DNA from: Sulfitobacter sp. DSM 110093
GTDB taxonomy: Bacteria; Pseudomonadota; Alphaproteobacteria; Rhodobacterales; Rhodobacteraceae
Direction: 5' to 3'
Assembly (NCBI RefSeq): GCF_022788715.1
Contig: NZ_CP085169.1
Coordinates: 209,773 to 273,772 of the forward strand
Length of the DNA stretch: 64,000 bases
In this document: positions 1-64,000 of the stretch, one piece after another
Position numbering within the stretch: position 1 is the stretch's first letter
How the letters are laid out: every line of letters starts with the position of its first letter
The notes under the pieces: generated by a model
What the model was told of the DNA's origin: nothing
Databases searched by the model: none
Seen by the model: the letters and a program-made list of their open reading frames with translations, nothing else
Position numbers and translations under genes: made by a program

Positions 1-1370
1 CCGACCTCGCCCCAAGTGGAATCTGGCACGCCCAGCACCGCGCATTCGCTGATCGCCGGGTGTTGCAGGATCTTCTCTTCGATCTCGCGCGGGTAGATAT
101 TGGAGCCGCCCGAAATATACATATCGGACGCCCGATCGGTGAGGTAAAGGAACCCTTCAGCATCCATATGCCCAAGGTCGCCCGTCAGGAACCATCCGTC
201 GCGGAACGCTTTGGCATTGGCCTCGGGGTTGTTGTGGTAGCCGGCAAAGACAGCCGGACCGATCACGGCGACCTCTCCGGTCTCGCCGGGCGCGACCTCT
301 TTACCCTCGGCGTCCTGAACCTGAACCTGCATCCCCGTCCGGGCAAAGCCGCAGGTGCCGATCCGCATCACGGCATCATCTGCGGAGTGCTGCGCCGGGG
401 GCAACACGGTGATGTTGCCCGTCACCTCGCCCAGGCCGAAATACTGGACCAGAACAGGGCCTAAAACCTCAATTGCGCGGATCTGGTCGGCGCGGTACAT
501 CGGCGCCCCGGCATAGATGATGTAGCGCAGGCTAGAATAGTCATGTTCATGAACCGAAGGATGTTCAACCAGCATTTTCACGATCGTTGGCACGGTAAAG
601 GCATTCGTCACGCGCCATTTGGCAATCAAGCGCCAAACCTCCGCAGGGGCGAACTTTGCCCCACCGGGCAGAATGGTTTTCACCCCATGTGCCACCTGCG
701 TCAGCTGATGGATGCCCGCGCCATGGGACAGGGGTGCGACGACGATGGACGCATCATCAGGCCCGGTGCCCGGCATCAGGTCGCAAAGATGGTTGGTAAT
801 GACAAAGGCCAACTGGCCATGCGTTAACACGGCCGCCTTTGGCTTGCCGGTCGTGCCGGAGGTAAAGAAGAACCACGCGGGATCGTCACGATCCACTTCA
901 GCCACGGCGACCGGCACGCCTGCGAACTCCGCCACGAGCGTGTCGTAATCATCCTCTCCGGCCCCGCCGATCGCGACGGTGAAGGCAACATCCACGCAAG
1001 CCGCGATATGGGCGTCGAACTCAGCCCCCGCCAACAGTCCTTTGGCCCCCGAAGACATGGCAAGCCATGCGACCTCTTCTGGCGTTTGGCGGAAATTGGC
1101 GGGCACCCAAACGCAGCCGAGCTTCCAGCAGGCAAAGGCGGCCTCAAACATCTGGTTGCAGTTCGCGGATTGCACCAACAAACGATCACCCTTGCGCATG
1201 CCATAGCGGTCGCGCAGGGCGGCGGCGAAGGCGGTGGCACGGGCCTCCAACGCGGACCAGCCCCAGGTTTCCTCGCCCCAGACCAGACCGATTTCCTCAG
1301 GCTGGCGTCGCGCAGACTCTGTCAAAAACTGCGAGAGGTTCATGACGCGGGTGGTGACAGGCTGCATCAT
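1..1370 (-). CDS. AMP-dependent acyl-CoA synthetase/ligase (3' end outside window)
   Basis: Reading leftwards from an ATG at 1370, one open frame runs to the window edge with no stop, so the C-terminus is missing. It carries the adenylate-forming signature FFFTSGTTGKPKA (the AMP/phosphate loop) near residue 170, and later the GYHNNPEA and GWFLTGDLGH motifs of acyl-CoA ligases. The enzyme would activate a carboxylic acid with ATP and CoA in the cytoplasm. The ATG overlaps the TGA of the upstream thiolase gene (ATGA), so the two are probably translationally coupled. A second in-frame ATG at 1343 begins the more usual-looking N-terminus MNLSQFL and is an alternative start. The substrate cannot be read from sequence; the neighbouring thiolase and TRAP transporter suggest an imported organic acid. 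Confidence 0.88.
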   Translation of the reverse strand, partial: MMQPVTTRVMNLSQFLTESARRQPEEIGLVWGEETWGWSALEARATAFAAALRDRYGMRKGDRLLVQSANCNQMFEAAFACWKLGCVWVPANFRQTPEEVAWLAMSSGAKGLLAGAEFDAHIAACVDVAFTVAIGGAGEDDYDTLVAEFAGVPVAVAEVDRDDPAWFFFTSGTTGKPKAAVLTHGQLAFVITNHLCDLMPGTGPDDASIVVAPLSHGAGIHQLTQVAHGVKTILPGGAKFAPAEVWRLIAKWRVTNAFTVPTIVKMLVEHPSVHEHDYSSLRYIIYAGAPMYRADQIRAIEVLGPVLVQYFGLGEVTGNITVLPPAQHSADDAVMRIGTCGFARTGMQVQVQDAEGKEVAPGETGEVAVIGPAVFAGYHNNPEANAKAFRDGWFLTGDLGHMDAEGFLYLTDRASDMYISGGSNIYPREIEEKILQHPAISECAVLGVPDSTWGEV

Positions 1371-2536
1371 GCCACTCGCTCAAGGATCGAGGCGTAGGAA
1401 GCCACCGCCGCCCCACCCATGTTAAAGACCCCGGCGAGTTCGGCGTCGGGGATCTGCATGCCGCCCGCCTCGCCCATCAATTGCATCGCCGCCATGACAT
1501 GCATCGACACGCCGGTCGCCCCGATGGGGTGACCCTTGGACTTAAGCCCACCCGAAGGATTTACCGGCAACCGCCCGTCCTTGGCCGTCCATCCTTCGCG
1601 GATGGCGCGGCTGCCCTGCCCCGGTTCGGTAAGACCCATCGCTTCATACTCCAACAGCTCCGCCACGGTGAAACAGTCGTGAGTTTCCACAAGGCTTAGG
1701 TCATCGAGCGTCAGACCGCTCGTCGCGAATGCCAGCTCCCACGCCCGCCGCGCGCCATCAAAGCGGGTGATGTCACGCCGCGACAGCGCCAGCGGTTCAT
1801 TCGTATGGCTGCGGGCGCGGAAACGGATGGCGCGCTGTAGCTGGGCCGCCACCTCAGGCGCGGCCACAACCATCGCGGCCGCGCCGTCAGAGACCAGCGA
1901 ACAATCCGTGCGCCGCAGAGGGCCAGCCACAAGAGGGTTTTTCTCGGACACAGTATTGCAAAAGGCGACATCGAAATCCCGCTGCATATGCGCAAGAGGG
2001 TTTTGCATTCCATTATGGTGGTTCTTTGCGGCGATCATTGCCAGTGCTTCGGATTGGTCACCATAGCGCTGGAAATAGCTGCCCGCGATCTGCCCAAAGA
2101 GCCCGGCAAAGCCGCCGCCAACGCCCGCTTCCTCCGCGCGATAGGAGGCGCCAAGTAAGATATCGCCCACCTCCACGCCCGGTGTGGCGGTCATCTTCTC
2201 GGCCCCCACCACCAAGGCGATCTTGCCCCGGCCGCTGGCAATAAAATCCATCGCCCCGTGCAATGCGGCAGAACCGGTCGCGCAGGCATTCTCGTATCGG
2301 GTGGCGGGCACGCGGGCCAAGGCCTCATTCCCCATGCCGACCAGCGCCCCCTGAAAATCCTGACCCGAGAAGCCGTTGTTGAAGACGCCGACAAATATGC
2401 CGTCCACGTCATCGGCCTCCACGCCCGCATGGGCCAAGGCCGGACCTGTGACCTCAGCCATCAGCGCTTCGGTATCGGGTGCTTCGCTTTTGCCAAAGGC
2501 ACTATGGGCCCAGCCCACGATATAAGGGTCCGTCAT
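1367..2536 (-). CDS. SCP2-type thiolase (acetyl-CoA acyltransferase family)
   Basis: 389 residues, full length for the SCPx/nonspecific-lipid-transfer thiolase group. The nucleophilic cysteine lies in ENACATGSAAL near residue 84, an HDCFT motif near residue 287, and GHPIGATG near residue 338. The C-terminal CxG cysteine of classical thiolases is absent (the region reads VFNMGGAAVAS). In SCP2-type thiolases the cysteine of the HDCF motif is known to take its place, so this is a subfamily trait and not a defect. It probably cleaves a beta-ketoacyl-CoA. It sits between the IclR regulator (ATGA overlap upstream) and the acyl-CoA ligase (ATGA overlap downstream), forming one leftward operon. Confidence 0.9.
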   Translation of the reverse strand: MTDPYIVGWAHSAFGKSEAPDTEALMAEVTGPALAHAGVEADDVDGIFVGVFNNGFSGQDFQGALVGMGNEALARVPATRYENACATGSAALHGAMDFIASGRGKIALVVGAEKMTATPGVEVGDILLGASYRAEEAGVGGGFAGLFGQIAGSYFQRYGDQSEALAMIAAKNHHNGMQNPLAHMQRDFDVAFCNTVSEKNPLVAGPLRRTDCSLVSDGAAAMVVAAPEVAAQLQRAIRFRARSHTNEPLALSRRDITRFDGARRAWELAFATSGLTLDDLSLVETHDCFTVAELLEYEAMGLTEPGQGSRAIREGWTAKDGRLPVNPSGGLKSKGHPIGATGVSMHVMAAMQLMGEAGGMQIPDAELAGVFNMGGAAVASYASILERVA

Positions 2537-3354
2537 CGTTCATCCTCCTTCAGTACCGGCTGCGGCATCCTGCGCGCTAACCGGTTTTCAATTTCCCGCG
2601 CTTCGCGCTTTAATAATTCCGCCAACTCACAATCGCGCGGCGGCAACATTCGGCTTTCTATAGCGGCGATCGACATGGCGCCCGCGACAGAGCCGTCGGG
2701 GCGGCAAAGGGCCACGCCGATGCCCCAACTGCCGGGCACGATCCGCCCGGGGTTCAATGCAAACCCCCGCGAGCGCGTCCGCGCTACATCGCTGCGCAAA
2801 AGTGCGGCGTCATATGCTGAGTAGTCTGTGGCCATTCGCTCTGCGTTGTCAGCCAGCACCATTTCGACCTCTGCATCTGGCAAGGCGCTCAACATCGCCA
2901 GCGACCCGGCGCCGACCCCCAAAGGATGCTGCGCGCCAGTCTCAAGCGCGTGCGTCCGGATCGGAAAAGCCCCATCTTCGCGATGCAGACAAACCGCGGC
3001 TGCGCCGCGCCGCACGTTAACGAAGGCCGTGTCCCCGCTCACTTGCGCAAGCCGCACAGCCGCATCCGCCGCGATCTCCAACAGCCCATGGCGCGGGGTT
3101 GCCAGAGTGCCGAGGACATAGCTTTCTTCTCCCAGAAAATAGAGCCGCGAGGCGCCATCCTGTTCCACCAGCCCGCGCCGGATCAGCGCAAGCATCAACC
3201 GCCGTACCGTCGGTTTGCCTAGACCCGAGGCCTCGATCAAATCCGACAGCGCCACCCCCCGCCCCGCTGCGCGCCCGGTGATCTGCAGAAGTGCTAATGC
3301 ACGGTCCACCGCTTGGCTGCCGCTGGCGGGGGAGGCCTGATCTCCGCCGTTCAT
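2533..3354 (-). CDS. IclR-family transcriptional regulator
   Basis: 273 residues with the two-domain IclR layout. An N-terminal winged helix-turn-helix covers about residues 15-75 (ALSDLIEASGLGKPTVRRLM followed by IRRGLVEQD). A C-terminal effector-binding domain contains the typical stretches RVAQVSG-like, CLHR and ALNPGRIVPGSWGIGVAL. It is the first gene of the leftward operon with the thiolase and acyl-CoA ligase, and is divergent from the TRAP transporter operon. It therefore probably controls both operons from the 135-bp intergenic region in response to the imported acid or its CoA ester. The effector is unknown. Confidence 0.9.
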   Translation of the reverse strand: MNGGDQASPASGSQAVDRALALLQITGRAAGRGVALSDLIEASGLGKPTVRRLMLALIRRGLVEQDGASRLYFLGEESYVLGTLATPRHGLLEIAADAAVRLAQVSGDTAFVNVRRGAAAVCLHREDGAFPIRTHALETGAQHPLGVGAGSLAMLSALPDAEVEMVLADNAERMATDYSAYDAALLRSDVARTRSRGFALNPGRIVPGSWGIGVALCRPDGSVAGAMSIAAIESRMLPPRDCELAELLKREAREIENRLARRMPQPVLKEDER

Positions 3355-3489
3355 AGTATGGACCTCTCACATCGGGATTCCGGGATATGAAAACAAAGAA
3401 CTGCGCATTCTTTTCCTGATTGCAAGAAATATCTTGCCCGAGCCGGCGAACTCTGTTCCACATTATGGCTCAATGAGGGAGGAACTATT
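3355..3489. promoter_or_regulatory. Divergent promoter region between IclR regulator and TRAP operon
   Basis: This 135-bp gap separates two divergent operons and must hold both promoters and, by family habit, the IclR operator. A purine-rich GAGGGAGGAAC just before the dctP start at 3490 is a good ribosome binding site. I did not pick out convincing -35/-10 boxes or a clear IclR palindrome. Confidence 0.5.
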
Positions 3490-4494
3490 ATGAAAATGAT
3501 TTCAAAGGCGGGTTTGGCCGCAATTTTTGCAACCGCCGTCTTCTCCGGCGCGGTCAGCGCGGACACCCTGCGTCTGTCGCATAACACGGGCGACACCACG
3601 ACTTGGCACAAGGGGGCAGAGAAATTCGGTGAGCTTCTGTCTGAGAAAACCGATGGCGCCTATGACGTGCGCGTCTTTCCCAATGCGCAGCTCTCCGGCG
3701 GCGACCAAATGAAGCAGGCCGAGATGGTCGGCCGCGGCGCGCTCGATCTGGTGGTCACCTCTGCGATCAACGTCACACCGCTGGTGCCTGAAATGGCCGT
3801 CTTCTCGCTGCCCTACCTCTATGGTGGTTATGCGCAGGTTGATGCGACGACCCAAGGTGAGCCCGCCAAAATGCTCGAAGATATCCTGCGCGAGAAGGGC
3901 ATCGAAGTCCTTGCCTGGGGCGAAAATGGCTTCCGCGAAGTCACCAACAACGTGCGCCCGATCAAATCCCCAGAGGACATGAAGGGCCTGAACATGCGCG
4001 TTGCGGGCCCAATGTATATCGACGTGATGAACACGCTTGGCGCCAACCCCCAGCAGATGCAGTGGGGCGAGACCATGACAGCGCTGCAACAGGGTGTTGT
4101 CGACGGTCAGGAAAACCCCATCGGCGCGGTGATCATCCCCCAGCAGGTTTTTGAGGTGCAAAAACACCTGACGACATGGCACTATTCCTACGATCCAATC
4201 TTCCTCGGCGTCTCCAGCAAGGTTTGGGAGGGTTTGGACGAAGAAAAGCAGGAACAGATGCGCGCCGCTGCAACCGAGGCGATGGAATACCAGCGCGAGA
4301 TCACCCGTAAAGGCACCGCCGATGGGGTCGCCTTCCTGCAAGAAAAAGGCATGGAGGTTTACGAGCCTTCCGAAGAAGAACTTGCCGCCTTCCGCGAGGC
4401 CACCAAACCCGCGTTTGACTCTTGGGCCGAAAAAGTCGGCACCGAGATCGTCAGCAGCTTCCAAGATGCCATCGCTTCCGCTCCGGCGAACTAA
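3490..4494 (+). CDS. dctP: TRAP transporter solute-binding protein (DctP family)
   Basis: 334 residues. The first 24 (MKMISKAGLAAIFATAVFSGAVSA) form a Sec signal peptide, followed by the mature start DTLRLSHNTGD. The DctP domain fills the rest: KFGELLSEKTDGAY, FPNAQLSGGDQMKQAEMVGRGALD, then the ligand-carboxylate region MKGLNMRVAGP with its conserved arginine, and QGVVDGQENP. It would bind an organic acid in the periplasm and deliver it to the DctQM membrane complex encoded next. A strong GGAGG-type ribosome binding site supports the start. Confidence 0.95.
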   Translation: MKMISKAGLAAIFATAVFSGAVSADTLRLSHNTGDTTTWHKGAEKFGELLSEKTDGAYDVRVFPNAQLSGGDQMKQAEMVGRGALDLVVTSAINVTPLVPEMAVFSLPYLYGGYAQVDATTQGEPAKMLEDILREKGIEVLAWGENGFREVTNNVRPIKSPEDMKGLNMRVAGPMYIDVMNTLGANPQQMQWGETMTALQQGVVDGQENPIGAVIIPQQVFEVQKHLTTWHYSYDPIFLGVSSKVWEGLDEEKQEQMRAAATEAMEYQREITRKGTADGVAFLQEKGMEVYEPSEEELAAFREATKPAFDSWAEKVGTEIVSSFQDAIASAPAN

Positions 4495-4500
4495 AGCTTT

Positions 4501-4527
4501 GGCGCGGCCTCACCGTGGGGCCGCGCC
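4501..4527 (+). terminator. GC-rich intercistronic hairpin between dctP and dctQ
   Basis: The arms GGCGCGGCC and GGCCGCGCC are perfect reverse complements and form a 9-bp stem directly after the dctP stop. No run of T follows, so it is more likely an mRNA-stabilising or attenuating hairpin than a full terminator. Such a structure would let the binding protein be made in excess over the membrane subunits, a common need in TRAP operons; that role is inference. Confidence 0.6.
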
Positions 4528-4548
4528 GATCCGGGGGGATAGACAGCC

Positions 4549-5040
4549 ATGCGTTTCGTGCTGCGTGAATTCGAGAAAATTATCTGTGCTGTGCTGTTTC
4601 TAGGCATGACGCTGATCGGCTTTGTTAATGTCGTGGTGCGCTATGCCACGCATTATTCCTTCGCAGCCTCAGAAGAGCTGCTGACCAACGGTTTTTTGTT
4701 GCTGACCGTCTTTGGCGCCGCGATCGCCGCTCGGCGGGGGCAGCATTTGGCGGTCACGATCGTTCAGGATTTCCTGCCGCGCCCTGCGGCAAGAGCCGTA
4801 TTCATGCTGTCAGTGGTCCTTTCGGTCTTGCTGTTGGCGGCTTCGGCTTGGTTTTCTTGGTCTACACTGATGAACCAGATGAACAGCGGCATCCGCAGCT
4901 ATGCTCTTGGCGTGCCTGCATGGTGGTATCAGATCGGCCTGCCCTTTGGCTTTGCCCTCATTATTGTCCGCTACCTGCAACATGCAGTAGAGACGTGGCA
5001 TCCGCCACGGCAAAATTCACAGGCGACCCCAAGTGTCTGA
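4549..5040 (+). CDS. dctQ: TRAP transporter small permease (DctQ family)
   Basis: 163 residues, the usual size for DctQ, with about four hydrophobic segments. The N-terminal one begins VLREFEKIICAVLFLGMTLIGFVNVVVRY, which has the family's E-x-x-L/N-V-x-x-RY pattern. A later GVPAWWYQIGLPFGF motif is typical of DctQ subunits. It is the small membrane subunit of the importer fed by the binding protein upstream. The start ATG at 4549 follows GGGGGGAT-like purines. It overlaps the next gene by 8 bp. Confidence 0.9.
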   Translation: MRFVLREFEKIICAVLFLGMTLIGFVNVVVRYATHYSFAASEELLTNGFLLLTVFGAAIAARRGQHLAVTIVQDFLPRPAARAVFMLSVVLSVLLLAASAWFSWSTLMNQMNSGIRSYALGVPAWWYQIGLPFGFALIIVRYLQHAVETWHPPRQNSQATPSV

Positions 5041-6349
5041 TATACTGAACATGGGTGCCGGCACCCAGATGATTGTGGCCTTCTTTTCGCTGATAGCGCT
5101 GCGCGTACCCATAGCATTCGCGCTCGGTTTATCGGCCATGTATGCGATGTGGCAAATTGGGTTTGGCTTTGAACTCGCGGGCGACCTGATCGCCACTGGC
5201 ATTGCCAAATATGCTTTGCTGGCCATCCCTTTCTTTATTCTCGCCGGGACTCTAATGGGAACGTTGGGCATTGCCGAGCGCATGATCCGCTTTTTCCGCA
5301 TCCTGATCGGTAGCCTGCCTGGCGGTATGGGCGTCGTCGGCACCGTCGTTTGTCTCTTCTGGGGGGCGGTTTCAGGTTCTGGTCCGGCGTCTGTCGCAGC
5401 CATTGGCCCCATGATCATCAAGGGAATGGAGGAGGACGGTTACCCCCGGGCCGCAGCCGCCGCTCTTGTTTGTACAGGTGCCGCGTTTTCGATTGTCATC
5501 CCCCCGTCCATCGGTCTCGTAATCTATGGCGTCATTGCTGAAACCTCGATCTCAGCGCTCTTTACTGCGGCGATTATACCCGGCCTGTTTATGGGGGTGC
5601 TGATGCTGGTCGTCCTGCCCTTCATCAAGTCGACCAACCGCGAGGGGCTGGACAAACTTTCCCCCGCCCCTTCCAGCAACGGATATTGGCGCGATCTTAG
5701 GCAGAGCTTTCGCGAGTCCTTCTGGGGCTTGATGACGCCAGTCGTCATCCTCGGCGGAATCTATTCCGGCATCTTCACTCCGACTGAAGCCGCCCTTGTT
5801 GCTACGGTCTATGCCATCGCTGTTGGCGCTTTTGCATATCGCACACTTACAATCCGCGCCCTCTATGAGGCCCTGACCGAAGCCGCATCTTCCTCAGCCG
5901 TGGTCATGCTTGTGGTCGCCTATGCAAGCCTATTTGGCTGGGTAGTCACCGTCGAAGACTTGGTCGGGCAGTATTCGGACCAATTGCTCGGCTTATCGGA
6001 CAATGCCGGGGTAATCTTGATGGTCATCATGCTGATCCTGTTGATTGCAGGCATGTTTATGGACCCTGTTACCGTCATGTTCATCTCACTGCCGATCTTC
6101 CTGCCCGTGGTGCGTGAGTTGGGCTGGGACCCAGTGTGGTTCGGCGTGTTGGTCATGGTAAACCTCGCCATTGGTCTAATCACGCCGCCTGTGGGGATTA
6201 ATCTTTACGTGGCGGCAAACATCACCAGACAACCCTTGGAGCGTATAGCCCGCGCCGCGTTGCCCTTTCTCGCCATCAGCGTCATTGGTCTTGCTATTGT
6301 CGCGGCGGTCCCTGCCCTCTCCCTATTCCTGCCCGAGGTTTTGAAATGA
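5033..6349 (+). CDS. dctM: TRAP transporter large permease (DctM family)
   Basis: 438 residues, highly hydrophobic over its whole length, with the DctM signatures IPFFILAGTLMGT, GAVSGSGPASVAAIGPMIIKGM, and the C-terminal LITPPVGINLYVAA. It forms the sodium-coupled transport channel of the tripartite importer. Translation starts with GTG inside the end of dctQ, and the stop TGA overlaps the ATG of the following dehydrogenase gene, so the three are tightly coupled. Confidence 0.95.
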   Translation: MSDILNMGAGTQMIVAFFSLIALRVPIAFALGLSAMYAMWQIGFGFELAGDLIATGIAKYALLAIPFFILAGTLMGTLGIAERMIRFFRILIGSLPGGMGVVGTVVCLFWGAVSGSGPASVAAIGPMIIKGMEEDGYPRAAAAALVCTGAAFSIVIPPSIGLVIYGVIAETSISALFTAAIIPGLFMGVLMLVVLPFIKSTNREGLDKLSPAPSSNGYWRDLRQSFRESFWGLMTPVVILGGIYSGIFTPTEAALVATVYAIAVGAFAYRTLTIRALYEALTEAASSSAVVMLVVAYASLFGWVVTVEDLVGQYSDQLLGLSDNAGVILMVIMLILLIAGMFMDPVTVMFISLPIFLPVVRELGWDPVWFGVLVMVNLAIGLITPPVGINLYVAANITRQPLERIARAALPFLAISVIGLAIVAAVPALSLFLPEVLK

Positions 6350-7098
6350 ATGATACCATCGCCCTGATTACAGGTGCCGCCCGTGGCATTGGCCTTGCAA
6401 CCGCGGCGCTCTTTCACTCAGAAGGCCGCCGCGTCGTCATGCTTGACCGCGATACAGATGAGCTTACAGAGGCCGCGGCCACCCTACCTGGAGCACTCGC
6501 CATCACCTGCGATGTGTCGATCCCCCAACAAGTCGCGCAGGCCATAGCTGAGATAAAACAGACATATGGACGCCTCGACATTTTGGTAAACAACGCAGGT
6601 ATCGCCGACTTTGGCCCGCTCGGGGAGACTGATTTCGCCCGCTGGCGGCGCGTTATGGACACGAACCTCGACGGTGTGTTCCTCATGTCTCAGGCCTGCT
6701 TAGCGCTTCTGTCAGAACGAGGCGGTGCCATCGTAAACATCGGCTCAATCTCTGGGCTGCGCGCTTCGACATTTCGCATTGCTTACGGCACATCCAAGGC
6801 TGCCGTGATCCATTTGACCAAACAGCAGGCCGCGGAACTTGGCGAGGTTGGCATTCGCGTCAACTGTGTTTGCCCTGGACCGGTGGATACGAAATTGGCG
6901 CTCGCTGTTCACTCCCCTGAAATACGTGCAGCTTACCACGATGCAATGCCATTGAACCGCTATGGAACGGAGAGTGAAATCGCAGAAGTTATCTGCTTTT
7001 TGGCCAGTGATCGCGCGAGCTTCGTCACCGGTCAAGTTGTCGCTTCTGATGGTGGGTTCGACGCGACCGGCGTTGGTCTACCAGCACTTCGAGGCTAA
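6346..7098 (+). CDS. Short-chain dehydrogenase/reductase (SDR)
   Basis: 250 residues with the classical SDR pattern: the nucleotide-binding TGAARGIGLA near residue 9, NNAGIAD near residue 86, a catalytic serine in NIGSISG, and the YGTSKAA tyrosine-lysine pair near residue 147. It ends with the family's SDGGF. The aspartate after the second strand (MLDRD) suggests NAD rather than NADP as cofactor. It is coupled to dctM by an ATGA overlap, so it probably oxidises or reduces the imported compound or a derivative. No terminator is obvious after it. Confidence 0.9.
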   Translation: MNDTIALITGAARGIGLATAALFHSEGRRVVMLDRDTDELTEAAATLPGALAITCDVSIPQQVAQAIAEIKQTYGRLDILVNNAGIADFGPLGETDFARWRRVMDTNLDGVFLMSQACLALLSERGGAIVNIGSISGLRASTFRIAYGTSKAAVIHLTKQQAAELGEVGIRVNCVCPGPVDTKLALAVHSPEIRAAYHDAMPLNRYGTESEIAEVICFLASDRASFVTGQVVASDGGFDATGVGLPALRG

Positions 7099-7369
7099 TC
7101 GACATCAAACCAACACGGCGATCAGTCCAACATTTCTCAGATACACAGGAGACTCTGGATCGAACGAGGCTTTGTTGATAGCGTCGTCTAATCGTGATCG
7201 GTTTTGCAAGCCTTTTCTGCAAAGGTTCACTTCTCCGTAACTTCAATAGTTCCAGTGTCGCGGCAGTGTTTTGGGCTTGCCAATCTATGCTGACGCGCGT
7301 TGAGGATTCGTATGCCCGGTGCAGGGTCGTCTCGGCGCGCTTAATACTGCAAGCACTGATGATAGATTA

Positions 7370-7495
7370 CTATACGGCTTTCACTTCAATGATCCGGTTG
7401 AATGCTTGGCCGGCCTTGAGCATCGCATGCATTGTGACCGCGAGTTTGCGTGCGACAGCGACAGCGGCGCGTTTGAAGGGTGGTGTAACTTCAGG
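7370..7495 (-). pseudogene. IS110-family transposase remnant (C-terminal end)
   Basis: Read leftwards, this stretch encodes the end of an IS110-type transposase, including FKRAAVAVARKLAVTMHAML, closing with TAG at 7370. The catalytic N-terminal DEDD domain is absent. The rest of the element has been lost, leaving roughly 40 codons. The bases between the SDR gene and this remnant (7099-7369) show nothing else I can support. Confidence 0.6.
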
Positions 7496-7525
7496 TCTGG
7501 AAATTCATTTGATGCTGGCGCCATG

Positions 7526-7557
7526 AGCTTCTGCCGGGGCGCGCCCCGGCAGAAGCT
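7526..7557. repeat. Perfect 32-bp palindrome
   Basis: Two 16-base arms (AGCTTCTGCCGGGGCG and its exact reverse complement) meet without a spacer. It lies between the IS110 remnant and the start of the IS256-family element. It could be a terminator stem, part of an element end, or a cruciform-forming site; no T-run follows. Confidence 0.75.
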
Positions 7558-8007
7558 GCCCATTCTGGTATTCCATGGAAGTGCAAACTCATCATGGAGA
7601 CGGACAAATTGACGAGCAGCAGGATACAACGGTTGAGGCCCTCATGGAACATCTGATCGAGCACGGCCCCAACGACATGGCGACAGTGTTCGCGCGAGCG
7701 TTCGAGTTAGCGATGCAGATAGAGCGTGAGCGCTTCCTCGGAGCTGGCCGCTATGAGCGCACGCCCGGGCGGCAGGGGTGTGCCAATGGCTACAAGCCAA
7801 AGCGCATCGACACGCAGGCACGGTCTCGGTGCGGGTGCCGAAGACTGCCGATCATGGTGGTCAGCCGTTCTACCCGTAATCGCTGGAGCGCGGGCGGCGC
7901 TCGGTGCGAGCCGTGATGCTTGCGGTGGCTGAGATGTATGTGAAGGGCGTTTCCATACGTGAAGCTGAAGCGGTGATGCGCGAGCTCGGGATAGAGAGCC
8001 TGTCCTC

Positions 8008-9366
8008 GGGAGTGTGCGTAATTTTGTGCCCTGACGCCTTCAGTTACGCCATGGGAAAGCGTTCTTCGAACATGATGGCGAGTTGGCTTTTAACGCGGTG
8101 CCATTCACGTACAGATCGCTTCCACTCGACGGAAGTAGCATTGAGCGCCAAGTAGATCAACTTTGCCGCCGCCTCATCGCTCGGGAAGTGGCCGCGGGTT
8201 CGCACCGCACGCCGGATTTTCGAGTTCAGGGCTTCTATGGCATTCGTCGTGTAAATCAGTCGGCGCACTTCGGGCGGGTAGTCGAGAAACGGGATCACCT
8301 CGTTCCAGGCTCGGCGCCAGCTCGGTGCAATGGCCGGATAGCGCTTGGCCATATCACTCTCCTCGAACTCGGCCAGCGCAGCCTCTGCGGCTTCGACGTC
8401 CAAGGCGGTGTAGACCGCCTTCAGGGCTGTCGCCACGGCCTTGCGGTCCTTGTAGCTGGCAAAGCTCATAGAGTGGCGCAGCAAATGAACGATGCACGTC
8501 TGAACCTGGGTGTCCGGGAAAGCCGCCTCAATGGCCTGGGGGAAGCCTTTGAGGCCGTCGACCACGGCAATCAGAATGTCCTGAACGCCCCTGTGGCGCA
8601 GATCATTCAGAACCTTTGCCCAGAATTTGGCACCCTCATTGGCCTGGAACCACAGCCCCAGAACGTCCCGGGTGCCGTCTGGAAGGATCCCCAAGGCTAC
8701 GAAGACTGCCTTGTTCGAGACCGCGCCATCACTGCGGATTTTGACCCGGATCGCGTCTATTACCCGGCAGGCGCATCCGCAGGATGCTGCCGAGAGGGCA
8801 TGAACACCACTGGATAGCAGGGTTCAAGCGGGCGGTTCTGCCAGGCGGTAACCTCGTCCATCACGGCCTCAGTGATCGCCGATATCAAACTGGGTGATGC
8901 CTCAAAGCCGTAAATCTCCTCGATGTGCACTTGGATCTCACGGGTCGTCATTCCGCGTGCATACATGCTGACGATCTTGCGGTCGAACTCGGGAAAACGA
9001 CGCTGATACTTGGCGATCAACAGCGGATCAAAGGTGCCGTTGCGGTCGCGCGGAATGTCCAAGGTGACCTTCCCACTGTCGGTGGTCACAGTCTTCTGAC
9101 TGCTGCCATTACGGCGATTGGGCAGATGGTTCTGGCCCTCCTCAATCCCTTCAGCGCGCTCCTCTCCCAGATGCTCTTCCATCTCGGCCGTCAGTGCGCG
9201 TTCTGCCAATGCTTTGGTCAAATCAGCAAGAATGCCCTCCTTGCCAAATAGGTCGCCAGACGACCGGCCTTCCATCAGCTGGTCCAATAGTTCTTTGTCG
9301 ATGCTCATACGTGGGTCTCCTTATAGAGCAGTTACCACGCCAGAGCACAAAATTCAGGACAGTCCC
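8008..9366 (-). mobile_element. IS256-family element B, copy 1 (1359 bp)
   Basis: Terminal inverted repeats begin GGGAGTGTGCGTAATTTTGT on the left and, reading inward from the right, GGGACTGTCCTGAATTTTGT. The flanking 8-mers (CTGTCCTC and TTGGCCTC) match at six of eight positions, a weak target duplication. The element differs from copy 2 (50391-51749) at only a few bases and shares with it a 41-bp insertion at 8758-8798 inside the transposase gene. Confidence 0.92.
8044..9308 (-). pseudogene. Transposase of IS256 element B copy 1, broken by a 41-bp insertion
   Basis: The N-terminal half starts at 9308 (MSIDKELLDQLMEGRSSGDL) and runs normally to EPCYPVVFM, then reads into the 41-bp insertion (8758-8798) and stops at a TAA inside it. 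The C-terminal half (WFQANEGAKFWAKVLNDLRH, TTNAIEALNSKIRRAVRTRG) is open from about 8694 to 8044 in another frame. Copy 3 at 61.4-62.7 kb lacks the insertion and reads through this point as VVFMDAIRVNIRSDG, which shows what the intact protein looks like. The catalytic domain is divided, so no full transposase can be made from this copy. Confidence 0.88.
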
Positions 9367-10242
9367 TTGGCCTCCAGTCAGGTCAGCCGCGCCGCAAAGC
9401 TGCTCGATGACGAGCTCGCAGCATGGCGCAATCGGCCTCTGGGCGAGATTAAATATCTGATCCTCGACGCCCGATACGAAAAGATGCGCCATGGCGGGAT
9501 CGTGCTCGGCGTCTCTGTGGCCCTGTCGGAAGCCGAGGTGCATTGGCGCGCCTTCCTCGAGAGCCTCCAAGCTCGCGGCTTGCGCGGCGTCCAATACATT
9601 GTATCTGACGATCATGCCGGACTGCGGGCCGCGCGCAGGGCGGTCTTCGGCGGGGCCACATGGCAGCGCTGCCATTTTAACTCGCCCAAAACGCCATCCA
9701 TCACGCGCCGAACCTTGCCGTTCGCAAGCGCATCGGTGCCGAGCTCCACGAGATCTGGAACGCGGCCTCCCTCGCCAAGGCCGAAACCAGCTTGGCCGAC
9801 TTGGTCACCGAGTATCGCGATACAGCGCCGAAACTTGCTGCATGGCTGGAGAAGAATGTCCCTGAGGGCCTCACCGTCTTCACCTTGCCAAAACACCACC
9901 GCCGCCGCATGCTCACCTCCAACCCGATGGAGCGCAGCGTGCAGCAGGAGTTGAAACGTCGCACCGTTAAGGTCCGGGTATTTCCCAACGAGGTCGCCCT
10001 TGAGCGCCTGGTCAGTGCCGTACTGTTGGAGATCGACGACAAATGGGCCGCCAACACCAAGGCCTACATAATAAAGTGGGAATGCCAGGACCCGTGATCA
10101 TGGTGTCAGAGAATTTCCAGACCACAGTTTGCACAATCGACTCCCTCCCGCGATTACACCATGTGGACGCCCCTCCCGACGGCATCTCAATGTGCCATTG
10201 TGGTGAGTGTTAAAGCCACCACAAAGCCGGTGTGCTGCCTAG

Positions 10243-11081
10243 GGTCTGTGGACATTTAGGATTCCCATCTAACCTAATTTCTGATTCAAGCTTCCAAAAT
10301 GGAGGTTTGAATGAACACGCAGCGCTTTGTAGTGACGGATCATGTTTGGCAGCGGCTTGAGCCCCATTTGCCGGGAAAGGCCAGCGACGCGGGGGCTACG
10401 GCAAAGGACAATCGCTTGTTCCTGGAAGCAGTCTTCTGGCGCGTCCGGACCGGCTCACCATGGCGCGACCTGCCGCCCGCTTTCGGCAGCTGGAACAGCC
10501 AGTTCCGGCGCTTCCGTCGCTGGGCCAAGGCGGGTGTATTCGAGAGTCTTTTCAACGCCATGAGCGGTGACCCCGACCTCGAATACGCGCTTATCGACGG
10601 CACGATCGTTCAGGTTCACCAGAAGGCAACCGGCGCAAAAGGGGGACTCAGGCTCAGGCCATCGGGCGCTCGCGTGGCGGCCTGACGACCAAAATCGTGG
10701 CCCTGGTCGATGCGCTTGGCAACTTGGTCCGCTTTCTGCTGCTGCCCGGTCAGGCGCATGACATGAAAGGCGTCGCGCCGTTGATCCGAGATGTCTCCTT
10801 CGGCGCGCTTATGGCGGATAAAGCGTTCGATGCGAATTGGCTTCTGGAAGAACTGGACGCGCGTGGCACAACCGCCGTGATCCCGCCGAAAGCGAACCGC
10901 AAGCATCAACGCGACAATGACGCCGACGCCTACAAATGGCGGCACCTTGTCGAAAACTACTTCGCGAAGATCAAGGAATTCAGAGGTATAGCGACACGCT
11001 ACGACAAAACCGATTGCAGCTACATAGCCAGTTGGAATCTTGCGGCTGCCTTGATTGCTTCAAGATGAATGTCCACAGGCC
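10243..11081 (+). mobile_element. IS5-family (IS427-group) insertion sequence
   Basis: Inverted ends GGTCTGTGGACATTTAGG and, inward from the right, GGCCTGTGGACATTCATC match well. The left flank is CTAG and the right flank CTAT, in keeping with the YTAR target preference of IS5-family elements. It holds a two-frame transposase gene and looks complete. A truncated relative lies at 60563-60772. Confidence 0.88.
10311..11068 (+). CDS. IS427-group transposase made by programmed -1 frameshift
   Basis: The first frame (10311-10685) encodes the N-terminal DNA-binding part (RFVVTDHVWQRLEPHLPG, DNRLFLEAVFWRVRTGSPWRDLP) and the first catalytic aspartate region (YALIDGTIVQVHQKATGAKGG). At 10637-10646 a slippery A-AAA-GGG-GGA run allows a -1 shift into the second frame (AIGRSRGGLTTKIVALVDALG, MADKAFDANWL, VENYFAKIKEFRGIATRYDK). 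The total length after one -1 step is exactly in phase, giving about 252 residues. This arrangement is known for the IS427 group, so I treat the gene as intact. Confidence 0.85.
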
Positions 11082-11216
11082 CTATAGGTCGGGGGTGACC
11101 ACACATTTTGCGATCACTGGCAAATTACAGAGCATCTTATACCCTCTGGTGAGGGCGCTTTTATCTCATCGAAAGAATCCTAGCGCTACTGCAATGCCAC
11201 AGCATGATCAGATGCG

Positions 11217-11510
11217 CTAAACGCCGTCGATCAAAATGTACAAATCCCGCTTCAGTGCGTCCCGACGCGCTCTCAAAGAAGCGATCGGTTCACTAAATTC
11301 CGATCCGAAAACCGCGGCAAGCTCTTGAACTCTAACGATCCACGTCACACCCTCGAATACGACAATTGGCGTCAGTCCCGGAAAAGCCGTATATCGGTCA
11401 GCCTCGCGCAAAGGGGCAACAACAGGTGAGGCGTCTATACCAATGAGATCCGTTTGCAGGTCAACGACAAGCTGCGCACTCCTAAGGCGGTACAAATCGA
11501 ACTGAGCCAT
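11217..11510 (-). CDS. ccdB: CcdB-family toxin (DNA gyrase poison)
   Basis: 97 residues, close to the 101 of the F-plasmid toxin. The layout matches CcdB: FDLYR near the start, LVVDLQTDLIG (the conserved DVQSD-like strand), VVAPL, TPIVVFEGVTWIVRVQELAAV, and a C-terminal helix. CcdB poisons GyrA and its toxicity depends on the last three residues (Trp-Gly-Ile in F); here the end is Asp-Gly-Val, so activity may be altered. It lies 12 bp downstream of a ccdA gene that carries a premature stop, an unusual state for a toxin gene that is itself open. Confidence 0.85.
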   Translation of the reverse strand: MAQFDLYRLRSAQLVVDLQTDLIGIDASPVVAPLREADRYTAFPGLTPIVVFEGVTWIVRVQELAAVFGSEFSEPIASLRARRDALKRDLYILIDGV

Positions 11511-11522
11511 CCCGCCTGTGTC

Positions 11523-11744
11523 CTAATACCTTCTGAAACTGGATAGAGGCATCCCCTCTTTGGTTGCCTCCACTGCCTAGGCATCTATCGCAGCTTGGTG
11601 CTCTGTACACCACAAGCGATTACGCTCAAGCTTAGCGGCTTCAATGATCGCACCTTCGGCAAGACTGGTCATATTGAGGGCCAGCGACCGCGCTGTTTTT
11701 GCAACGTCTGCATCTAACGTCAGATTGACCTTTGCCCGTCCCAT
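11523..11744 (-). pseudogene. ccdA: CcdA-like antitoxin with in-frame amber codon
   Basis: From ATG 11744 the frame reads MGRAKVNLTLDADVAKTARS, a ribbon-helix-helix N-terminus, through NMTSLAEGAIIEAAKLERNR to EHQAAIDA. A TAG at 11577-11579 (codon 56) then replaces what is usually a tyrosine or other residue. Beyond it the same frame continues VEATKEGMPLSSFRRY to TAG at 11523, matching the normal CcdA end (EEGLPLADYRSF type). The lost segment belongs to the C-terminal tail that wraps and neutralises CcdB. A 55-residue product would keep the DNA-binding domain but lose most of the neutralising tail. Confidence 0.8.
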
Positions 11745-11896
11745 AGTGAGCCTCTCGGAGTGGGAGTGCAGATAAGGAGTATATTGCGATCAGGCCGATC
11801 CAGCAAGGTTACCTTAAGTTCTTTGACCGATCTAACACATCAAAGCCTTATGAGCTCGCACCGCACCACTTTGCTATACCCCCTTGCTTGGCGAGA

Positions 11897-12769
11897 CTAC
11901 GTCAACAATCGGAGGAGATAGGCACCATAACTGTTTTTCGCAAAACGCTCCGCGCGGTGGCGCAGTTGCTCGGCGTCAATCCATCCCTTATTGAAAGCGA
12001 TCTCCTCCGGACTGCCAACCTGCAACCCTTGTCGCTCTGAGAGAGTGCGCACGAAATTTCCCGCATCCAACAGATTGCCATGGGTTCCTGTATCCAGCCA
12101 AGCAAAGCCGCGCCCCATCTGCTGCACACAAAGAGCGTCCTCGTCTAGATACATCTCCAAGAGTGAGGTGATCTCCAATTCACCCCGCATTGACGGCGTC
12201 ACTGCCTTCGCTTTGTTAGATGCAGTACCGTCAAGAAAGTAGAGCCCCGTTACGGCATAATTCGAGGGCGGCACGGCGGGTTTCTCCACAATCCCCTGCA
12301 CGCGACCTTCGGCATTAAAATCCACGACCCCATAGCGCCCCGGATCTGACACGTGATACCCAAACACTGTGCCCCCCTCTTTCTGGGCACCGGCAGCGGC
12401 CAACGCTTCAGGCAACCCGTGCCCGAAGAAAATATTATCACCCAAAACCATTGCCGAAGGCGCGCCGTTCAAAAAGGCTTCTGCCAAAATATAGGCTTGT
12501 GCCAAACCATCGGGGCTGGGTTGTTCAATAAATGTAAGGGACAGCCCCCACTGGGCGCCGTCACCCAGGCTGCGTTTGAACTGATCCGCGTCCTGTGGCG
12601 TGGTAATGATAGCGATCTCACGAATGCCCGCCAGCATGAGCACCGACAGCGGATAATAGATCATCGGCTTATCGTAGATCGGTAGCAATTGCTTGGATAT
12701 GCCCATTGTGATGGGATAAAGTCGAGTTCCAGACCCGCCGGCCAGCAGTATGCCCTTACGTGCTTTCAT
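11897..12769 (-). CDS. rfbA: Glucose-1-phosphate thymidylyltransferase (RmlA/RfbA)
   Basis: 290 residues from the ATG at 12769; an upstream extension of the open frame is not needed because this ATG overlaps the stop of rfbD (ATGA). The nucleotidyltransferase signature GILLAGGSGTRLYPIT starts at residue 5, followed by SKQLLPIYDKPMIYYPLS, VLGDNIFFGHGL and the sugar-binding VEKP. It makes dTDP-glucose from dTTP and glucose-1-phosphate, the first step toward dTDP-L-rhamnose. It is the last gene of the rfbCBDA operon and ends with TAG. Confidence 0.95.
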   Translation of the reverse strand: MKARKGILLAGGSGTRLYPITMGISKQLLPIYDKPMIYYPLSVLMLAGIREIAIITTPQDADQFKRSLGDGAQWGLSLTFIEQPSPDGLAQAYILAEAFLNGAPSAMVLGDNIFFGHGLPEALAAAGAQKEGGTVFGYHVSDPGRYGVVDFNAEGRVQGIVEKPAVPPSNYAVTGLYFLDGTASNKAKAVTPSMRGELEITSLLEMYLDEDALCVQQMGRGFAWLDTGTHGNLLDAGNFVRTLSERQGLQVGSPEEIAFNKGWIDAEQLRHRAERFAKNSYGAYLLRLLT

Positions 12770-13608
12770 GATAGTTCTTTCACAATATCTTCTAGCGCCG
12801 GTCGCCAGTCTGGGTGCGTAATGCCAAAATCCCTCTCCAAAGAGCCGCAATTGAGACGAGAGTTCAGCGGTCTTTTTGCGGGTGTAGGGTAATCTGAGGT
12901 TGGAATGCCAATCACGTCGACCGGGCGCCCTGCAATGGCGAAGATCTCGCGTGCGAAACACTCCCAACTGGTCGCAGGCGCCCCTGCGTAATGATAGGTA
13001 CCACCGCCCTGCCCTGCCGTCATCTCAGCGGCCATCTGCAACAGTGTTTCTGCGATCGCCAGCGCCGGGGTGGGTCCACCGACCTGGTCATCGACCACCT
13101 TCAGGCTATCCCGGCTTTCACTGAGCCGCAGCATGGTGGTCACAAAGTTGCTGCCCAGTGCGGAGAACACCCAAGAAGTCCTGAGTATTGCATGGGCCCC
13201 GCCAGCCGCGCGCACGGCTGCTTCACCGGTCGCTTTGCTGCGCCCATAAGCGTTGATTGGGGAAATTGGATCGTCTGGGCGCCAGGGGCTTTGTCCGCTT
13301 CCATTAAAAACATAGTCTGTCGAGACGTGCAGAAAGGGAACTCCCAGCTCAGCGCAGGCCCGCGCCATGGCGCCAGGAGCCTCGGCGTTGATGACCGTGG
13401 CGAACGCCTCATCTGCCTCAGCACGGTCTACGGCTGTATAGGCCGCAGCATTGATAACCGCAGAGGGGCGCGCCGCGCGGATCACTGCGGCGCAGACTGC
13501 GGGGTTGGTGAGGTCGGCTGCAGCGCGGTCGAGAAACTGCCCACCATGTGCAAGCTTACGCAGCGCAACGGCGAGCTGCCCGGTGGTACCAAAGACAAGC
13601 AAGCTCAT
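12766..13608 (-). CDS. rfbD: dTDP-4-dehydrorhamnose reductase (RmlD/RfbD)
   Basis: 280 residues. N-terminal nucleotide-binding loop [12 protein letters not shown], then [15 protein letters not shown], the family motif [12 protein letters not shown], and the catalytic YGRSKATGE tyrosine-lysine pair. It performs the last NAD(P)H-dependent reduction giving dTDP-L-rhamnose. Both ends overlap neighbours as ATGA junctions, with rfbB upstream and rfbA downstream. Confidence 0.95.
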
Positions 13609-14642
13609 GCCCGACCCAGCCTTTCTCCAACGCCATCACGCGCTTGCAGCGCTTGCCACCAGTCGGGATTGTCGAGGTACCAAACGACTGTTCGGCGCAA
13701 GCCTTCCTCTAGCGTGACCGAGGGCTGCCAGCCCAGTTCTTTTTGGATACGGCTGGCATCAATGGCATAACGGGCATCGTGACCCGGGCGGTCGGCGACG
13801 AAGGAAATTAATTCAGAATAGGCATTCTTAGCAGGACGTAATTCATCCAAGAGCGCGCAGATCTGATGTACCAAATCGATGTTACTCAGCTCGGCATTGC
13901 CGCCAATGTTGTAACTGCGTCCCACAACCCCTTTGGTTACAACTGTGAGCAGCGCCTCGGCGTGATCTTCAACATAGAGCCAGTCACGTATATTCTCGCC
14001 TGCACCATAAATCGGGATTGGCTTGCCCGCCAATGCGTTAAGGATGACGACCGGGATCAATTTTTCCGGAAAATGATACATCCCGTAATTATTGGAGCAA
14101 TTGGTCAGCAGCACCGGCAAACCATAGGTCTCGCCCCAAGCCCGGACAAGATGGTCGGATGCAGCTTTGGAGGCTGAATAGGGGCTATTGGGCGCATAGG
14201 GCGTTTCTTCGGTAAAGAGGCCTTCAGCCCCGAGGCTTCCGTAAACCTCGTCGGTGGACACATGATGGAAGCGGAAGCTTTTTGGGCGGCCGCGGCCCTC
14301 CCAAAAGATCCGTGCCGCCTGAAGGAGCTTATAAGTTCCGGTCACATTCGTATCAATGAAGGCGCCTGGACCATCGATGGACCGATCGACATGGCTCTCG
14401 GCCGCCAGGTGGAGCACCGCGTCCGGGGCATGAGAGGAAAATATTCGGGCCAACGCTTTTTCATCTCTGATGTCTGCGTGCTCAAACCGATAACCCGGCA
14501 GGTCCGCCACCGCCGTCAGATTATCAAGACAAGCGGCATAGGTCAGCGCATCCAGGTTCACCACCTCATGTCCCTGGGCCAAGGCAAGACGCACCACGGC
14601 AGACCCAATAAAACCGGCACCCCCGGTGACAAGCAGCTTCAT
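13605..14642 (-). CDS. rfbB: dTDP-glucose 4,6-dehydratase (RmlB/RfbB)
   Basis: 345 residues, full length. Extended SDR with the loop [16 protein letters not shown], the RmlB motif [28 protein letters not shown], and the catalytic [22 protein letters not shown]. Near the C-terminus [15 protein letters not shown] and [13 protein letters not shown] are also typical. It converts dTDP-glucose to the 4-keto-6-deoxy intermediate in rhamnose synthesis. Coupled by ATGA overlaps to rfbC and rfbD. Confidence 0.96.
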
Positions 14643-15208
14643 GCGGGAGTCCCCCAGCTAAAATGCGGCTTAATTTCGGACAGCAGAGGCGCGCTCGCGT
14701 CTTTCTCAGATAGGATCGGCGCTTGTCCTTGAAGCCCCCAATCAATGCCAATCGCGGGATCATTCCAGCGAACCGCTGCGTCGCAGTCGGGCGCATAGCT
14801 ATCGGTGCATTTGTAGACGATTTCGGTCATCGGTTCGCGGGTGATAAACCCGTGTAAAAATCCAGCCGGTATAAACAGTTGACGTCCGTTCTTAAAGCTA
14901 AGGTCGACGCCCAGCCATTGACCGAAGCTGGGTGAGTCATGGCGGATATCCACAGCCACATCGAACAGCGCACCACGTCCACAGCGCACGAGTTTTGCCT
15001 GCGCATGCGGCGGGGTTTGGAAATGCAGGCCGCGCAGTGTGAATGGCGCCTCAGACAGAGAGTGATTATCTTGGACGAAGTGATAGTTAAGCCCGGCATC
15101 CGCCATCGTTTTGGCATTCCAGCTTTCGCTGAAAAAGCCGCGCGCGTCGCCGTGGCGTACAGGGGTGAGGATCAATACCCCTGCCAGGGCGGTTTTTTCG
15201 ATCTGCAT
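14639..15208 (-). CDS. rfbC: dTDP-4-dehydrorhamnose 3,5-epimerase (RmlC/RfbC)
   Basis: 189 residues. Cupin-fold epimerase with [14 protein letters not shown] at the start, [28 protein letters not shown] (catalytic histidine in the RGLHF motif), and [13 protein letters not shown]. First gene of the rfbCBDA operon; GAGGG lies 6 bases before the ATG at 15208. It epimerises C3 and C5 of the 4-keto sugar. The promoter must lie in 15209-15330, which is AT-richer, but I could not fix its boxes. Confidence 0.95.
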
Positions 15209-16041
15209 CGTATACCCTCAAAAATTCAAAAAACGGTCTCGCTGCCAGAAGCCAGTCCCGAAGGGGCTTTCACCCAAGGCTTGGTAGGTCCACATTAAGT
15301 TTTTCTGGGAAAACCTTAATATGGAAGCGACATTTACTCAAACATGGAACATGCGGTGGCTGAAAATTAATCTATGCGTGTCAATAAATACCTTTGTTCC
15401 ATCTCCGCATAGACCCGTCTTGGGGCCTCTCAGCTTGAACCTTCGCCCTTTGCCAGCGGCTGCGCAAAAGGCCATTCGTGAACCTGATGCCCAGTCCAGG
15501 ACCGAAGCCGAACTTGGATTTTAAAACAACAGAGGATTTCAGGTCTTCGATAGCTTGAGAGATTTTGCTTCAACGTCAGGAGCCAGGCACGTGGAAGACA
15601 AGAAAGGAAAATGGGTTTATCTAAATATATCAAATTGTTGTATGATATTCTTAATTTTCTACCTTTCAGTCTCTGGCGTTCGAACCTGGGGCTCCTGGCG
15701 GACATGAGCTGAAATGTTGCTGGACCAGGGCCTTCCGAAATTGGCGAAGACTTCGGGCTCCTTCGCGCCTAGCGAGGAAGCTCTGATGTTGCACGTTATC
15801 GGGGTTTTGGCGCACCGGCCTTCTCGACCTTGTAGAAAGTATAGCGCCGGGTGAAACCCGGGCTGCGCAACTCAAAGGTGAGCCAAAGGCCGTTTCGGGA
15901 AAGTGGGTCTTTATATCAACCATGAGCCACGTATGGGGCGGCGGCTAATCACTCGGCAAGACCAGTCTTGGTGCAACCCTGCTTAGCTCCAGATGCTACG
16001 CTTGAAAAACGAGGTAAAGATCGCCCGTGCTTTCGAAAACG
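15209..16041. other. No supported gene
   Basis: This stretch of over 800 bp holds only short overlapping open frames without recognisable motifs or good ribosome sites. A leftward fragment near 15835-15880 (FELRSPGFTRRYTFYKVE) reads like a protein scrap but has no start and soon hits stops. If the antitoxin-like gene just to its right once had a partner toxin, this is where its remains would be; I cannot identify one. Confidence 0.5.
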
Positions 16042-16305
16042 TCACACTTTTGCGCCAAACCATGGGTGGTTCAGCGCCAAATCAGACCCTGGAACACCGC
16101 TAGTCTTGATCCGCTCTGCTTCCGCAGCAATCGCGGCTTCATTCTCGCGGAACCAAGCGGCAGCGCGCTCCTCCGAACTTCCCGTAGCCATATCCGCGGC
16201 GATGAAAGTTTTGATGTAGTTAGTCATGCTTGCGCCCCTGACTGCGACCTAGGCTTTTAGCTGGGCTTTCTCATCAGGGGTCAGCCTTAAGCTCAGTTTA
16301 CTCAT
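16042..16305 (-). pseudogene. Antitoxin-like small protein with in-frame amber codon
   Basis: An ATG at 16305 follows a strong GGAGG site and starts MSKLSLRLTPDEKAQLKA, a ribbon-helix-helix-type N-terminus like those of plasmid antitoxins. A TAG at 16249-16251 is codon 19. The same frame then runs on without another stop through VRGASMTNYIKTFIAADMA and WFRENEAAIAAEAERI to a stop at 16042. That the two open parts share one frame, separated by one TAG, suggests a single gene of about 87 codons interrupted by one nonsense change. An ATG at 16227 could restart a 61-residue product but lacks a clear ribosome site. No toxin partner is visible. Confidence 0.6.
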
Positions 16306-16327
16306 GAGGTCCTCCGGCGCCCCTGCA

Positions 16328-16380
16328 CACTTGCAAATTTTAGGCAAGTGCACCGCAAAATGCGACTAATTTTTGCGGTG
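16328..16380. promoter_or_regulatory. Two adjacent perfect inverted repeats upstream of the antitoxin-like gene
   Basis: The first has 7-base arms (CACTTGC/GCAAGTG) around a 9-base spacer; the second, directly abutting, has 10-base arms (CACCGCAAAA/TTTTGCGGTG) around a 10-base spacer. They start 23 bp upstream of the ATG at 16305. Toxin-antitoxin operons are usually repressed through such dyads, so an operator is the simplest reading. A plasmid transfer origin or a terminator for leftward transcription are alternatives. Confidence 0.55.
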
Positions 16381-17077
16381 GGTCGGCAAACTGCCGCGCG
16401 TATAAGGATTTGTCATCCAAGCTACTTATGTGCGTAACCGGACCTATCCGTCGACCAGCGCCCTGCCCTTGAAGCCTTGCAGCTAACGCCGAAACCTTAC
16501 TCCCACAACTTAAAGGTAAATTCAGGTCCGTTTCGGGAAATGGTATCTGGCCGGCGACGTAAAGGGGTGGGAAACGTTGCGATAGCCCGGGCTTATAGAT
16601 CTCCCTCACGGAAGTCGAAATCGAGACACTGGGCAATGACATCCACCCTCTGCAGCACATAGTCCGCAATGCGGTCAAAGCTTCGGCAGGAAACATGGGA
16701 CCACCCTGCGGCCCGCGCGCGCCTCGCTTCGCGATGCGAAGGCTCCGCTCAGCTCGCGCTACCGGTGGGAGCGACATCCACTGATTCGAGACTGATAAAG
16801 CGAAACGTAGGGATGCGGTGGCTCAAAGCTCGGATGCGAACGAAACAACATAGACGTCTTGGGCCATAGGGGCGAGAGGTCATCTCTCGGCAGCACCGGC
16901 GGGTCAAGTGATGCCCACAAACCGAGCCGGTAAAAGAGTTTCTCGGGGCGAAGACCGTCTTCGCCCCGAGAATGAATGGTTCATAGCTGTCAAATAGCGC
17001 GCCATAAAAAGCTAAGACTGCTTTGTCACGGCAGATCCGGTGTCTCCTAAGCCCGCTCCGGCCGGCAAACAGCGTCG
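16381..17077. other. No supported gene
   Basis: About 700 bp with overlapping short frames on both strands. One leftward stretch around 16590-16700 reads SFDRIADYVLQRVDVIAQC before a stop and could be the tail of a lost protein, but it has no start or known motif. Confidence 0.5.
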
Positions 17078-17587
17078 CTAGCCGGGTAGATTGGGATCGT
17101 CCTCGACAAGCGCCTTGGTATAGGCTGCCTGCGCTTTCTTTCTTCTGGTTTCAGCCTCGCGACGATAGCGCTTCAGTAGATCAGCCTCTTTCCAATAGGC
17201 TTTCCAGTATGCCGCCTCCTGCGCGGCTGCGACCGCAGCGGCGACATCCGTCGTTTGCGAAAAGACGATTTCCCGCATTGCTGGGACGTCCAGCACCACG
17301 TTTTTGAAATCGTCAATCGTCACCGCGTCTGCTCTCGCACCGCCAAATAGATGCGCGCGCTCAGCCGCGCTGGTCCGCTCGACTTGCGCCTCGGCTTCCG
17401 CGAACTCCCATGCCAGGCGGGCCACTTTATGCGTCACGTAGCTTGCCGCACATTGTTCGGGATTGTTGAGGATTTCACGGTAGATTTCGAGCGTATGCGC
17501 ACTTGGCACGGGCGCAGTGAGCCCGTGCCGTTTAGCATTTTGCGATGGGGCAGCGCGCACGACGCTGGTTTGCTCGCGCTTACCCAT
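17078..17587 (-). CDS. Uncharacterised protein with NAKRHGL motif
   Basis: 169 residues from the ATG at 17587, chosen because it overlaps the end of the upstream gene by 8 bp; an upstream in-frame ATG at 17668 would lie deep inside that gene. Near the N-terminus it has SQNAKRHGLTAPVPS, a motif I associate with small proteins encoded next to recombinases and phage-like packaging genes in alphaproteobacteria. The C-terminal half is alanine- and lysine-rich and probably helical (YWKAYWKEADLLKRYRREAETRRKKAQ). No function can be assigned. It pairs with the gene at 17580-18110 and belongs to the accessory zone containing the tyrosine recombinase at 22.5 kb. Confidence 0.65.
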   Translation of the reverse strand: MGKREQTSVVRAAPSQNAKRHGLTAPVPSAHTLEIYREILNNPEQCAASYVTHKVARLAWEFAEAEAQVERTSAAERAHLFGGARADAVTIDDFKNVVLDVPAMREIVFSQTTDVAAAVAAAQEAAYWKAYWKEADLLKRYRREAETRRKKAQAAYTKALVEDDPNLPG

Positions 17588-18110
17588 TTTGCCGCATTCT
17601 CGGAGCAATGACCCGGAGTGCATCAAAATCATCCATGAGCTCGCGGCGGCGCTTTTCCAGACTTTCAATACGCTTTTCGTGATGGCTCAGGCCCTCCGCG
17701 AGAGTTTGATAGGCACGCGCGTAGAGCTCATCCAACGTCGTTCCCGCAGCCTGCAGCTTTTCTTCCGCTGCGATCTGGCGCGTTGGGTCTTCCCCCACCA
17801 GATCCCGTGCGAGCTTCAAATGCTTTTGTTCAGCATCTGTCCGAATTACAAACCGGCCGGTCGTGAAATAGCCAGCCGCAAAATCGCGCACAGCTGCCAT
17901 GAGACGCGTATCGCGCAATCGGCGATGCTGCTCCAGCTCCATCTCCAGAATAGCGATTTCACTGGCGCGGCGGCGCTCCAGAGCGCTGCGGGCCTGAAGC
18001 GTGTCATGCACCTCGCCCTCAATCTTTTGATGGTTTGCTCGACTTCCCCCAAGAGCGACAGGGAGGCGTTTGTGTTGCGGGGCAACGGGTTGTGTAGGCT
18101 TCTTGGTCAT
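17580..18110 (-). CDS. Uncharacterised helical protein
   Basis: 176 residues, starting MTKKPTQPVAPQHKRLPVAL. It has a basic, proline-rich N-terminal tail and then mostly charged heptad-like sequence (ALERRRASEIAILEMELEQH, EGLSHHEKRIESLEKRRREL), which suggests coiled coils near both ends. I do not recognise a family. Its stop overlaps the start of the NAKRHGL-motif gene by 8 bp, so the two are one transcription unit. Confidence 0.65.
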   Translation of the reverse strand: MTKKPTQPVAPQHKRLPVALGGSRANHQKIEGEVHDTLQARSALERRRASEIAILEMELEQHRRLRDTRLMAAVRDFAAGYFTTGRFVIRTDAEQKHLKLARDLVGEDPTRQIAAEEKLQAAGTTLDELYARAYQTLAEGLSHHEKRIESLEKRRRELMDDFDALRVIAPRMRQNG

Positions 18111-18436
18111 TTATGGGTTCCTTGCGACGGAATAGACTTTCTCAGATGTGGCCTTTGGCAATGAGCAAAGGGTCAAATCGAGGCGCAAGGCGGCGCGCGC
18201 GCGTGCACTTTGAAGCCCAAAAATGATGTTGGAAAACCGGAAATGCGCATCGGTGCGTCCCTGCAAAAAGCGAAGGGACTGGCATCATGCACATCACCTT
18301 CACTGAGCGGAAATCGGACTTAGCACATCATGCGCACGGCATGTGTCTCACACACTACATCTAGACAGGGCGGCGCGCAAGCCATCAGGGGGCAAACTTC
18401 GAAGTGCCTGCCATCCGGTCTTATCAAAAGGGGGCG
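18111..18436. other. Upstream region of the two unknown genes
   Basis: About 325 bp lacking a gene. It contains an alternating CG run near 18190-18207 and must hold the promoter of the leftward pair. It ends at the left target copy (GGCG, 18433-18436) of the IS3-family insertion. Confidence 0.5.
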
Positions 18437-18461
18437 GGTAATCCCCCCTAAAATTAGTGGT

Positions 18462-19675
18462 GATGGATTCAGGCGGTCACTGCAACACCTGCTCTAACTT
18501 ACACGCTGGTGTGAGGAACCCTAAGGTTTTCCGTGGCCGATTGTTGAGTTGGTTTGCGACCTCATCTAACTGTTCCTGAGAGTAGTTGGAAAGGCAGGAC
18601 CCTTTCGGGAAGTATTGGCGCAGCAGACCATTGGTGTTTTCATTTGTTCCTCGTTGCCATGGACTGCTTGGATCGCAGAAGTAGACGTCAATGTCAGTCG
18701 CAACAGTGAACTTCTGATGAGAGGCTAATTCGGTTCCCCGGTCCCAAGTAAGGCTTTGCTTCAGTTGCCTGGGTAGTTTGGTCATTTGACGGGCCAAAGC
18801 AGGGACGACGGTATCAGTCTTCTTGCCATCGACCTTCACTAAGAGCGTGAACCGGGTTTGGCGCTCGACAACAGTGATGATGTAGCTGTTCTTCGATCCG
18901 CAAATGAGATCACCTTCCCAATGCCCCGGAACTGCGCGGTCGTCGATGGCAGCAGGCCTTTCCCGGATGGATACTCCTTCGACAATTTGCTGCCCTGATC
19001 CTGGTTTGTGAGCTTTGGCATGCCGGAATTTGCGCTTACTTCTAAGATGGTTGTGCAACTCTTTGCGCAAAACACCACGTGTTTGCACGAACAGGCTTTT
19101 GTAAATTGTTTCGTGAGACACACGCATTCCCTTTGTGTCCGGATACGTCAGCTTGAGCCATCCCGCGATCTGTTCAGGGGACCAGTCTTCACTAAGCTTG
19201 GCATCAACGAGATCTCTCAGCATTGCGTTTTCGCCTAATAAGAACGGCTTTGGGCGCTGCCCACGGCACCAGGCAAATTTATCTGCAATGATAGCACGAT
19301 ACAGATTCCTTCCGCCGTTTTTGTTGATCTCACGACTTACAGTTGAAGGACTGCGGCACAAAATACTGGCGATAAATCGAATGCTATATCCATGCGATAT
19401 GCCACGGGAAATCTCCTCACGCTCTTCTAAACTCAGTGCTTCAGTGCGCCTAAACCGGTGACGCGGTCTAATGCCGCCATGATACTGGAGATACGAGAAA
19501 ACGGTAGCAGGTGGCTTGTCGATAACGCGAGCGATATTTGCCATCGGCGTTCCGCGTTCCCACTCGCGCCAAATCACTGATTTCTTTTGTTCGTCCATCG
19601 GCAGCGGCTTAGTCATCAACACAGTCCTTAAATGCAAAGGTTCATACTGTGTTGCAGTGACCGCCTGAATCCATC
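18462..19675 (-). mobile_element. IS30-family element (about 1.21 kb)
   Basis: The ends GATGGATTCAGGCGGTCACT on the left and its inverted copy on the right are near-perfect over about 27 bases. The element contains one intact transposase gene. It sits 13 bp inside the left end of the IS3-family element and evidently removed orfA of that element on arrival or afterwards. Confidence 0.9.
18477..19616 (-). CDS. IS30-family transposase
   Basis: 379 residues from the ATG at 19616, preceded by AAGGA at a good distance; an in-frame ATG 7 codons earlier lacks one. It has N-terminal helix-turn-helix segments (GTPMANIARVIDKPPATVFSYL and ISHGYSIRFIASILCRSPSTVSRE) and the IS30 catalytic triad: VPGHWEGDLICG (D), TWDRGTELASH (D) and SPWQRGTNENTNGLLRQYFPKG (E). 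The protein looks complete, so this element may be active. Confidence 0.93.
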   Translation of the reverse strand: MTKPLPMDEQKKSVIWREWERGTPMANIARVIDKPPATVFSYLQYHGGIRPRHRFRRTEALSLEEREEISRGISHGYSIRFIASILCRSPSTVSREINKNGGRNLYRAIIADKFAWCRGQRPKPFLLGENAMLRDLVDAKLSEDWSPEQIAGWLKLTYPDTKGMRVSHETIYKSLFVQTRGVLRKELHNHLRSKRKFRHAKAHKPGSGQQIVEGVSIRERPAAIDDRAVPGHWEGDLICGSKNSYIITVVERQTRFTLLVKVDGKKTDTVVPALARQMTKLPRQLKQSLTWDRGTELASHQKFTVATDIDVYFCDPSSPWQRGTNENTNGLLRQYFPKGSCLSNYSQEQLDEVANQLNNRPRKTLGFLTPACKLEQVLQ

Positions 19676-20220
19676 CCGTCTCATCGACGAGAGATGGCCA
19701 TGAAGGTGGTGGCAGTACATGGGGTCAGTGTCGCGCTGGCGTGCCGCACGTTCCAGATCAGTGAGACCTGCTATCGCTACAGTCCAACGCTGAGCACCGA
19801 GAACGAGGAGATCGCCGATTGGTTGGAACGTCTGACGGCAAACAAGCGCACCTGGGGCTTTGGCCTGTGCTTTCTGTATCTGCGCAACGTGCAGGGCTAT
19901 TGTTGGAACCATAAACGCGTGTACCGGATTTACTGCGAACTGGAGCTGAATCTACGGATCAAACCCAAGAAACGGCTGAAGCGAGACAAGCCAGAACCGC
20001 TGGCTGTGCCTGACAAGCCAAATGAGACGTGGTCGATGGATTTTATGCCGATCAGCTCTCTGACGGCCGGTCGATCCGGACACTGAACGTCTTGGATGAC
20101 TTCAATCGCGAGGGCCTTTGCATCGAAGTCGACTTTTCACTGCCCGCTGAACGCGTGGTGCGTAGCCTGAACCAGATCATCGAATGGCGTGGAAAGCCCA
20201 AGGCTATTCGTATCGATAAC

Positions 20221-21849
20221 GTCCTATGCGCGGAATAACTGGCTGATTTGGCATCAGGTCATTGTCGTATCGAGGTGCCTCGACACGTTCAGAGAATGCC
20301 TCAGTTCGGCTTTTTGTCAACGACAGTCTCTCCCATAACAAACACAGAGTACGCTTTTGCGGCTCTCACCGTCCTTAAGACGAGATCATCGGGTCGCTAA
20401 CACAGAAGGCCTGAACATTATCTACGAGGTCAGTTACCTGCCTCCACGGCACCTACAGAGAAAGGTCCTTCTGCGATCGATCACCCCTCAAAGAAAGGGC
20501 GATAGGGCTCGCCATGTTTGATAATCCCGTGAACAGTACGGGCCATCTTGGCGGCGATTGCGGAATACGCCTTTCGACGCAAATGGGTGTTTTGTCGGTC
20601 CTTGGCGATGTAGCGCTCGAACTTATCCCGGAAGCTGTTGGTGCGCTGCAGTATGGCAACCTGGCCAGCCATCCATAGGGTGCGGCGCAAGCGGGCATTC
20701 CCGTATTTTGACAGCTTGGTTTGGCCCCGGAATGTGCCCGACTGAATGGTTGCCAAGTCCATGCCGCAGAACTTCAAGAACTGCCGATGATGTCCAAAAC
20801 GGCGCAAGTCGCCAGCTTCTGCGAGGATGGTCAGAGCGTTGATCGGGCCGATCCCAGGTATTGATGTCAGCAACTGATAGTCAGGTAGATCCTTGAGAAG
20901 CGCGACGGCGCGATCTTCAATTTGATTACGTTGCGCAATGAGACTGCGGCCTTCTCCAAGGACCAAGCGGAACATTCTGATCGCATCAGAATCTGGGGCA
21001 ACCGGCAATCCCACGGAAGACTTAGCTGTCTCGTAAATATCTGCAAGCAAACGCTCTTTCGCGACCTTGCGCCCAATGACGTCCCAAGCATCAGCGGTAA
21101 AAGCGGCTTTGTCCATTGCTGTGATCAAATGTGGTGATGGATAACGCTCAAGGAATGCAAAGAACCAATCACTGCGTGAGCTGCGGTGAAACCGATCCGC
21201 TTCAGGGAAGTACAGCGGCAGATAATGGGTCAACACCCGGTGCCAAAGTTCAGTCTTCGACTTGGAGACGATATCGTGGGTTTTGGACAGCTCTTGAATG
21301 TCATTCGTGCCGCATACCAGAGGGTCGTGGTAATATTGCTCGTTTCCGATCTCCATCATATGCAGGATCACTTGCGCGTCCTTTGGGTCATTCTTATCCC
21401 AGCTGTTGTTGAGGGCTTCGCGCGTCCGCGCCAAAGCCACTGAGGACACCAGCTTTACCTCAAAGCCAGCAGTTGCCAGATGGTACGCTAAGGCACGGTG
21501 ATAATTGCCAGTCGCCTCAAAAGCTACACGAACAGGGCGTCCGTATTCCTTAAGTGCGGTGGCGAGGCGGTTGAAGGCGGCAAGTTCGTTTAAAACGGTT
21601 AAGCGACGTCGCCGTTTCTTATCTGGAATAGCGATCAAAACTTCATGCCGGGCCTTGGCGATGTCGATAGCCACCAAAACAGGGGCATCTTGTGCAACAA
21701 TAATCTTGGTCATAGCTGGTCTCCTTTGCGGTGTGGTTTGTGCAAAACCACTGTAGGGACCCGAGACCCGGCTATGACCACCTGCTGCGCTACCTGGGGC
21801 TGCGCAGGCGGCCATAGCCTCTCAATCAGCTTCATTCCAAAGGTGTTAT
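20221..21849 (-). mobile_element. IS110-family element inside the IS3-family orfB
   Basis: The boundaries are inferred from where the interrupted orfB reading stops (20220) and resumes (21850), giving about 1629 bp. No terminal inverted repeats are evident, as expected for IS110-type elements. A long non-coding side (20221-20480) lies downstream of the transposase. Confidence 0.82.
20481..21713 (-). CDS. IS110-family transposase (DEDD type)
   Basis: 410 residues from the ATG at 21713 (MTKIIVAQDAPVLVAIDIAK). It carries the N-terminal RuvC-like DEDD domain: AIDIAKARHE, VAFEATGNYHRALAYHL, and NDPKDAQVILHMM. The C-terminal transposase_20 domain follows (LLTSIPGIGPINALTILAEAGDLRRFGHHRQFLKFCGM) with the serine-containing GNARLRRTLWMAG. 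Intact, so possibly active. The open frame extends upstream to 21815 but that part is not typical. Confidence 0.92.
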   Translation of the reverse strand: MTKIIVAQDAPVLVAIDIAKARHEVLIAIPDKKRRRRLTVLNELAAFNRLATALKEYGRPVRVAFEATGNYHRALAYHLATAGFEVKLVSSVALARTREALNNSWDKNDPKDAQVILHMMEIGNEQYYHDPLVCGTNDIQELSKTHDIVSKSKTELWHRVLTHYLPLYFPEADRFHRSSRSDWFFAFLERYPSPHLITAMDKAAFTADAWDVIGRKVAKERLLADIYETAKSSVGLPVAPDSDAIRMFRLVLGEGRSLIAQRNQIEDRAVALLKDLPDYQLLTSIPGIGPINALTILAEAGDLRRFGHHRQFLKFCGMDLATIQSGTFRGQTKLSKYGNARLRRTLWMAGQVAILQRTNSFRDKFERYIAKDRQNTHLRRKAYSAIAAKMARTVHGIIKHGEPYRPFFEG

Positions 21850-22175
21850 GGCCCCGAATATGTCAGTGGGAAGCTCATGGAGTGGGCTGAAAAGCAAGGC
21901 GTTAGGCTGGAATACATCCAACCCGGAAAGCCCCAACAGAACGCCTATATCGAACGCTACAACCGCACGGTTCGCGGCGAATGGCTCAGCCAGTTCATCT
22001 TTGACACCATCGAGGAGGCACAGGATCAGGCCACGGTATGGCTCTGGACTTACAACAATGAACGACCCAACATGGGCATCGGCGGCATAACACCCGCAAT
22101 GAAACTGAAAACAGCCGCCTGAATTCTACGGCTGGACCCCATTAAAAATGGGGGGATTACCGGCGGACCCAAGTT

Positions 22176-22415
22176 TTAGGTATGGAACCGCAAGCCGGGC
22201 GCTTCGTTTAAAGCGCCGATAAACTCGATTCCGGCGGCCTCGAAACAAGTACGCAATATATCGAGGTTGTTCTTGCGCGATTTCGGTACGGCGGCTTCTG
22301 CCATTTCATAGCGCACGATCGTCGCAGTACCGACACCGGTGGCATCTGCAAGATCTTTAACTGACCAGTTTAGCGCGGCGCGCGCTGTCCGTATTTGTTG
22401 ACCTGTAATTGACAT
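22176..22415 (-). CDS. Small XRE-type helix-turn-helix regulator
   Basis: 79 residues forming a single helix-turn-helix domain (IRTARAALNWSVKDLADATGVGTATIVRYE) with a short tail. It is divergent from the tyrosine recombinase and its start is 10 bp from a dyad in the shared promoter region. By position it is probably the repressor of the recombinase and of itself. Its stop lies 11 bp beyond the right target repeat of the IS3-family insertion, which just missed the gene. Confidence 0.82.
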   Translation of the reverse strand: MSITGQQIRTARAALNWSVKDLADATGVGTATIVRYEMAEAAVPKSRKNNLDILRTCFEAAGIEFIGALNEAPGLRFHT

Positions 22416-22423
22416 AGCGCTAT

Positions 22424-22446
22424 TTATGATTTATTTTTTATCATAA
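22424..22446. promoter_or_regulatory. AT-rich dyad between XRE regulator and recombinase
   Basis: Seven-base arms TTATGAT and ATCATAA face each other across 9 bases in the 58-bp divergent gap. It overlaps where both promoters must lie. A repressor operator for the adjacent XRE protein is the likely role. Confidence 0.55.
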
Positions 22447-22473
22447 CTAAGAGAGCCGCATTGGAGATTGGGC

Positions 22474-23364
22474 ATGTTAGATTGGAGAAAAGCATTAGAG
22501 ACTCTCGATGGGGCATATTCTGATGCAACGATGCGCGCATATCATTGCGATGTGCAAGCCTATGTTACTTGGTGTGCCGACGCGCGATTTGAACCCTTTC
22601 CTGCGAGCGCAGCACAGGTCTGCGCCTTCCTAGAAGCCGAAGGCAAGCGCATGGCACCCTCGACGGTAAGGCGCCGCCTATATGCGATCCGCAAAATTCA
22701 CCGGCTGCTAAGTCTTCCCGACCCGACATATGATGAAGCAATCAATCTCGCCTACCGGCGGGTACGACGCGCGAAACCGGTACGTCCGCAGCAGGCCCGC
22801 GGATTGACAGCTTCCCACCTCAAACGTTTTCTCGCCGTTCAGCCCAAGACCCCATGGGGAATGCGCAACACGGCGATGCTTTCTTTCGGCTATGAACTCA
22901 TGACCCGCAGATCAGAGCTGGTCGCATTGCGCGACGAGGATATTACACTGCGCGGCGATGGTACTCTGCGGGTGTTGATCCGGCGGAGCAAAGCAGACCA
23001 AGAAGGACAAGGCCGCGTCGCCTGTACCTCGGTTGATACGGCGCAGCGCGTCCTAGATTGGCAGGCTTGGCGCGGCCCGAGCACTGAGTGGCTCTTCTGC
23101 CCGATTTACCAAGAGCGCCCCATTGATCGCAGTCTCAGCGATACCGCCGTCAAAACGGTGGTAAAAACTGCCGCAAAGCAAGCCGGCTATCCCGCGGAGG
23201 ATGTGCGCGCATTCAGCGGCCACTCTATGCGGGTCGGCGCCGCGCAAGACCTTTTGCGCAAAGGCTTTGATACCGCCGCCATCATGCGCGCCGGGGGCTG
23301 GAAATCCGTCAACGTACTCGCCCGCTATTTGGAATATGCTGAGCAAAATGTTTGGGAGGCCTGA
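22474..23364 (+). CDS. Tyrosine recombinase (phage-type integrase)
   Basis: 296 residues from the ATG at 22474, with GGAG upstream; a TTG six bases earlier is a weaker start. An N-terminal SAM-like core-binding domain (SDATMRAYHCDVQAYVTWC) is followed by a catalytic domain with all expected residues: arginine in TRRSELVALRDEDI, HSMR near residue 246, the GGWKS tryptophan or histidine position, and the tyrosine nucleophile in ARYLEYAEQNVW. It looks functional. It would integrate or excise a small element or resolve multimers. Its neighbours, an XRE regulator and a terminase-like gene, point to a phage-satellite or integrative element. Confidence 0.9.
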   Translation: MLDWRKALETLDGAYSDATMRAYHCDVQAYVTWCADARFEPFPASAAQVCAFLEAEGKRMAPSTVRRRLYAIRKIHRLLSLPDPTYDEAINLAYRRVRRAKPVRPQQARGLTASHLKRFLAVQPKTPWGMRNTAMLSFGYELMTRRSELVALRDEDITLRGDGTLRVLIRRSKADQEGQGRVACTSVDTAQRVLDWQAWRGPSTEWLFCPIYQERPIDRSLSDTAVKTVVKTAAKQAGYPAEDVRAFSGHSMRVGAAQDLLRKGFDTAAIMRAGGWKSVNVLARYLEYAEQNVWEA

Positions 23365-23404
23365 AGCCCATTTGACCATGCTTCGGATATCCGGGGGTTC
23401 AACC

Positions 23405-23965
23405 TTAAGGCTTTCGCAGCGCCATCCGATCAGCTCTCTTTTGCGCCTTACGTGCCCGGGCAAGAATCTTTCTGTCCTCATTGCGCTTTACCCGCGGCCC
23501 CAACATGCCAAGATGGCGCATCAAAAGCTCCAAGAAGTTAAGGCGATCTTTCAGAGTAAGTTTAACTACGTTGCGCCCTTTGATGCTGGCCCCTGCGTCG
23601 ACTTTGAGCGATCTTACGACACCTTTGCGCCAGACATCCGGCCATTCCGTAACAGGTTTAAGTTGATTGCTTTCATCATAGATATCGTCAAGATCTGCCT
23701 CGAGAATGTCTCGGGTCCATTTCAAAACTGACTCTCGCATTTCCTCAGCGCAGCAATGGAGCTCTTCGTTGCGGGCTTTGAGAGCGGCTTGAATGTTGCG
23801 CTGGTTCAGCAGCTTCATGGCGAGTGCTTTTTCATTGCGTCCCGCAAAGCCGGCAATGCGAAGCGCCTTTACCGGGTCAAAGTCCTGTCGGTAGGCTTCG
23901 ACGAAGATCGCTTGTTGGTATGTCAGCCGGTACCGCATCGCCAACATCGCAACATCGGCGACCAC
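23405..23965 (-). CDS. Phage terminase small subunit-like protein
   Basis: Up to 186 residues. The N-terminus LTYQQAIFVEAYRQDFDPVKALRIAGFAG followed by KALAMKLLNQRNIQAAL matches the helix-turn-helix DNA-recognition domain of small terminase subunits of the Terminase_2 type. The middle part (DIYDESNQLKPVTEWPDVWRKGVVRSL) fits the central segment of the same family. No large terminase or capsid gene is near, so it would be a DNA-recognition protein of a mobile element and not part of a whole phage. The start is uncertain: GTG 23965, ATG 23947 or ATG 23938. It converges with the recombinase, 40 bp apart. Confidence 0.72.
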   Translation of the reverse strand: MVADVAMLAMRYRLTYQQAIFVEAYRQDFDPVKALRIAGFAGRNEKALAMKLLNQRNIQAALKARNEELHCCAEEMRESVLKWTRDILEADLDDIYDESNQLKPVTEWPDVWRKGVVRSLKVDAGASIKGRNVVKLTLKDRLNFLELLMRHLGMLGPRVKRNEDRKILARARKAQKRADRMALRKP

Positions 23966-25433
23966 AAGGTCACTTGCCTACATGCTCATGCCGGAGGCCC
24001 TCCGATCGCTCCATCGCAAAGCGTGACCTCAAATCCCTGGGCCTTCGTGCCGAACCTCTTGGCAGGCCTATTGGCGCAGTTCGATAGACCGTTCAGGTAC
24101 GCTGTAATATTGAAGGGGAGGTCCGACGCCGGTTCTGCATCGAATGAGAAATCCAGAGAATCGATCATTATGGCGCTCCACAGCATAGGGGCACCCATGG
24201 ATGTGTCGGCGCCCAGTTTACAGGCGACCGAAGCACATCATGCGCTCGCGATCAGCAGCCAGGCTACATCGTGTGTGATCTGCAGACAAGTGACGGCTGG
24301 TCCCAGGTTGGGCCGCGCTTTAGAGATTGTCTGAGCGACCGGGAAAACATGAGGTTTGGTCCGCGATAGCCGTTCCGGTGCAATCAGCGACGCTGCTCAT
24401 ATCGAACTTTTTTAAAATAGGCCGAACCTTCAATCTTCCCGGTCTTTCGCCCCCTCGTCATCCAGCGTTTACGAAAGATGCTTTGATCGAGGATGAGATT
24501 TCGTCCTTGAAGCCTCGGGACTAATTCTGTCGGCCATGGCTCATGAACCAGTCCCTGCTTCACCGATGGATCACCAGACCAATGCTGGCCCCAATCGCAA
24601 TGCCAAGCAGGTTCACATGGCGTACCCCCGTTTGTCAGGTCAGCAAACATATTATTGGTATCAAGAATTTGCCGGGGGCTGATGTTGAAGAAGCAAGTCG
24701 ATGCCTGTGATGCCAACCCAGCTTGCAACCCAAATAAGGAAAGCCCGTTTTCAAACAAAGCGCAGAGGTCTTGCGCCAAATCAGATCGCTGCGCTTGCAG
24801 TCTATCATGGGTTAGGTTTAAAGAACCGAGAGACTTTTTAGGGGACGACAGCTAAGCTTCGCACCGTTATTGTGAGCGATTACATACAAGCACAAGGGAC
24901 GTTTGTGCGTGCTCTGGACAGTGGTGATATTATTGTTTGCACAGGTAACCGTGAATTTCTCGGCAAGCCGGTCAATCCGCAAAGTTCGCGTGAAATGACC
25001 CCGGCAGCCCATTCTTTCGCCGCGGGTCCTGCAGCCTAATTTCTTCGGAAGCTGGAACGCCCCTAATCGCGCGGACGTTAAACTCGCCATCACCGAGATC
25101 AACGAAACGAAGAAAGAAGCAAGAGCGTTTCGCAGGTCAGCCTTAACGAAAGGGTAGCGTTTCTCTTGCGCTAACACCGGGCCCGGATCGAATCCAACTC
25201 ATTGGGGACTGCGGCCTCAGGTTAAGATTGCCCTAGATGCTCAAGCAAAATCGGCCCAAGTTTGAAAAAACTGTAGCTCTTCTCTGTTTTAGTGTAGATT
25301 TGCGCTGCTACAAGTCGATAGGGAAGGTTTTAAGCTCACTTGTCAGGCTGTCGAACGACCCTAAGGACAAACTTCGCATCAGTAATCATCGACCTCCTCA
25401 ATATTACTACCAATCTTTTTACCGAATGCCGTA
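23966..25433. other. About 1.5 kb without a convincing gene
   Basis: Base composition drops in GC toward the right. A leftward open frame at 24384-24779 (up to 131 residues, containing LGLQAGLASQAS and DTNNMFADLTNGG) has no good start or known domain; it may be a decayed gene. Other frames are short. The promoter of the dehydratase gene at 25434 must lie at the right end. Confidence 0.5.
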
Positions 25434-27446
25434 TTGATCGGCAAAAGTTCAAAACTCGGAAATTTTCTAGTGCAAAATTACATATCGTACCTTTCAAACT
25501 TGAGTAGGCAGGCAAAAATCGCCTTGCAGCTAGCAGTTGATGCTTGTTTGATTGTCCTATCGTTTATTTGCGCGATGGTATTCCGTCTCGAAAGCACAAC
25601 TTTCCTTTTGCAAACTGAGTTGTGGTGGTCGCTCACTGCAGCCACGGTAGTGGCCTTGATCGCATTTCGGTACTTTGGCCTCTACCGTGCCCTTGTCCGA
25701 TTCATCACTGAAGAAACCCTTCTGAAGATTGGCAAAGGAGCCGTGATTTCCGCAGCCGTCCTTTATGGAGCGAGCATTGTTTTCGGTGCCTTAGTACCGC
25801 GATCTGTGCCCATCATTTTTGCCGTACTTGCTTTCTTGTTCATTGGTGGGCTCAGGGTCTTCACCCGGGCAGTTTTCCGCAAGCCCAAACAGCTACGTAA
25901 GAAGCCAGTAATTATCTACGGTGCAGGCGATGCAGGGCTACAACTGATGAATTCTCTCATCCATGGCCAAGAATATGCGCCGGTCGCTCTAGTTGACGAT
26001 GATCCAACGTTACAAGACATGACGATCGCCGGGCTTAAAGTCTACGCACCCGATCGCGTTCCACAACTCATCGAAAGAACTGGCGCTAATGTTATCTTGT
26101 TGGCAATACCAAGCATAACCCGCGCGCGGCGCCGCGCAATTGTAAGGAATCTTGAAGACCAGCAGGCCGAAATCAAAACAATCCCAGGAATACCAGATAT
26201 CATTAGCGGCAAAGCCAAAATATCTGAACTACGCACTGTTTCGGCTGAAGACCTACTTGGGCGTGATCCAGTTGTCCCAGATCCTAACCTATTCCGAAAG
26301 AACATCACCGGAAAGGTGGTGATGGTTTCCGGCGCAGGTGGATCGATTGGGAGCGAACTTTGCCGTCAAATCCTGAACCAGGCACCATCGGCCTTAGTCC
26401 TCTTTGAGGCATCCGAATTTTCTTTGTACACCATTGAAGCTGAAATATCAGCGACGGCTAAGCGCCTTAAGCTTTATACCAAGGTAATCCCGATCCTCGG
26501 GTCAGTCCAGAACAACCGCCGTTTGGAGGCGGCTATAAAAGCCTTTGGCGTACAGACGATCTACCATGCGGCCGCGTACAAGCATGTACCGCTGGTTGAA
26601 GAAAACATTATTGAAGGCGTTCGGAACAACGTGTTCGGTACCCTCACGATAGTCCTTGCGGCGAAAAAACACCATGTCGAGAATTTTATCCTGATTTCCA
26701 CTGATAAAGCTGTCCGCCCGACAAATATCATGGGTGCGACTAAGCGCATCGCAGAATTGATTTGTCAGGCTCAGGCAGCCGACGGCGTAAGCACAGTTTT
26801 CTCAATGGTCCGTTTCGGAAACGTCCTAGGCTCATCTGGATCGGTGATACCACGGTTCCAGGCACAAATCGAGTATGGGGGGCCGGTAACAGTCACCCAT
26901 AAAGACATTACCCGCTATTTCATGACGATCCCCGAAGCGGCGCAATTGGTAATTCAAGCAGGGGCCATGGGCCGCGGTGGTGACGTTTTTGTCCTCGATA
27001 TGGGTGAGCCGGTCAGAATCCTAGATTTAGCGTTCAGCATGGTAAAGCTACATGGGTTAAAGCCCTACATGGTCGAGCATGCTGATCAGAGTTCCATTGA
27101 GAAGGGTGATATCCCAATTTGTATCACTGGGCTGCGCAAGGGCGAAAAGCTCTACGAGGAACTACTTATTGGTAGCAATCCCGCTCCGACGAACCACCCA
27201 AGGATCTTGACAGCCTCAGAAGAGTCTCTTCCTTCGGATGAGTTAATGTCGGTGCTGGATCGCCTCATTCTCGCTTGTACAGCCTTCAATTTACCGGAAG
27301 TGATCGCCATTTTGCATGAACTACCGCTCGATTATACACCGCTCGACTGTAATATTTCAGACCTCATTTTTACAGAAGTGCGACGCGGTCAACCGAGGCA
27401 AGGCATTCAACAGGACTGTTCACTACCTTTGCAAAAAAACGTTTAG
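25434..27446 (+). CDS. Membrane-bound nucleotide-sugar 4,6-dehydratase (FlaA1/CapD/WbpM family)
   Basis: Up to 670 residues. About four N-terminal membrane segments (residues 35-150), a CoA-binding-like domain starting KPVIIYGAGDAGLQLM, and a C-terminal extended SDR domain: VMVSGAGGSIGSELCRQIL, YHAAAYKHVPLVEEN, ISTDKAVRPTNIMGATKR (the methionine replacing tyrosine is usual in the long members), and GLRKGEKLYEEL. It converts UDP-GlcNAc to the 4-keto-6-deoxy sugar on the cytoplasmic face. The start is unclear: TTG 25434 has no good ribosome site; GTG 25470 is an alternative. It probably supplies the substrate for the aminotransferase at 30.6-31.7 kb. GC is lower than in neighbouring genes. Confidence 0.92.
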   Translation: MIGKSSKLGNFLVQNYISYLSNLSRQAKIALQLAVDACLIVLSFICAMVFRLESTTFLLQTELWWSLTAATVVALIAFRYFGLYRALVRFITEETLLKIGKGAVISAAVLYGASIVFGALVPRSVPIIFAVLAFLFIGGLRVFTRAVFRKPKQLRKKPVIIYGAGDAGLQLMNSLIHGQEYAPVALVDDDPTLQDMTIAGLKVYAPDRVPQLIERTGANVILLAIPSITRARRRAIVRNLEDQQAEIKTIPGIPDIISGKAKISELRTVSAEDLLGRDPVVPDPNLFRKNITGKVVMVSGAGGSIGSELCRQILNQAPSALVLFEASEFSLYTIEAEISATAKRLKLYTKVIPILGSVQNNRRLEAAIKAFGVQTIYHAAAYKHVPLVEENIIEGVRNNVFGTLTIVLAAKKHHVENFILISTDKAVRPTNIMGATKRIAELICQAQAADGVSTVFSMVRFGNVLGSSGSVIPRFQAQIEYGGPVTVTHKDITRYFMTIPEAAQLVIQAGAMGRGGDVFVLDMGEPVRILDLAFSMVKLHGLKPYMVEHADQSSIEKGDIPICITGLRKGEKLYEELLIGSNPAPTNHPRILTASEESLPSDELMSVLDRLILACTAFNLPEVIAILHELPLDYTPLDCNISDLIFTEVRRGQPRQGIQQDCSLPLQKNV

Positions 27447-27695
27447 AGACATTGAAGGAAAAGTATTTGTCTGTAAGTGGTCTCGGGCAGATTAATTTGC
27501 AAAACCTGGATGTCTCCTAGATGCTTCTTTCTCCATCGATGTTCGCCATAATATTAGCGGTTTGATAAGGGTAAGAGCATACCATCATATCATTACCATA
27601 TTAAATAAATATAATAACAAGGTGCCGTTCGGTAGGTATAATTAGTATGGGATCTCCAAACTTGCAGGCCGCTTCGAAATAGAAAGGTTGTAATA

Positions 27696-28283
27696 ATGAT
27701 GATCAGAGAGATGGAATATACGGATCTTGATGCTGTAGTTGTGATCCATAAGAAGGCTTTCTCCGGCTTCTTTCTATCCCGCATGGGATCAAAGTTTTTA
27801 CGTGCTTATTATCAAGCAGTTCTGGACTTCGAAGCTTCCGTTGCCCTGGTGGCACACGAAACAGACTCAATCTTAGGATTCGCCGTCGGATTCCGTGACC
27901 CGCAGGGATTTTATGCAATGTTCAAGCGGCAACGCAGTCAGATGCTACCGGCTATTATGCTGGCTGTTTTGCGCGATCCCGGGCTGATATTGAAAATATT
28001 CCACAATATGCGTCGTGTCGAGGCACAAGCCCATCAACCGGTCGATGCTGTCGAACTATCTTCGATCGCAGTAAGTACGCCTGGGTCGGGCGGCGGTGGC
28101 GCCCTGTTGGAGGCTTTCGCGTACAAGGCCCGTTCGGAGGGTGCGCACCGGCTCATCCTAACTACCGACGCGGAGGAAAATGACCTCGTACGCAGGTTTT
28201 ACGAGACGCGCGGATTCATTTTGGATGGGTATGAATACCGAGGCAAAAGACGAATGTGCCGCTATGCACGATTTCTAGGATAG
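27696..28283 (+). CDS. GNAT-family N-acetyltransferase
   Basis: 195 residues with the GNAT fold: acceptor N-terminus MIREMEYTDLDAVVVIHKKAF, a central strand VELSSIAVSTPGSGGGGALLEAF (acetyl-CoA pyrophosphate loop), and the C-terminal NDLVRRFYETRGFI. AAAGG precedes the start. In this setting it may acetylate an amino sugar such as a 4-amino-4,6-dideoxy hexose, as WecD does, or act on an unrelated amine. Its last 22 bp overlap the end of the convergent priming transferase gene. Confidence 0.82.
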   Translation: MMIREMEYTDLDAVVVIHKKAFSGFFLSRMGSKFLRAYYQAVLDFEASVALVAHETDSILGFAVGFRDPQGFYAMFKRQRSQMLPAIMLAVLRDPGLILKIFHNMRRVEAQAHQPVDAVELSSIAVSTPGSGGGGALLEAFAYKARSEGAHRLILTTDAEENDLVRRFYETRGFILDGYEYRGKRRMCRYARFLG

Positions 28284-28945
28284 GGTCCCTGCGGTGCCCA
28301 CTCAGAGGCATTGATGATGTCGGACTCAGGCAATTGCACATTGCGGCCAATCACATGCGCCATGATCGCCCAAGCGGTCAAAGCCATATAGCTCAGATCA
28401 CTAGAGAAATTCGCACGGTCCAAATAAGCAAGTTCGAGGGCGAGCTTTGGCGGCAGAACGTTGCGCGCATAGCTGCCTTCGGGATCGGTGTCGTCGAGCA
28501 AGGTGTCGGCCATGAGGTAGTTGTAGATGGCGCCAGGGCTGGTCACACCGGGCCTGATCCTCAAGGTTTCGTACATCCAGTCGGTGTAGTGCTTTTCGAC
28601 GATATCGGGTGCCTCGGGGCGCGGCCCTACCAACGACATGTTTCCGTTCAGGATATTCCAAAACTGCGGTAGCTCATCGACCTTCAGCCGGCGGATGAGG
28701 TTACCGAAAGGAAAAATGCGATTGTCACCGGGTGAGGTAATCGACTGTGCCTCGGTTTGCACAACGTGCATGGTCCGAAGTTTGTACATCGTGAACGGGG
28801 CACCATTGCGACCTGCTCTTTGGGCGAGATAAAAAATGGGCCCGGGTGAAGTAAGCTTGATGCCGATCGCTGCCGCCATAATGAACGGCGCGGCGACGAG
28901 CAGCGCGATTGCGGCTACCGCGATGTCAAACAGGCGTTTGGTCAT
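28262..28945 (-). CDS. Priming phosphoglycosyltransferase (monotopic bacterial sugar transferase)
   Basis: 227 residues: a short membrane hairpin (FDIAVAAIALLVAAPFIMAAAIGIKLTSPGP) followed by the catalytic domain FYLAQRAGRNGAPFTMYKLRTM, LIRRLKVDELPQFWNILNGNMSLVGPRPE and IRPGVTSPGAIYNYL. The D-E pair in KVDELPQ is the catalytic dyad of PglC/WcaJ-type enzymes. It transfers a sugar-1-phosphate from a UDP-sugar to undecaprenyl phosphate, starting each repeat unit. It is the last gene of the long polysaccharide operon and overlaps the deacetylase gene by 20 bp. With the WecA-like gene at 53 kb broken, this is the only intact primer in view. Confidence 0.92.
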   Translation of the reverse strand: MTKRLFDIAVAAIALLVAAPFIMAAAIGIKLTSPGPIFYLAQRAGRNGAPFTMYKLRTMHVVQTEAQSITSPGDNRIFPFGNLIRRLKVDELPQFWNILNGNMSLVGPRPEAPDIVEKHYTDWMYETLRIRPGVTSPGAIYNYLMADTLLDDTDPEGSYARNVLPPKLALELAYLDRANFSSDLSYMALTAWAIMAHVIGRNVQLPESDIINASEWAPQGPYPRNRA

Positions 28946-29603
28946 TGCGCAACACCCGCCTAATGGTCATGAAACACTCGGCGGCCTCCGATACCACCTG
29001 CGACCCGGCGCTTTCTGCCTTTACCCGTAGGGAATGCAGCGAGCGTGGGTGTGGCCAGTCCCGCAATTCCGTCTCGTAGCATGCCATTGCCTCGATCTTG
29101 CGTTCAAGCGTGGCGGAAATATCGACCCAGGTATCCGGCACAAAATTGCGCGGATAAGCCCACTCGGTTGAACTCACGGTATCGAATGCGAAAATAGCCT
29201 GAATAAATTGTTCCATCGGGCGGGTTGCCACCAGAGCGGCTTGGAAAAGGATCTGGTGATCCCGGTTGATGTCATAGCCATACTGTAGATAGACGATGTC
29301 AGGACGGACCGTTTCCACGATAGCCTCGAGAGGCGAAATGATTTCGACCAGCGAAAACTTGTCAAGGCCTTGATCGGGAAAATCCAGTAGCTTCAGTTCC
29401 TGAACGCCAAGCACATTGGCAGCGCGATGTGCCTGTGCATGGACTCCTTTTTTGCCGTCGCTGTCGTGCTTAAGTTTGCCTGAAGCGGCCACTACGCAGG
29501 TCACATGATCACCGGCGGCAGAATGAAGCGCGATCGTCCCGCCTACGCCGAGTAATTCATCGTCTGGGTGAGCCGCAATCACCAAAACATTTTTTTTTGT
29601 CAT
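28926..29603 (-). CDS. PIG-L/LmbE-type N-acetylglucosaminyl deacetylase
   Basis: 225 residues from ATG 29603, which overlaps the formyltransferase stop as TGATG. The zinc-binding AHPDDELLGVGGTIALH motif begins near residue 11, with the second metal ligand in NRDHQILFQAAL. It removes acetyl groups from a GlcNAc-type sugar, perhaps a nucleotide sugar or lipid-linked intermediate. A run of nine A bases lies at codons 2-5, a possible slippage site. Start choice rests on the overlap and the HPDD motif spacing. Confidence 0.9.
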   Translation of the reverse strand: MTKKNVLVIAAHPDDELLGVGGTIALHSAAGDHVTCVVAASGKLKHDSDGKKGVHAQAHRAANVLGVQELKLLDFPDQGLDKFSLVEIISPLEAIVETVRPDIVYLQYGYDINRDHQILFQAALVATRPMEQFIQAIFAFDTVSSTEWAYPRNFVPDTWVDISATLERKIEAMACYETELRDWPHPRSLHSLRVKAESAGSQVVSEAAECFMTIRRVLRNDQTPV

Positions 29604-30580
29604 CAGTGACGATCCTGTGGGTTGAAAAAATTGGATATACCGCTGAGCGCAAGTTCTCGTCCCGACAAAATCTTGCCTTTGGCATCTTCGATTTCTAGCA
29701 GAACGACAGCACCCTCGGAGCAAGACACGACCAGACCACAGGCGCGCGCGCTGTCCGAAACTATTTGACCGAGAACCATGCCAGGCTCACTCAAGCGTCC
29801 GGCGACGGGTAGCAAGGCGCTTCTCCAGATCGTTGTACGCGTACCGTCTGCGCTGGAGAACGCGCCGGGATAGGGTCGGGTCAGTGCGCGAATGAAATCA
29901 TACACCTTACGAGCGGGCTGCGCCCAATCGACCTGACCGTGTTCTGGATGTCGTCGTGGGAGCAATGGCGATCCGTCGTGCCGCTGGGGCTGCGCTTGGA
30001 GGGGCTTCCCTTCAGCTAGATCCTTCAGCAGCGTTAGAACCATCTCGCAGTTCGTCTCGGCCACACGATCATAAAGAGTCGCAACGTTGTCGAACGAAGA
30101 GATCTGAATCGGTTTTTGGGCCACGATGTCTCCAGCATCGACTCCTTCGGACAACCGCATAAGCGTGTTTCCCGTCTGTTTTTCACCTTTGATCAGGGCC
30201 CAGTTAATTGGAGCGCTGCCCCGGTTGGCGGGCAGCATCGAAGCATGGGCGCCGAAGCAGCCTAGTCTTGCGGACCGCAGCGCGGGAAGATGAAGGATCT
30301 GTGACCAGCCGATAACAAAAAGAACGTCCAGGTTCAGGCCGTTCAGCAACTCGACGGATGCGGGGTCGTTTGCGTTGCGAACGCGATGCAACGGAACATC
30401 GTGCTCTGCCGCGATGCTGGTAAAATCCGCGGCCCCCGATTTATTGGCCATCAAATCATCATGCAGGGTTATGATCGCATTGACTGGGAACGCAGCCGCC
30501 AGAACGGCCTTCAGTGGTTTGATCCCCTCGACATGGTGGCTCATCCAGCCGATCCGTAGGGCGCGCGGTTTTTGCGTCAA
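29603..30580 (-). CDS. Sugar formyltransferase (Fmt/ArnA-type)
   Basis: 325 residues. N-terminal formyltransferase domain with LLNGLNLDVLFVIGWSQIL, the catalytic HASMLPANRGSAPINWALIKGEKQTGNTLMRLSEGVDAGDIV (Asn/His/Asp triad region), and a C-terminal OB-like domain typical of methionyl-tRNA formyltransferases. Within this operon, next to a sugar aminotransferase, it more likely formylates an amino sugar from N10-formyl-tetrahydrofolate, like VioF, WbtJ or ArnA. It starts with TTG at 30580, overlapping the aminotransferase stop (TTGA) after AAAGGAG. Confidence 0.88.
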   Translation of the reverse strand: MTQKPRALRIGWMSHHVEGIKPLKAVLAAAFPVNAIITLHDDLMANKSGAADFTSIAAEHDVPLHRVRNANDPASVELLNGLNLDVLFVIGWSQILHLPALRSARLGCFGAHASMLPANRGSAPINWALIKGEKQTGNTLMRLSEGVDAGDIVAQKPIQISSFDNVATLYDRVAETNCEMVLTLLKDLAEGKPLQAQPQRHDGSPLLPRRHPEHGQVDWAQPARKVYDFIRALTRPYPGAFSSADGTRTTIWRSALLPVAGRLSEPGMVLGQIVSDSARACGLVVSCSEGAVVLLEIEDAKGKILSGRELALSGISNFFNPQDRH

Positions 30581-31737
30581 TTTGTGACTCCTTTGAGGAC
30601 ACTGCGCACAGCTTCGATTACCCTATTCTGTTCAGCGTCGGTCATGGCCATGAACAAGGGCAGCGACACACAGCGGCTGAAAACTAAGTCTGCATGCTCG
30701 AAGCAGGCCCCTTCACAGAAGGGCTTCCAGACCGTCATCAGATGCAAGGGCCGGTAGTGCACTGAGGTGCTAATGCCCTCTTCTTTCAGGGCGAGAATAA
30801 AATCGTCGCGGTTGAGAGGGGCGTCCTCGGTCAGTTGAATAATGTAGAGGTGCCAGGAGTGGCCATCTCCATCGGCCGGGCCCGGAGGCAAAATTAAGGG
30901 CAAATCAGAGAAAGCTGCGTCGTACCGCGCAACGCGCTCAGCGCGAATCCGGCCGAAGTCGTTGGCGCGTTGCAGCTGCACCAGGCCAAGCGCGGAAGCG
31001 ATATCGGTTAAGTTATATTTGAAGCCGGGTGCAACGACGTCGTAGACCCAGCTCGCGCGCGGATCGGTAAACCGGTTGAACACGTCGCGGTCAATCCCGT
31101 GCAGGCGCATGGTGCGAACCCTGGCGGCGGTGGATGGGTCAGCAGTGACCAACATGCCGCCTTCTCCCGTAGTTATGGTTTTATTTGCGTAGAAACTAAA
31201 CGCGGTGACATCCGCACCGGCCTTGCCGACTGTGACCCCCTGGTGATGAGCAGGCAACGCGTGCGCCGCATCGTCGAGGATTTGCAACCCGTGCTTGTCG
31301 GCGATGGCCCGAAGCGTGGTCATGTCGCTCATCCGGCCCGCGAAATGCACCGGTATTAGGACTTTAGTTCTCGGCGTGATCGCGGCTTCGACGCGGTCGG
31401 GGTCGATGCACAGGGTCGCGGGGTCGATATCGACCAGAACGGGCTGTGCGCCAAGATAGCGTACAACTTCGGCTGTAGCGGTGAAGGTCAACGTCGGCAC
31501 GATGACCTCATCTCCGGGACCGACCCCAAGCGCCTCGAGCCCAAGATGCAGCGCGGCCGTGGCCGAGTTGACCGCTACGGCTTCGACATCCCCACCTAGG
31601 AAGTCGGTGAATGCCTTTTCAAAGGCGGCGGTTTTCGGGCCCGTTGTCAACCAGCCGGAGCGCAAACACTCCGTCACAGCGGCGATCTCGTCCTCGCCAA
31701 TCGACGGACGGAAGAACGGAACGGATTCAGTGCTCAA
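30577..31737 (-). CDS. PLP-dependent sugar aminotransferase (DegT/DnrJ/EryC1/StrS)
   Basis: 386 residues. N-terminal FFRPSIGEDEIAAVTECLRSGWLTTGPKTAAFE, then NSATAALHLGLEALGVGPGDEVIVPTLTF, LQILDDAAHALPA, and the PLP-lysine in FSFYANKTITTGEGGMLVT. It aminates the 4-keto group of a nucleotide 4-keto-6-deoxy sugar, probably the product of the dehydratase at 25.4 kb. It starts with TTG at 31737, inside the end of the glycosyltransferase gene, with AGGAG 8 bases before it. Confidence 0.93.
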   Translation of the reverse strand: MSTESVPFFRPSIGEDEIAAVTECLRSGWLTTGPKTAAFEKAFTDFLGGDVEAVAVNSATAALHLGLEALGVGPGDEVIVPTLTFTATAEVVRYLGAQPVLVDIDPATLCIDPDRVEAAITPRTKVLIPVHFAGRMSDMTTLRAIADKHGLQILDDAAHALPAHHQGVTVGKAGADVTAFSFYANKTITTGEGGMLVTADPSTAARVRTMRLHGIDRDVFNRFTDPRASWVYDVVAPGFKYNLTDIASALGLVQLQRANDFGRIRAERVARYDAAFSDLPLILPPGPADGDGHSWHLYIIQLTEDAPLNRDDFILALKEEGISTSVHYRPLHLMTVWKPFCEGACFEHADLVFSRCVSLPLFMAMTDAEQNRVIEAVRSVLKGVTN

Positions 31738-33025
31738 GTCGACACTCCTTTTTTGCCAGATCGGTGCTGCGCGATCCTTTTCGAAAACGATTGATCAATT
31801 CCACCGTGGAATCGATCCCCTTCGACCGGCGCAATGTTTCAATGTAGAACCGGTGCGCATTGCTCCCAATTTCATCTCGACGGGCCGGTCCGTCGGCTAT
31901 GAGCTGGCGCACGTTTTCGGCCAGCGCCTCGGAATCTCCCGGTGCGAACACATAACCGGCATCCGCTTCGCGCACCAGATCAGCAGCGTCCCCGGCGACC
32001 CCCATCAGGATCGGCCGACCGGCGTATAGGTAGGCTTGGGTCTTGGAAGGAATTGTGATCCGGTAGAGCGGCTCATCTGTCAGATGCACCAATAGGGCAT
32101 CTGCGGCAACAAGGAAGCGCTGCACTTCCTGCAACGGCACGCGCGGAAGAAAACGCACATTAGAGAGGCTTAGGTTCCGGGCGCGCTCGGCAAGGCGGTC
32201 TCTGTCGATGCCGCCACCCATGAAATAGAACACGCAGTCCGGATGTTCGCTCTGTAGGCGTGCGGCAGCGTCGATGACCGCGTCGAGCTGTTGAGCCGCG
32301 CCCATGTTGCCGGCAAACAGCACCCGAAACCCATCGTCCGGATCGAATCCTTCGGGCAGGCTGCGATCCTCGACCGCGGGTTGCTCGTCGGCCCAGTTGT
32401 AGACGATGGTGATCTTGTCGGCCGGAACACCGCGCTCGACAAGCAACGTCTTAAACCCGGGCGACAGGACTAGGATGTGATCGCAGCGCCGATACAGAAG
32501 GTTGCAGGCCGCGTTGGCGATGCCTAGGAAGAACCGGTTTCGCATCATGCCCGACGACCCAAGGGAATCCGGCCACATGTCTTGCACGTCAAGAAGCACC
32601 GGTGTCCTGCGGAAAAGCTGGACTGCGATGGCGGCGAGCCCGGCGGTCAGGGCTGGATAGTACACATAGATCAGGTCGGATCGCCGTGCTCTGAAGGTCA
32701 GGTATAGGAACGACGTGATCATGAAACTTGTGTAGGTCACGATCCGTTTCAAGGCCGATCTGTCGTGAGACGGAAATACAGCCAAGCGCGTGATCTCGGT
32801 TTCTCCCATCTTTTCACGTACTATAGGCCGGATTCTGTAGCCGTCATAGATCTTCCCACCAGGGTAGTTGGGAAACCCGGTGACCACCTCGACCTCGAAG
32901 CCACGGCACTCGAGTCCCTGGACGAAATCGTGTCCTTTGAAGGTGGGCTCTGGGTCGAACAACTGGCTGAGGTGGACGACCTTTGGCTTTTTCGTAGCAG
33001 CGTACGATGCGGTGGGCTTGGTCAT
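31727..33025 (-). CDS. Glycosyltransferase family 4 (WbuB-like)
   Basis: 432 residues from ATG 33025, which overlaps the fnlC stop; the open frame extends 32 codons upstream but within fnlC. GT-B fold: N-terminal VVHLSQLFDPEPTFKGHDFVQGLECRGFEVEVVTGFPNYPGG, and C-terminal VLFAGNMGAAQQLDAVIDAA with the nucleotide-binding SKTQAYLYAGRPILMGVAGDAADLV. Directly after fnlABC in E. coli-type clusters lies wbuB, encoding an L-FucNAc transferase; the same order here supports that specificity, which remains inference. Confidence 0.88.
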   Translation of the reverse strand: MTKPTASYAATKKPKVVHLSQLFDPEPTFKGHDFVQGLECRGFEVEVVTGFPNYPGGKIYDGYRIRPIVREKMGETEITRLAVFPSHDRSALKRIVTYTSFMITSFLYLTFRARRSDLIYVYYPALTAGLAAIAVQLFRRTPVLLDVQDMWPDSLGSSGMMRNRFFLGIANAACNLLYRRCDHILVLSPGFKTLLVERGVPADKITIVYNWADEQPAVEDRSLPEGFDPDDGFRVLFAGNMGAAQQLDAVIDAAARLQSEHPDCVFYFMGGGIDRDRLAERARNLSLSNVRFLPRVPLQEVQRFLVAADALLVHLTDEPLYRITIPSKTQAYLYAGRPILMGVAGDAADLVREADAGYVFAPGDSEALAENVRQLIADGPARRDEIGSNAHRFYIETLRRSKGIDSTVELINRFRKGSRSTDLAKKECRLEH

Positions 33026-34176
33026 GTCAGATCGTTTGTCCGGATGCCATCCCAAACATTCGAGAGCTTCGCCGTTCCCAGAACCAGGGAGACCACGCGT
33101 TCGGAAGTGTTCATAACGCAATACTCTGCAGGGATCGGATGCGAGGCACCAGTCTCTCGCCGTTCGGCAAACATCCGCGTCACTGCATCGACACTGTTCA
33201 CGATGGTATTTTGATCTAGCCCCGTCGCAATGATGCAGCCAACGTCAAGGCTCTCCGGGCGTTCGATGGCGTCGCGCGGCGTGATCGCCGGAAACCCTAA
33301 CATCGAACTTTCTTCGGCGATAGTGCCGCTATCCGAAATAGCACAGAACGCCTTCATCTGCAGATGGTTGTAATCGTGGAACCCGAACGGCTTCATCCAC
33401 TGCACGCGGTCATCGAGCGTCTGGCCTTGTAGCGCATCGAGCCGCTTCCGGGTGCGCGGGTGGGTCGACACAATGACCGGCATGTCATGGCGCTCGGCTA
33501 GCAGATTGAGTGCGCCCACCAATTGCGCAAGTCGGGTCGAGCTGTCGACATTCTCTTCGCGGTGCAGAGAAGCGATGATGTATTCATGTTCCTTCAGCCT
33601 AAGGCGGTCCAGCACGTCCGAGGTTTTGATCCGGTTGCGATAGTGATCGAGAACCTCGCGCATCGGCGAGCCAGTCAGGTAAATACGACGGTGATGCACT
33701 CCTTCGGACAACAGGTGCCTGCGTGCGTGCTCAGTATAGACTAGGTTGAAATCCGAGATATGATCGACCAGTTTGCGATTAGTTTCCTCCGGCACGTTGC
33801 GGTCATAAGAGCGGTTACCAGCCTCCATGTGATAGACAGGAACCTTCATGCGACGCGCTATGATCGCCGAAATAGCCGAGTTGGTATCACCCAGAACGAT
33901 GACCGCATCCGGTTTTTCCGAAGCCAACACCTTTTCACTTTCGGCCAGGATCTTGCCAAGTGTTTCGCCTAGCGTGCCCCCGCCGGTGCCAAGGAAATGG
34001 TCTGGTTTGCGCACCCCAAGATCTTCGAAAAACACCTCGTTTAACTCATAGTCCCAGTTCTGACCGGTGTGGACGATCACGTGTTCGGTGTAGTCGTCGA
34101 GGCGTGCCATAACGCGGGATAGGCGGATGATCTCGGGCCGGGTGCCGAGAATGGTCATGACTTTGAGGCGTTTCAT
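33022..34176 (-). CDS. fnlC: UDP-N-acetyl-L-fucosamine synthesis 2-epimerase (FnlC/CapG)
   Basis: 384 residues of the UDP-GlcNAc 2-epimerase fold: ILGTRPEIIRLSRVM, VLGDTNSAISAIIARRMKVPVYHMEAGNRSYDRNVPEETNRKLVDH, SLHREENVDSS, and SDSGTIAEESSMLGFPAI. In contrast to WecB-type enzymes the region reads EAGNRSYDRNVPEE, which is the form seen in FnlC/CapG. It makes UDP-L-FucNAc from the talose epimer, the last step of the pathway begun by fnlA and fnlB immediately upstream; ATGA overlaps link all three genes. Confidence 0.92.
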   Translation of the reverse strand: MKRLKVMTILGTRPEIIRLSRVMARLDDYTEHVIVHTGQNWDYELNEVFFEDLGVRKPDHFLGTGGGTLGETLGKILAESEKVLASEKPDAVIVLGDTNSAISAIIARRMKVPVYHMEAGNRSYDRNVPEETNRKLVDHISDFNLVYTEHARRHLLSEGVHHRRIYLTGSPMREVLDHYRNRIKTSDVLDRLRLKEHEYIIASLHREENVDSSTRLAQLVGALNLLAERHDMPVIVSTHPRTRKRLDALQGQTLDDRVQWMKPFGFHDYNHLQMKAFCAISDSGTIAEESSMLGFPAITPRDAIERPESLDVGCIIATGLDQNTIVNSVDAVTRMFAERRETGASHPIPAEYCVMNTSERVVSLVLGTAKLSNVWDGIRTNDLT

Positions 34177-35294
34177 TTCAAAACCTTGTCGGCAAAAGTA
34201 TCAGGATTGGCGGCGTCGAAAAGATCGTGCGTCCAAAACAGTGTCAACAGTTCGGTGTCACCGACGTTCTCGATTGAATGGGTGTGCAATGTGGGCATGT
34301 CGACGGGCGCCGGGGCGGCGCCCGACACACGATACTCCCAGACCTCGTCACTTAGTACCTTGCGGATGCGGATCACCGCCTCGCCCTGAACGACCAGGAA
34401 ACGTTCGACCTTGTTTAGGTGAAAATGGTCGCCGCGGGTTACTCCCGGCATTGTCGTCGAAAGGAAGGTCTGCCCGCCGCCGCCACCCTTCACGGCTTCG
34501 AATAAGGTGCCGCGCCCATCGGTGTTGAGCTTTATAGGTCGCGGGAACCCCTCCGGATACAGCTCCGCTCGATAGCTGTTGAACAGCGCGACGGTGAAAG
34601 GGTCCTGAAGATTGGGATAGATATCGGCCTGGTAGTCCGCGTGAAAATTCCGAAGAAGATCGAACAGATCCGCCACCGCGATGTCGCGCGAGGCAGGCCG
34701 GATCGTGCCCGTCTGGCCCTCGGAGATCGCATCCAGCGCCGCTTGCGCCGCGACGCCCGCGTGTAGGAGCGAGACCCGCCCCTCGGGGTTGATCTCGGGG
34801 GTTTCCCCCGCGATAACAGCCTCGCTGAAGGTCGCCGTCACGTTGTTGTAGCGCGGGCGGGCTCCTTCTCCGAAAATGTGTGGCAGCACCAAATCGGAAT
34901 AGCGACCACCGATCCCCGACAGTATCTCGCCTGCGAGCCGCTTTGACCGCCCGTACGGCGAGTCACTGTATGCATGGGTTGAGTTGGCGTAGACAATGTG
35001 CGGACGGCTTTCGGTGACCCTGCAAGCCTCGGAAAGGCGGCGCGCGATGGCCGGGTTTGCGGCCTCGATCACGTCGTCGGGCGCTCGGTTCACGCCGGCG
35101 AAGTGCAGCACAGCGTCAGCCCCGGAGACCGCGGCGTGGAGTTGTGCTTCATCCTCGAACCCGGCGTGATCCAACATCACAAGGTCATATGGTAGCTCCG
35201 TACCTTTGAACCGGGCCGCACAGTTGGCAGCATGTGCCCTGACTGAAGCATGGCATCCGATTAGGCCCCCGGCACCCGTGATGACAATCTTCAT
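34173..35294 (-). CDS. fnlB: Bifunctional epimerase/reductase of UDP-L-FucNAc synthesis (FnlB/CapF)
   Basis: 373 residues in two domains. Residues 1-240 form an SDR-type reductase (ITGAGGLIGCHASVRA, VLHFAGVNRAP, YANSTHAYSDSPYGRSKRLAGEIL). The rest is a cupin-type epimerase (TDGRGTLFEAVKGGGGGQTFLSTTMPGVTRGDHFHLNKVERFLVVQGEA) with metal-binding histidines in GDHFHLNK and LHTHSIEN. This fusion is diagnostic for CapF/FnlB, which epimerises at C3 and reduces C4. ATGA overlaps on both sides. Confidence 0.94.
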   Translation of the reverse strand: MKIVITGAGGLIGCHASVRAHAANCAARFKGTELPYDLVMLDHAGFEDEAQLHAAVSGADAVLHFAGVNRAPDDVIEAANPAIARRLSEACRVTESRPHIVYANSTHAYSDSPYGRSKRLAGEILSGIGGRYSDLVLPHIFGEGARPRYNNVTATFSEAVIAGETPEINPEGRVSLLHAGVAAQAALDAISEGQTGTIRPASRDIAVADLFDLLRNFHADYQADIYPNLQDPFTVALFNSYRAELYPEGFPRPIKLNTDGRGTLFEAVKGGGGGQTFLSTTMPGVTRGDHFHLNKVERFLVVQGEAVIRIRKVLSDEVWEYRVSGAAPAPVDMPTLHTHSIENVGDTELLTLFWTHDLFDAANPDTFADKVLK

Positions 35295-36328
35295 GCTCTG
35301 GCCTTCCAGTCGACCAATTCGGCTTGTATTTCGGGTAACGATAGCAAGAGGGCTTTCACACCGTCTACATCGAGTCTTTCCGTGTTGTGCGAATGATAAT
35401 CCTCTTGATGGATGGTTTCGTGTTCACCCTCGCTAAAATAGGCGTTGTAGTTGAGATCTCGGTCATCCATCCGGATCCGATAATAATCACCCATATCCTC
35501 GGATTGTGTAAGCTCTTGCGCAGTGGCCAGTGTCTCATAAAGCTTTTCAGCATGGCGCCAGCCGATTTCCTCAACAGGGTGGTCAGGAACGTCGAACAGC
35601 TCTAGGAGCGCAGTGACCAAGTCCGCGATGGTCGACGCCGCAGCCTTGCGGATAAATAGATCACCCTGGCGCGCGTGATCGAAGGCGTGATGCACTAGTG
35701 CGACCGAATCCCGTAACGGCATCAAGAAACGCGTCATTTGAGACTCGGTCACGGTGATCGGAGCACCCGTCTTGATCTGGCGGATGAAGAGCGGGATCAC
35801 AGAGCCGCGCGAATACATTACGTTGCCGTAGCGAACCATCGACACCGTGGTCACAGAATTCGGCCCGAGCGAACGAGCCAGCGCCTGGGCGAGCTTTTCC
35901 ATCATCGCCTTTGACATGCCCATGGCGTTCACCGGCAACACCGCCTTGTCGGTCGAAAGGCAGACGACCGACCGGACCTTCTGGTCCGCAGCCGACCGGA
36001 TCACGTTCTCCGAGCCGAGGATGTTGGTGCGGACAGCTTCGATCGGGAAAAACTCACAAGATGGCACCTGCTTGAGCGCCGCGGCGTGAAACACGCAATC
36101 GACGCCAGCCATAGCCCGGTCGACACTATCGCGGTCACGAATGTCGCCGATGTAGTAACGGACATTAGCACTGCGCAGGGTCGTGCGCAGCATGTCCTGT
36201 TTTTCCTCGTCTCGGCTCAGAATCCTGATTTCCGAGCAACCGTTGTTGAGAAGATCCTGCAGCATGGTTTTCCCGAAAGAGCCGGTGCCTCCGGTGATCA
36301 GTACCGACTTAACATTCGTGGGTGTCAT
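35291..36328 (-). CDS. fnlA: UDP-GlcNAc 4,6-dehydratase/5-epimerase (FnlA/CapE)
   Basis: 345 residues, the short soluble member of the FlaA1/CapD family: ITGGTGSFGKTMLQDLL, FHAAALKQVPSCEFFPIEAVRTN, LSTDKAVLPVNAMGMSKAMMEKL (Met-x-x-x-Lys active site), and SMVRYGNVMYSRGSVIPLF. The C-terminal part (DYYRIRMDDRDLNYNAYFSEGE) is characteristic of CapE/FnlA. First enzyme of UDP-L-FucNAc synthesis. It begins 14 bp after the preceding glycosyltransferase gene. Confidence 0.94.
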   Translation of the reverse strand: MTPTNVKSVLITGGTGSFGKTMLQDLLNNGCSEIRILSRDEEKQDMLRTTLRSANVRYYIGDIRDRDSVDRAMAGVDCVFHAAALKQVPSCEFFPIEAVRTNILGSENVIRSAADQKVRSVVCLSTDKAVLPVNAMGMSKAMMEKLAQALARSLGPNSVTTVSMVRYGNVMYSRGSVIPLFIRQIKTGAPITVTESQMTRFLMPLRDSVALVHHAFDHARQGDLFIRKAAASTIADLVTALLELFDVPDHPVEEIGWRHAEKLYETLATAQELTQSEDMGDYYRIRMDDRDLNYNAYFSEGEHETIHQEDYHSHNTERLDVDGVKALLLSLPEIQAELVDWKARA

Positions 36329-36341
36329 CTAACTTACCTTT

Positions 36342-37469
36342 CTAATTTCTTCGTTCCCGGGGGAAGACTTGGTCGATCGCCTCCTGGAACCGGGCGTCGA
36401 AGGCAGAAACGATTTCGGGCAAGGCACCGAAATTTCTGACTGCAGATTGAAGACGTTCAGGATTCTCATAAAGCTCGGTGAGCAGCGCAGCCAGAGCGTC
36501 CGGATCTCCGTAGGGCACGGCGAAAGCCACGCCAGCATCGATAAATTCACGTGCAGTCTCAACCTCAGAATTGACGATAAACGGGACACCGAAGCACATG
36601 GCGTCGCCCCATTTGTTAGGCTCAGCATAGCGATTGATCTCTACCGCCGGATCGTAAAACGTGAGCAATACGTCACTGGCTTTGTACAGCGCCAGAGCCT
36701 CAACCTGCGGCATTTCCCCTTTGTAGTTCACGTACTCCGCGTCAATCACGGTGTCGCGGATTTCGTCTGGCACAAAGCCGGCGATAAGCAACGCAACATC
36801 GGACTTGCCGTTTGCAAATCGTTTAAATGCTTCGGCGATCAACAGTGCTCCCCGTGTGTCTGGAAGCCATCCATTGGCATAGACAACGAAACCAGCAGGC
36901 TTTTCCGCCACTTTTGCGGCGGCTAGATCTAGATCCTTGGCCGTTGGCGTGTTCGGAAGCACAAAATCGGTGTTGAGCTGCTTCGTGTGACGCGAACGAC
37001 TGGGGATGATATGCAGCGCCGAACGCGCCGCGGTCCAGTCTTCAAGCGCCATGACGACGGACCTCAGCGCGCCCGTCAGACCAAGGATCATCGAGAACCG
37101 GTCGGCGTCGTCAAATATGATGGGATGGCGGCGCAATAGAGCAGCAAGAGTAGCAGGGAAAGCCGTTTCCCAACCCAGACAGTGGAATGTCTGCCGTTCA
37201 GAGGCGAGAAGCACAAAGAAGAAGACCCTTAGCATCCAAATAGGATACATCGCACGCGCCAAGCGATTGCTGTGCCCGCCACCGCTAAGGATGATGGCCT
37301 CGTCGATCGGCGCGCCGGTCCACTTCCATTGCACCGCCTCGCCGCGCACGCGGTCCCAGCCACGAAACCGCACAGATATGCCTACGCTAAGGTATTGCGG
37401 GATCATTTTTGCCAATCGCTGCCGTCGGCCCGGCGCGGGGAGCGGGGCAAGGATGGTAATCTGTTTCAT
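36342..37469 (-). CDS. Glycosyltransferase (GT-B, family 4-like)
   Basis: 375 residues from ATG 37469, chosen over an upstream ATG at 37529 because AAAGG precedes it and the GT-B N-terminus ITILAPLPAPGRRQRLAKMI starts there. Later sequence gives VVYANGWLPDTRGALLIAEAF, EMPQVEALALYKASDVLLTFYDPAVEINRYAEPNKWGDAMCFGVPFIVN, in which the EPNK region is the donor-binding site. It adds one sugar of the repeat unit on the cytoplasmic face; donor and acceptor unknown. Confidence 0.85.
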   Translation of the reverse strand: MKQITILAPLPAPGRRQRLAKMIPQYLSVGISVRFRGWDRVRGEAVQWKWTGAPIDEAIILSGGGHSNRLARAMYPIWMLRVFFFVLLASERQTFHCLGWETAFPATLAALLRRHPIIFDDADRFSMILGLTGALRSVVMALEDWTAARSALHIIPSRSRHTKQLNTDFVLPNTPTAKDLDLAAAKVAEKPAGFVVYANGWLPDTRGALLIAEAFKRFANGKSDVALLIAGFVPDEIRDTVIDAEYVNYKGEMPQVEALALYKASDVLLTFYDPAVEINRYAEPNKWGDAMCFGVPFIVNSEVETAREFIDAGVAFAVPYGDPDALAALLTELYENPERLQSAVRNFGALPEIVSAFDARFQEAIDQVFPRERRN

Positions 37470-37533
37470 GGCTTGTGACCTTTGGAAGCTTCCTGCTGCG
37501 AAAACTTGGGGCGGGAGTACATCGTGCAAGTTA

Positions 37534-38961
37534 TCATGTCCATGAGGTCTTCCTCACGAAGGGCTGATCGATCCTTTTCACCAAGATAGCGGCGAAGAAG
37601 ATTAGACCGACAGTGAACAACTGAAGCGAAAAAAACGAGAGCAGCAACGGTGTCGCGTTGAACGGGAACAACGACATCCGGGCAAAGAGATAAATGAAGA
37701 GGAATCTAACCTCTAGTCCGCGCGCGCGGCGGAATACGCTTTCGCTCATCATCGCGAGTGAGATGTTCAAGATAAGGAAGAGGGGCATGAACACGGGGCC
37801 CAGCGAGATGGCGCCATAGCTAGTCGTAAACACGAGCCAGCCGGTCAGGAAGTTCCCGTCGTAGATGTTAGCGTTCATGATTTGGGAGGTCAGCATTCTG
37901 CTATCGTTGACGAAGAAGTTGACTACGAAGGTGGATCGCAAGAAGTCGAAGACTACGTTTCCAAGTCCGACGTCTTCGCTGAGCAGGATGCCATTTGCAG
38001 CGGCAACCTGATAAGGTCCACCAGAATAGGACTGTAGGGTGGTCGCAATTGTCGCCATAAGAGACTGGCCCAGCAGAGTGGCGGAGGTGAGTTCGATGTC
38101 GTGGCGTGTGAACATGCGCCAGAACGAAACGATTGCAATGACGGCCACGGTGGTGATCACGGTCGAGGAGACGATCACTCGCTTGCGGTCAGGGAAGCAG
38201 GCGAAGAGCGTCGTGGTAACGGCGATCCCGGTATAAAGTTGGATGCTGCGCCGGTCACCGAAGATCAACATCAGGAGCAGTACGCCAGCTGCGATTCCGA
38301 CGAGGGGGGGCATCCGGGTCGGATTGCGGCGATAGCGTAGGGCCTGACGATGGATGGTCAGAAGATACATAAGCCAGGCCCCGGTGATCATGATCTGTAT
38401 CAGCAGCATGTCGATCGAGGAGCGCTCGGCTTCGACAGTGCCCATCGTAATGCTGCCGAAGTTAAGCAGTCCGCGGGGAAGACCAAAGGTGACGATCAGG
38501 ACCAAGCCAATCATTGCGACTGCACCGTAGACGATTTGGGAGCCTTGTAGTGAAACTGGTGGCACTGCGGGCTCCGCCACTGGCCTCATTCGGGCGATGG
38601 CACCCGCTGCCACGACGAAAAACAAGGTTGCAGCGATGGATTCCCATGAGATCAGGAGAATCGCATTGAAGACCTCGTCCGTTGTGACGCTGAGGTAGGA
38701 GAGTGCCGTATAGTCTGGCCCTGCAAAGTGGATGGCGAGAGGCGTGAGCACCAACCGAACGAAAAAGAGCGTGGTCAGAAATGCGAAAGTGAAGCCGAAC
38801 TTTCTCACGCCCGACATTCCAAGCACGACCATCACGAATGTGAGAGGCAGGATCCAGATCCCTCGGTAGGTGGCGTTTGTGCTTTGGTGGTCGATGAGCA
38901 AGTAAAGGCCTGCCAGTGCAGCGAAACCTCCTGCGAAGGTCGCGAAGGATTTCACTTTCAT
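37534..38961 (-). CDS. Polysaccharide polymerase candidate (Wzy-like membrane protein)
   Basis: 475 residues with about a dozen hydrophobic segments and few conserved motifs, as usual for Wzy proteins. A large polar stretch between about residues 300 and 370 (NGILLSEDVGLGNVVFDFLRS) could be the periplasmic loop. Identification rests on size, topology and position between the flippase gene and glycosyltransferases. An ATGA overlap joins it to the flippase gene. Confidence 0.75.
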   Translation of the reverse strand: MKVKSFATFAGGFAALAGLYLLIDHQSTNATYRGIWILPLTFVMVVLGMSGVRKFGFTFAFLTTLFFVRLVLTPLAIHFAGPDYTALSYLSVTTDEVFNAILLISWESIAATLFFVVAAGAIARMRPVAEPAVPPVSLQGSQIVYGAVAMIGLVLIVTFGLPRGLLNFGSITMGTVEAERSSIDMLLIQIMITGAWLMYLLTIHRQALRYRRNPTRMPPLVGIAAGVLLLMLIFGDRRSIQLYTGIAVTTTLFACFPDRKRVIVSSTVITTVAVIAIVSFWRMFTRHDIELTSATLLGQSLMATIATTLQSYSGGPYQVAAANGILLSEDVGLGNVVFDFLRSTFVVNFFVNDSRMLTSQIMNANIYDGNFLTGWLVFTTSYGAISLGPVFMPLFLILNISLAMMSESVFRRARGLEVRFLFIYLFARMSLFPFNATPLLLSFFSLQLFTVGLIFFAAILVKRIDQPFVRKTSWT

Positions 38962-40154
38962 CCTTTTACCCTCTGTTGCGCCTGGGCTTGACGGCGTTTC
39001 ATGATAAGTTTCATGATCCGATCGGAGATGAGGGTCCGAGCCATCCAGTTGACGACGCCTGCGATCGAGACAACGGCAACAATGTTAAGTGTAAGAAAGG
39101 CAGTATAAATTCCTGCCGCTAGCACCAGCAGCAGGAGCAGCTGTGAGATAATCAGGAGGTCGTGCTCTTTCGGGGCTCCGAAGATTCCGTTGTAGGCGCT
39201 CGGGATGACATAGTATGTACGCAGTGTTGCCGAGATGAAGAAGGCGATCTGTAAAAAAGCGTTCGGCTCGCCAACAGAAGGATCGATAATCCTCCATCCG
39301 ATCCAGCCAATTGCCTGCGCCAGCGCGACCGTCAAAAGGATGACCGCGTGGATCGGTAGCCGGCGGCGCACGAACTTCGCTTCGAAAATGGCGGGATTGT
39401 CTCGTACCCATGGCCCAATACGAAAGCCGACAAAAGTCGTCACTATTGAGACCGGTAGTAAGAAATAGGTCATGTGGGTGAAGTAGATCGCGGCCTGCGC
39501 GTTCGTGCCGAGGCCGTTGACAAGCATCTGCTCGCCAAAGAGTGCCACGTTCAAGACGATGTTAGTGACGAAGAACCTAAAGGATATTGCGTAGTGTTTA
39601 CGAAAGCCGTGCTCTTCGTCGTCGCGCTCGGTCTGGCTGGAAAGAACGAGGCCCCACCCGAGAAACGAGACCACGAAGACGGCGGCCCCTGCAAGCAGGT
39701 CGATGGGCAAGGCCGTTAGGTGATGGAAAAAGACGAAGTCCGCTAGAAGGATGAGCGCTATGACCTTCCATGCCTGCTGGGCAAGTTGGGAAGCCAGAAA
39801 GGCGCCATGGCTGCGGAAATACTGCCCCTGGGCTACTGAAAAAGCGGCACCCGAAGCGAGCAGGATACCGCTCCAAGGGCTACTTAGGTAGCCGAGCTGG
39901 TGCACAAAAAAACCCAGCGGGAGACTGAGGAACATGGCCTGCATGAGCACCAGCCGCAGGAGTAGGCGCGAGGCCCCCGGCGCGCGGATGATGACCATCT
40001 CAAGACCCAGCGTTACGAAGGCAGCAAGGACGCCGAAGAGCGCGCGCACATCCGCCCAAAGCGCAATGTCAGCGTCCCCCAGAAATTTCGACACCAAGAT
40101 GTCGCATACAAGCATGGATGCCATGCCGAACAGATAGGTCAGCAGCGCGAACAT
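38958..40154 (-). CDS. Lipid-linked oligosaccharide flippase candidate (Wzx-like)
   Basis: 398 residues from ATG 40154, overlapping the acyltransferase stop as TGATG; the preceding in-frame TTG is not needed. Highly hydrophobic, with segments such as FALLTYLFGMASMLVCDILVSKFLGDADIALWADVRALFG at the N-terminus, the pattern of MATE/MOP-type polysaccharide flippases. It would move the undecaprenyl-linked repeat unit to the periplasm for polymerisation by the adjacent gene product. Confidence 0.78.
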   Translation of the reverse strand: MFALLTYLFGMASMLVCDILVSKFLGDADIALWADVRALFGVLAAFVTLGLEMVIIRAPGASRLLLRLVLMQAMFLSLPLGFFVHQLGYLSSPWSGILLASGAAFSVAQGQYFRSHGAFLASQLAQQAWKVIALILLADFVFFHHLTALPIDLLAGAAVFVVSFLGWGLVLSSQTERDDEEHGFRKHYAISFRFFVTNIVLNVALFGEQMLVNGLGTNAQAAIYFTHMTYFLLPVSIVTTFVGFRIGPWVRDNPAIFEAKFVRRRLPIHAVILLTVALAQAIGWIGWRIIDPSVGEPNAFLQIAFFISATLRTYYVIPSAYNGIFGAPKEHDLLIISQLLLLLVLAAGIYTAFLTLNIVAVVSIAGVVNWMARTLISDRIMKLIMKRRQAQAQQRVKG

Positions 40155-40690
40155 CAATTAGACTTAAAGTGTGCGCGCATGCGCATAACCCGCGCAGGGT
40201 TACCCACCACAATCGCGCCAGCTGGAACGTCCTTTGTAACGACGCTACCGGCGGCCACAACCGCACCTTCCCCAATTTTCTGAACGGATTCAAGGATGAT
40301 TGCATCTGCCGCGATCCACACATCGTCACCAATCATCAACTTCGAGTAGTGTACCGGCTCCGGCCGCCAGTCTTGCACGCCCTTATCGAGGGGGTGGCTA
40401 TGGGTGAAGATCGAGGCCCCGTCTGAAATCGTCAGCCGGTCTCCAGATACGATTGTACCGGTATAGTCGACCAATGTATTACAACCGATGTGGGGGTTCT
40501 GACCAAACCGAATAAATTGACCAACCACATGGTGCGAGGCCTGGATACGGCACCGGTAGTCAACGTTTATGCCTTTAGCGGAGAACATCCTAGCATACAC
40601 GCGGTTGCGGAGCTTACGCAGCACAGGAAAATTGAAGATCGGGAAATCTCTGACTGTGAGATAGAGAGCACGTTTTATCAAATGAAGCAT
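40154..40690 (-). CDS. Hexapeptide-repeat O-acetyltransferase
   Basis: 178 residues built largely of left-handed beta-helix repeats: [46 protein letters not shown] (active histidine), [50 protein letters not shown]. The last part is the classical acetyl-CoA-binding end of the maltose/galactoside acetyltransferase group. It probably O-acetylates a sugar of the repeat unit. A 117-bp gap separates it from wecC upstream. Confidence 0.9.
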
Positions 40691-40807
40691 TTCTAATCCT
40701 TTATCCGAGCCAAACGTTGCATTCGTCCCGTCGACAATGGCAGGGCCGGGCGCATTAAATGAGGACCGTGTGCCAACACCCGATCCCGCCCCGCCGCGGT
40801 TGCAAAC

Positions 40808-42070
40808 CTACCAGACGCCTCGTGTATCGACGACCGTTCCGGATGGTTGCAGCCGTGTCTTGAAGTCGGTGTGGTCGACCAGCAAGACATGAATGTCGGC
40901 CGCGGCCGCATCGTCGAACCCGGTCAGGCTAGCCTCACCGAGACCCTTTGGCAGTGTGTCGATATTTGGTTCTACAATTTGGATATTTCCTCTGACATGT
41001 CCCGCAAGCTCGCGCGCTATATTCAAAGCCGGGCTTTCGCGCAGGTCGTCGATATCGGGCTTGAAGGCGAGGCCGTAGATCGCAAGAGAGACGTCTGCTG
41101 CAGTTTTATCCGGGTTTGCTGCCAGGTGGGCACCGATCGCTGCGTAAACCTTTTCGATCACCCACTTGGGCTTGCTATCGTTGACCTTACGTGCGGTTTT
41201 TATGAGCCGCGCCTGCTCCGGAGCCGATGAAACAATGAACCATGGATCGACCGCGATACAATGGCCGCCCACGCCTGGGCCGGGCTGGAGAATGCTCACG
41301 CGCGGGTGACGATTGGCGAGTTTAATCAGATCCCAGACGTCCATGTCCAGTTCGTCGCAGATAATTGACAGTTCATTGGCAAAGGCGATGTTGACGTCTC
41401 GAAAGCTGTTTTCCGTCAGCTTTGCCATTTCGGCAATCCGCGGCCCAGAGGCGACCACGCAGTCGCCGGTGACGAAGGTCTGGTAGAGGCGCGCGGCTTG
41501 AGTGGAGCATTTTGAGGACATCCCACCGATCACTCGGTCGTTGGTGATCAACTCCTGCATTACCTTGCCTGGCAGAACCCGTTCGGGGCAATGCGCCACG
41601 CGTATGTCGGAGGCATCGCCGTGGGTGTGGGGGAAGGTCAAGTCGGGCCGGGCTTCTGCAAGCCAGCCGACCATGGCCTCAGTCGCCCCGACAGGGGATG
41701 TGCTTTCCAGGATCACTAGGTTGCCGACTTCCAGCACCGGAGCAATGGCGCGGGCTGCGGCTTTAATATAGCCAAGGTCGGGTTCGTAGTTGTCGCCTCT
41801 GAAGGGAGTTGGCACCGCGACCAGGAAAGCCTCCGCCGGCTCAGGCGTCGTCGTGGCGCGCAAGAAGCCTTCATGTACCACAGCGCGCACAACTAAATCG
41901 AGATCCGGCTCGACGATATGGACCTCACCGCGATTGATCGTGTCGACGGTCATTTGGTTCACGTCGACCCCGACGACCTCGATCTTTCGTGAGGCGAACA
42001 TGGCCGCTGTCGGAAGGCCGATATAGCCTAGCCCAATGACAGAGATCCGGTTGAAAGGTTGTTCCGACAT
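40808..42070 (-). CDS. wecC: UDP-N-acetyl-D-mannosamine dehydrogenase (WecC)
   Basis: 420 residues of the UDP-sugar dehydrogenase family: NAD loop ISVIGLGYIGLPTAAMFA, VAVPTPF, ILESTSPVGATEAM, KLTENSFRDVNIAFANEL, and the catalytic cysteine in GPGVGGHCIAVDPWF. The C-terminal domain begins YGLAFKPDIDDLRESPALNIA. It oxidises UDP-ManNAc to UDP-ManNAcA using the product of wecB just upstream; the genes overlap as TAATG. Placement with wecB supports ManNAc over other substrates. Confidence 0.94.
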   Translation of the reverse strand: MSEQPFNRISVIGLGYIGLPTAAMFASRKIEVVGVDVNQMTVDTINRGEVHIVEPDLDLVVRAVVHEGFLRATTTPEPAEAFLVAVPTPFRGDNYEPDLGYIKAAARAIAPVLEVGNLVILESTSPVGATEAMVGWLAEARPDLTFPHTHGDASDIRVAHCPERVLPGKVMQELITNDRVIGGMSSKCSTQAARLYQTFVTGDCVVASGPRIAEMAKLTENSFRDVNIAFANELSIICDELDMDVWDLIKLANRHPRVSILQPGPGVGGHCIAVDPWFIVSSAPEQARLIKTARKVNDSKPKWVIEKVYAAIGAHLAANPDKTAADVSLAIYGLAFKPDIDDLRESPALNIARELAGHVRGNIQIVEPNIDTLPKGLGEASLTGFDDAAAADIHVLLVDHTDFKTRLQPSGTVVDTRGVW

Positions 42071-43209
42071 TAATAGTTAGTCCCATCGATTTTAAAGAAG
42101 CGCAGAATGGCGTCCCGAATGCGTTGCGATGCGAGCCCGTCACCATAGGGATTGTGTGCGCGCGCCATGGCTTCGTAGGCAGCGGTATCGTCAAGCAGGA
42201 TGCCGGCCTCGCGGACAATCAGATCGGTATCCGTGCCTACTAGTTTCACCGTGCCAGCATTCACGGCCTCGGGCCGCTCGGTTGTGTCGCGCATCACCAG
42301 CACTGGTTTACCAAGCGAAGGTGCCTCTTCTTGGACGCCGCCGGAATCGGTCAGGATAATGTCCGCGCGGCGCATGAGATGGACGAAGGGCAGATAGTCT
42401 TGCGGCGCTATGAGGCGGACGTTTTCCAATGAACCGAGGTTGGCTTCGACTGGACCTTTCACATTGGGATTGAGGTGCACGGGATAAATGATTTGCGCAT
42501 CATCACGCTCTGCCAGAGTGGACAGGGCGTCACACATGCGTTGGAACCCGACGCCGAAGCTTTCCCGCCGGTGGCCCGTTACAAGGATCAATCGTTTGGT
42601 TGGATCAATACCGAAATCGGAGTCGAATTTGGAGCTCTGCGCCGGATTAGCTTCAAGCCGCGCGACAACCTGCAATAGTGCATCAATAACGGTGTTGCCC
42701 GTTGTGGAAATCAGCTTAGCGGGCACGTTTTCCGCGGCGAGATTAGCGGCGGCCATTTCGGTCGGGGCAAAATGGAGCTCGGCAATCGCGCCGGACACCT
42801 TGCGGTTCACCTCTTCGGGCCAAGGTGAATAGATATTGCCCGTACGCAGGCCAGCTTCAATGTGTCCGACCGGAATCTGTTGATAATATGCCGCCAGCGA
42901 TGCCGACAGGGTGGTTGTGGTATCGCCATGCACTAACACCAGATCCGGGGCAAATTCCTCCAGAACAGGCTTTAGTCCTGTCAAAACGCCTGCAGTTATC
43001 TCGGTAAGTCCCTGCCCGGGCTTCATAATATTCAGGTCGTAGTCAGGCAAGATATTAAACAGCGCCAGCACCTGGTCGAGCATTTCGCGATGCTGCGCGG
43101 TCACGGCAACGCGCACATCAAGGCCAGATGCCGCTTTAAGGTTGCCAACAACCGGTGCCATCTTGATTGCTTCGGGTCGCGTTCCGAAAATGATTAGAAC
43201 TTTCTTCAT
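42070..43209 (-). CDS. wecB: UDP-N-acetylglucosamine 2-epimerase (WecB)
   Basis: 379 residues with all family motifs: [71 protein letters not shown], and [35 protein letters not shown]. Classical non-hydrolysing form giving UDP-ManNAc. First gene of the long leftward polysaccharide operon, with the 136-bp gap to the MarR-type regulator upstream as its likely promoter region. Confidence 0.95.
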
Positions 43210-43345
43210 AAAAATACCAACAGTTTAATTTTCTCGCAGCGTGCGGCGATAAGTGCCTTTTTTAGCAGGGCTCGATTGCTTTCTGGGCATACGGTCGAAA
43301 AGGATGATTTTGTTGCTCTTTGGCTCAAACTACCAATAACGCAAA

Positions 43346-43705
43346 CTATCGGAGATTTTCCGCAGCCGCCTGCCCGGCCGTCTCAACCTCTTCTTGCAGC
43401 GCCTCAATCTCCGCCATCAAGGCCTCATGCTCAACCATCCGACGTTTTAGAAACGCTCTTGTCAGCTTCGCTCGGGCTAGAACACCGCGCGGCGTCAAAA
43501 CATAGGCATAGCGCAGCTTGTTGTTCGAGGCGCGAAAGTTGCTCACCTTCACCTGACCTTTGTCCACCAGACCCTTCAGGCAGTAGTTTACAAGGCCAAG
43601 GCTGACCCCCAACGATTTTGCCAGCTCCCGCTGCGAAAGCTTAGGATCAGCCTCCAACGCGCGCATCACGCGGAAGCGGGTATCTTCATCAATTTGTCTG
43701 GTCAT
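43346..43705 (-). CDS. EPS-associated MarR-type transcriptional regulator
   Basis: 119 residues: a winged helix-turn-helix (EDTRFRVMRALEADPKLSQRELAKSLGVSLGLVNYCLKGLVDKGQVKV), the wing sequence LRYAYVLTPRGVLARAKLTRAFLKRRM, then a C-terminal coiled coil (EHEALMAEIEALQEEVET). This is the form found next to polysaccharide clusters in many Proteobacteria and named EPS-associated MarR family. It probably regulates the operon that starts with wecB 136 bp downstream. Confidence 0.88.
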   Translation of the reverse strand: MTRQIDEDTRFRVMRALEADPKLSQRELAKSLGVSLGLVNYCLKGLVDKGQVKVSNFRASNNKLRYAYVLTPRGVLARAKLTRAFLKRRMVEHEALMAEIEALQEEVETAGQAAAENLR

Positions 43706-43852
43706 CGTCGCTGTGATCCACGGCTACCGCACCAGAGGTCGCGTTGCGACTCTGATGCAAACGGCGCACCGTTCATTTGTGAACGCTTACAGATCCTGCC
43801 GGGCGATTGGAAGGCTGAAGTCAGCCCCACGGCCGGTTTTTTGCGACAAATC

Positions 43853-44635
43853 CTACCGCGTCTCGATGACCTTGCAATCGCCTTGCAAAATATGCACTGC
43901 GCTCAACCGGCCTGTGCGATAGGCACCGGTATCAACTGCAATGCGCCCGCCTTCCAGGCCCGCATTCTTTACGATCGTATGACCGTGAACAACAATGTTG
44001 CCGTCCTCTCGTTGGGCCTTTAGGAAGTCGGGATGCCCCCAAAGCATGACTTGCGCCCGCTGATCATCCGGCGCGCGCTTTGGCGACAATGCCGCATGAA
44101 CACAATAGATGTTTCCGGTCGACCATTGCATCGGCAAGCCACGCAGCCAGTCCTGCATGCCCCCGGGCAAGGCAGCTTCCAATTGATCCGCCAGATGAAC
44201 CGACACCTCCGCGTCCATCGCCCCCCGGCGCAGGCCTATCCCAAAGCTCTCCAGGGTTTCCGCCCCACCATTTTGAAGCCATATTGACCCCGCCCCGGCG
44301 GGGTCATCGATAAAATCCAGCATCATCCGTTCATGGTTCCCCATCAAACAGATAACTCTTTCAGGCATCAATTGGCTTATCTCATAGAGCTGCAACAGGA
44401 CATGCCGCGACTGCGCGCCCCGATCAATGTAATCGCCCAGAAAAACGCATGTTTCCTGGCCCAGAGCCGCTTCGTCAAGACGGTCGAAAAGCCTGGAAAG
44501 TAGCGCTGCACAACCATGGATATCCCCGACCGCAAAAAACGGGACCTCTGGGCGCAGGCTTATCGATGCTCCTGCATCTTGCGCCTCAGAGCGCCCTTGC
44601 CAGCTGTTGAGTTTCGACTTGATGCGCGTCAGCAC
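43853..44635 (-). CDS. Serine/threonine protein phosphatase-like metallophosphoesterase
   Basis: 260 residues with the PPP-family motifs GDIHGCAALLSRLF (metal ligands), FLGDYIDRGAQSRHVL, and LMGNHERMMLDF, followed by VHAALSP and the final histidine in VVHGHTIVKN. GTG at 44635 starts the frame. Similar phosphatases lie next to capsule or exopolysaccharide genes. A role in reversing tyrosine or serine phosphorylation is possible but not shown by the sequence. Confidence 0.88.
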   Translation of the reverse strand: MLTRIKSKLNSWQGRSEAQDAGASISLRPEVPFFAVGDIHGCAALLSRLFDRLDEAALGQETCVFLGDYIDRGAQSRHVLLQLYEISQLMPERVICLMGNHERMMLDFIDDPAGAGSIWLQNGGAETLESFGIGLRRGAMDAEVSVHLADQLEAALPGGMQDWLRGLPMQWSTGNIYCVHAALSPKRAPDDQRAQVMLWGHPDFLKAQREDGNIVVHGHTIVKNAGLEGGRIAVDTGAYRTGRLSAVHILQGDCKVIETR

Positions 44636-44819
44636 TGCGGCCCCCCAGTATAGGTCTCAGGTCGTCGTTTCGATCTCTGCGGCCCTCAGGTAGGTCAACT
44701 GCGACAGTTAGGCCACATCAAAATCTTGAGGGCTGGCGATTGGGCTCAAAATCGCGCGCACAGGTTGTACAGCTAAGGGCCTGCCTTTAACAGATTAAGA
44801 GTTAATGAGGAATGTTCGA

Positions 44820-46949
44820 ATGAAAACCATAGCAAAGCGAGGATTAAAAGAACGAGCACCGCGCGCGGTGCTTGGCTTGAGCGTTTTGCTGTTGCCCGTC
44901 TCGGCTGAAACGCAGGGCTATTCCTATTCCACATATGGCACACCTAGTTTGATCGACATGCCCACAGCGCAGAGCGCTGAAGATGCCGAGCTTGCAGCAA
45001 CTGTCAGTAACTTCGCAAATTCGACGCGTTCAACACTCAGCTTTCAGATCACCCCGCGCCTTTCGGGCAGCTTTCGTTACAGTAAGATCGAGGACTATTC
45101 ATCCGGAGGTGATCTTTTTGACCGATCCTTCGACCTACGCTACCGGTTTTTAAAAGAAACGGCCAGACGCCCTGCGCTTGCGGTCGGGTTGCAAGATTTT
45201 ATCGGTACGGGCGTCTACTCGGGCGAATATATCGTCGCGACGAAAACCTTCTCGCCACGATTGACGTTTACAGGGGGTATCGGCTGGGGCCGACTGGCGA
45301 GCTACAATGGCTTTTCCAACCCCCTCGGCGTGCTTGATGATCGGTTTGAAACCAGACCCGAACGCGACGTTGGGCGCGGCGGCGAGATTGAGTCTACCGG
45401 TTGGTTCCGGGGAGACGCGGCCTTTTTCGGCGGCGTGGCCTGGCAGGCCACCGACAAGCTGACCCTTAAAGCTGAATATTCCTCTGATGCCTATTCACGT
45501 GAGACGGGACAAGGTGGTTTTGAACGAGAAAGCCCGTTTAACTTTGGTCTAGATTATAGGATCCAAGACAACATCCACTTGCAGGCCCATTACCTATATG
45601 GTTCGGAAATTGGATTTGCCTTGAATATGCGAACCAACCCGCGGCACCCTGCCGTCAATGGCGGCACCGGCATCGCTCCCCTACCGGTTCAGCGGCGTGC
45701 CCCAGGGGCAACCGAAGACCTCGGCTGGACCCAGGCCCAAGGGGCCGAGGTTCGTTTGCGCGAGCAGACAGCCGCCTTGCTGAACAACGATGGGATGGCT
45801 TTGGAGGCGATGGAGGTCGACGCGCGCAGCGCGACCATCCATATTCGCAACAATCGCTATCTGGCCAGACCAGAAGCCCTCGGACGGAGTGCTCGGATAC
45901 TGACCCGCGTCCTGCCTGCTTCGATTGAGACATTTAAGATTGTGCCGGTCGAAAATGGCATTCCCCTCTCGGCAACAACTCTCAAGCGTTCTGATCTCGA
46001 AGACCTCGAACATGCGCCGGATGGCGCATGGCAAAGTTACGCGCGGGCAGAGATTTCTGACGCCGCGGGTAGCTTTGACGGTGCGACATATAATGACAGT
46101 CAGTTCAATCCCTTCACTTGGTCCTTGGGACCCTATGCGTCCTTAAGTTATTTCGACCCTGATCAACCGGTGCGCGTAGATGCAGGCCTGCGCCTTGAAG
46201 GCCGCTATGAAATTACTCCCAGCTGGATTATCTCCGGCAGTATCGAGCAACGCGTGGCCGGCAACATCGGCGATGCAACCAGGCCGTCAGATTCCGTCAT
46301 CCCCCGCGTCAGATCAGAAGGCTATATCTATGCACGCGCGGGTGAAACAGCGCTCAAGCATCTCACGGTAGCACATTATTTCCGCCCCGCTAAAGATTAC
46401 TACGCCCGTGTTACGGCAGGTTATCTCGAATCCGAGTTCGGGGGGGTTTCTAGCGAACTTTTATGGAAGCCCGTTGCCAGTCGTCTCGCCCTGGGCGCTG
46501 AGGTTAACTACGCGGTACAGCGCGACTTTGATCAGGGTTTTGGATTTCGTGATTATGATGTGACCACAGGTCATTTGTCGGCTTACTACGACTTTGGGAA
46601 CGGCTATTTAGGCCAAGTCGATGCGGGTCGCTACTTGGCCGGTGACATCGGTGCCACTTTTTCCTTGGACCGCACATTTGCAAACGGCTGGAGTGTCGGC
46701 GCCTATGCAACCTTTACGGATGTCTCTTTCGATGACTTCGGCGAAGGCTCTTTTGACAAGGGTCTTCGATTTACTGTGCCGCTTTCTCACTTCCTTGGTA
46801 CCGCATCGGATAAGACTTACACCGCAGTCGTACAGCCCCTCACACGCGACGGCGGCGCCCGCCTGAAGGTTCAGGACCGTCTTTATGACAGTGTGCGCAG
46901 CTACCACGCGCCGGAAATGAAAGATAGCTGGGGAAGGTTCTGGAGATGA
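44820..46949 (+). CDS. yjbH: YjbH-type outer-membrane exopolysaccharide protein
   Basis: 709 residues from ATG 44820, preceded by GAGGAA; an earlier in-frame ATG at 44805 has a poorer site. A cationic signal peptide ends near VSAETQG. The mature protein begins YSYSTYGTPSLIDMPTAQSAEDAELAATVSNF, the typical YjbH opening, and continues as alternating beta-strand sequence consistent with a large outer-membrane barrel (for example LTFTGGIGWGRLASYNGF, DEVNYAVQRDFDQGFGFRDYD-like stretches, GNGYLGQVDAGRYLAGDIGAT). It overlaps yjbF by 4 bp. In enterics YjbEFGH is an exopolysaccharide operon. Confidence 0.88.
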   Translation: MKTIAKRGLKERAPRAVLGLSVLLLPVSAETQGYSYSTYGTPSLIDMPTAQSAEDAELAATVSNFANSTRSTLSFQITPRLSGSFRYSKIEDYSSGGDLFDRSFDLRYRFLKETARRPALAVGLQDFIGTGVYSGEYIVATKTFSPRLTFTGGIGWGRLASYNGFSNPLGVLDDRFETRPERDVGRGGEIESTGWFRGDAAFFGGVAWQATDKLTLKAEYSSDAYSRETGQGGFERESPFNFGLDYRIQDNIHLQAHYLYGSEIGFALNMRTNPRHPAVNGGTGIAPLPVQRRAPGATEDLGWTQAQGAEVRLREQTAALLNNDGMALEAMEVDARSATIHIRNNRYLARPEALGRSARILTRVLPASIETFKIVPVENGIPLSATTLKRSDLEDLEHAPDGAWQSYARAEISDAAGSFDGATYNDSQFNPFTWSLGPYASLSYFDPDQPVRVDAGLRLEGRYEITPSWIISGSIEQRVAGNIGDATRPSDSVIPRVRSEGYIYARAGETALKHLTVAHYFRPAKDYYARVTAGYLESEFGGVSSELLWKPVASRLALGAEVNYAVQRDFDQGFGFRDYDVTTGHLSAYYDFGNGYLGQVDAGRYLAGDIGATFSLDRTFANGWSVGAYATFTDVSFDDFGEGSFDKGLRFTVPLSHFLGTASDKTYTAVVQPLTRDGGARLKVQDRLYDSVRSYHAPEMKDSWGRFWR

Positions 46950-47560
46950 GCAGCAAAATTCTCCTAGCGTGCTTAATGGTGGTCGGTATCGCGAGTTGCG
47001 GCGCCGAAAAGCCCGAACAAGAGCTAATCGTATCTGCCATGCAGAGCCTCACGGGCCGGCCTAGCAATGCTCAGTCCTCGCAGTCCGTTGAGAGCATCCG
47101 TCGACAACTGACGCCGGACCTGCGTGAACGCCTTGGTAACAAAGCGCTGCTGATCGCGCGGCTGGAGAATAGAGACCAAGCTTCAGTCCTCATTCAGTCC
47201 GGTGTAAACCGAGATGTCGTGACTTACGTCACGCCCGACGGGATCTCGCTCTCACTTAGAGACGGTGTCCTCGTTGGGACCCGCGGGCTTGGCTTTGATC
47301 TTATGAACACCGATGTTTCTGAGATGGCCATGAGAGATGGCGGGCAGGCTGTACGGGTGCACAGGTATCTTGACGGCGAAAATAGAATCGTGATTAAGAG
47401 CTTTATCTGCGACTATAAGGGCGTAAATCCCATCGTCGAAGCCTGTGCGGGGAAAAATACTCAGTTCCAGAACAGCTACAGGGTCTCAGCCTCTAAAATT
47501 ATTGCTTCTCGTCAGTGGATCGGGCCCGAGGTTGGGTATATCCAGGTAGAGTTGCCCTAA
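46946..47560 (+). CDS. YjbF/GfcB-family lipoprotein
   Basis: 204 residues. A lipoprotein signal peptide with lipobox GIASC puts the acylated cysteine at residue 18. The domain continues with ALLIARLENRDQASVLIQSGVNRDVVTYVTPDGISLSLRDGVLVGTRGLGFDLM, the pattern of the YjbF group, and two cysteines near residues 153 and 167 that may pair. It is coupled to yjbH by an ATGA overlap and lies just before wza. Likely part of the outer-membrane secretion complex. Confidence 0.87.
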   Translation: MSSKILLACLMVVGIASCGAEKPEQELIVSAMQSLTGRPSNAQSSQSVESIRRQLTPDLRERLGNKALLIARLENRDQASVLIQSGVNRDVVTYVTPDGISLSLRDGVLVGTRGLGFDLMNTDVSEMAMRDGGQAVRVHRYLDGENRIVIKSFICDYKGVNPIVEACAGKNTQFQNSYRVSASKIIASRQWIGPEVGYIQVELP

Positions 47561-47649
47561 TGGGTTCTGCATACAAATATACTCTGGGTTCGGCCGCAAC
47601 GACCACCGGGGATCGCCAGCACTATACCAGCACAATTGGGGTTCGCATT

Positions 47650-48999
47650 ATGCTCAAACGTCTTATGGCCATCGCCACAGTGACACTTCTTACCGGTTGC
47701 GGCGTGGCATACGTTTCTCCAAAAGTATCCGATGCAGGAAGTAAGGTCCGGATTGTCCCCTTAACATCTGAAACCGTTCTGGCCGCAAACCGATCGCAAT
47801 ATATACCCAAAGAGCTTCCAGCTGTGTTTTTCCAAAACGCTGGCGGTGCGGGCGGAATGCGGGGCGCAGGTGCGACGCCTGACCCCGTATCAGACCTTCA
47901 AAATCGCCCCGCTGAGCTTGCGCTGCGCGTTCCCGACACGCCACCGCGGACAACTTACGATATTGGGATCGGAGATGTGCTTCTCCTGGCAACCCAAAGC
48001 GGAGCCAACACCGTTGAAGAACTCAGTGGCTTGCTCGCCGCCCAAAACCGACGTCAAGGTTACACCGTGCAAGATGATGGCGCCATCGCCATTCCTGATG
48101 TTGGTCGTGTCAAAGTGGCCGGCCTAACTCTGGAAGAAGCTGAAGGCGCGTTGTTCCAGAGGCTTTTAGAAGCCCAAATCGACCCGTCATTCAGCTTAGA
48201 AATTGCTGAGTTTAACTCAAAGAGGATCTCGATCGGCGGCGCGGTGGGCAATCCAACGATTATCCCAATCACCCTGACGCCCCTGACATTAGATCAAGCC
48301 GTTGCGACAGCCGGCGGCATCCAAACACCCGATTTGGATTACGCATCTATCCGCCTTTATCGCGATGGCGATCTTTATCAAATACCTCTTACTGAATACC
48401 TCCGCCGGGCCGATCTTCAAAAAACCCGACTGATCGCAGGAGACAGCGTCTTTGTAGATACTGAGTATCAATTGGACCGGGCGCAGGCCTATTTCGCGGA
48501 ACAGATTACAATTAGCCAATTTCGTCAGCAAGCACGTGCCCAGGCCTTAGCAGAATTAACCGCTGTCGTGGACCTGAGACGCGAGAGCCTCAATGAGAGC
48601 AGAGCAAACTTTGAAGCTCAAATCGACAATGACGCGGTTGACCGCGACCATGCCTATCTCGCCGGTGAGGTGAGATCACCAGGGCGTTTCACGCTTCCCT
48701 TTGGGCGCACTGCTACATTGGCAGACGCGCTTTATTCTGAAGGTGGTTTCGATACAAAAACCGCAGACCCATCGCAGATTTATGTCTTGCGGGGCTCAAA
48801 TAACCCGAGTGAAGCTGGTGCGGTTACGGCATGGAACCTTGATGCTAAGAACGCAACTGATCTTATCCTCGCTACGCGCATGGAACTGCGTCCAAACGAC
48901 GTCATATTCATCGCAGAGCAGCCGGTTACCCGCTGGAATCGAGTCATCACTCAGATCACGCCATCGCTGATCACAAGCGTTGCCAGCTCCGTCCAGTAA
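47650..48999 (+). CDS. wza: Outer-membrane polysaccharide export protein (Wza-like)
   Basis: 449 residues from ATG 47650; the open frame extends back into yjbF but this ATG gives a proper lipoprotein signal peptide, MLKRLMAIATVTLLTGC, with the modified cysteine at residue 17. Poly_export domain: YDIGIGDVLLLATQ and GYTVQDDGAIAIPDVGRVKVAGLTLEEAEGALFQRL, then two SLBB domains (ISIGGAVGNPTIIPITLTPLTLDQAVATAGG and AYLAGEVRSPGRFTLPFGRTATLADALYSEGG). The C-terminus (ITQITPSLITSV) can form the membrane-spanning helix of the Wza ring. It would work with the tyrosine kinase at 54.5 kb. Confidence 0.93.
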   Translation: MLKRLMAIATVTLLTGCGVAYVSPKVSDAGSKVRIVPLTSETVLAANRSQYIPKELPAVFFQNAGGAGGMRGAGATPDPVSDLQNRPAELALRVPDTPPRTTYDIGIGDVLLLATQSGANTVEELSGLLAAQNRRQGYTVQDDGAIAIPDVGRVKVAGLTLEEAEGALFQRLLEAQIDPSFSLEIAEFNSKRISIGGAVGNPTIIPITLTPLTLDQAVATAGGIQTPDLDYASIRLYRDGDLYQIPLTEYLRRADLQKTRLIAGDSVFVDTEYQLDRAQAYFAEQITISQFRQQARAQALAELTAVVDLRRESLNESRANFEAQIDNDAVDRDHAYLAGEVRSPGRFTLPFGRTATLADALYSEGGFDTKTADPSQIYVLRGSNNPSEAGAVTAWNLDAKNATDLILATRMELRPNDVIFIAEQPVTRWNRVITQITPSLITSVASSVQ

Positions 49000-49233
49000 A
49001 AAAGCGCGGAGAAGACACACAGTTGATCACGCGACAGGGAGACGTTCCGGGACGAGATTGTATCTTCAGAGAGACCTCGCAGACTCCGGTCACCTGCATA
49101 AGATCGCCGAGAGCGCCACACCGCCTTCATTCGGCGCCCGAAACCGCGTATTCCGCATTGGAACGTCCCGGGTTGCTGGCCATTTTCAGGCACAGAAACG
49201 CCTTTAAATGATATCTGATTGGAGGGAGACATC

Positions 49234-49755
49234 ATGTCAAAAGCCACTTCAAATGCCTGGTTTGTGGCGCAACTGCGCCCGCATGGTCTGGCGCAGGCCC
49301 GAAAACACCTGAACCGACAGGGATTTCAGACCTTCTCTCCGGCTTGCCTTACCAACCACGAGCGGCAAGGCAAGCTCATTCAAGAACGCAAACCGCTGTT
49401 TCCTGGGTATCTCTTCATCAACTTTGACCCGAGCCTTGGTGGGTGGACAGCTATCAACAGTACGCGGGGAATTTCTCGTCTCATTACAACCGATCCGCGT
49501 CATCCGCCCCGCCCGCTCCCGGAAAAACTGATGGTTGGGCTAAAAGCGCGGTGCGACTCTAGCGAACTTATACTCCCTGCCGACGACCTAGCGATAGGCG
49601 ATCGCATTCGCATCCTGTCTGGACCGTTCGCAGATTTGATTACAAAGATCGACTCTCTTCCGGATACGACAAGGATTGGGGTGCTTATCGAACTTATGGG
49701 CAGGAAAGTGCGCATCACCCTGCCCCGCTCGCAGATCACGACTGTTCCGAGTTAA
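49234..49755 (+). CDS. NusG-type transcription antiterminator, RfaH-like
   Basis: 173 residues from ATG 49234, after GGAGGGAG. The NGN domain reads AWFVAQLRPHGLAQARKHLNRQGFQTFSPACL and RKPLFPGYLFINFD, followed by a KOW domain (IGDRIRILSGPFADLITKIDSLPDTTRIGVLIELMGRKVRITL). Specialised NusG paralogues of this type prevent premature termination in long surface-polysaccharide operons. The very long operon at 28-43 kb is the obvious target. No classic ops element (GGCGGTAG) was found upstream of it. The 219 bp between wza and this gene hold nothing else I recognise. Confidence 0.9.
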   Translation: MSKATSNAWFVAQLRPHGLAQARKHLNRQGFQTFSPACLTNHERQGKLIQERKPLFPGYLFINFDPSLGGWTAINSTRGISRLITTDPRHPPRPLPEKLMVGLKARCDSSELILPADDLAIGDRIRILSGPFADLITKIDSLPDTTRIGVLIELMGRKVRITLPRSQITTVPS

Positions 49756-49779
49756 ACGCGCCCAGAACAAGCTTCACCT

Positions 49780-49993
49780 TCAAGCTGCTTGGAGAAAATA
49801 CTCGAAAGCTTCAGTATCACTCTTGAATTGTCCCTGATAGGCGACGTCGCCGGTGCCAGCGGTCAATACATTCAAATTCCATTGTGTTTTACTATGCTCG
49901 CGAAAGATTTTCACCTCAAGCGCTGTGTCGTTCTGCACATATGTGCCCGAGAGCGGGGACATTAACCGTTTATTACCTCTACTGCGTGAGGGG
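49780..49993 (-). pseudogene. Severed C-terminal part of the WecA-like gene
   Basis: The open frame from 49962 reads MSPLSGTYVQNDTALEVKIF and ends EAFEYFLQAA at 49780. Alone it looks like a 60-residue hypothetical gene. Removing the IS3-family element (49994-52633) with one 3-base copy of its G-run target joins it in frame to the WecA-like pseudogene: FLVPPSRSRGNKRLMSPLSG. I recall similar C-terminal extensions on WecA-type transferases of Rhodobacteraceae. With a 4-base duplication, the upstream gene would instead stop by TAA overlapping this ATG. Either way the piece belonged to the same transcription unit. Confidence 0.6.
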
Positions 49994-50073
49994 TGAGCTA
50001 CCCCCCGAAAATCGGACACTGACGTAAGCTGCGATTTGTAGTCTGCTGATCTTCAACACGAAGGAGGTCAGAT

Positions 50074-50367
50074 ATGTCGAAACGGAAGCAACATCACCCA
50101 GAATTCAAAGCCAAGGTGGCGTTGGAAGCGCTGAAAGGCGAAGAGACTGTCAGCGAGCTGGCCAGTCGGTTTGGAGTTCACCCGACGATGATCCATCAAT
50201 GGAAACGTGCATTGCTTGAGGGCGCATCTGGTGTGTTCGAGCGAGGTAGCCGGAAGGCACCGGAAGTCGATGAAGAGCAGGTCAAAGACCTGCATGCCAA
50301 GATTGGGGAGTTGGCCGTCGCCAACGATTTTTTGGCCAGAAAGCTCAAACCCTGGACCGACAAGTGA
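50074..50367 (+). CDS. IS3-family orfA (helix-turn-helix protein)
   Basis: 97 residues with the transposase_8 helix-turn-helix HHPEFKAKVALEALKGEETVSELASRFGVHPTMIHQWKRALLEGA and a C-terminal leucine-zipper-like part. Intact, with AAGGAGG before the start at 50074. orfB should follow in an overlapping frame, but is interrupted 24 bp later by the IS256-family element. Confidence 0.9.
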   Translation: MSKRKQHHPEFKAKVALEALKGEETVSELASRFGVHPTMIHQWKRALLEGASGVFERGSRKAPEVDEEQVKDLHAKIGELAVANDFLARKLKPWTDK

Positions 50368-50390
50368 GGTGCAAGATGATTGAGCCGAAC

Positions 50391-51749
50391 GGGAGTGTGC
50401 GTAATTTTGTGCCCTGACGCCTTCAGTTACGCCATGGGAAAGCGTTCTTCGAACATGATGGCGAGTTGGCTTTTAACGCGGTGCCATTCACGTACAGATC
50501 GCTTCCACTCGACGGAAGTAGCATTGAGCGCCAAGTAGATCAACTTTGCCGCCGCCTCATCGCTCGGGAAGTGGCCGCGGGTTCGCACCGCACGCCGGAT
50601 TTTCGAGTTCAGGGCTTCTATGGCATTCGTCGTGTAAATCAGTCGGCGCACTTCGGGCGGGTAGTCGAGAAACGGGATCACCTCGTTCCAGGCTCGGCGC
50701 CAGCTCGGTGCAATGGCCGGATAGCGCTTGGCCATATCACTCTCCTCGAACTCGGCCAGCGCAGCCTCTGCGGCTTCGACGTCCAAGGCGGTGTAGACCG
50801 CCTTCAGGGCTGTCGCCACGGCCTTGCGGTCCTTGTAGCTGGCAAAGCTCATAGAGTGGCGCAGCAAATGAACGATGCACGTCTGAACCTGGGTGTCCGG
50901 GAAAGCCGCCTCAATGGCCTGGGGGAAGCCTTTGAGGCCGTCGACCACGGCAATCAGAATGTCCTGAACGCCCCTGTGGCGCAGATCATTCAGAACCTTT
51001 GCCCAGAATTTGGCACCCTCATTGGCCTGGAACCACAGCCCCAGAACGTCCCGGGTGCCGTCTGGAAGGATCCCCAAGGCTACGAAGACTGCCTTGTTCG
51101 AGACCGCGCCATCACTGCGGATTTTGACCCGGATCGCGTCTATTACCCGGCAGGCGCATCCGCAGGATGCTGCCGAGAGGGCATGAACACCACTGGATAG
51201 CAGGGTTCAAGCGGGCGGTTCTGCCAGGCGGTAACCTCGTCCATCACGGCCTCAGTGATCGCCGATATCAAACTGGGTGATGCCTCAAAGCCGTAAATCT
51301 CCTCGATGTGCCCTTGGATCTCACGGGTCGTCATTCCGCGTGCATACATGCTGACGATCTTGCGGTCGAACTCGGGAAAATGACGCTGATACTTGGCGAT
51401 CAACAGCGGATCAAAGGTGCCGTTGCGGTCGCGCGGAATGTCCAAGGTGACCTTCCCACTGTCGGTGGTCACAGTCTTCTGACTGCTGCCATTACGGCGA
51501 TTGGGCAGATGGTTCTGGCCCTCCTCAATCCCTTCAGCGCGCTCCTCTCCCAGATGCTCTTCCATCTCGGCCGTCAGTGCGCGTTCTGCCAATGCTTTGG
51601 TCAAATCAGCAAGAATGCCCTCCTTGCCAAATAGGTCGCCAGACGACCGGCCTTCCATCAGCTGGTCCAATAGTTCTTTGTCAATGCTCATACGTGGGTC
51701 TCCTTATAGAGCAGTTACCACGCCAGAGCACAAAATTCAGGACAGTCCC
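50391..51749 (-). mobile_element. IS256-family element B, copy 2 (1359 bp, perfect target duplication)
   Basis: Same ends as copy 1, and flanked by the exact 8-bp direct repeat AGCCGAAC (50383-50390 and 51750-51757). This marks a recent and clean insertion. It is nearly identical to copy 1 (three base differences noticed) including the 41-bp insertion at 51141-51181. Confidence 0.95.
50427..51691 (-). pseudogene. Transposase of IS256 element B copy 2, broken by the same 41-bp insertion
   Basis: As in copy 1, the N-terminal half (51691 to 51143) ends at a stop within the insertion and the C-terminal half (51077 to 50427) is open in another frame. Differences from copy 1 include His for Arg in QRHFPEF and Gly for Val in EIQGHIEE. 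Since the copy transposed cleanly yet cannot encode a full transposase, it was probably mobilised by an intact relative elsewhere. Confidence 0.88.
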
Positions 51750-52633
51750 AGCCGAACATTCCGGGTCTGTCCGTCGGCAAGCAATGTTCCCTGCTGTCGA
51801 TCTCGCGGTCGTCATTTTACTATGAACCCAAGGGTGAGAGCGAGATGAACCTCGAACTGATGCGCGTCATCGATAAGCAGTTCTTGGAAACCCCGTTTTA
51901 CGGTGTGCGCCAAATGACGTGGCACCTGCGCAATGAACAGCATCTGGTGAACGAAAAGCGCATCCGACGTCTTATGCGGTTGATGGGTCTCATGCCGATC
52001 TACCAGAAACCCAACACGAGCAAGGCGGCGAAGGGTCACAAGATTTACCCCTACCTGCTGCGGGGGCTACGGGTGGATCGGCCAAATCAAGTTTGGTGCG
52101 CCGACATCACATATCTACCGATGCGGCGCGGCTTCCTTTATCTGGTGGCCATCATGGATTGGCACACGCGCAAGGTTCTGGCGTGGCGCATCTCGAACAC
52201 GTTGGAGGCTGGCTTCTGCGTTGATGCGCTGAATGAGGCGATCCACAAGTTCGGCCCGCCAGACATAATGAACACGGACCAGGGCAGCCAGTTCACGTCT
52301 TTCGCTTGGACGAACAGGTTGCGGAGCGCAAACGTGCGCATCTCAATGGACGGCAAGGGCCGCTTCCTCGACAATATCTTTGTTGAACGGCTGTGGCGGT
52401 CACTGAAGTATGAATGCGTCTACCTGTATGCCTGGGAAACCGGGTCAGAGGCCAGAGATGGCGTCAGAAAATGGATCGAGTTCTACAACCACAAGCGCCC
52501 GCATTCTGCCCTTGGCGGCAAACCACCTGCTGTGGTCTATTGGCAGAGAATTGAAACAACCAACCCCGATCAGCAAGTGCAAAGAGTAGCTTAAACTACG
52601 CCAGATCCTGTCCAACAAATGGGGAGTAGCTCA

Positions 52634-53717
52634 GGGGGCACGAGAAAAGGACGCATTTTCGGTATCCGCCGGGCGGCGAAGAATTTCATCGCAAACATAT
52701 ACGTGGCCATGAAAAGCAGTATGAAGAAAGCAAGCGCAAAGGCTTCCATTTCTGGTTGATCCCATAGGACGACACCAAAGAGGATCGGCATAGAGAAGAA
52801 TGGCAGAAGAATTATGCTGGCAATTGGGTTGTCGAAACGCCCCCGACGCCGTCGCACCAATCGCAGTATTCAAACCACAAGATGGTGAAAATGCAAACGG
52901 TCTGGCAACCCTGTTGGACGTTTGGTCACGCGCCGGCGAATTATTGAAAAAAGCGTGTCGCATACGGGCCAAAAAAGCAAAAGCAAAACAGCTATCCCAG
53001 CCACCGTTGGGTTCCGTACCACCAGCACGATACTGATCCAAGCGAGGATATGTCCAATACCATAAGCCCCTGCATCGCCAAGAAATATTAACCCAAAGGG
53101 CCAGTTCAGGACGAAAAATCCTAAGGTGGCGGCCAGCAATAGACCTGCCAAGATCTGAATATCGGTGTCTCCAGTATAGCTGGCTATGACTAAAAAGCCA
53201 GCAGACGCACAGACACAATAGAGAGATGACAATCCATTCAGACCATCAATTAGGTTCAATGCATGACATGTTCCGGCCGACCAGAGAAGCGTGACCAGAA
53301 CCGCAGGGAAAACGCATCTCGACAATGAACCCTCGAACAAGCCCAGATCCGGCACCACGCTCCCCGTCAGGAAGATAGCAACTCTCGCTGAAAGAAATGC
53401 GGCAAAACCGCTTGCGAGGGCTCACATTCCGGAAAATATCTTCGTGCAGCCCTGCCCAGAAGACAAAAGACCCTGAAGCTAGAGCAAGTAGAAGATCGCT
53501 TCCGAGTTCAACTCGATAGTAGAGGCAGCCGAGACTTAGAGCAATAATTACGCCGACCCCTCCGACTCTTGGCGTAGGCCGCGTATGCTGCGCCTGCGGC
53601 GCGTTTACGTCACGCAACATATGCTCAGGGCTCATGACTAATGTTGGCCGGAATATAAACAGCGACCCCATTAAGGCTGATCGCAAACACAGAAAAAAGC
53701 ACAATAAAGACGGTCAT
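52634..53717 (-). pseudogene. WecA/MraY-family UDP-sugar:undecaprenyl-phosphate transferase, decayed
   Basis: From ATG 53717 the reading MTVFIVLFSVFAIS shifts frame to LMGSLFIFRPTLVMSPEHMLRDVNAPQAQHTRPTPRVGGVGVI. It then shifts again near 53400 to VVPDLGLFEGSLSR and NLIDGLNGLSSLY (the NLxDGxDGL-type active-site motif), GFFVLNWPFGLIFLGDAGAYGIG, and the lipid-phosphate motif LPDRLHFHHLVV. A TGA follows at 52870-52872, where an arginine codon is likely original, and the frame continues RRRRGRFDNPIASI until the IS3-family element at 52633. Two frameshifts, one nonsense codon and an insertion make it dead. It once started a repeat unit from UDP-HexNAc. Confidence 0.88.
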
Positions 53718-54480
53718 CACAGGCCAACCTTCTTAAAAGAGCAGCGCCCCAGGGGCGCTATCCAATCAAATTTAACAAACATCATTACCTTCAAAACTCA
53801 CAGTCGGCTGCATGTTCGCGCCGCCTTAGGAACCTAAAAAAAGTGAATCAAGGCAAAAAAATAGAACCGCAGATACCAATTGCTTCATGGTACAACCCGT
53901 CCTCTTCATTTGGCAAACTGTTTTTTGTGGCGACAAAAAGGCCGCTCTTCGTTGCTAAGCTAGAGTTGTTTGGGGGCCGACGTCGCAGAGCAAAACCTGC
54001 GAGCGACCTCTCTTTAAATTCGCTGTACTGACCCTGTTCCGAGCTCGGTGACCTCAGAACAAGAGAAACTAGGAACCCTTTAGAGACAATTCGTTAGCTG
54101 CGCTATCTCCCTGAAATCTGTTCAAGAAAGTAGAGATTTCACAGTCTGGTCGTGCCCTAACGCCCCAAGGTATCAGAACCTCAAAGCGGCTAAATGGATC
54201 GGACATAGCGGCGCCCCTTCCAATTTGGGCGAAAACCCGCCAATGACTTTAGGACTTTGCGCGCGAGATGCCCAATGCGAAACAGGCCGCCGATACTGCC
54301 CAGCTTTAAGCGATCTCGGGCCACGCTACCCTAATGTGAGCGTGGTCGCTGCACTTGGCCCTCGTTGGGATAAAACTTTCCTTAGGCAGGCAGCATTGCC
54401 AGATCAATTCGCCTGTGGTGCTGACGTCAATATCGGTGTACTAGGCCGCCTAATTGGCGTGATCACTGGCAGAAGATAAT
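53718..54480. other. Upstream region of the tyrosine kinase gene, no supported gene
   Basis: AT-richer sequence of about 760 bp. A rightward open frame at 54225-54479 (84 codons, ending GVLGRLIGVITGRR) stops 1 bp before the kinase ATG but has no family I recognise and no clear ribosome site; it may be a relic. The kinase promoter must lie here. Confidence 0.5.
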
Positions 54481-56604
54481 ATGAAGCAGGCTCAAAGACT
54501 TTCGCAAGACTTCGTTCCGGAACAGGGAGATAGCGATGAGATTGATCTTGCCAGTCTGTTCCAGACACTCTGGCGCGGCAAACTATGGATCGTGCTCTGT
54601 GGTGCGACCGCCCTGCTGATGGGAGCGTTTTACGCCTATGGTATTGCCATCCCAGTCTACACGACGAAAACTGCAGTGGCCCTTGAAAGCAGACAAGAGC
54701 AGGTGATGGACATCGAAAGTGTCGTCACTGGCCTTGGCGGCGATCAATCCACGATCAACACAGAGGTTGAAGTCATTCGTTCACGCGGACTGATTGAGGA
54801 TCTTGTATTGGATATGGGTCTATTGGAAGACCCTGAGTTTAATAGCAAACTCCGCTCGCCAGCGCGGTTTTCGTTAGGACAGGTGGCAACGACTGTGCGC
54901 AACCTAATCGGTGCGCCTGCGGCTCAGAGACCCACTTCTGAGCGTGCGGTTTTGGACCGAACGATAAATTCTGTCCTCGAGTCCATTTCGGTCTCAAACT
55001 TGCGCCAAAGCTTTGTTTTTGAGATTACGGCGACATCGCAGGAGCCTGCAAAATCTGCAGCGATCTCAAACCGTCTCGCAGAGCTTTACATTCAGAGCCA
55101 AATTTCTGTGAAATTTGAGAAAACTGAAGCGGCCACAGTATGGCTCAGCGAACGGGTAACTGGGCTTCAAGCAGAACTTGAATCCGCGCAATCGGAGTTG
55201 GAGGATTTTTCAACGAATACGGAGCTGGTCAACGCTGAAAATCTGGCTGCGCTAAACCGCCAAGTCAAAGATCTGCGCGATCGTAGAACCGCCCTTTCTG
55301 CTCAAGCATCAACTTCTATCGAACGGCTAGATGCTTTGCGTGGCGCACGCTCGGAAGGGCCTGAAACATTCACCCAACTTGCAGATGATACCTTGCTTGA
55401 TCAGGCCTTTCAGCGACGGCAACAAGAACAATCCGGAGGCCAGCGTGCTTTCGAAGCTAGAGCAGATGCTTTGATTGCCCGAGCCGAGCTAGATGCCAAC
55501 CGCGCTCGTTCACAGCTCAGTGCAATCGAGACTACCATTGCAGAAGTTGCGACACGGATCGACACCCAGTCAAAAGAGCTGGTGACGCTAGAACAACTTC
55601 AGCGAGAGGTGGAAGCCAGCCGGCTTCTCTACGAGGCATTTCTAAGCCGACTCAAAGAAACAAGTATCCAACAGGGCATACAGCAAGCAGATAGCCGCAT
55701 CCTCAGTCGCGCAGTGGTGCCTTCAACTCCCTCCGCGCCGCGCAAGTCACGTGTGCTCGCCCTGAGCCTCATTCTAGGCCTAATGGCCGGCGCGGGAATA
55801 GTCCTGCTCCGTGAAATGTCTCAAAACACATTTCGTACGCCTGAGGCATTGGAGGCTAAAACCGGATACTCGGTTATCGGTCAAATTCCCAAAGTGCCGT
55901 CGAAGAGACGGAGTGACATCCTGAAATACTTAGTCGAAAAGCCTAATTCCGCCGCAGCGGAGGCCATCAGAAACTTACGTACTTCCATCCTACTAGCAAA
56001 TCTGGATACGCCGCCCAAGGTGATCATGTCGACTTCATCCCTCCCCGGTGAGGGCAAAACCACACATTCAATATCGCTAGCACAGAACTTTGCGGGCCTA
56101 GGCGCAAAAGTGCTCTTGATTGAAGGCGACCTAAGACGCCGGGTTCTAGACGAATATTTCAAGCATGATCAACCGAAGGGTTTCCTCTCTGTTATGGCGG
56201 GTGAGATCGCGCTCGAAGAAGCGACTATATATGACGAATCTCTCAAGGCAGACATTTTGTACGGGGAAAAATCGCCTGTGAATGCAGCTGATCTATTTTC
56301 CTCCAAGACGTTCAGTGATTTCATCAAAGAACTGCGAAACCACTACGACTACATTATCATCGATACACCCCCGGTTCTTGCAGTGCCCGATGCACGTGTG
56401 CTCGGCCAATTGGTAGATGCCATTATCTATACTGTGAAGTGGGATAGCACCTCACACCGTCAGGTATTGGACGGATTAAGATCACTGGAGAATGTCAACC
56501 TTAGACCTAGCGGGCTGGTATTAAGTCAGATCGATCATACTAAGTTGAAGCGCTACGGCTATGGCAATAGCTACAGCGATTACTCAGGTTACTACACTAA
56601 TTGA
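54481..56604 (+). CDS. Polysaccharide co-polymerase/tyrosine autokinase (Wzc/ExoP type)
   Basis: 707 residues. Wzz domain at the N-terminus (IDLASLFQTLWRGKLWIVLCGATALLMGAFYAY as first membrane segment), a long periplasmic coiled coil (about residues 215-400), a second membrane segment (VLALSLILGLMAGAGIVLL), and a C-terminal BY-kinase: Walker A SSLPGEGKTT, Walker A' LLIEGDLRRR, Walker B YIIIDTPPVLAVPD. It ends with a tyrosine cluster, RYGYGNSYSDYSGYYTN, the autophosphorylation tail. It controls chain length and export together with Wza. Confidence 0.95.
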   Translation: MKQAQRLSQDFVPEQGDSDEIDLASLFQTLWRGKLWIVLCGATALLMGAFYAYGIAIPVYTTKTAVALESRQEQVMDIESVVTGLGGDQSTINTEVEVIRSRGLIEDLVLDMGLLEDPEFNSKLRSPARFSLGQVATTVRNLIGAPAAQRPTSERAVLDRTINSVLESISVSNLRQSFVFEITATSQEPAKSAAISNRLAELYIQSQISVKFEKTEAATVWLSERVTGLQAELESAQSELEDFSTNTELVNAENLAALNRQVKDLRDRRTALSAQASTSIERLDALRGARSEGPETFTQLADDTLLDQAFQRRQQEQSGGQRAFEARADALIARAELDANRARSQLSAIETTIAEVATRIDTQSKELVTLEQLQREVEASRLLYEAFLSRLKETSIQQGIQQADSRILSRAVVPSTPSAPRKSRVLALSLILGLMAGAGIVLLREMSQNTFRTPEALEAKTGYSVIGQIPKVPSKRRSDILKYLVEKPNSAAAEAIRNLRTSILLANLDTPPKVIMSTSSLPGEGKTTHSISLAQNFAGLGAKVLLIEGDLRRRVLDEYFKHDQPKGFLSVMAGEIALEEATIYDESLKADILYGEKSPVNAADLFSSKTFSDFIKELRNHYDYIIIDTPPVLAVPDARVLGQLVDAIIYTVKWDSTSHRQVLDGLRSLENVNLRPSGLVLSQIDHTKLKRYGYGNSYSDYSGYYTN

Positions 56605-56706
56605 GTTTACCCCTTGAAGCAGAGCCTCTTTGCTTGTTAGGGTTTCAAATAGAAGAAGCTTTTCCCCCCGCCCCACGCTAAAAGGGCACCTATTGGAGAT
56701 TTCGTT

Positions 56707-57015
56707 ATGAAGACTTTGCTCGCTGCCTTCGCAGTGTCATTTGCCCTTCCCCTGAGCGCTATGGCTCAAGGTGATGTTCAAACTGTAACATGTTCCGTCG
56801 CCGATATCCGATCAGGTGCGGGTGTTTGTAGTCAGGTTGAAATGCCGCAGCCGCCTGCAGACGTAACCGTTCGAGTTCGCCGGGTTTCCACCACCACGAC
56901 GACCCCAAATACGTTGGGTGGGCTTGGAGCTCCCGGTATAGGTCTTATCGCGTTGGGGGTAATCGGAGTCGCTGCCGCTGCCAGCGGTGGTGGTAGCTCG
57001 AACGGGACAAACTGA
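56707..57015 (+). CDS. Small exported protein of unknown function
   Basis: 102 residues: signal peptide MKTLLAAFAVSFALPLSAMA, a short domain with two cysteines (VTCSVADIRSGAGVCSQVEM), a threonine/proline linker, then a glycine-alanine-rich hydrophobic segment (APGIGLIALGVIGVAAAASGG) and a polar end. The arrangement suggests an envelope protein with one C-terminal membrane or surface helix. It follows the tyrosine kinase by 102 bp and is closed by a strong palindrome, so it may be the last gene of that unit. No family recognised. Confidence 0.7.
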   Translation: MKTLLAAFAVSFALPLSAMAQGDVQTVTCSVADIRSGAGVCSQVEMPQPPADVTVRVRRVSTTTTTPNTLGGLGAPGIGLIALGVIGVAAAASGGGSSNGTN

Positions 57016-57024
57016 ATTTTTCAA

Positions 57025-57054
57025 AGCCTCACTAGGAAGCTTCCTAGTGAGGCT
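57025..57054. terminator. 30-bp perfect palindrome after the small exported protein
   Basis: The arms AGCCTCACTAGGAAG and its exact complement meet at AAGCTT. It starts 10 bp after the stop codon at 57015. The downstream side has CCTTGTTG and not a full T-run, while a T5 run lies on the upstream side, so it may terminate leftward transcription as well. Its last four bases coincide with the apparent left end of the IS5-family element. Confidence 0.65.
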
Positions 57055-57957
57055 CCTTGTTGCACAGATCAACGACAGCCCGAAACGCGCCCAACCCGAG
57101 AGAGGTCTCAGGCGATGCGTTCAAAACTTGGGTGGCCAAGTCGGGTCATTCTGTTAAGAATGCCCACTCCAGTTTCAGCCCCAGCTTTCTGGCTTTCGAA
57201 GCTTCGAGCCTTTAACTTCGGCCCGATGGTGGTATTCAAGCAACCCATGAGAGTCTCGACTCAGCTGCGCTGATTGTAGTCTGATTTCTTCAGCCAAGCC
57301 ATCCGCCCATGGGCTGAGATGTCGGCAATATGACGCTCCCGGCTGGTTGGATATAACAGCGCATTTGGACTGAAGACCACGCCTTTCGGTGGTGGAATTC
57401 GACTGTCGATCCAAACCGAGCGGCCAGCAGGTCGGACGTTGGATCCCCGTCATATGCTCCATGCGCGAAGAACCAAGAGACCGTGCCGTTGACTTGATAC
57501 AAAAGAACGGAAAGCGCCGTCGGGTCGCCAACGTCACATTGGGTAATGTTCTTAGCAGACGATTTCGCCACTGGCAAGCTCAAGACCGAGGTGAAGTTTC
57601 CGCCAAGAGCGCCGTCTGCGCTTTGTTTTGTGTTTTTTATTCAAGCCATTCGCCCTCGCCGAAAATCTTCAGGCCGGTACTGTCCGCTGCCAAATGGACT
57701 TGCGCTCGGCTGCTGATGCTTGGCTGTGTAGGCAATTTCAAGCCGCTGCACCGCCGCGACTAGGTAGAGAAATCTGGGACTTTGATTTCTAAGCCGAAGA
57801 GCCCCGCAATGGAACGCATCAAACCTTGCGTTTGCCGCAGCGGCTGGCGGAACACCATGCCCAAGGTCAGGCACATCTCGATCGCCAGATCCGAATATTT
57901 GTGCTGCCCACCCCGGCTCACACGCCGCGGCGCAACCCATGACCTAAAGCATTTCTA

Positions 57958-58988
57958 ATTTAACCTGAGGCATATCCGGCAGCCTGAAAGTAGTTTGAAC
58001 ACTCCTGCGGGGAGTACATTGCGCAGATATCGCCAAGGGCTTCGAACACCGAGGTGAATGATCGCGCACTGATGCGTCTGAGGTGAGACTTCAATTTGGA
58101 GAAAGCCAACTCAATCGGGTTCAGATCTGGTGAATATGGCGGCAGATAGAGGAACCAGCACCCATGAGCCTTGAGCGCCGCAGCGGCTTCTTTGTTGCGA
58201 TGGGTCGCGAGGTTGTCGAGAACGACTGCCGTGCCTGGCGCGATCTCGGGGATCAGGACCTTTTGCACATAGGCCGCGAAAGCAGGGCCATCCATCGCGC
58301 CTTTGATTACCCAAGGTGCGATCAGAGCCTCATGTGTCAGCCCCGCAATCAGGGTTTGGGTTCCCCAACTGCCGAAGGGCGCATCCATCGTCAGGCGTTC
58401 GCCACGCGGAGCCCAACCGCGCAGCCGGGTGAGATTCGTTTTGACCGCTGTTTCATCAATAAAGACAACGCGTTCCGGCATCCGCGCAATGGCTGGCAAA
58501 CGGTGTGTGAACCAGTCCTCACGTCGTCGCCTCACCTTGGCACGGTAACGTTCGGTAGCGACCAGTGACTTTTTTTGTGCGTGAACCCGAGGCGCTTTAG
58601 CAGATGCCCGATAGCAGAGTGCTGGACCTGCAGTCCGGTTGCATCAGCAAGCGCATCACGCAGCTCAAACAATGTGATATCAGGGTCTTGAGCAATCAAC
58701 TCTTCGAAAAAACCAACATGGGGTGCCAATTTCCCTGACCCTTTTGGACGCCCCTGCACGCCCGGATCAGCCCGGCCCGTCGTTTGGATCTGATGCCGCC
58801 ATCGTGCGCCCGTTGCTGGCGACAGCTTCAAGCGCGCTGCCGCCGCTCGCCCGCTTAACCCTTCCTCAATAAATCTCTGAAACCGCGCCCGAAGCGCTGA
58901 TGGCAAAGGTGCTGACATAGTTCATCCTCCCAAACAGGATGAATCACAATCAGACCAGTTTGGGAATCCCCGGCGATTCAGGTTTTGT
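57958..58988 (-). mobile_element. IS630-family element (1031 bp) at a TA target
   Basis: TA dinucleotides flank both ends (57956-57957 and 58989-58990), as expected for IS630. The ends ATTTAACCTGAGGC and, inward from the right, ACAAAACCTGAATC are related inverted repeats. The element has interrupted the IS5-family transposase. It contains a two-frame transposase gene. Confidence 0.88.
57960..58918 (-). CDS. IS630-family transposase with putative -1 frameshift
   Basis: The first frame (58918 to 58532) gives the helix-turn-helix part EGLSGRAAAARLKLSPATGARW and ALADATGLQVQHSAIGHLLKRLGFTHKKS. At an A7 run (58570-58576 on the plus strand as T7) a -1 shift leads into the second frame, SLVATERYRAKV then RRRREDWFTHRLPAI, with the DDE residues in VVFIDETAVKTNLTRLRGWAPRGER, AVVLDNLATHRNKE and LPPYSPDLNPIELAFSKLK. 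One -1 step gives an in-phase product of about 319 residues. Programmed frameshifting is common in this family, so the gene may be functional; a simple mutation is the alternative. Confidence 0.82.
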
Positions 58989-59218
58989 TAGAAACGCTTT
59001 AATAACATCCTCACTCAATAACATCCTCACTCATCCAAATTGTCAGATCACCGCGCTGCCGTAGGCCTTCGTTGTACTCAGACCAGTTGGTCACCGAATA
59101 GTTTTGCTTCGGGAACTTGTCACGACGAGTGGCGTTAAATTTGTGCGGCATTGATAGCATCCTGAATAGAACAGAACGCCTCGATATCAGCCGTGGCACG
59201 ATCCCTGCAACCAAGCCG

Positions 59219-59388
59219 TCTGGAGCTGTTCTCTGGTCAATCGCTGCGCGCCGGTCTCGCTAGCTCACGGAGGCGACGAACGCTATGTGCAGAAACAGCT
59301 GGGACACGCCTTAGCCGAAATGACCGGCCGCTAACAACGTTGCCGCGATAGGTTCCGAGTGGATTTGACAAAGGCGGCGGGGCTGTAG
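59219..59388 (+). pseudogene. Tyrosine recombinase remnant (C-terminal end)
   Basis: In two frames this stretch reads LFSGQSLRAGLASS and then DERYVQKQLGHALAEMTGR, the HxLR-like and LGH motifs that end XerC/D-type recombinases. In the tail MTGR is followed by TAA where the catalytic tyrosine should be, and the frame goes on with RDRFRVDLTKAAGL to TAG at 59388. The N-terminal part is missing. Confidence 0.7.
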
Positions 59389-59398
59389 GCCCCCTGCC

Positions 59399-59752
59399 CT
59401 AATCTGTCGGACCCGAAAGCAAGCGCGCCAACATATGGCGGATATGGTCCTGCGCTCCGAAGAAGAGCGCGATCACGACAACGCAGGCTCGGTCTTCGTC
59501 CGGCAGAAACCAGATCGCCGTCTTCTCCAGCCGAACGAAACGAAGGTTCGCCCTGATGTCAGGCCGTTCCGTTCCGATGAAGGGAGACTTCGCCAATGTA
59601 TCTATTGAAGACCGAATACCCCGGATCCGATCGGCAGGCCGATTGAGTGCCGCATCCGGGTCGTCGCCCAGGTCGACATATGACCGCGCGAGATGGTCGA
59701 AGATCAGTTCAAAATCCCATTCTGCTTCAGCAGAAAACTCAAGCTCCCACAT
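59399..59752 (-). CDS. parE: ParE/RelE-family toxin
   Basis: 117 residues from ATG 59752, which overlaps the parD end by 14 bp. The pattern is that of ParE: WELEFSAEAEWDFELIFDHL at the N-terminus, DRIRGIRSSIDTLAKSPFIGTERPDI, LRFVRLEKTAIWFLPDEDRACVVVIALFFGAQDH, where an arginine and the VIALFFGAQD strand are typical. It would poison gyrase or another target when the antitoxin is lost. The open frame extends 8 codons upstream, but these lie within parD. Confidence 0.85.
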   Translation of the reverse strand: MWELEFSAEAEWDFELIFDHLARSYVDLGDDPDAALNRPADRIRGIRSSIDTLAKSPFIGTERPDIRANLRFVRLEKTAIWFLPDEDRACVVVIALFFGAQDHIRHMLARLLSGPTD

Positions 59753-60014
59753 TGCCCGACTTTTGTTTGCGGTCAATCATGCGTTCTATGCGGGCATCCA
59801 TTTCACCGGCAGAGATCATCGAATCGGACATACGTCGGTCAACGAGTTGTCGCAGCGCGGCGACTTCTAACTCTTCGGCCTCATTCTTCTGTCGTAGAAG
59901 TTCAAGACCCTGCTGTAACACGGAACTGAGGCTGGAATACTGCCCCGACTCTACGAGGGTGCGGGCAAAGCGCGATTGCGGGTCTGTCAAGGAAATCGAA
60001 CATTTTACGGTCAT
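59739..60014 (-). CDS. parD: ParD-family antitoxin
   Basis: 91 residues from ATG 60014, chosen because GGAGGAG lies just upstream; an earlier in-frame start at 60044 has none. Ribbon-helix-helix N-terminus KCSISLTDPQSRFARTLVESGQYSSLSSVLQQGLELLRQKN, then a charged C-terminal helix (RRMSDSMISAGEMDARIERM) that would wrap ParE. Together with parE it forms an intact toxin-antitoxin operon, in contrast to the broken ccdA and the antitoxin-like gene at 16 kb. Confidence 0.87.
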   Translation of the reverse strand: MTVKCSISLTDPQSRFARTLVESGQYSSLSSVLQQGLELLRQKNEAEELEVAALRQLVDRRMSDSMISAGEMDARIERMIDRKQKSGNVGA

Positions 60015-60277
60015 GCCAAGGCTCCTCCGCTCAAATGGTAGCACCCAGTAACACCGAATTCAAGTACAGGATCGCCCGATGGCGTTTGTACGGCCCTGCT
60101 TCATAGACGTCCTCCTCCTTGAGACCAAATTTTGCTATCGTCCGCATGGGGAATCTCGACCAGGTTGGCCTCAGCGCGGCACGCGAGTCGAGGAGATCGG
60201 GACTGATGCTGTAATCGCCCACCGACGGCATCGATGTGCCAGTGTGGGTCTGAATTGCCTCACAATGGAGACCGGTC

Positions 60278-60535
60278 ATGTCAAAGATTATCACAGTTGG
60301 AATCGATCTGGTGAAGAAGGTGTTTCAGGTTCATAAAACAGACGGAGCACGTCGAGCGGTTATGCGCAAGAAACTGCGACGCGCTCAAGTGCTCGCGTTC
60401 TTCGAGGAAGTTATCGCCTTGCGTGGTTGCAATGGAAGCCTGTGGCGGGGTCCATTATTGGGGCCGTGAGATCGACAAGCTGGGCCATGAAGTGCGGTTG
60501 ATCCCGCTAGCCTATGTGCAGCCATTTGTGAAATA
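60278..60535 (+). pseudogene. IS110-family transposase fragment (N-terminal)
   Basis: ATG 60278 starts MSKIITVGIDLVKKVFQVHK, the DEDD-domain opening of IS110 transposases, then MRKKLRRAQVLAFFEE. A frameshift follows, and the next frame gives WGREIDKLGHEVRLIPLAYVQPFVK, where the coding match stops. The sequence immediately after it (AATGCGCACCTCA) recurs after another fragment at 62.8 kb. Confidence 0.75.
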
Positions 60536-60562
60536 ATGCGCACCTCAGCATAATTTGACTAG

Positions 60563-60772
60563 GGCCTATGGACATTGAGGATTTTCAAATCACCTGAGGT
60601 CTGATCCAACCTTCCAAAAGGGAGTTTTGAATGGACGAGCAGAGGTTTGTGATTTCCGATGACGTCTGGGTGCGGTTGAAGCCGCTTTTGCCTGGCAAGC
60701 CGGGCGACAGCGGAGCGACGGGCAAAGACAATCGGTTGTTTCTGGAGGCTGTTTTATGGCGGGTGCGGACGG
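60563..60772 (+). mobile_element. IS427-group element, truncated left end
   Basis: Preceded by CTAG and starting GGCCTATGGACATTGAGG. From ATG 60631 it encodes MDEQRFVISDDVWVRLKPLLPG and DNRLFLEAVLWRVRT, closely related to the intact element at 10243-11081. It breaks off at 60772, where an IS256-family fragment starts. Confidence 0.8.
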
Positions 60773-61381
60773 TAGTGTCCCAGCACGTGGTATAATTTGT
60801 TCTCCGGCTGGATGTTGAGCCGGTTTACAAGGTGGCTATTTTCGCGGGGTCCATGGTGTTATCCTCGCAGATGGCGGCGACGGTTTCCAGCGTAATGTAA
60901 CGTCGTGTGACCGCCCATTCATCGTTTTGCTCCAGCATCAGCGCGCCAACGAGACGCCTGATCGCAGGCTCGTTAGGAAAGATGCCGACGACATTGGTGC
61001 GGCGCTTGATCTCTTTGTTCAGGCGCTCAAGCGGATTGGTAGAGTGGATTTGCCGCCAGTGAGCCTGCGGGAAAGTCTTGTAGGCCAGCACGTCGTCTTC
61101 AGCACGGAGCATCAGTTCGGCGAGCTTGGAATAGCGTGGCTGGAAGGCCTCTGTCAGCTTGGCCCAGTGTTCTTTCGAATCTGCCAGCGTGTCTTGGTCA
61201 AAGGCCGTCCTGAGCGCAGCTGTGACAATGGGGCGGTCTTTCTTGCCGACGCAGGCCAGCGCATTGCGCATGAAGTGGACGCGGCAGCGCTGGATGGTAG
61301 CACCCAGCACTTTGACTGCTGCGGCCTTCAGGCCCTTGTGTTCATCCGCGATGATCAGTTTGACATCGCGAAGGCCACGGT
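60773..61381 (-). mobile_element. IS256-family element C, right part missing
   Basis: It begins where the IS427 fragment stops and ends where IS256 element B copy 3 starts. It holds the C-terminal part of a transposase unlike those of elements A and B. Neither terminal repeat can be matched, since its other end has been lost. Confidence 0.7.
60825..61381 (-). pseudogene. IS256-family transposase fragment (element C, C-terminal)
   Basis: Read leftwards: RGLRDVKLIIADEHKGLKAA (catalytic aspartate region), VLGATIQRCRVHFMRNALACVGKK, HWRQIHSTNPLERLNKEIKRRTNVVGIFPNEPAIRRLVGAL, closing at 60825. The N-terminal half was removed by the insertion of element B copy 3. No start remains. Confidence 0.85.
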
Positions 61382-62698
61382 GGGAGTGTGCGTAATTTTG
61401 TGCCCTGGCGCCTTTAGTTACGCCATGGGAAAGGGTTCGTCGAACATTATGGCGAGTTGGCTTTTAACGCGGTGCCATTCACGCACAGATCGCTTCCACT
61501 CGAAGGAAGTAGCATTGAGGGCCAAATAGATCAACTTTGCCGCAGCCTCATCGCTCGGGAAGTGGCCGCGGGTTCGCACCGCACGCCGGATTTTCGAGTT
61601 CAGGGCTTCTATGGCATTCGTCGTGTAAATCAGTCGGCGCACTTCGGGCGGGTGGCGAGAAACGGGATCACCTCGTTCCAGGCTCGGCGCCAGCTCGGGG
61701 CAATAGCCGGATAGCGCTTGGCCAGATCACTCTCCTCGAACTCGGCCAGCGCAGCCTCTGCTGCTTCGACGTCCAAGGCGGTGTAGACCGCCTTCAGGGC
61801 TGTCGCCACGGCCTTGCGGTCCTTGTAGCTGGCAAAGCTCATAGAGTGGCGCAGCAAATGAACGATGCACGTCTGGACCTGGGCTTCCGGGAAAGCCGCC
61901 TCAATGGCCTGGGGGAAGCCTTTGAGGCCGTCGACCACGGCAATCAGAATGTCCTGAACGCCCCTGTGGCGTAGATCATTCAGAACCTTTGCCCCGAATT
62001 TGGCACCCTCATTGGCCTGGAACCACAGCCCCAGAACGTCCCGGGTGCCGTCTGGACGGATCGCCAAGGCCACGAAGACCGCCCTGTTCGAGACCGCTCC
62101 ATCACTGCGGATGTTGACGCGGATCGCGTCCATGAACACCACGGGATAGCAGGGTTCCAATGGCCGGCTCTGCCAGGCGGTTACCTCGTCCATTACGGCC
62201 TCGGTGATTGCCGATATCAAGCTGGGTGATGCCTCAAAGCCGTAAATCTCCTCGATGTGCCCTTGGATCTCTCGGGTCGTCATTCCGCGTGCATACATGC
62301 TGACAATCTTGCGGTCGAACTCGGGAAAACGACGCTGATACTTGGCGATCAACAGCGGATCAAAGGTGCCGTTGCGGTCGCGCGGAATGTCCGGGATGAC
62401 CTTCCCACTGTCGGTGGTCACAGTCTTCTGACTGCTGCCATTACAGCGATTGGGCGGATGGTTCTGACCCTCCGCGACACCTTCGGCGCGTTCTTCCCCA
62501 AGATGTTCCTCCATCTCAGCCGTTAAAGCGCGTTCTGCCAATGCTTTGGTCAACTCAGCAAGAATGCCCTCCTTGCCGAATAGGTCGCCAGATGACCGGC
62601 CTTCCATCAGTTGGTCTAATAGTTCTTTGTCGATGCTCATACGTGGGTCTCCTTATAGAGCAGTTACCACGCCAGAGCACAAAATTCAGGACAGTCTC
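61382..62698 (-). mobile_element. IS256-family element B, copy 3 (1317 bp)
   Basis: Left end GGGAGTGTGCGTAATTTTGT; the right end has one changed base (AGTCTC for AGTCCC). Length is 1317 bp, exactly that of copies 1 and 2 minus the 41-bp insertion and minus one base. The flanking 8-mers (GCCACGGT and GCACATCT) do not match, so recombination has altered at least one side. More diverged from copies 1 and 2 than they are from each other. Confidence 0.9.
61418..62640 (-). pseudogene. Transposase of IS256 element B copy 3, single frameshift
   Basis: Starts at 62640 (MSIDKELLDQLMEGRSSGDL) and reads without break through CYPVVFMDAIRVNIRSDGAVSNRAVFVALAI, WFQANEGAKFGAKVLNDLRHRG and RRAWNEVIPF. One base is then missing near 61654 relative to copies 1 and 2, giving an early stop (RPKCAD). 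The remaining frame, MRRLIYTTNAIEALNSKIRRAVRTRG, continues to 61418. It shows the intact central region that copies 1 and 2 have lost. Confidence 0.88.
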
Positions 62699-62714
62699 GC
62701 ACATCTTCCGTCAT

Positions 62715-62810
62715 CATTGGGAAGTTGGGGCGCGAGGTGCGGCTGATCCCGCCCTCCGAAGTTAAGCCATTTGTCAAAAAATGCGCACCTCAACATAACT
62801 TCACTAATCA
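62715..62810 (+). pseudogene. Second IS110-family fragment with the same junction
   Basis: A short reading GREVRLIPPSEVKPFVKK matches the IS110 segment GHEVRLIPPAYVKPFVK. It is followed by AATGCGCACCTCA-CATAA, the same non-coding continuation as after the fragment at 60.3-60.5 kb. Only a few dozen bases remain of the coding part. Confidence 0.55.
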
Positions 62811-62944
62811 TCAAGTGGCCATAATGCGGAGGAACACGGAATAGGCGCATAAAATCACGGCAGTTCTGCCGTTAATCTGTGACTTTGCTCCGCATTATTT
62901 TCGTCCGAACCTGTGCAGGGGTTTGACCAGCAGAGGAGCCGTCA

Positions 62945-63145
62945 ATGTCAAAACCCGATCATGTATTAATCATCGAACTCCAAGCCTTCCTGACCAACCA
63001 GCAATACAGCCTGGTGTTCATCCGGAACTATTGCGCCTATGCGCGCGGGTTCCTCGAGCATCTTGCGCAACGGATTATCCTGCTCACGGAGATGATTGAA
63101 GCCCAGGTGGATCAATACCTGCGCGAAGCGGTCGCGCTGATCCAG
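62945..63145 (+). pseudogene. Tyrosine recombinase/integrase N-terminal fragment
   Basis: ATG 62945 follows AGAGGAG and opens a core-binding domain: FLTNQQYSLVFIRNYCAYARGFLEHLAQR and EAQVDQYLREAVALIQLRHGR. This is the start of an element-borne XerD-like recombinase. Homology is lost after about residue 67, where an IS6-like end begins. The catalytic domain is absent. Confidence 0.6.
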
Positions 63146-63159
63146 CTTCGTCATGGCCG

Positions 63160-63429
63160 CCTTCCTGGTGCGCGCTGGCATATATATAGGTTTCGTCCAT
63201 GCGCCAGGAGATGGCTGTGGGCTTCTTGCTGAGCTGAGCAGTTGCGGAGATTGCGATCGCTGTATTGCAGCTCTGACAGCGTGCGTGGTCGTGGCGCTTC
63301 CGTGACGAACTTGTCCCATAATGCTTCCTTCCATTCCTGCGAAAGGATCGCACCATCAAACCATGGGATCAAAAACCTAGCATAATAGGGCTATGACGCC
63401 TATTGGGCAAAAACTTTGCAACAGAGCCC
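63160..63429 (-). mobile_element. IS6-family-like fragment (one end)
   Basis: The end at 63429, read inward, is GGCTCTGTTGCAAAGTTTT, close to known IS6-family termini (IS6100 type). Inside, a leftward reading contains PTAISWRMDETYI, the first catalytic motif of IS6 transposases, with frameshifts around it. The rest of the element is missing; the left boundary is approximate. Confidence 0.5.
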
Positions 63430-64000
63430 AATGTCTGTACATTTCCTGCATATCTGGCACGTTCGTTATCCGTGATGATGTACAATATGGCTCACAAGTC
63501 GCCGTAGCACCCGGCACGGCTCCATGCAGGCAGATAGATAGATTCGGTAAAAATCGATCCTGGTAACGCTTTTTACCAATTTACAGGTTCAAGCTGTCCG
63601 TGAATCCCACTTTCAGACGGTATGCCAGCTCTGCTTCAAGAACCGCTTGATGCCAATTAGTGCCTAGATCGCCGAACCAGGCAAACGAACGCCCACATCA
63701 AGGGTCGGCAAACTCAAGCCAAAAATGAAATGCCTGTGGATAAGACGGCAGCGTAGTTTTGTGATATATTTCAATGCTCTTGCGCCCGTTCTTAGTTCGT
63801 TACATTAACTTCTGGTGCTGGCGCTCTTTGTTTATCTCTCCGGATTTTCAAGCACAAAAACCGTAATTCTTCTTGAGATTCAGAACTGCCCGGGCCATAG
63901 CTTGTAACAAGATAAACACAAAACGACCGCAAAAGCCGTTTCTTGACCCCTAAACACTCGAGAAACATCAATTGAAGGTCGAGGTGACGGGCAGACAAGA
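63430..64000. other. No supported gene
   Basis: About 570 bp after the IS6-like end. Short frames only (the longest, leftward 63792-63998, has no recognisable motif). Nothing I can support. Confidence 0.5.

Follow-up and report, generated by a model that had tools for sequence, protein, structure and literature searches.

A bulged hairpin that interrupts an IS256-type transposase gene in Sulfitobacter and appears to belong to a family of mobile hairpins of Rhodobacterales

The DNA analyzed here, a window of 64,000 nucleotides from Sulfitobacter sp. DSM 110093, contains three copies of an IS256-type element, all of them broken. Two of the copies carry a 41-bp insert with a hairpin in the transposase gene, and one lacks it. 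The elements and their parts are as follows.

8008..9366, gene on minus strand: IS256-type element, copy 1, 1359 bp
8758..8798: 41-bp hairpin insert of copy 1, with a TATTA linker on the plus strand
8754..8757, plus strand: CGTC immediately 5' of the copy-1 hairpin, also present in hairpin-free copy 3 and in the relative L253
8760..9308, minus strand: N-terminal half of the split transposase of copy 1, 182 aa, ending at the stop of the insert
8044..8694, minus strand: open reading frame in the C-terminal half of copy 1, 216 aa, TTG start as listed
50391..51749, minus strand: IS256-type element, copy 2, 1359 bp, within an IS3-type element
51141..51181: 41-bp hairpin insert of copy 2, identical to that of copy 1
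51143..51691, minus strand: N-terminal half of the split transposase of copy 2
50427..51077, minus strand: open reading frame in the C-terminal half of copy 2
61382..62698, minus strand: IS256-type element, copy 3, 1317 bp, without hairpin and with its own 1-base deletion

Copy 1 and copy 2 are identical except at 3 of 1359 bases (copy-1 positions 8929, 8998, and 9300), which confirms the original prediction of two near-identical elements sharing a transposase-breaking insert. The insert causes a frameshift and brings an in-frame TAA TAG onto the transposase strand, and the gene is thereby split into two open reading frames. In Pfam, the halves of copy 1 align one after the other along Transposase_mut (PF00872), the Mutator-type transposase domain of the IS256 family, which is recovered as a single piece in copy 3. 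As also predicted, copy 3 lacks the insert and is 41 + 1 bases shorter; its open reading frame of 336 aa is broken by the separate 1-base deletion. The right end of copy 3 is slightly altered as well, the alignment covering element bases 1–1357 only, and its 8-bp flanks do not match. The hairpin of the window sits directly before a GAC codon of the transposase gene, which we take to encode the first catalytic Asp. As single-stranded DNA, it folds at −10.2 and −10.6 kcal/mol on the two strands (z −2.3 and −3.1).

Searches of the rest of the genome, proposed in the original prediction for both intact copies and the 41-bp segment, gave negative results. Among the matches in the 4.34-Mb genome there was no fourth copy of the element and no remaining intact donor of its transposase; five further matches are pieces of ∼260–290 bp with 69% identity. 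At up to three mismatches, the hairpin was found in copies 1 and 2 only. A looser gapped pattern matched one extra place, a poor palindrome, and its reversed control matched twice.

Outside this genome, the picture was different. Used alone as the query, the 41 bases had matches in 105 plasmid records at a loose limit; 11 of the 60 plasmid matches listed had E ≤ 1e-3, all in Roseobacter-type genera and mostly where no gene is listed. Three matches that were inspected had fixed ends around a changing palindrome. The layout consists of a 5-base linker (CATTG or TATTA type), CCCGGCAGGCG, the variable palindrome, CTGCCGAGAGG, and a G, and its fold combines a lower stem (CGGCAG/CTGCCG) with a 3-nt bulge and an upper stem that varies. 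When the exact core was searched with a free centre, it was present in 56 of 394 genomes of Rhodobacteraceae (0 to 6 exact copies per genome), while the reversed control was present in none. The core was also found in at least 120 stretches of a genome collection, where most of the 80 titles inspected are Rhodobacterales, and in two stretches of viral contigs. A copy with an unusual linker lies on a viral contig (L164:559-600). Fourteen phage records gave only partial matches, none better than chance (E about 8). The distinct copies examined numbered 159 and later 182 at 126 host sites, the two copies of the window being counted once; these counts include two loci that are unrelated bacteria by title and have poor palindromes, probably by chance (L092 and L110). 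No Rfam family matched the hairpin at E up to 1 (window region and nine loci). No description of the family was found among the open-access papers searched, an absence that is no proof of its being unpublished.

The commonest core lengths, 35, 37, and 39, are steps of added base pairs, and the centres found most often are shared by 16, 13, and 12 host sites; that of the window occurs at 4. Across 92 distinct centres, which the search pattern left unconstrained, 477 of 523 possible pairs are formed, compared with a mean of 150 and a maximum of 178 in 200 rounds of shuffling. Judged from these sequences, pairing of the variable centre is maintained, and the 41-bp insert is one member of an unannotated family of ∼41–45 bp hairpins of Rhodobacterales.

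We compared filled and empty sites among the fetched loci, searching left and right flanks separately, and obtained 131 comparisons. In most of those inspected, the difference was 41 nt for a 35-nt core; in some it was 40 or 42, at a run of C. At one locus (L035), a ∼230-bp repeat occurs twice, once filled and once empty, with an exact junction, and a second locus (L131) is similar. The hairpin-free relatives show insertion without target duplication. The original prediction had proposed looking for the insert at other sites with a duplication of its own; the other sites exist, the duplication does not. Its suggestion that a minute mobile sequence rides on the IS gains support from the many unrelated sites with natural empty counterparts.

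The sequence CRTC directly precedes 57 of the 126 sites (background 1.2%). The linker, in turn, goes with the host base that follows the hairpin: this base is C in 22 of 24 copies with TATTA-like linkers and G in 129 of 139 copies with CATTG-like linkers (Fisher p about 1e-25 on C and G counts, in which copies are not independent). The fairer count per site gives C at 13 of 15 and G at 89 of 97. By eye, the post-hairpin host base is also present in several hairpin-free relatives, and it differs at the junction in the L021 and L022 groups. The preferred site often has the form C(A/G)TC^(G/C), entered cleanly and with no duplication, and CRTC belongs to the target, not to the hairpin. A crude test of local GC skew gave no strand preference (34 versus 29 sites).

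Most hosts are transposase genes. Transposase homology lies within 400 bp of 108 of the 159 copies compared with 31 of 400 positions drawn at random from these loci (107 copies and 29 control positions after exclusion of same-locus references), a contrast inflated by the seeding of the reference set from matches near hairpins. An unseeded Pfam census of 150 hairpin-side fragments (9 of 159 left out) yielded rve 24 times, rve_3 18, DDE_Tnp_1 15, and DDE_Tnp_IS66 10, while 150 control fragments yielded rve 3 times, rve_3 3, and Mu-transpos_C 4, the top 25 families being taken for each. All ten host reference proteins match transposase families; the IS group names given to hosts here are partly our assumption. 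After grouping of copies, 79 distinct transposase-hosted sites were left, 41 in sense and 38 in antisense orientation, and the phases were mixed among 71 cases that include open reading frames matched by themselves. Both properties were taken from homology, which replaced a codon-score frame test that was too noisy.

The ∼230-bp repeat mentioned above, which hosts 13 of the 159 copies, is structured and intergenic (GGAATCAAG...GGCGAT...GGATAAAG...GGATCGCC), gives no Rfam match, and is conserved with and without hairpin in several Roseobacter-type genera (L035:1131-1623, L069, L088, L099, L131, L149, and others). At four loci (L038, L102, L123, and L135), the hairpin is translated in frame within an open reading frame, which recalls the Rickettsia palindromic elements.

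The excess in transposase genes may reflect selection and hitch-hiking only, the hairpin inserting anywhere, dispensable multi-copy genes retaining it, and ISs copying it. Transposase genes are indeed dispensable, hairpin-carrying ISs do multiply, and the seeded control may exaggerate the contrast; however, as many as 79 distinct sites are left once copies are grouped, and harmless intergenic DNA would be expected to hold at least as many. We give this explanation a chance somewhat short of even.

What moves the hairpin was approached through its structure and through the genomes that carry it. The lack of target duplication argues against ordinary staggered DDE insertion, and the conserved bulged hairpin with its short adjoining target suggests recognition of folded single strands by an enzyme. 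We tentatively propose that a hairpin-reading single-strand nuclease, HUH-type or similar, moves the hairpin in trans. The family could also be an ordinary REP system moved by a resident Y1 (RAYT/IS200-type) transposase, as would fit a short bulged hairpin that inserts without duplication beside a short motif. In one genome (G089, locus L172), a Y1 gene has two hairpins close by that, judged by eye, resemble the family and look like separate insertions. However, Y1 genes are not associated with the hairpin (present in 7 of the 56 hairpin-positive genomes and in 31 of the 338 hairpin-negative ones, p 0.46), four genomes with 4–5 exact copies each have no Y1 gene (G377, G250, G246, and G075), the GTAG tag is absent, and a related hairpin at up to four mismatches was found near only one of eight Y1 loci tested. 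An ordinary REP system therefore seems improbable, and we rejected a resident RAYT as the mover. IS91-type Y2 genes were rejected as well, their association being weak (11 of 56 positive and 34 of 338 negative genomes, p 0.07).

We then considered how the interrupted IS256-type copies themselves came to their places. Their flanks are as follows.

50383..50390, plus strand: target duplication AGCCGAAC, left of copy 2
51750..51757, plus strand: target duplication AGCCGAAC, right of copy 2
8000..8007, plus strand: left flank of copy 1, CTGTCCTC, a decayed duplication matching at 6 of 8 bases
9367..9374, plus strand: right flank of copy 1, TTGGCCTC

Plasmids of Sulfitobacter sp. D7 and W027 (L246 and L247) carry IS3 elements that contain the uninterrupted site of copy 2, GAGCCGAACATTCC. 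Because this empty site exists, the duplication is real and not a coincidence, and the perfect 8-bp repeat announced in the original prediction stands. Copy 1 is inserted in another IS256-type gene, whose empty form in a relative from S. dubius (L248) carries CTGTCCTC; hence the right flank, TTGGCCTC, is the one that changed, by two bases. The copy-1 duplication is thus altered at 2 of 8 bases, though between the two elements no more than 3 of 1359 bases differ. Among 17 plasmid records that match the element, seven cover at least 80% of it; all seven are from Sulfitobacter, hairpin-free, and annotated as IS256 family transposase, with genes annotated as whole. The three of these that were fetched (L253–L255) have annotated genes of 1224 bp and 8-bp duplications, as copy 2 does; the duplication is decayed in copy 1 and was not seen in copy 3. 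The duplication and empty site of copy 2 show that the disabled form itself transposed, for which the original prediction had offered two routes: a transposase in trans, or active protein from the split gene.

Multiplied ISs with hairpins are not confined to this window. One genome (G250) has five hairpin-bearing IS copies with the hairpin at the same place, four of them alike on both sides and one only from the hairpin on; another (G075) has four copies with the hairpin at the same place, and a third (G302) has two copies with two hairpins each, at the same places. In the latter (L212 and L213), the host is an IS21-type istB gene at two chromosomal places, one hairpin lying just before DELGY codons. 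No hairpin-free copy of these ISs was found in the three genomes (40 of 46 candidates scored in G250), which could suggest that the hairpin is harmless to the gene. At least three of the five copies in G250 are visibly decayed around the hairpin, and IS481-type hosts at five loci (L047, L053, L071, L085, and L130) carry a second change besides it. At these five loci, the downstream sequence is swapped for a shared unrelated stretch soon after the hairpin.

Translational bypass has precedents in T4 gene 60 and the mitochondrial byp elements. If the hairpin were skipped or removed in expression in the same way, the split transposase would be active and could have moved its own copy; several of the copies first examined do lie in sense exactly before Asp codons, and the three genomes just described would fit as well. 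However, both orientations occur, 41 sense and 38 antisense among distinct sites where a byp-type element would be expected in fixed sense orientation in coding genes, which makes a spliced or bypassed segment unlikely. The phases are mixed, decayed hosts have multiplied too, and hairpins also lie in non-coding repeats. Given the orientations, the phases, and the decayed hosts, we rejected both bypass and a removal like that of an intron, and consider them very unlikely; this leaves the second of the two predicted routes unsupported. Homologous recombination as the source of the insert shared by copies 1 and 2 would fit their near identity, but it is very unlikely as well: each copy interrupts a different host gene that is otherwise continuous and whose empty site is known, and the 8-bp duplications at their flanks are perfect or decayed.

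Some multi-copy ISs with hairpins are otherwise decayed, which makes spread in trans the most economical interpretation. If the ISs multiplied in trans, or while intact copies were still present, both the decayed ISs and the window are accounted for. The predicted transposase in trans, present or past, is the simpler of the two routes; this genome has no intact copy to provide it, though relatives annotated as intact exist on Sulfitobacter plasmids.

Taken together, the comparisons make it probable, in our judgment, that the insert is a mobile hairpin and that the ISs it disables spread in trans. The hairpin inserts without target duplication, often at C(A/G)TC^(G/C) and mostly in transposase genes. 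In the window, it landed just before the GAC codon of an IS256-type transposase. The interrupted copy could make no whole protein but later moved, giving a normal 8-bp duplication; the transposase most likely came from an intact relative that has since been lost. A bolder and rather doubtful extension is that a single-stranded hairpin transposon without a known resident transposase preys on ISs, prefers the transposase genes of many IS families, has a linker that sets the next base of the target (C or G), and acts as a parasite or silencer of mobile DNA. The family also offers a clear example from nature of broken insertion sequences that nevertheless moved. Natural pairs of filled and empty sites are numerous in it, and a target motif and a rule connecting linker and target are available, so that its enzyme could be sought and its mechanism tested in harmless marine bacteria.

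The host element resembles the IS256 family in its PF00872 transposase and 8-bp duplication and departs from it in that copies 1 and 2 are interrupted by the hairpin and copy 3 is frameshifted. Elements of the IS200/IS605 type make no target duplication, recognize a short target on one side, and have a subterminal hairpin. The hairpin family likewise inserts without duplication beside a short motif, seen at 57 of 126 sites; unlike them, it has no gene in the element and only a single hairpin. MITEs of DDE elements are gene-less and nested in other elements, whereas the hairpin makes no duplication and has no demonstrated terminal inverted repeats with a known IS.

The dissemination of REP-type palindromes is called poorly understood in one report (PMC8266576). 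With the GTAG REPs and their TnpA_REP/RAYT (PMC8266576, PMC3733652), the family shares a bulged hairpin of 20–40 nt and a proposed single-strand mobility. It differs in the terminal GTAG (1 of 159 left-hand tetranucleotides, no linkers), in the association with Y1 RAYT genes (7/56 versus 31/338 genomes), and in having few exact copies per genome. Also near are the CGTC-tagged REPs of Alphaproteobacteria, for which no dedicated transposase is reported (Di Nocera et al. 2013, PMC3733652); both groups are short alphaproteobacterial palindromes with a CGTC-like end, lie inside and outside genes, and lack a dedicated transposase. By that published description, the CGTC REPs have stems of 8–9 bp starting with AT, loops of 4–5, and a tail CCA, whereas the hairpin family has the CGGCAG/CTGCCG lower stem, the 3-nt bulge, and the variable upper stem. 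Moreover, CRTC is already in the empty site and in hairpin-free relatives of the hairpin family, whereas the tag is described as carried by the repeat in CGTC REPs (PMC3733652); the CGTC tag of alphaproteobacterial REPs is possibly target rather than element. On sequence grounds, the family appears to be a new form of REP-like mobile hairpin, in neither the GTAG nor the CGTC superfamily.
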